A DNA stretch of 5,102 nucleotides from Acidobacteriota bacterium (lineage in GTDB: Bacteria; Acidobacteriota; Terriglobia; Acidoferrales; UBA7541). Where the stretch lies: contig JAFAZL010000381.1 in the NCBI GenBank assembly GCA_019239815.1, forward strand, positions 1 through 5,102, written 5' to 3'. This document shows, in pieces, positions 1 through 5,102 of the stretch; the first letter of the stretch is position 1; every line of letters starts with the position of its first letter. Below the pieces are notes generated by a model. That model did no database searches and was not told the origin of the DNA. It saw only the letters and a program-made list of their open reading frames with translations. The position numbers and the translations under genes are program-made.

Positions 1-286
1 CGAGGTGCCAGCGCGCCGCTTCAGCATAGGTCTTGCCCGAAGAACGCTCGGATGCCGCAACCGCAGTGAGCTCAAACCACGGATGATTCGCGAGCAGTTT
101 CACGAGTCGCTGCCCAACGAGACCGGTTGCACCGAGCACGCCGGCGCGCCACTTGCGTGATCCACGCGGCGTTTGCTGCGTCAACATCTGCACATATTCC
201 AGATGTCTTTTCGGCGCGAAATCGCGTTCATCCGTGAGTGAGATTTCGTGTGTTTCAAAAACTTCACCTTGCCATTGACCGCTCAC
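1..286 (-). CDS. asd: Aspartate-semialdehyde dehydrogenase, N-terminal part (runs off the left edge)
   Basis: This enzyme reduces 4-aspartyl phosphate to aspartate semialdehyde with NADPH, the step after aspartokinase on the way to lysine, threonine, methionine and isoleucine. Only the first 95 codons are present. The Rossmann nucleotide-binding motif [10 protein letters not shown] lies at residues 52-61, followed by [20 protein letters not shown] at about 67-86, the pattern of the archaeal/fungal-type ASADH rather than the E. coli type. The GTG start overlaps the aspartokinase TGA in a GTGA junction, and an AGGAAGG ribosome site lies six bases upstream (293-299), inside the end of the aspartokinase gene, so translational coupling is likely. 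This start gives about 48 residues before the Rossmann strand, whereas family members usually begin just before it. An internal ATG at 185-187 is an alternative but has no clear ribosome site. Family assignment is strong; the exact start is less certain. Confidence 0.92.
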
Positions 287-1431
287 GCTGCACCTTCCTG
301 GGATTGAGATTGTGAATTCCGTTGCGATTGCGACTGCGGCCGGAGTTTCGTCCCGATGCGTGTGCCACGAGTTTGCGGCTTGAACGTATTGCGAACCCAG
401 ACGGTCATCTCCGTCGAAGCGGCAAGCGGGAGTACATGCGGATGCAGAACTTTTGCTCCGCTTGCTGCAAGTGCATGCGCTTCGTCGTAGCTCAAGTCAT
501 GTAAGAGTTGGGCCTGCGCGTCTTCGTTGGGATTCGCGGTGTAAATTCCATCGACGTCGGTCCAGATCACGAGTTCGTCCGCATCGACGACGTGCGCGAT
601 GATCGCTCCGGAAAAGTCGGAGCTGTTGCGGCCGAGCGTAGTAATACGTCCGTCGGGCGTTGCGCCGATGAAACCGGTGACGACGGGAACGATGCCGTCT
701 TCGAGCAGCGGCGTGAGCGCGGCGCGGCCGCGGCGCTTCGTCTGTTCGAGGTGCGGTTTCGCATCGCGGAATGTGTCACAGGTCAAAACGAAGTCGGACG
801 ATGCGACCGGAACCGCGGAGACGCCGACACATTCGAGAGCGGCGGCGAAGAGCCTCGCGCTCAGTCGTTCACCGAACGATGCGAGCCGATCGAAAAGCTC
901 CGGCGATGCGACGACGGATTCGCGCGCGGGAACCGCATGCAACAAATCGCGGCCGAGCGAATCGAGTTCGCGCGATACACGATCGTGCGCGACGGCTTCG
1001 AGCCCGAGTTCGAGCAGCGCATCGTGATGCAATCGAAGTACGAGTTCGGCTTCGACGCGCGCGCGGAAATTTTGGCGGTCGGCCAGGAATTGCGCGATCC
1101 CGAGCAGCCTGTCGGTTACGCCTTTCATCGCCGAAACAACAACGACTACGTTTGAATTTTCAGCAACGGGCTTGACGAGTTCTGCGGCGTGCAACATCCG
1201 CGCTGCACCAAGCAGCGAAGTCCCTCCAAATTTGAAAGCGACGATTTCCTTGCGACAACAACCAAGCGAAATGGCTTCTTCGGACTTCGTAAGCGCGCGA
1301 GTTTCACGCGCCGCACGATGTTCACTACTACACGACGTAGTAGCTTCGCCGCTCACGAGCAATGCGGGGACTAAACGCGGGGATAAGTCACCCTCCGCGG
1401 ATGATTCTGACTGGACGTTTCTGGCGTTCAT
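283..1431 (-). CDS. lysC: Aspartokinase, catalytic domain only (no ACT domains)
   Basis: It phosphorylates aspartate with ATP, the committed step of the aspartate family of amino acids. The amino-acid-kinase motifs appear in order: KFGGTS at residues 67-72, [11 protein letters not shown] at 100-110, GERLSARLF at 187-195, [20 protein letters not shown] at 253-272, [12 protein letters not shown] at 290-301, ASGAKVLHP at 323-331 and [13 protein letters not shown] at 347-359. The protein ends about 20 residues later in a Gln/Ser-rich tail (residues 365-379), so the paired ACT domains that normally follow and bind lysine or threonine are absent. Residues 1-62 form a polar N-terminal extension with no recognisable domain. 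The ATG is chosen because GGAG sits seven bases upstream (1439-1442); no downstream in-frame ATG, GTG or TTG before KFGGTS has a good ribosome site. It is the first structural gene after a Thr/Ile attenuator and is followed directly by asd. The symbol lysC is by family; threonine-type regulation would also fit a thrA-like role. Confidence 0.93.
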
Positions 1432-1478
1432 GGTGCCGCTCCGTTTGGGTTCCGCTGGAGCGACTCTGGAGGGGAGTT

Positions 1479-1519
1479 AAAGAAAAAACCCACCGCCAGG
1501 TTCGCTTCGGCGGGGGTTT
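1479..1519 (-). terminator. Intrinsic terminator of the attenuator, between leader peptide and lysC
   Basis: The minus-strand RNA reads AAACCCCCGCC (1509-1519), an 11-base loop, then GGCGGTGGGTTT (1486-1497). This forms an 11-bp GC-rich stem with one bulged base, with the T-tract TTTTTTCTTT running from 1488 to 1479. The T-tract is on the minus side only, so it terminates transcripts heading into lysC. No minus-strand gene lies upstream that would need it, other than the leader peptide ending 18 bases earlier. That makes it a regulated terminator rather than an operon end. Confidence 0.85.
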
Positions 1520-1627
1520 GAAACTTTTGGGAACTTTCTAGTTTCTAGCCTCGCCGTTAGCCGTAATCGACTTCGTCGTAGTCGAAATAATCGACGACGT
1601 CGAGGTAGTCATGCGCTTAGCGGCGAG
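1509..1627 (-). promoter_or_regulatory. Transcription attenuator: 1:2 hairpin and alternative antiterminator
   Basis: Three mutually exclusive pairings can be drawn on the minus-strand RNA. Segment 1, CTCGCCGCTAAGC (1615-1627), pairs with segment 2, GCTAACGGCGAG (1550-1561): seven perfect pairs (CTCGCCG:CGGCGAG) plus UA:UA and GC:GC around one mismatch and one bulge. This brackets the Thr/Ile codons. Segment 2, extended as GGCGAGGCTAGAAAC (1541-1555), can instead pair imperfectly with segment 3, GTTTCAAACCCCCGCC (1509-1524). Segment 3 contains the 5' arm of the terminator. A ribosome stalled on Thr/Ile codons would cover segment 1, free segment 2 and favour the antiterminator. A ribosome reaching the TAG would cover segment 2 and let the terminator form. 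Without translation, 1:2 forms and the terminator wins. This follows the established thr/his/trp attenuation logic; the pairings were drawn by eye without energy calculation. Confidence 0.72.
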
Positions 1628-1639
1628 AGAAAGATTCAT
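1538..1639 (-). CDS. Thr/Ile-rich leader peptide of the aspartokinase-asd attenuator (33 aa)
   Basis: This short reading frame starts at ATG 1637-1639 and ends at TAG 1538-1540. Residues 11-26 read TTSTSSIISTTTKSIT: 7 Thr, 3 Ile, 5 Ser and 1 Lys in 16 codons. It is preceded by KRM and followed by ANGEARN. The arrangement resembles E. coli thrL (KRISTTITTTITITT followed by GNGAG), whose Thr and Ile codons stall ribosomes when the cognate charged tRNAs are scarce. The peptide lies 18 bases before the start of an intrinsic terminator hairpin and about 100 bases before the aspartokinase start, the position expected of a leader. No Shine-Dalgarno sequence precedes the first ATG. The predicted transcription start is only a few bases upstream, so initiation may be leaderless. 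A second in-frame ATG (1610-1612) would give a 24-residue form, also without a clear ribosome site. The peptide probably has no function apart from being translated. Confidence 0.78.
   Translation of the reverse strand: MNLSLAAKRMTTSTSSIISTTTKSITANGEARN
1567..1603 (-). promoter_or_regulatory. Hairpin within the control codons of the leader
   Basis: The Thr/Ser/Ile codon run can fold on itself. TCGACGTCGTCGA (1591-1603) pairs with TCGACTACGACGAAGTCGA (1567-1585) to give 13 base pairs, with two three-base bulges on the 3' arm and a five-base loop TTATT (1586-1590). It nests inside the 1:2 stem and would extend that structure into a long pause hairpin. Some of the pairing is an unavoidable result of repeated TCG and ACG codons, so its role is uncertain. 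Confidence 0.45.
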
Positions 1640-1649
1640 ACCGAGAGTG

Positions 1650-1677
1650 AAGTTAGCACGGCGGAGAAGAACGTCAA
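1650..1677 (-). promoter_or_regulatory. Candidate sigma70-type promoter of the leader-lysC-asd operon
   Basis: On the minus strand TTGACG (1672-1677, five of six bases of the -35 consensus) is followed after 16 bases by TAACTT (1650-1655). The -10 box matches only three of six consensus bases but is preceded by TGC, which gives an extended -10. Transcription would begin near 1642-1644, just ahead of the leader ATG at 1639. The position fits an attenuator transcript well, but the call rests on short motifs only. Confidence 0.5.
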
Positions 1678-1809
1678 AGTGAAAATTTGAAGAAAACATC
1701 GCATTACCGGTTGATTTTGAAGGACTTGGCGATTATCGGCCAATTGCGGGTGTCCTCTTACAGGCGCAGATTGGGTACAAACCGACCCCTCCCCCCGGTG
1801 GTTTTGCGT

Positions 1810-1889
1810 AAGGATGTGATTCTAGGGGGGATAAGCAGCGAAATTCCTCAAGGATGTCATTCTAAATGACTTAACCTCACTGTGGGCCC
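1810..1889. repeat. Degenerate 40-bp direct repeat pair with AAGGATGTNATTCTA core
   Basis: AAGGATGTGATTCTA (1810-1824) recurs as AAGGATGTCATTCTA (1850-1864), exactly 40 bases later with one mismatch. The rest of the second unit has diverged (AATGACTTAACC against a G-rich stretch in the first). From memory, short sequences of this kind (GGATGTCATTCT followed by a GAGC/GAAG-rich stretch) occur as dispersed intergenic repeats in acidobacterial genomes. That family link is an inference and was not searched. Confidence 0.55.
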
Positions 1890-2018
1890 CCGCCTAATCC
1901 TCTAAGCCCCAGCGTATCAAGCATTTGCGAACCATCATTGCGAACCTGCCGACCCGAATTCTGAGTCCTGGGTTTTCGTATCGTTTCGGTCTTGGCTCTC
2001 GAAATCAACCACCTAGTC

Positions 2019-2047
2019 TTGGAGCAAAGAATTAATCTACTGATAAT
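2019..2047 (+). promoter_or_regulatory. Possible promoter of the lipoprotein gene
   Basis: TTGGAG (2019-2024) and GATAAT (2042-2047) are separated by 17 bases. The -10 matches five of six consensus bases and the -35 only three. The predicted start would be near 2054, leaving about a 100-base untranslated leader before the ATG at 2158. Support is motif-level only. Confidence 0.3.
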
Positions 2048-2157
2048 AAGCGACTTAAAACTGCAACTATGTACTAGGACTGGTGTTTAAGGGAGGAGGT
2101 GGGAGCTGGGCACGCCTCCGGGAATTCCGATTCAGAGCGAGAGAAAGGAACCTGGTT

Positions 2158-3573
2158 ATGAAACCGAAGAAGTGGCTTGGTGCAATTGTGGGCGTTGTAG
2201 CTCTAGGAGTTGGGTTAACCGGTTGTGGGGGCGGCGGGACGTCGCCTTCTTCAACTACGACGACAGCGCAGAGTGGGCAGGTGTTCGTGAGCGGCACCGA
2301 TGCGCCGTTGGCGAGCGTGCTGTCGTTTCAAGTCGACATCACGGGTATGACCGTGTCGGATGGGGTTAACCCGCCGATTTCGGTCCTAAACGGTACGCAG
2401 ACCGTCGATTTCGCGCGGTTGAACGGACTCCACACACTGCTGGACATCAATTCGATTCCGGCCGGCACTTATAGCAGCGTCACAATGACGTTTGCCAACC
2501 CGCAAATCTCGTTTATGAATGTCACCAATCCGCAGACGACTCCGCCGACGCGCCCGACGATCACGACGCTCAATACAACGTCTTCGCCAGCAGCGACGCT
2601 GACGCAGTCGTCGGTGACGGCGCCGCTTGCGAGCCCGCTCACGGTGACTGCGAATGAGGTGATCGGTTTGTCGTTCGATTTCGATCTGAAGGATTCGGTG
2701 GCCGTGGACGGCAACGGACAGATCACCGGCGCCGTCAATCCGATGGTGACACTGAAAGCGGTGACACCGGACAACGATGACGCCTATATCGACGACTTCG
2801 TCGCGGGCGTGGTCAGCACCGGCTCGAGCTCATTCCTCATCCAAGGTCCACACGGCCATCAATTCACGGTCAACGTGAACGACCAGACGGAGTGGGAAAA
2901 CAACGAGAGCATCTCAAACCTGACGAGCACGTCGATTGTAGAAGTGTCGGGCACGCTGGATCGCACCTCTGGAGCGATCCTCGCGGACACGATTGCAATC
3001 GTGTCGCAAGATAAATTCTGGGCCGGCGGTTTGATCACGTACGTCGATCCGACCTCGGGCGCAGCGAACGACTTCGATCTCTATGTTCGCAGCGTTCTTC
3101 CGACTGGAACCGGATTTACCTCCGGCCAGATTTCGACGATCGATCTGAGCGGAAACGAAAACTACTTCATCTATTTCTGGCACAACAAATTCACCAACCT
3201 GCTGTTTAACTCGAGCCTGATGGTTCCTGGGCAGCACATCAGCATCGCCGGACCGCTGAGCAACGGAGCGGTGACGGTGAAGCGAGTGGTGTTGCGCGCC
3301 GAAGGACACACCGGCTCGTGGGTTGTCGGCAGCACGAACACCGGGGCCGGCACATTCCAATTCAACTCGAATGGAGTGGCGGGCGTGCTCTTTAACGGGC
3401 CGATCACGGTGTACTGCACGCCTTTCACGAAGTTCAAGGGCGGTTTGACCGGACTAGGCAGCATCACGGGTACCACGGCGCTCAACCTTCGCGTCGTGGG
3501 CCTGGTGCTGCGCGATCCGATCAGCGGGCAGGCAGTGTTCGTGGCGCATAGCGTCGAGCAGATGTCGAACTAA
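2158..3573 (+). CDS. DUF4382 lipoprotein with DUF5666-like C-terminal repeats
   Basis: This 471-residue secreted lipoprotein has no known biochemical function. Residues 1-23 form a lipoprotein signal: positive KPKK, a hydrophobic stretch and the lipobox LTGC with the lipidated Cys at 23. A Gly/Ser/Thr linker follows (24-40). Residues 41-200 match the DUF4382 pattern: QVFVSGTDAPLASVLSFQVD, then a conserved DFARLNG around 84-90 and DINSIPAGTYSSVTMTF at 96-112. Residues about 215-285 look like a DUF5666 beta-barrel unit (VVSTGSSSFLIQGPHGHQFT, then SIVEVSGTLDRTSGAILADT). Two further stretches, about 286-380 and 385-468, have the same weak beta-rich layout. The ATG at 2158 is chosen over an in-frame GTG at 2083 because it has AAGGA eight bases upstream and puts the signal peptide at the N-terminus. 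The gene appears to be a single transcription unit closed by its own terminator. Confidence 0.9.
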   Translation: MKPKKWLGAIVGVVALGVGLTGCGGGGTSPSSTTTTAQSGQVFVSGTDAPLASVLSFQVDITGMTVSDGVNPPISVLNGTQTVDFARLNGLHTLLDINSIPAGTYSSVTMTFANPQISFMNVTNPQTTPPTRPTITTLNTTSSPAATLTQSSVTAPLASPLTVTANEVIGLSFDFDLKDSVAVDGNGQITGAVNPMVTLKAVTPDNDDAYIDDFVAGVVSTGSSSFLIQGPHGHQFTVNVNDQTEWENNESISNLTSTSIVEVSGTLDRTSGAILADTIAIVSQDKFWAGGLITYVDPTSGAANDFDLYVRSVLPTGTGFTSGQISTIDLSGNENYFIYFWHNKFTNLLFNSSLMVPGQHISIAGPLSNGAVTVKRVVLRAEGHTGSWVVGSTNTGAGTFQFNSNGVAGVLFNGPITVYCTPFTKFKGGLTGLGSITGTTALNLRVVGLVLRDPISGQAVFVAHSVEQMSN

Positions 3574-3601
3574 ATGTTGTCGATGAGTGTTGTTCATAGG
3601 G

Positions 3602-3638
3602 CGGCCACCTCGGACGTTCGAGGTGGCCGTTTTATTTT
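3602..3638 (+). terminator. Intrinsic terminator of the lipoprotein gene
   Basis: CGGCCACCTCG (3602-3612) and CGAGGTGGCCG (3619-3629) form a perfect 11-bp stem with a six-base loop, followed by TTTTATTTT (3630-3638). It begins 28 bases after the TAA stop. The T-tract is on the plus strand; the minus-strand reading has none, so it does not obviously serve the convergent oxidoreductase gene. Confidence 0.92.
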
Positions 3639-3647
3639 GGAAGAGGC

Positions 3648-3679
3648 GAAGTAAGGAAGTGAAGAAGTAACGAAGTAAA
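3648..3679. repeat. Four tandem copies of an 8-bp GAAGTRA-N repeat
   Basis: GAAGTAA, GAAGTGA, GAAGTAA and GAAGTAA begin at 3648, 3656, 3664 and 3672, a strict eight-base period with a variable eighth base. It lies in the 156-base gap between two convergent genes. It could be a simple-sequence tract arising by slippage; no function is evident. Confidence 0.7.
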
Positions 3680-3682
3680 GAC

Positions 3683-3704
3683 AAAGCGCCGAGCGTTTTT
3701 GTTT
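3683..3704 (+). terminator. Weak hairpin with T-tract in the convergent gap
   Basis: AAAGCGC (3683-3689) and GCGTTTT (3693-3699) form a seven-pair stem with one G-U wobble and a three-base loop, followed by more T and GTTT. It may be a back-up terminator for plus-strand transcription. In the opposite direction, the same site has an A-C mismatch and a weak TTTGTCTTT tail, so it is only a poor candidate for ending the oxidoreductase transcript. Confidence 0.3.
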
Positions 3705-3729
3705 CGTTGAGAAATTTGCGATCGACGGA

Positions 3730-4704
3730 CTAATTGGGAACTGTCATAACCACTTTTCCCCGGGCGTGCCCCTCCTCAAGGTAGCGGATTGCATCGGGAA
3801 CTCCTTCCAGCGTGCAGCAATGGTCGATGACGGGAGTGACCTTTCCGCTGACTAATAATTCGTTCATGGTGAGCAAGTCTGCTTGAACCATTTTGGCGAG
3901 GATCGAGACTTCCTTCTGGCTGACGAAGAGGGATTGGAATGCCGCCGAAATTTTTCGAGCGACCAACGTCACCATCCAGTCGTCGGTCTTCCCTCCGGCA
4001 GCAACGTTTGTTCCCCTGCGGTTCAGCACTCGGCGGCATTCCGAAAACGAGTGATTCCCGATGCAATCAAGAATCAGATCGAACCGCCGGTCTCCTTTCG
4101 TGAAGTCCTGCTTGGTGTAGTCGATGACTTCATCGGCGCCGAGCGACCGCACCAGTTCGAGATTGCGCGTGCTGGTCACACCGGTGACTTTCGCGCGGAG
4201 CGATTTGGCAATCTGGACGGCGAATGTGCCGACTCCACCGGAGGCACCGTTAACCAAGAAACTTTGTTGCGGCCGGATCTTTCCTTTGTCGCGCAGAGCC
4301 TGGAGAGCGGTCAGCGCAGCAATCGGCACGCATGCGGCGTGCTCGAAAGACACGGAATCCGGTTTTTTCACAAGTTTGCTTTCGGCGGTGCAGACGAATT
4401 CACCAAACGCTCCATGGCATACGCCATAAACGGCGTCGCCGGGTTTGAACTGGGTAACGTTTCGGCCGACCGATTCAACAACGCCAGCAACGTCAGCTCC
4501 GAGTCGCTTGTTCTTGGGCTTGCCGATACCTACCATGAGCCGAATCCCGTACGGTAGGCCGCGCATGAAATGCCAATCGTAAGGATTGAGTGAAGCAGCG
4601 CGAATTTTGAGCGAGACCTCGCCGTCACCGGGAGTGACTTTCTCAATCTCTTCACAGCGGAGAATGTCCGGGGGGCCGTATTGGTAGTAGACGATCGCTT
4701 TCAC
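3730..4704 (-). CDS. Zinc-independent medium-chain NAD(P)H:quinone oxidoreductase-like protein
   Basis: This 324-residue protein belongs to the medium-chain dehydrogenase/reductase superfamily, quinone-oxidoreductase branch. Members transfer hydride from NADPH to quinones or enones in the cytoplasm; the substrate here is unknown. The N-terminal GroES-like domain spans about 1-120, with AASLNPYDWHFMRG at 36-49 and GADVAGVVESVG at 69-80. The catalytic-zinc Cys and the four structural-zinc Cys are missing, as expected for this branch. The Rossmann domain carries NGASGGVGTFAVQIAK at 152-167, then a strand with ST at 177-179 where the NADPH 2'-phosphate is usually bound, and LGADEVIDYT at 188-197. 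The C-terminus ends GHARGKVVMTV, typical of the family. GTG 4702-4704 is chosen because GAGGA precedes it (4709-4713) and MKAIVYYQYGPPD is the usual N-terminus. The longer frame up to 4935 adds 77 residues without family resemblance. The gene is convergent with the lipoprotein gene. Confidence 0.92.
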   Translation of the reverse strand: MKAIVYYQYGPPDILRCEEIEKVTPGDGEVSLKIRAASLNPYDWHFMRGLPYGIRLMVGIGKPKNKRLGADVAGVVESVGRNVTQFKPGDAVYGVCHGAFGEFVCTAESKLVKKPDSVSFEHAACVPIAALTALQALRDKGKIRPQQSFLVNGASGGVGTFAVQIAKSLRAKVTGVTSTRNLELVRSLGADEVIDYTKQDFTKGDRRFDLILDCIGNHSFSECRRVLNRRGTNVAAGGKTDDWMVTLVARKISAAFQSLFVSQKEVSILAKMVQADLLTMNELLVSGKVTPVIDHCCTLEGVPDAIRYLEEGHARGKVVMTVPN

Positions 4705-4852
4705 GATTTCCTCACCAGATAATCGGCAATGGCCCTTTGGGATTGCGAACGCAAGATGGCACAACGCGCATTGAGAAACAATCAGGACGCGTCTGGAAAC
4801 GGCCGGCCTTCTGGTCCGGTCCAGCGTGGGTTGACGTGACCGACCGCGCCGT

Positions 4853-5102
4853 CTAGGCAGGAGATTCGTTGGTATGGTGGGTTTGGCCGCGCGCGTCGAA
4901 GCGAAGATGCACTGCACCGGTGGCTGTAATCGCACAAATAAATGGAGGCGGTTGCGATTTCACAATCCTCTTCAGTTTCGGTAGGGCTTGGCCGAGAAGA
5001 CGGGCCATCGCGGATCCGCTCAACGCGCCAGATGTAAATGCAAACATGCGGACACGATGGTGAAGAATAGCGAGACGCTCCAGGTTGCGACGACGCATAT
5101 TG
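4853..5102 (-). CDS. C-terminal part of an unidentified protein, possibly PIN-like (runs off the right edge)
   Basis: The minus-strand frame is open from the window edge to a TAG at 4853-4855, about 82 codons. It contains RRRNLERLAILHHRVRMFAF, then GSAMARLLGQALPKLKRIVK and QPPPFICAITATGAVHLRF, ending in a polar tail. The pattern of a short strand, an amphipathic helix and a PPFI-x-x-I-x-x-x-G-x-V strand near the end recalls the C-termini of VapC/PIN-like proteins, but this is an impression and no catalytic acidic residues are visible in the retained part. There is an ATG at 5096-5098, but no ribosome site can be seen because the window ends; the true start probably lies outside. It is followed by 148 bases without a gene before the oxidoreductase on the same strand. 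The coding call is moderate and the family call is weak. Confidence 0.5.
   Translation of the reverse strand, partial: NMRRRNLERLAILHHRVRMFAFTSGALSGSAMARLLGQALPKLKRIVKSQPPPFICAITATGAVHLRFDARGQTHHTNESPA

Follow-up and report, generated by a model that had tools for sequence, protein, structure and literature searches.

A predicted ribosome-mediated attenuator with threonine and isoleucine control codons ahead of an aspartokinase-asd operon in Acidobacteria

Introduction

Most descriptions of ribosome-mediated attenuation concern Proteobacteria and Actinobacteria, and thrL of E. coli, which encodes a Thr/Ile leader peptide ahead of thrABC, is the described system closest to the locus analyzed here. 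A Thr_leader ahead of thrA of Shewanella is also mentioned in PMC2659441. According to a survey from 2010, amino-acid leader peptides were known only from Proteobacteria and Actinobacteria, to which a Bacillus His case was then added; the same survey predicted attenuators in acidobacteria, and almost none there had an associated function (PMC2965389). Among leaders with Cys codons, those of mycobacteria are presented without a conserved terminator hairpin in PMC1262725, and uORFC-8-2 ahead of cysS is presented in PMC8632094 as a case of one gene, one order (Rhodobacterales) and two tandem Cys codons. For trpL of Sinorhizobium meliloti, a leader mRNA beginning at the start codon of the attenuator peptide is on record in PMC7298713.

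Here we analyze 5,102 nt of contig JAFAZL010000381.1 (the window), in which the attenuator, an aspartokinase gene and asd all lie on the minus strand. With a probability of roughly 0.88, judged from sequence and modelled folding, we take the region ahead of aspartokinase to be a ribosome-mediated transcription attenuator of the aspartokinase-asd operon, in which the start site, the stalling of the ribosome, the termination and the response to amino acids are predicted events. The support for this reading comes from the conserved parts, the codon bias, the covariation of two stems in a wider group of leaders, the position of the promoter-like element and the gene context.

Results

Organization of the locus

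Read along the minus strand, the elements follow each other in the order TTGACG, extended -10 element, leader ORF, hairpin with U tract, GGAGCG, aspartokinase and asd. The features are:

1672..1677, minus strand: -35-like element TTGACG, 16-nt spacer to the -10 element, absent from the list of the consensus scan
1650..1658, minus strand: extended -10 element TGCTAACTT, 10 nt ahead of the leader ATG
1538..1639, minus strand: leader peptide ORF of 33 codons, MNLSLAAKRMTTSTSSIISTTTKSITANGEARN, ATG at 1639-1637 and TAG at 1540-1538
1613..1630, minus strand: segment 1, the protector strand, whose core CTCGCCG pairs with CGGCGAG of segment 2; at 1627-1615 it reads CTCGCCGCTAAGC
1562..1609, minus strand: control codons 11-26, comprising 7 Thr, 3 Ile, 1 Lys and 5 Ser
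1541..1561, minus strand: segment 2, GCTAACGGCGAGGCTAGAAAC, identified by folds, the alignment of relatives and ribosome-position folds
1509..1524, minus strand: segment 3, GTTTCAAACCCCCGCC, antiterminator partner and 5' terminator arm by folds and covariation
1498..1508, minus strand: terminator loop GAAGCGAACCT, whose AAGCG echoes segment 1 and lengthens the 2:3 pairing
1479..1497, minus strand: segment 4 GGCGGTGGGTTT (1497-1486) and U tract TTTTTTCTTT, a predicted intrinsic terminator by folds and covariation
1457..1462, minus strand: conserved CGCTCC about 16 nt past the U tract, complementary to the aspartokinase ribosome-binding site
1437..1442, minus strand: Shine-Dalgarno sequence of aspartokinase, GGAGCG, read from the sequence
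283..1431, minus strand: aspartokinase of 382 aa without ACT domain
2..286, minus strand: aspartate-semialdehyde dehydrogenase (asd), N-terminal 95 aa, overlapping the end of aspartokinase

The original prediction had described a leader of 33 codons with 7 Thr and 3 Ile codons in 16 residues, which are residues 11-26 on the minus strand, and had assigned segments 1, 2 and 3 and a terminator arm with mutually exclusive pairings; all of these were read as given. It had missed that the terminator loop (1508-1498) joins the antiterminator and that no more than 10 nt separate the start codon from an extended -10 element upstream. Neither the promoter nor the terminator of the window was listed by simple scans, the former because its -10 (TAACTT) is weak by E. 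coli rules and the latter because its loop of 9 nt exceeds the 3-8 nt allowed.

In the aspartokinase, a Pfam profile search found AA_kinase only and no ACT domain. The fragment of asd gave its best matches to PRK08664 and TIGR00978 asd_EA, which fits the archaeal type proposed for it; both remained under the cut-offs, as expected for a fragment. In six relatives, judged from ORFs alone, the end of aspartokinase likewise overlaps asd downstream, and these six show no other evident gene shared in the same direction. The aspartokinases share a conserved N-terminal peptide, M(S/N)..NVQ.E..AEGDLSP (window 1431 to ~1380), followed by a variable linker and the kinase domain. By eye, the part of the gene encoding this linker carries inverted repeats such as CCCCGCCGC...GCGGCGGGG in L004, L007, L010, L013 and others, where the window has CTACTACGTCGTGTAGTAG instead (1325-1343, minus strand). 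Elsewhere in the window, the plus strand encodes at 2158-3573 a putative secreted protein that matches DUF4382 and, below threshold, DUF5666; a terminator-like hairpin comes next at ~3600-3635.

Distribution of the leader

A protein search listed the best 120 close aspartokinases, one of them named Candidatus Acidiferrum. With an alignment of the window protein and 19 relatives as query, a scan across 84,980 species, each represented by a single genome, gave 104 relatives. The best 80 were retained, and 22 among them were close (at least 64% identity). By title, the close loci belong to Acidobacteria (19) and to Candidatus Acidiferrum, Terriglobia and Betaproteobacteria (one each), the betaproteobacterial one (L001) probably being a mislabelled bin. 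A related leader was found ahead of aspartokinase in all 22, in 18 by ORF scan and in four (L002, L004, L005, L007), whose frames run on upstream, by reading all frames. The comparison of upstream regions thus went in favour of the original prediction, with Thr/Ile codons, pairings and terminator kept in 22/22 loci. The other 58 kept loci (~40% identity, mostly Chloroflexota, four titled Acidobacteria or Acidoferrales) gave no match to two RNA models up to E 0.1, so that the leader is tied to one aspartokinase lineage and not to all acidobacterial aspartokinases.

A covariance model built from 23 leaders (R1) matched 33/399 genomes of the class of L004 at E below 1e-20, 22 of the 33 being genomes already seen; since the number of candidates scored per genome is small in any search covering more than 40 genomes, absence in the remaining 366/399 is weak evidence. 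In a phylum sample of 396 genomes, a strong match was obtained in the centre genome only, and two others matched at E ~9e-4. Altogether, 34 leaders including the window were assembled, 31 of them ahead of aspartokinase and three directly ahead of asd (L106, L110, L113). In these three, aspartokinase is no longer at its usual position, and asd has retained the leader. The asd of L110 (1501-2484) begins with an aspartokinase-type N-terminus and has the Thr leader directly ahead; in L113 (3232-4635) the Thr leader also directly precedes asd, with no aspartokinase at the usual place.

A putative leaderless start

The pattern TGnTAnnnT ends 6-12 nt ahead of the start codon in 33/33 leaders (L106 left out), compared to a mean of 0.34 and a maximum of 3 of 33 in 500 mononucleotide shuffles; the pattern was picked after viewing the sequences, and the 33/33 is therefore a post hoc count. 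A Shine-Dalgarno-like word precedes the leader in only one of the 33. As the extended -10 element of the window lies so near the ATG, transcription is predicted to start at ~1643, leaving a 5'UTR of ~0-5 nt, and the window leader is probably leaderless or nearly so.

Pairing segments and folding energy

A typical relative encodes the peptide MLSIATKRITPKSSMSTTSTTTKTTISASGAWRNS (L004). Its family carries a segment 1 such as UCCAUCGCC-AC-GAAGCGAA, with the codons SIATKRI, that pairs with a segment 2 such as UUUCCGCUUC-GGGCG-C-GUGGA, with the codons ASGAWR. The alternative partners of segment 2 are segment 3 and the terminator loop, by the pairs CGCUUC:GAAGCG (loop), GGCG:CGCC, GUGG:CCAC and GAAAC:GUUUC, and segment 3 forms the terminator with segment 4. 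GAAGCG is present in the terminator loop and AAGCG in segment 1 of 22/23 aligned leaders each; segments 1 and 3-plus-loop thus compete for segment 2 as near copies. The window keeps this plan in different letters: GGC, CGGCG, GG and GAAAC take part in its own 2:3 fold, and its aligned columns keep 11/18 pairs of 1:2, 13/19 of 2:3 and 10/11 of 3:4. Antiterminator and terminator of the window are mutually exclusive, according to the folds and to covariation in the wider group.

The predicted fold of 1642-1478 reached -56.6 kcal/mol compared to -42.5 ± 4.0 for dinucleotide shuffles (z -3.5, 0/200 as low). The terminator alone (hairpin with U tract, 1520-1479, minus strand), originally placed directly ahead of aspartokinase as is now found, gave -19.3 kcal/mol (z -2.9, 1/200 as low), and the antiterminator region -18.0 kcal/mol (z -2.2, 6/200). 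It is the conservation of a related leader in 22/22 close loci, and not the folding energy, that tells against chance. Synonymous recoding of the window leader lowered the 2:3 pairing from 14.8 to 9.1 ± 3.8 pairs, with 1/200 recodings as high; the mean 2:3 pairing was cut by random synonymous recoding in 11/11 leaders tested, where 0 to 34 of 200 recodings matched the real leader.

Proposed mechanism and ribosome-position folds

In the proposed mechanism, transcription would begin a few nucleotides ahead of the leader ATG, and a ribosome would start on the nearly leaderless RNA. When tRNA-Thr and tRNA-Ile, and probably also tRNA-Lys and tRNA-Met, are plentiful in charged form, the ribosome would reach the stop codon and cover segment 2, leaving segments 3 and 4 to form the terminator at 1520-1479. 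When the charged tRNAs are scarce, it would stall within the first 24 codons, with segment 1 covered or kept from segment 2; before the synthesis of segment 4, segment 2 would then engage segment 3 together with the terminator loop, and RNA polymerase would read on into aspartokinase. If translation does not take place at all, 1:2 would form and segment 3 would be free to terminate.

For 33 leaders (L106 left out), the RNA downstream of an assumed ribosome footprint was folded, ignoring upstream RNA. With the ribosome in the control codons and before segment 4 is made, an average of 12-19 expected 2:3 pairs was obtained in 33/33 leaders; with the ribosome at the stop codon, no 2:3 pairing and a terminator of 8-9 pairs (3:4) were obtained in 33/33. 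The folds thus give the logic of an attenuator, as had been proposed. In the RNA free of ribosomes, 1:2 formed with at least 5 pairs before synthesis of segment 4 in 8/33 leaders, including the window; once complete, the RNA had at least 8 terminator pairs in 27/33. At full-length equilibrium the terminator of the window forms despite a stalled ribosome (mean 7.8 pairs), and likewise in many other leaders, so that the control must be kinetic, settled during RNA synthesis. Of the codons for Thr, Ile, Lys or Met, 505/548 fall within the zone where stalling would leave the antiterminator free to form, compared to 306/617 of all others (33 stop codons included; 33 leaders), a contrast that is partly built in because segment 2 itself codes for ASGAWRN.

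A wider group sharing segments 2-3-4

The weaker R1 matches that were read turned out to be other leaders with a similar core. A core model (R2) was built from 20 sequences, three of them aspartokinase-asd leaders and the window excluded. It matched 123/399 genomes of the class at E 1e-4 or better and 12/297 genomes of a phylum sample sharing genomes with the class sample. The window, although not used in building R2, matched at 1588-1480 with E 8.5e-8, the weakest of 100 matches.

The 117 wider-group loci comprise the 17 best of 32 weaker R1 matches and 100 among the R2 matches listed. In 92/117, at least 4 Cys codons fall within a 14-codon window, compared to 6/117 on the reverse strand and 3/115 in downstream control stretches, leader frames being taken over all three frames. 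Cys codons are thus read by the commonest members of the group, of which the aspartokinase-asd leader is one branch; such leaders are present in L116, L120-L122, L124-L128, L130 and most of L168-L267. Behind the leader, the 114 loci with a long ORF have rhodanese-type sulfurtransferases (35), nitrite/sulfite reductases (24), CysD (20), aspartokinases (8), sulfonate binding proteins (3) and smaller clusters, the clusters being named from one or a few profile-searched members (L126; L125 and L129; L120; L114, L115 and L117; L116). CysG-like and CysK-like neighbours were seen at L236, L239 and L267, named by eye only.

Thr/Met/Ile leaders precede ACT-bearing aspartokinases in L114 and L115, with homoserine dehydrogenase next in L114. 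The leader MNSRRITMSMTTTGTIMSTARPAEGDI of L119 is accompanied by an aspartokinase and a homoserine dehydrogenase-like gene (by eye) and a threonine synthase fragment (by profile). In L117 (minus strand, ~2758-2934), itself among the 117 loci, a Thr/Met leader stands ahead of an ACT-less aspartokinase with a terminator hairpin that lacks a U tract, by assembly error or real variation. L129 has a Thr/Met/Cys leader ahead of a sulfite reductase-type gene and asd, and carries a SAM riboswitch (RF00162, 73 bits) at 2643-2756 on the minus strand. In ten loci no Rfam match over the gathering score was found at the leader; the SAM riboswitch of L129, like the tRNAs of L116 and L126, is located away from the leader.

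Covariation of the stems

Within the aspartokinase family, 1:2 is paired in 82.3% of cells over 23 sequences, and no covariation beyond shuffles was observed across them. The 2:3 stem is paired in 95.4% and shows no double changes within the family, because it is almost invariant. In 20 sequences of the wider group, 4 double-change cells of 2:3 compare to 1.5 in shuffles. In 100 related cores, chosen by us from the loci at hand and including 8 leaders of the aspartokinase-asd family, 2:3 had 32 double-change cells compared to 14.3 ± 3.1 in shuffles (0/500 as high), distributed over 6/9 pairs; slid versions had 1 to 17 cells, which argues against the possibility that related sequences beat shuffles without any structure. 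As 3:4 was the only one of these stems in the model to which the alignment was fitted, the 2:3 covariation is an independent test. The 3:4 stem was paired in 99.3%, with 10 double-change cells compared to 0.6 in shuffles. The compensatory changes that the original prediction had looked for in all three stems were therefore seen for 2:3 and 3:4, across the wider group only, and not for 1:2, which is the weakest part of the attenuator.

Control codons and the signals read

Lys, Thr, Met and Ile all derive from a precursor that aspartokinase and asd produce, whereas Asn branches off earlier. The 645 control codons of the 34 leaders consist of Thr (254), Ser (151), Ile (93), Lys (64), Met (37), Ala (18) and others (28); 448 of them thus specify Thr, Ile, Lys or Met, an enrichment for the products of the operon. 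The Thr/Ile control codons originally proposed are confirmed but incomplete, as Lys and Met codons are also present in the control region. Compared to the base frequencies per codon position, Ile is above expectation (93 vs 51.5), Thr somewhat under it (254 vs 302.8), and Leu (2 vs 18.6) and Phe (1 vs 17.4) far below.

It is possible, at odds clearly short of even, that the attenuator senses Thr (and Ile) only, the Lys, Met and Ser codons being filler that lies one base from ACG/ACT or is required for RNA folding. Thr is indeed the commonest control codon, Met (37 vs 44.5), Arg (4 vs 5.7) and Pro (7 vs 10.0) occur about as base composition predicts or slightly less, and 4/34 leaders have no Lys codon. 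This reading is opposed by a Lys:Asn ratio of 64:1 where 22.7:25.6 is expected, a bias that fits an aspartokinase-asd trunk feeding Thr, Ile, Lys and Met. Thinning by similarity left 20 leaders, in which 29 AAR and 0 AAY codons were counted, and 0/5000 third-base shuffles reached 29. Lys is furthermore present in 30/34 and Met in 31/34 control regions, counts that are less than independent owing to shared descent. The codon content therefore suggests Thr and Ile as the main inputs and Lys as a likely further input of the attenuator, with a weaker case for Met. The Ser codons (151/645) do not follow from the pathway; folding constraints on UCGA words are one guess.

Other modes of control

Translational control, in which CGCTCC past the terminator would mask the ribosome-binding site of aspartokinase, appears unlikely. 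A 5-nt complement of this site is present in 29/32 relatives with loops of 9-52 nt (L106 was left out of this count, as was the window, which has the complement by eye but whose site does not fit the pattern), but z was below -2 in 2/32 only and most loci fold no better than shuffles. With its complement conserved and its energy not special, masking was rejected as the main control; it would also leave the leader ORF and the terminator unexplained.

Quite improbable is a main function of the leader RNA or peptide in trans, comparable to rnTrpL/peTrpL of Sinorhizobium meliloti. In its favour, 33 relatives encode a similar peptide, and PMC7298713 describes a leader mRNA that is leaderless and has roles in trans; the conserved stretches SIATKRI and ASGAWRN, however, coincide with RNA segments 1 and 2, and the window retains the pairing with different residues. 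We regard it as very improbable that the terminator works without a ribosome, by fixed partial termination or protein control, with the ORF as by-product: it is strong and forms in many leaders even under a stalled ribosome at equilibrium, but reading frame, codon content and a start 6-12 nt behind the extended -10 element are all conserved, and Cys codons are present in same-core leaders that stand ahead of sulfur genes.

Discussion

Ribosome-mediated attenuation of the aspartokinase-asd operon would be a known mechanism, classical attenuation, in a chassis and a phylum for which we found no description in the literature covered. The full-text literature searched, in which most subscription papers are missing, yielded no description of an acidobacterial aspartokinase-asd attenuator. 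The original prediction of a possibly independent or undescribed case holds to this extent; the leader is not isolated, however, being one branch of a wider group.

More tentatively, with chances a little under even, we propose that the class possesses a modular attenuator, in which a leaderless 2-3-4 chassis with a loop imitating segment 1 is fitted with exchangeable control codons, the aspartokinase-asd version having four inputs. Cys codons would serve sulfur assimilation and Thr/Met/Ile codons the aspartokinase-homoserine dehydrogenase operons; the aspartokinase-asd leader might read Thr, Ile, Lys and Met in place of the enzyme feedback of the missing ACT domain. The picture is one of attenuation as a device both widespread and reusable, in a soil phylum whose gene regulation is little known. 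The findings would link an ACT-less aspartokinase to control by tRNA charging, provide a natural setting in which to test whether several amino acids can be integrated by a single leader, and make the evolution of attenuators traceable through codon exchange on one RNA chassis.

No match to the Thr_leader model RF00506, to a riboswitch or to a T-box was found in the window up to E 5, in agreement with the supposition that the locus lies outside the known thr leaders. A riboswitch, a T-box or another Rfam element at the locus was rejected for want of a credible match. RF00506 exceeded its cut-off in 0/151 genomes of the class compared to 1/14 control genomes; weak matches in 68/151 class genomes were dismissed as noise, all of them lying below the cut-off and many on both strands of one palindrome.

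Compared to trpL of Sinorhizobium meliloti, an alphaproteobacterial Trp leader ahead of trpE(G), the start site of the window is only predicted. The Cys leaders of the wider group resemble the actinobacterial cys-operon leaders and uORFC-8-2 of Rhodobacterales in that a short leader ahead of sulfur or Cys genes contains Cys codons; unlike those, the acidobacterial ones share their segment 2-3-4 core with the Thr leader. With thrL/RF00506 of gammaproteobacteria, the window shares a leader with Thr/Ile codons, exclusive hairpins and an intrinsic terminator ahead of an aspartokinase gene, and thus the same presumed logic. The resemblance in peptide sequence that had also been pointed out is best read as convergence, since the conserved KRI and ASG are RNA segments 1 and 2; homology to E. 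coli thrL is not claimed, as the likeness sits where RNA pairing dictates the codons. The window family differs from thrL in its probably leaderless start, its Lys/Met codons, an antiterminator reaching into the terminator loop, and an ACT-less aspartokinase with asd downstream instead of thrABC.
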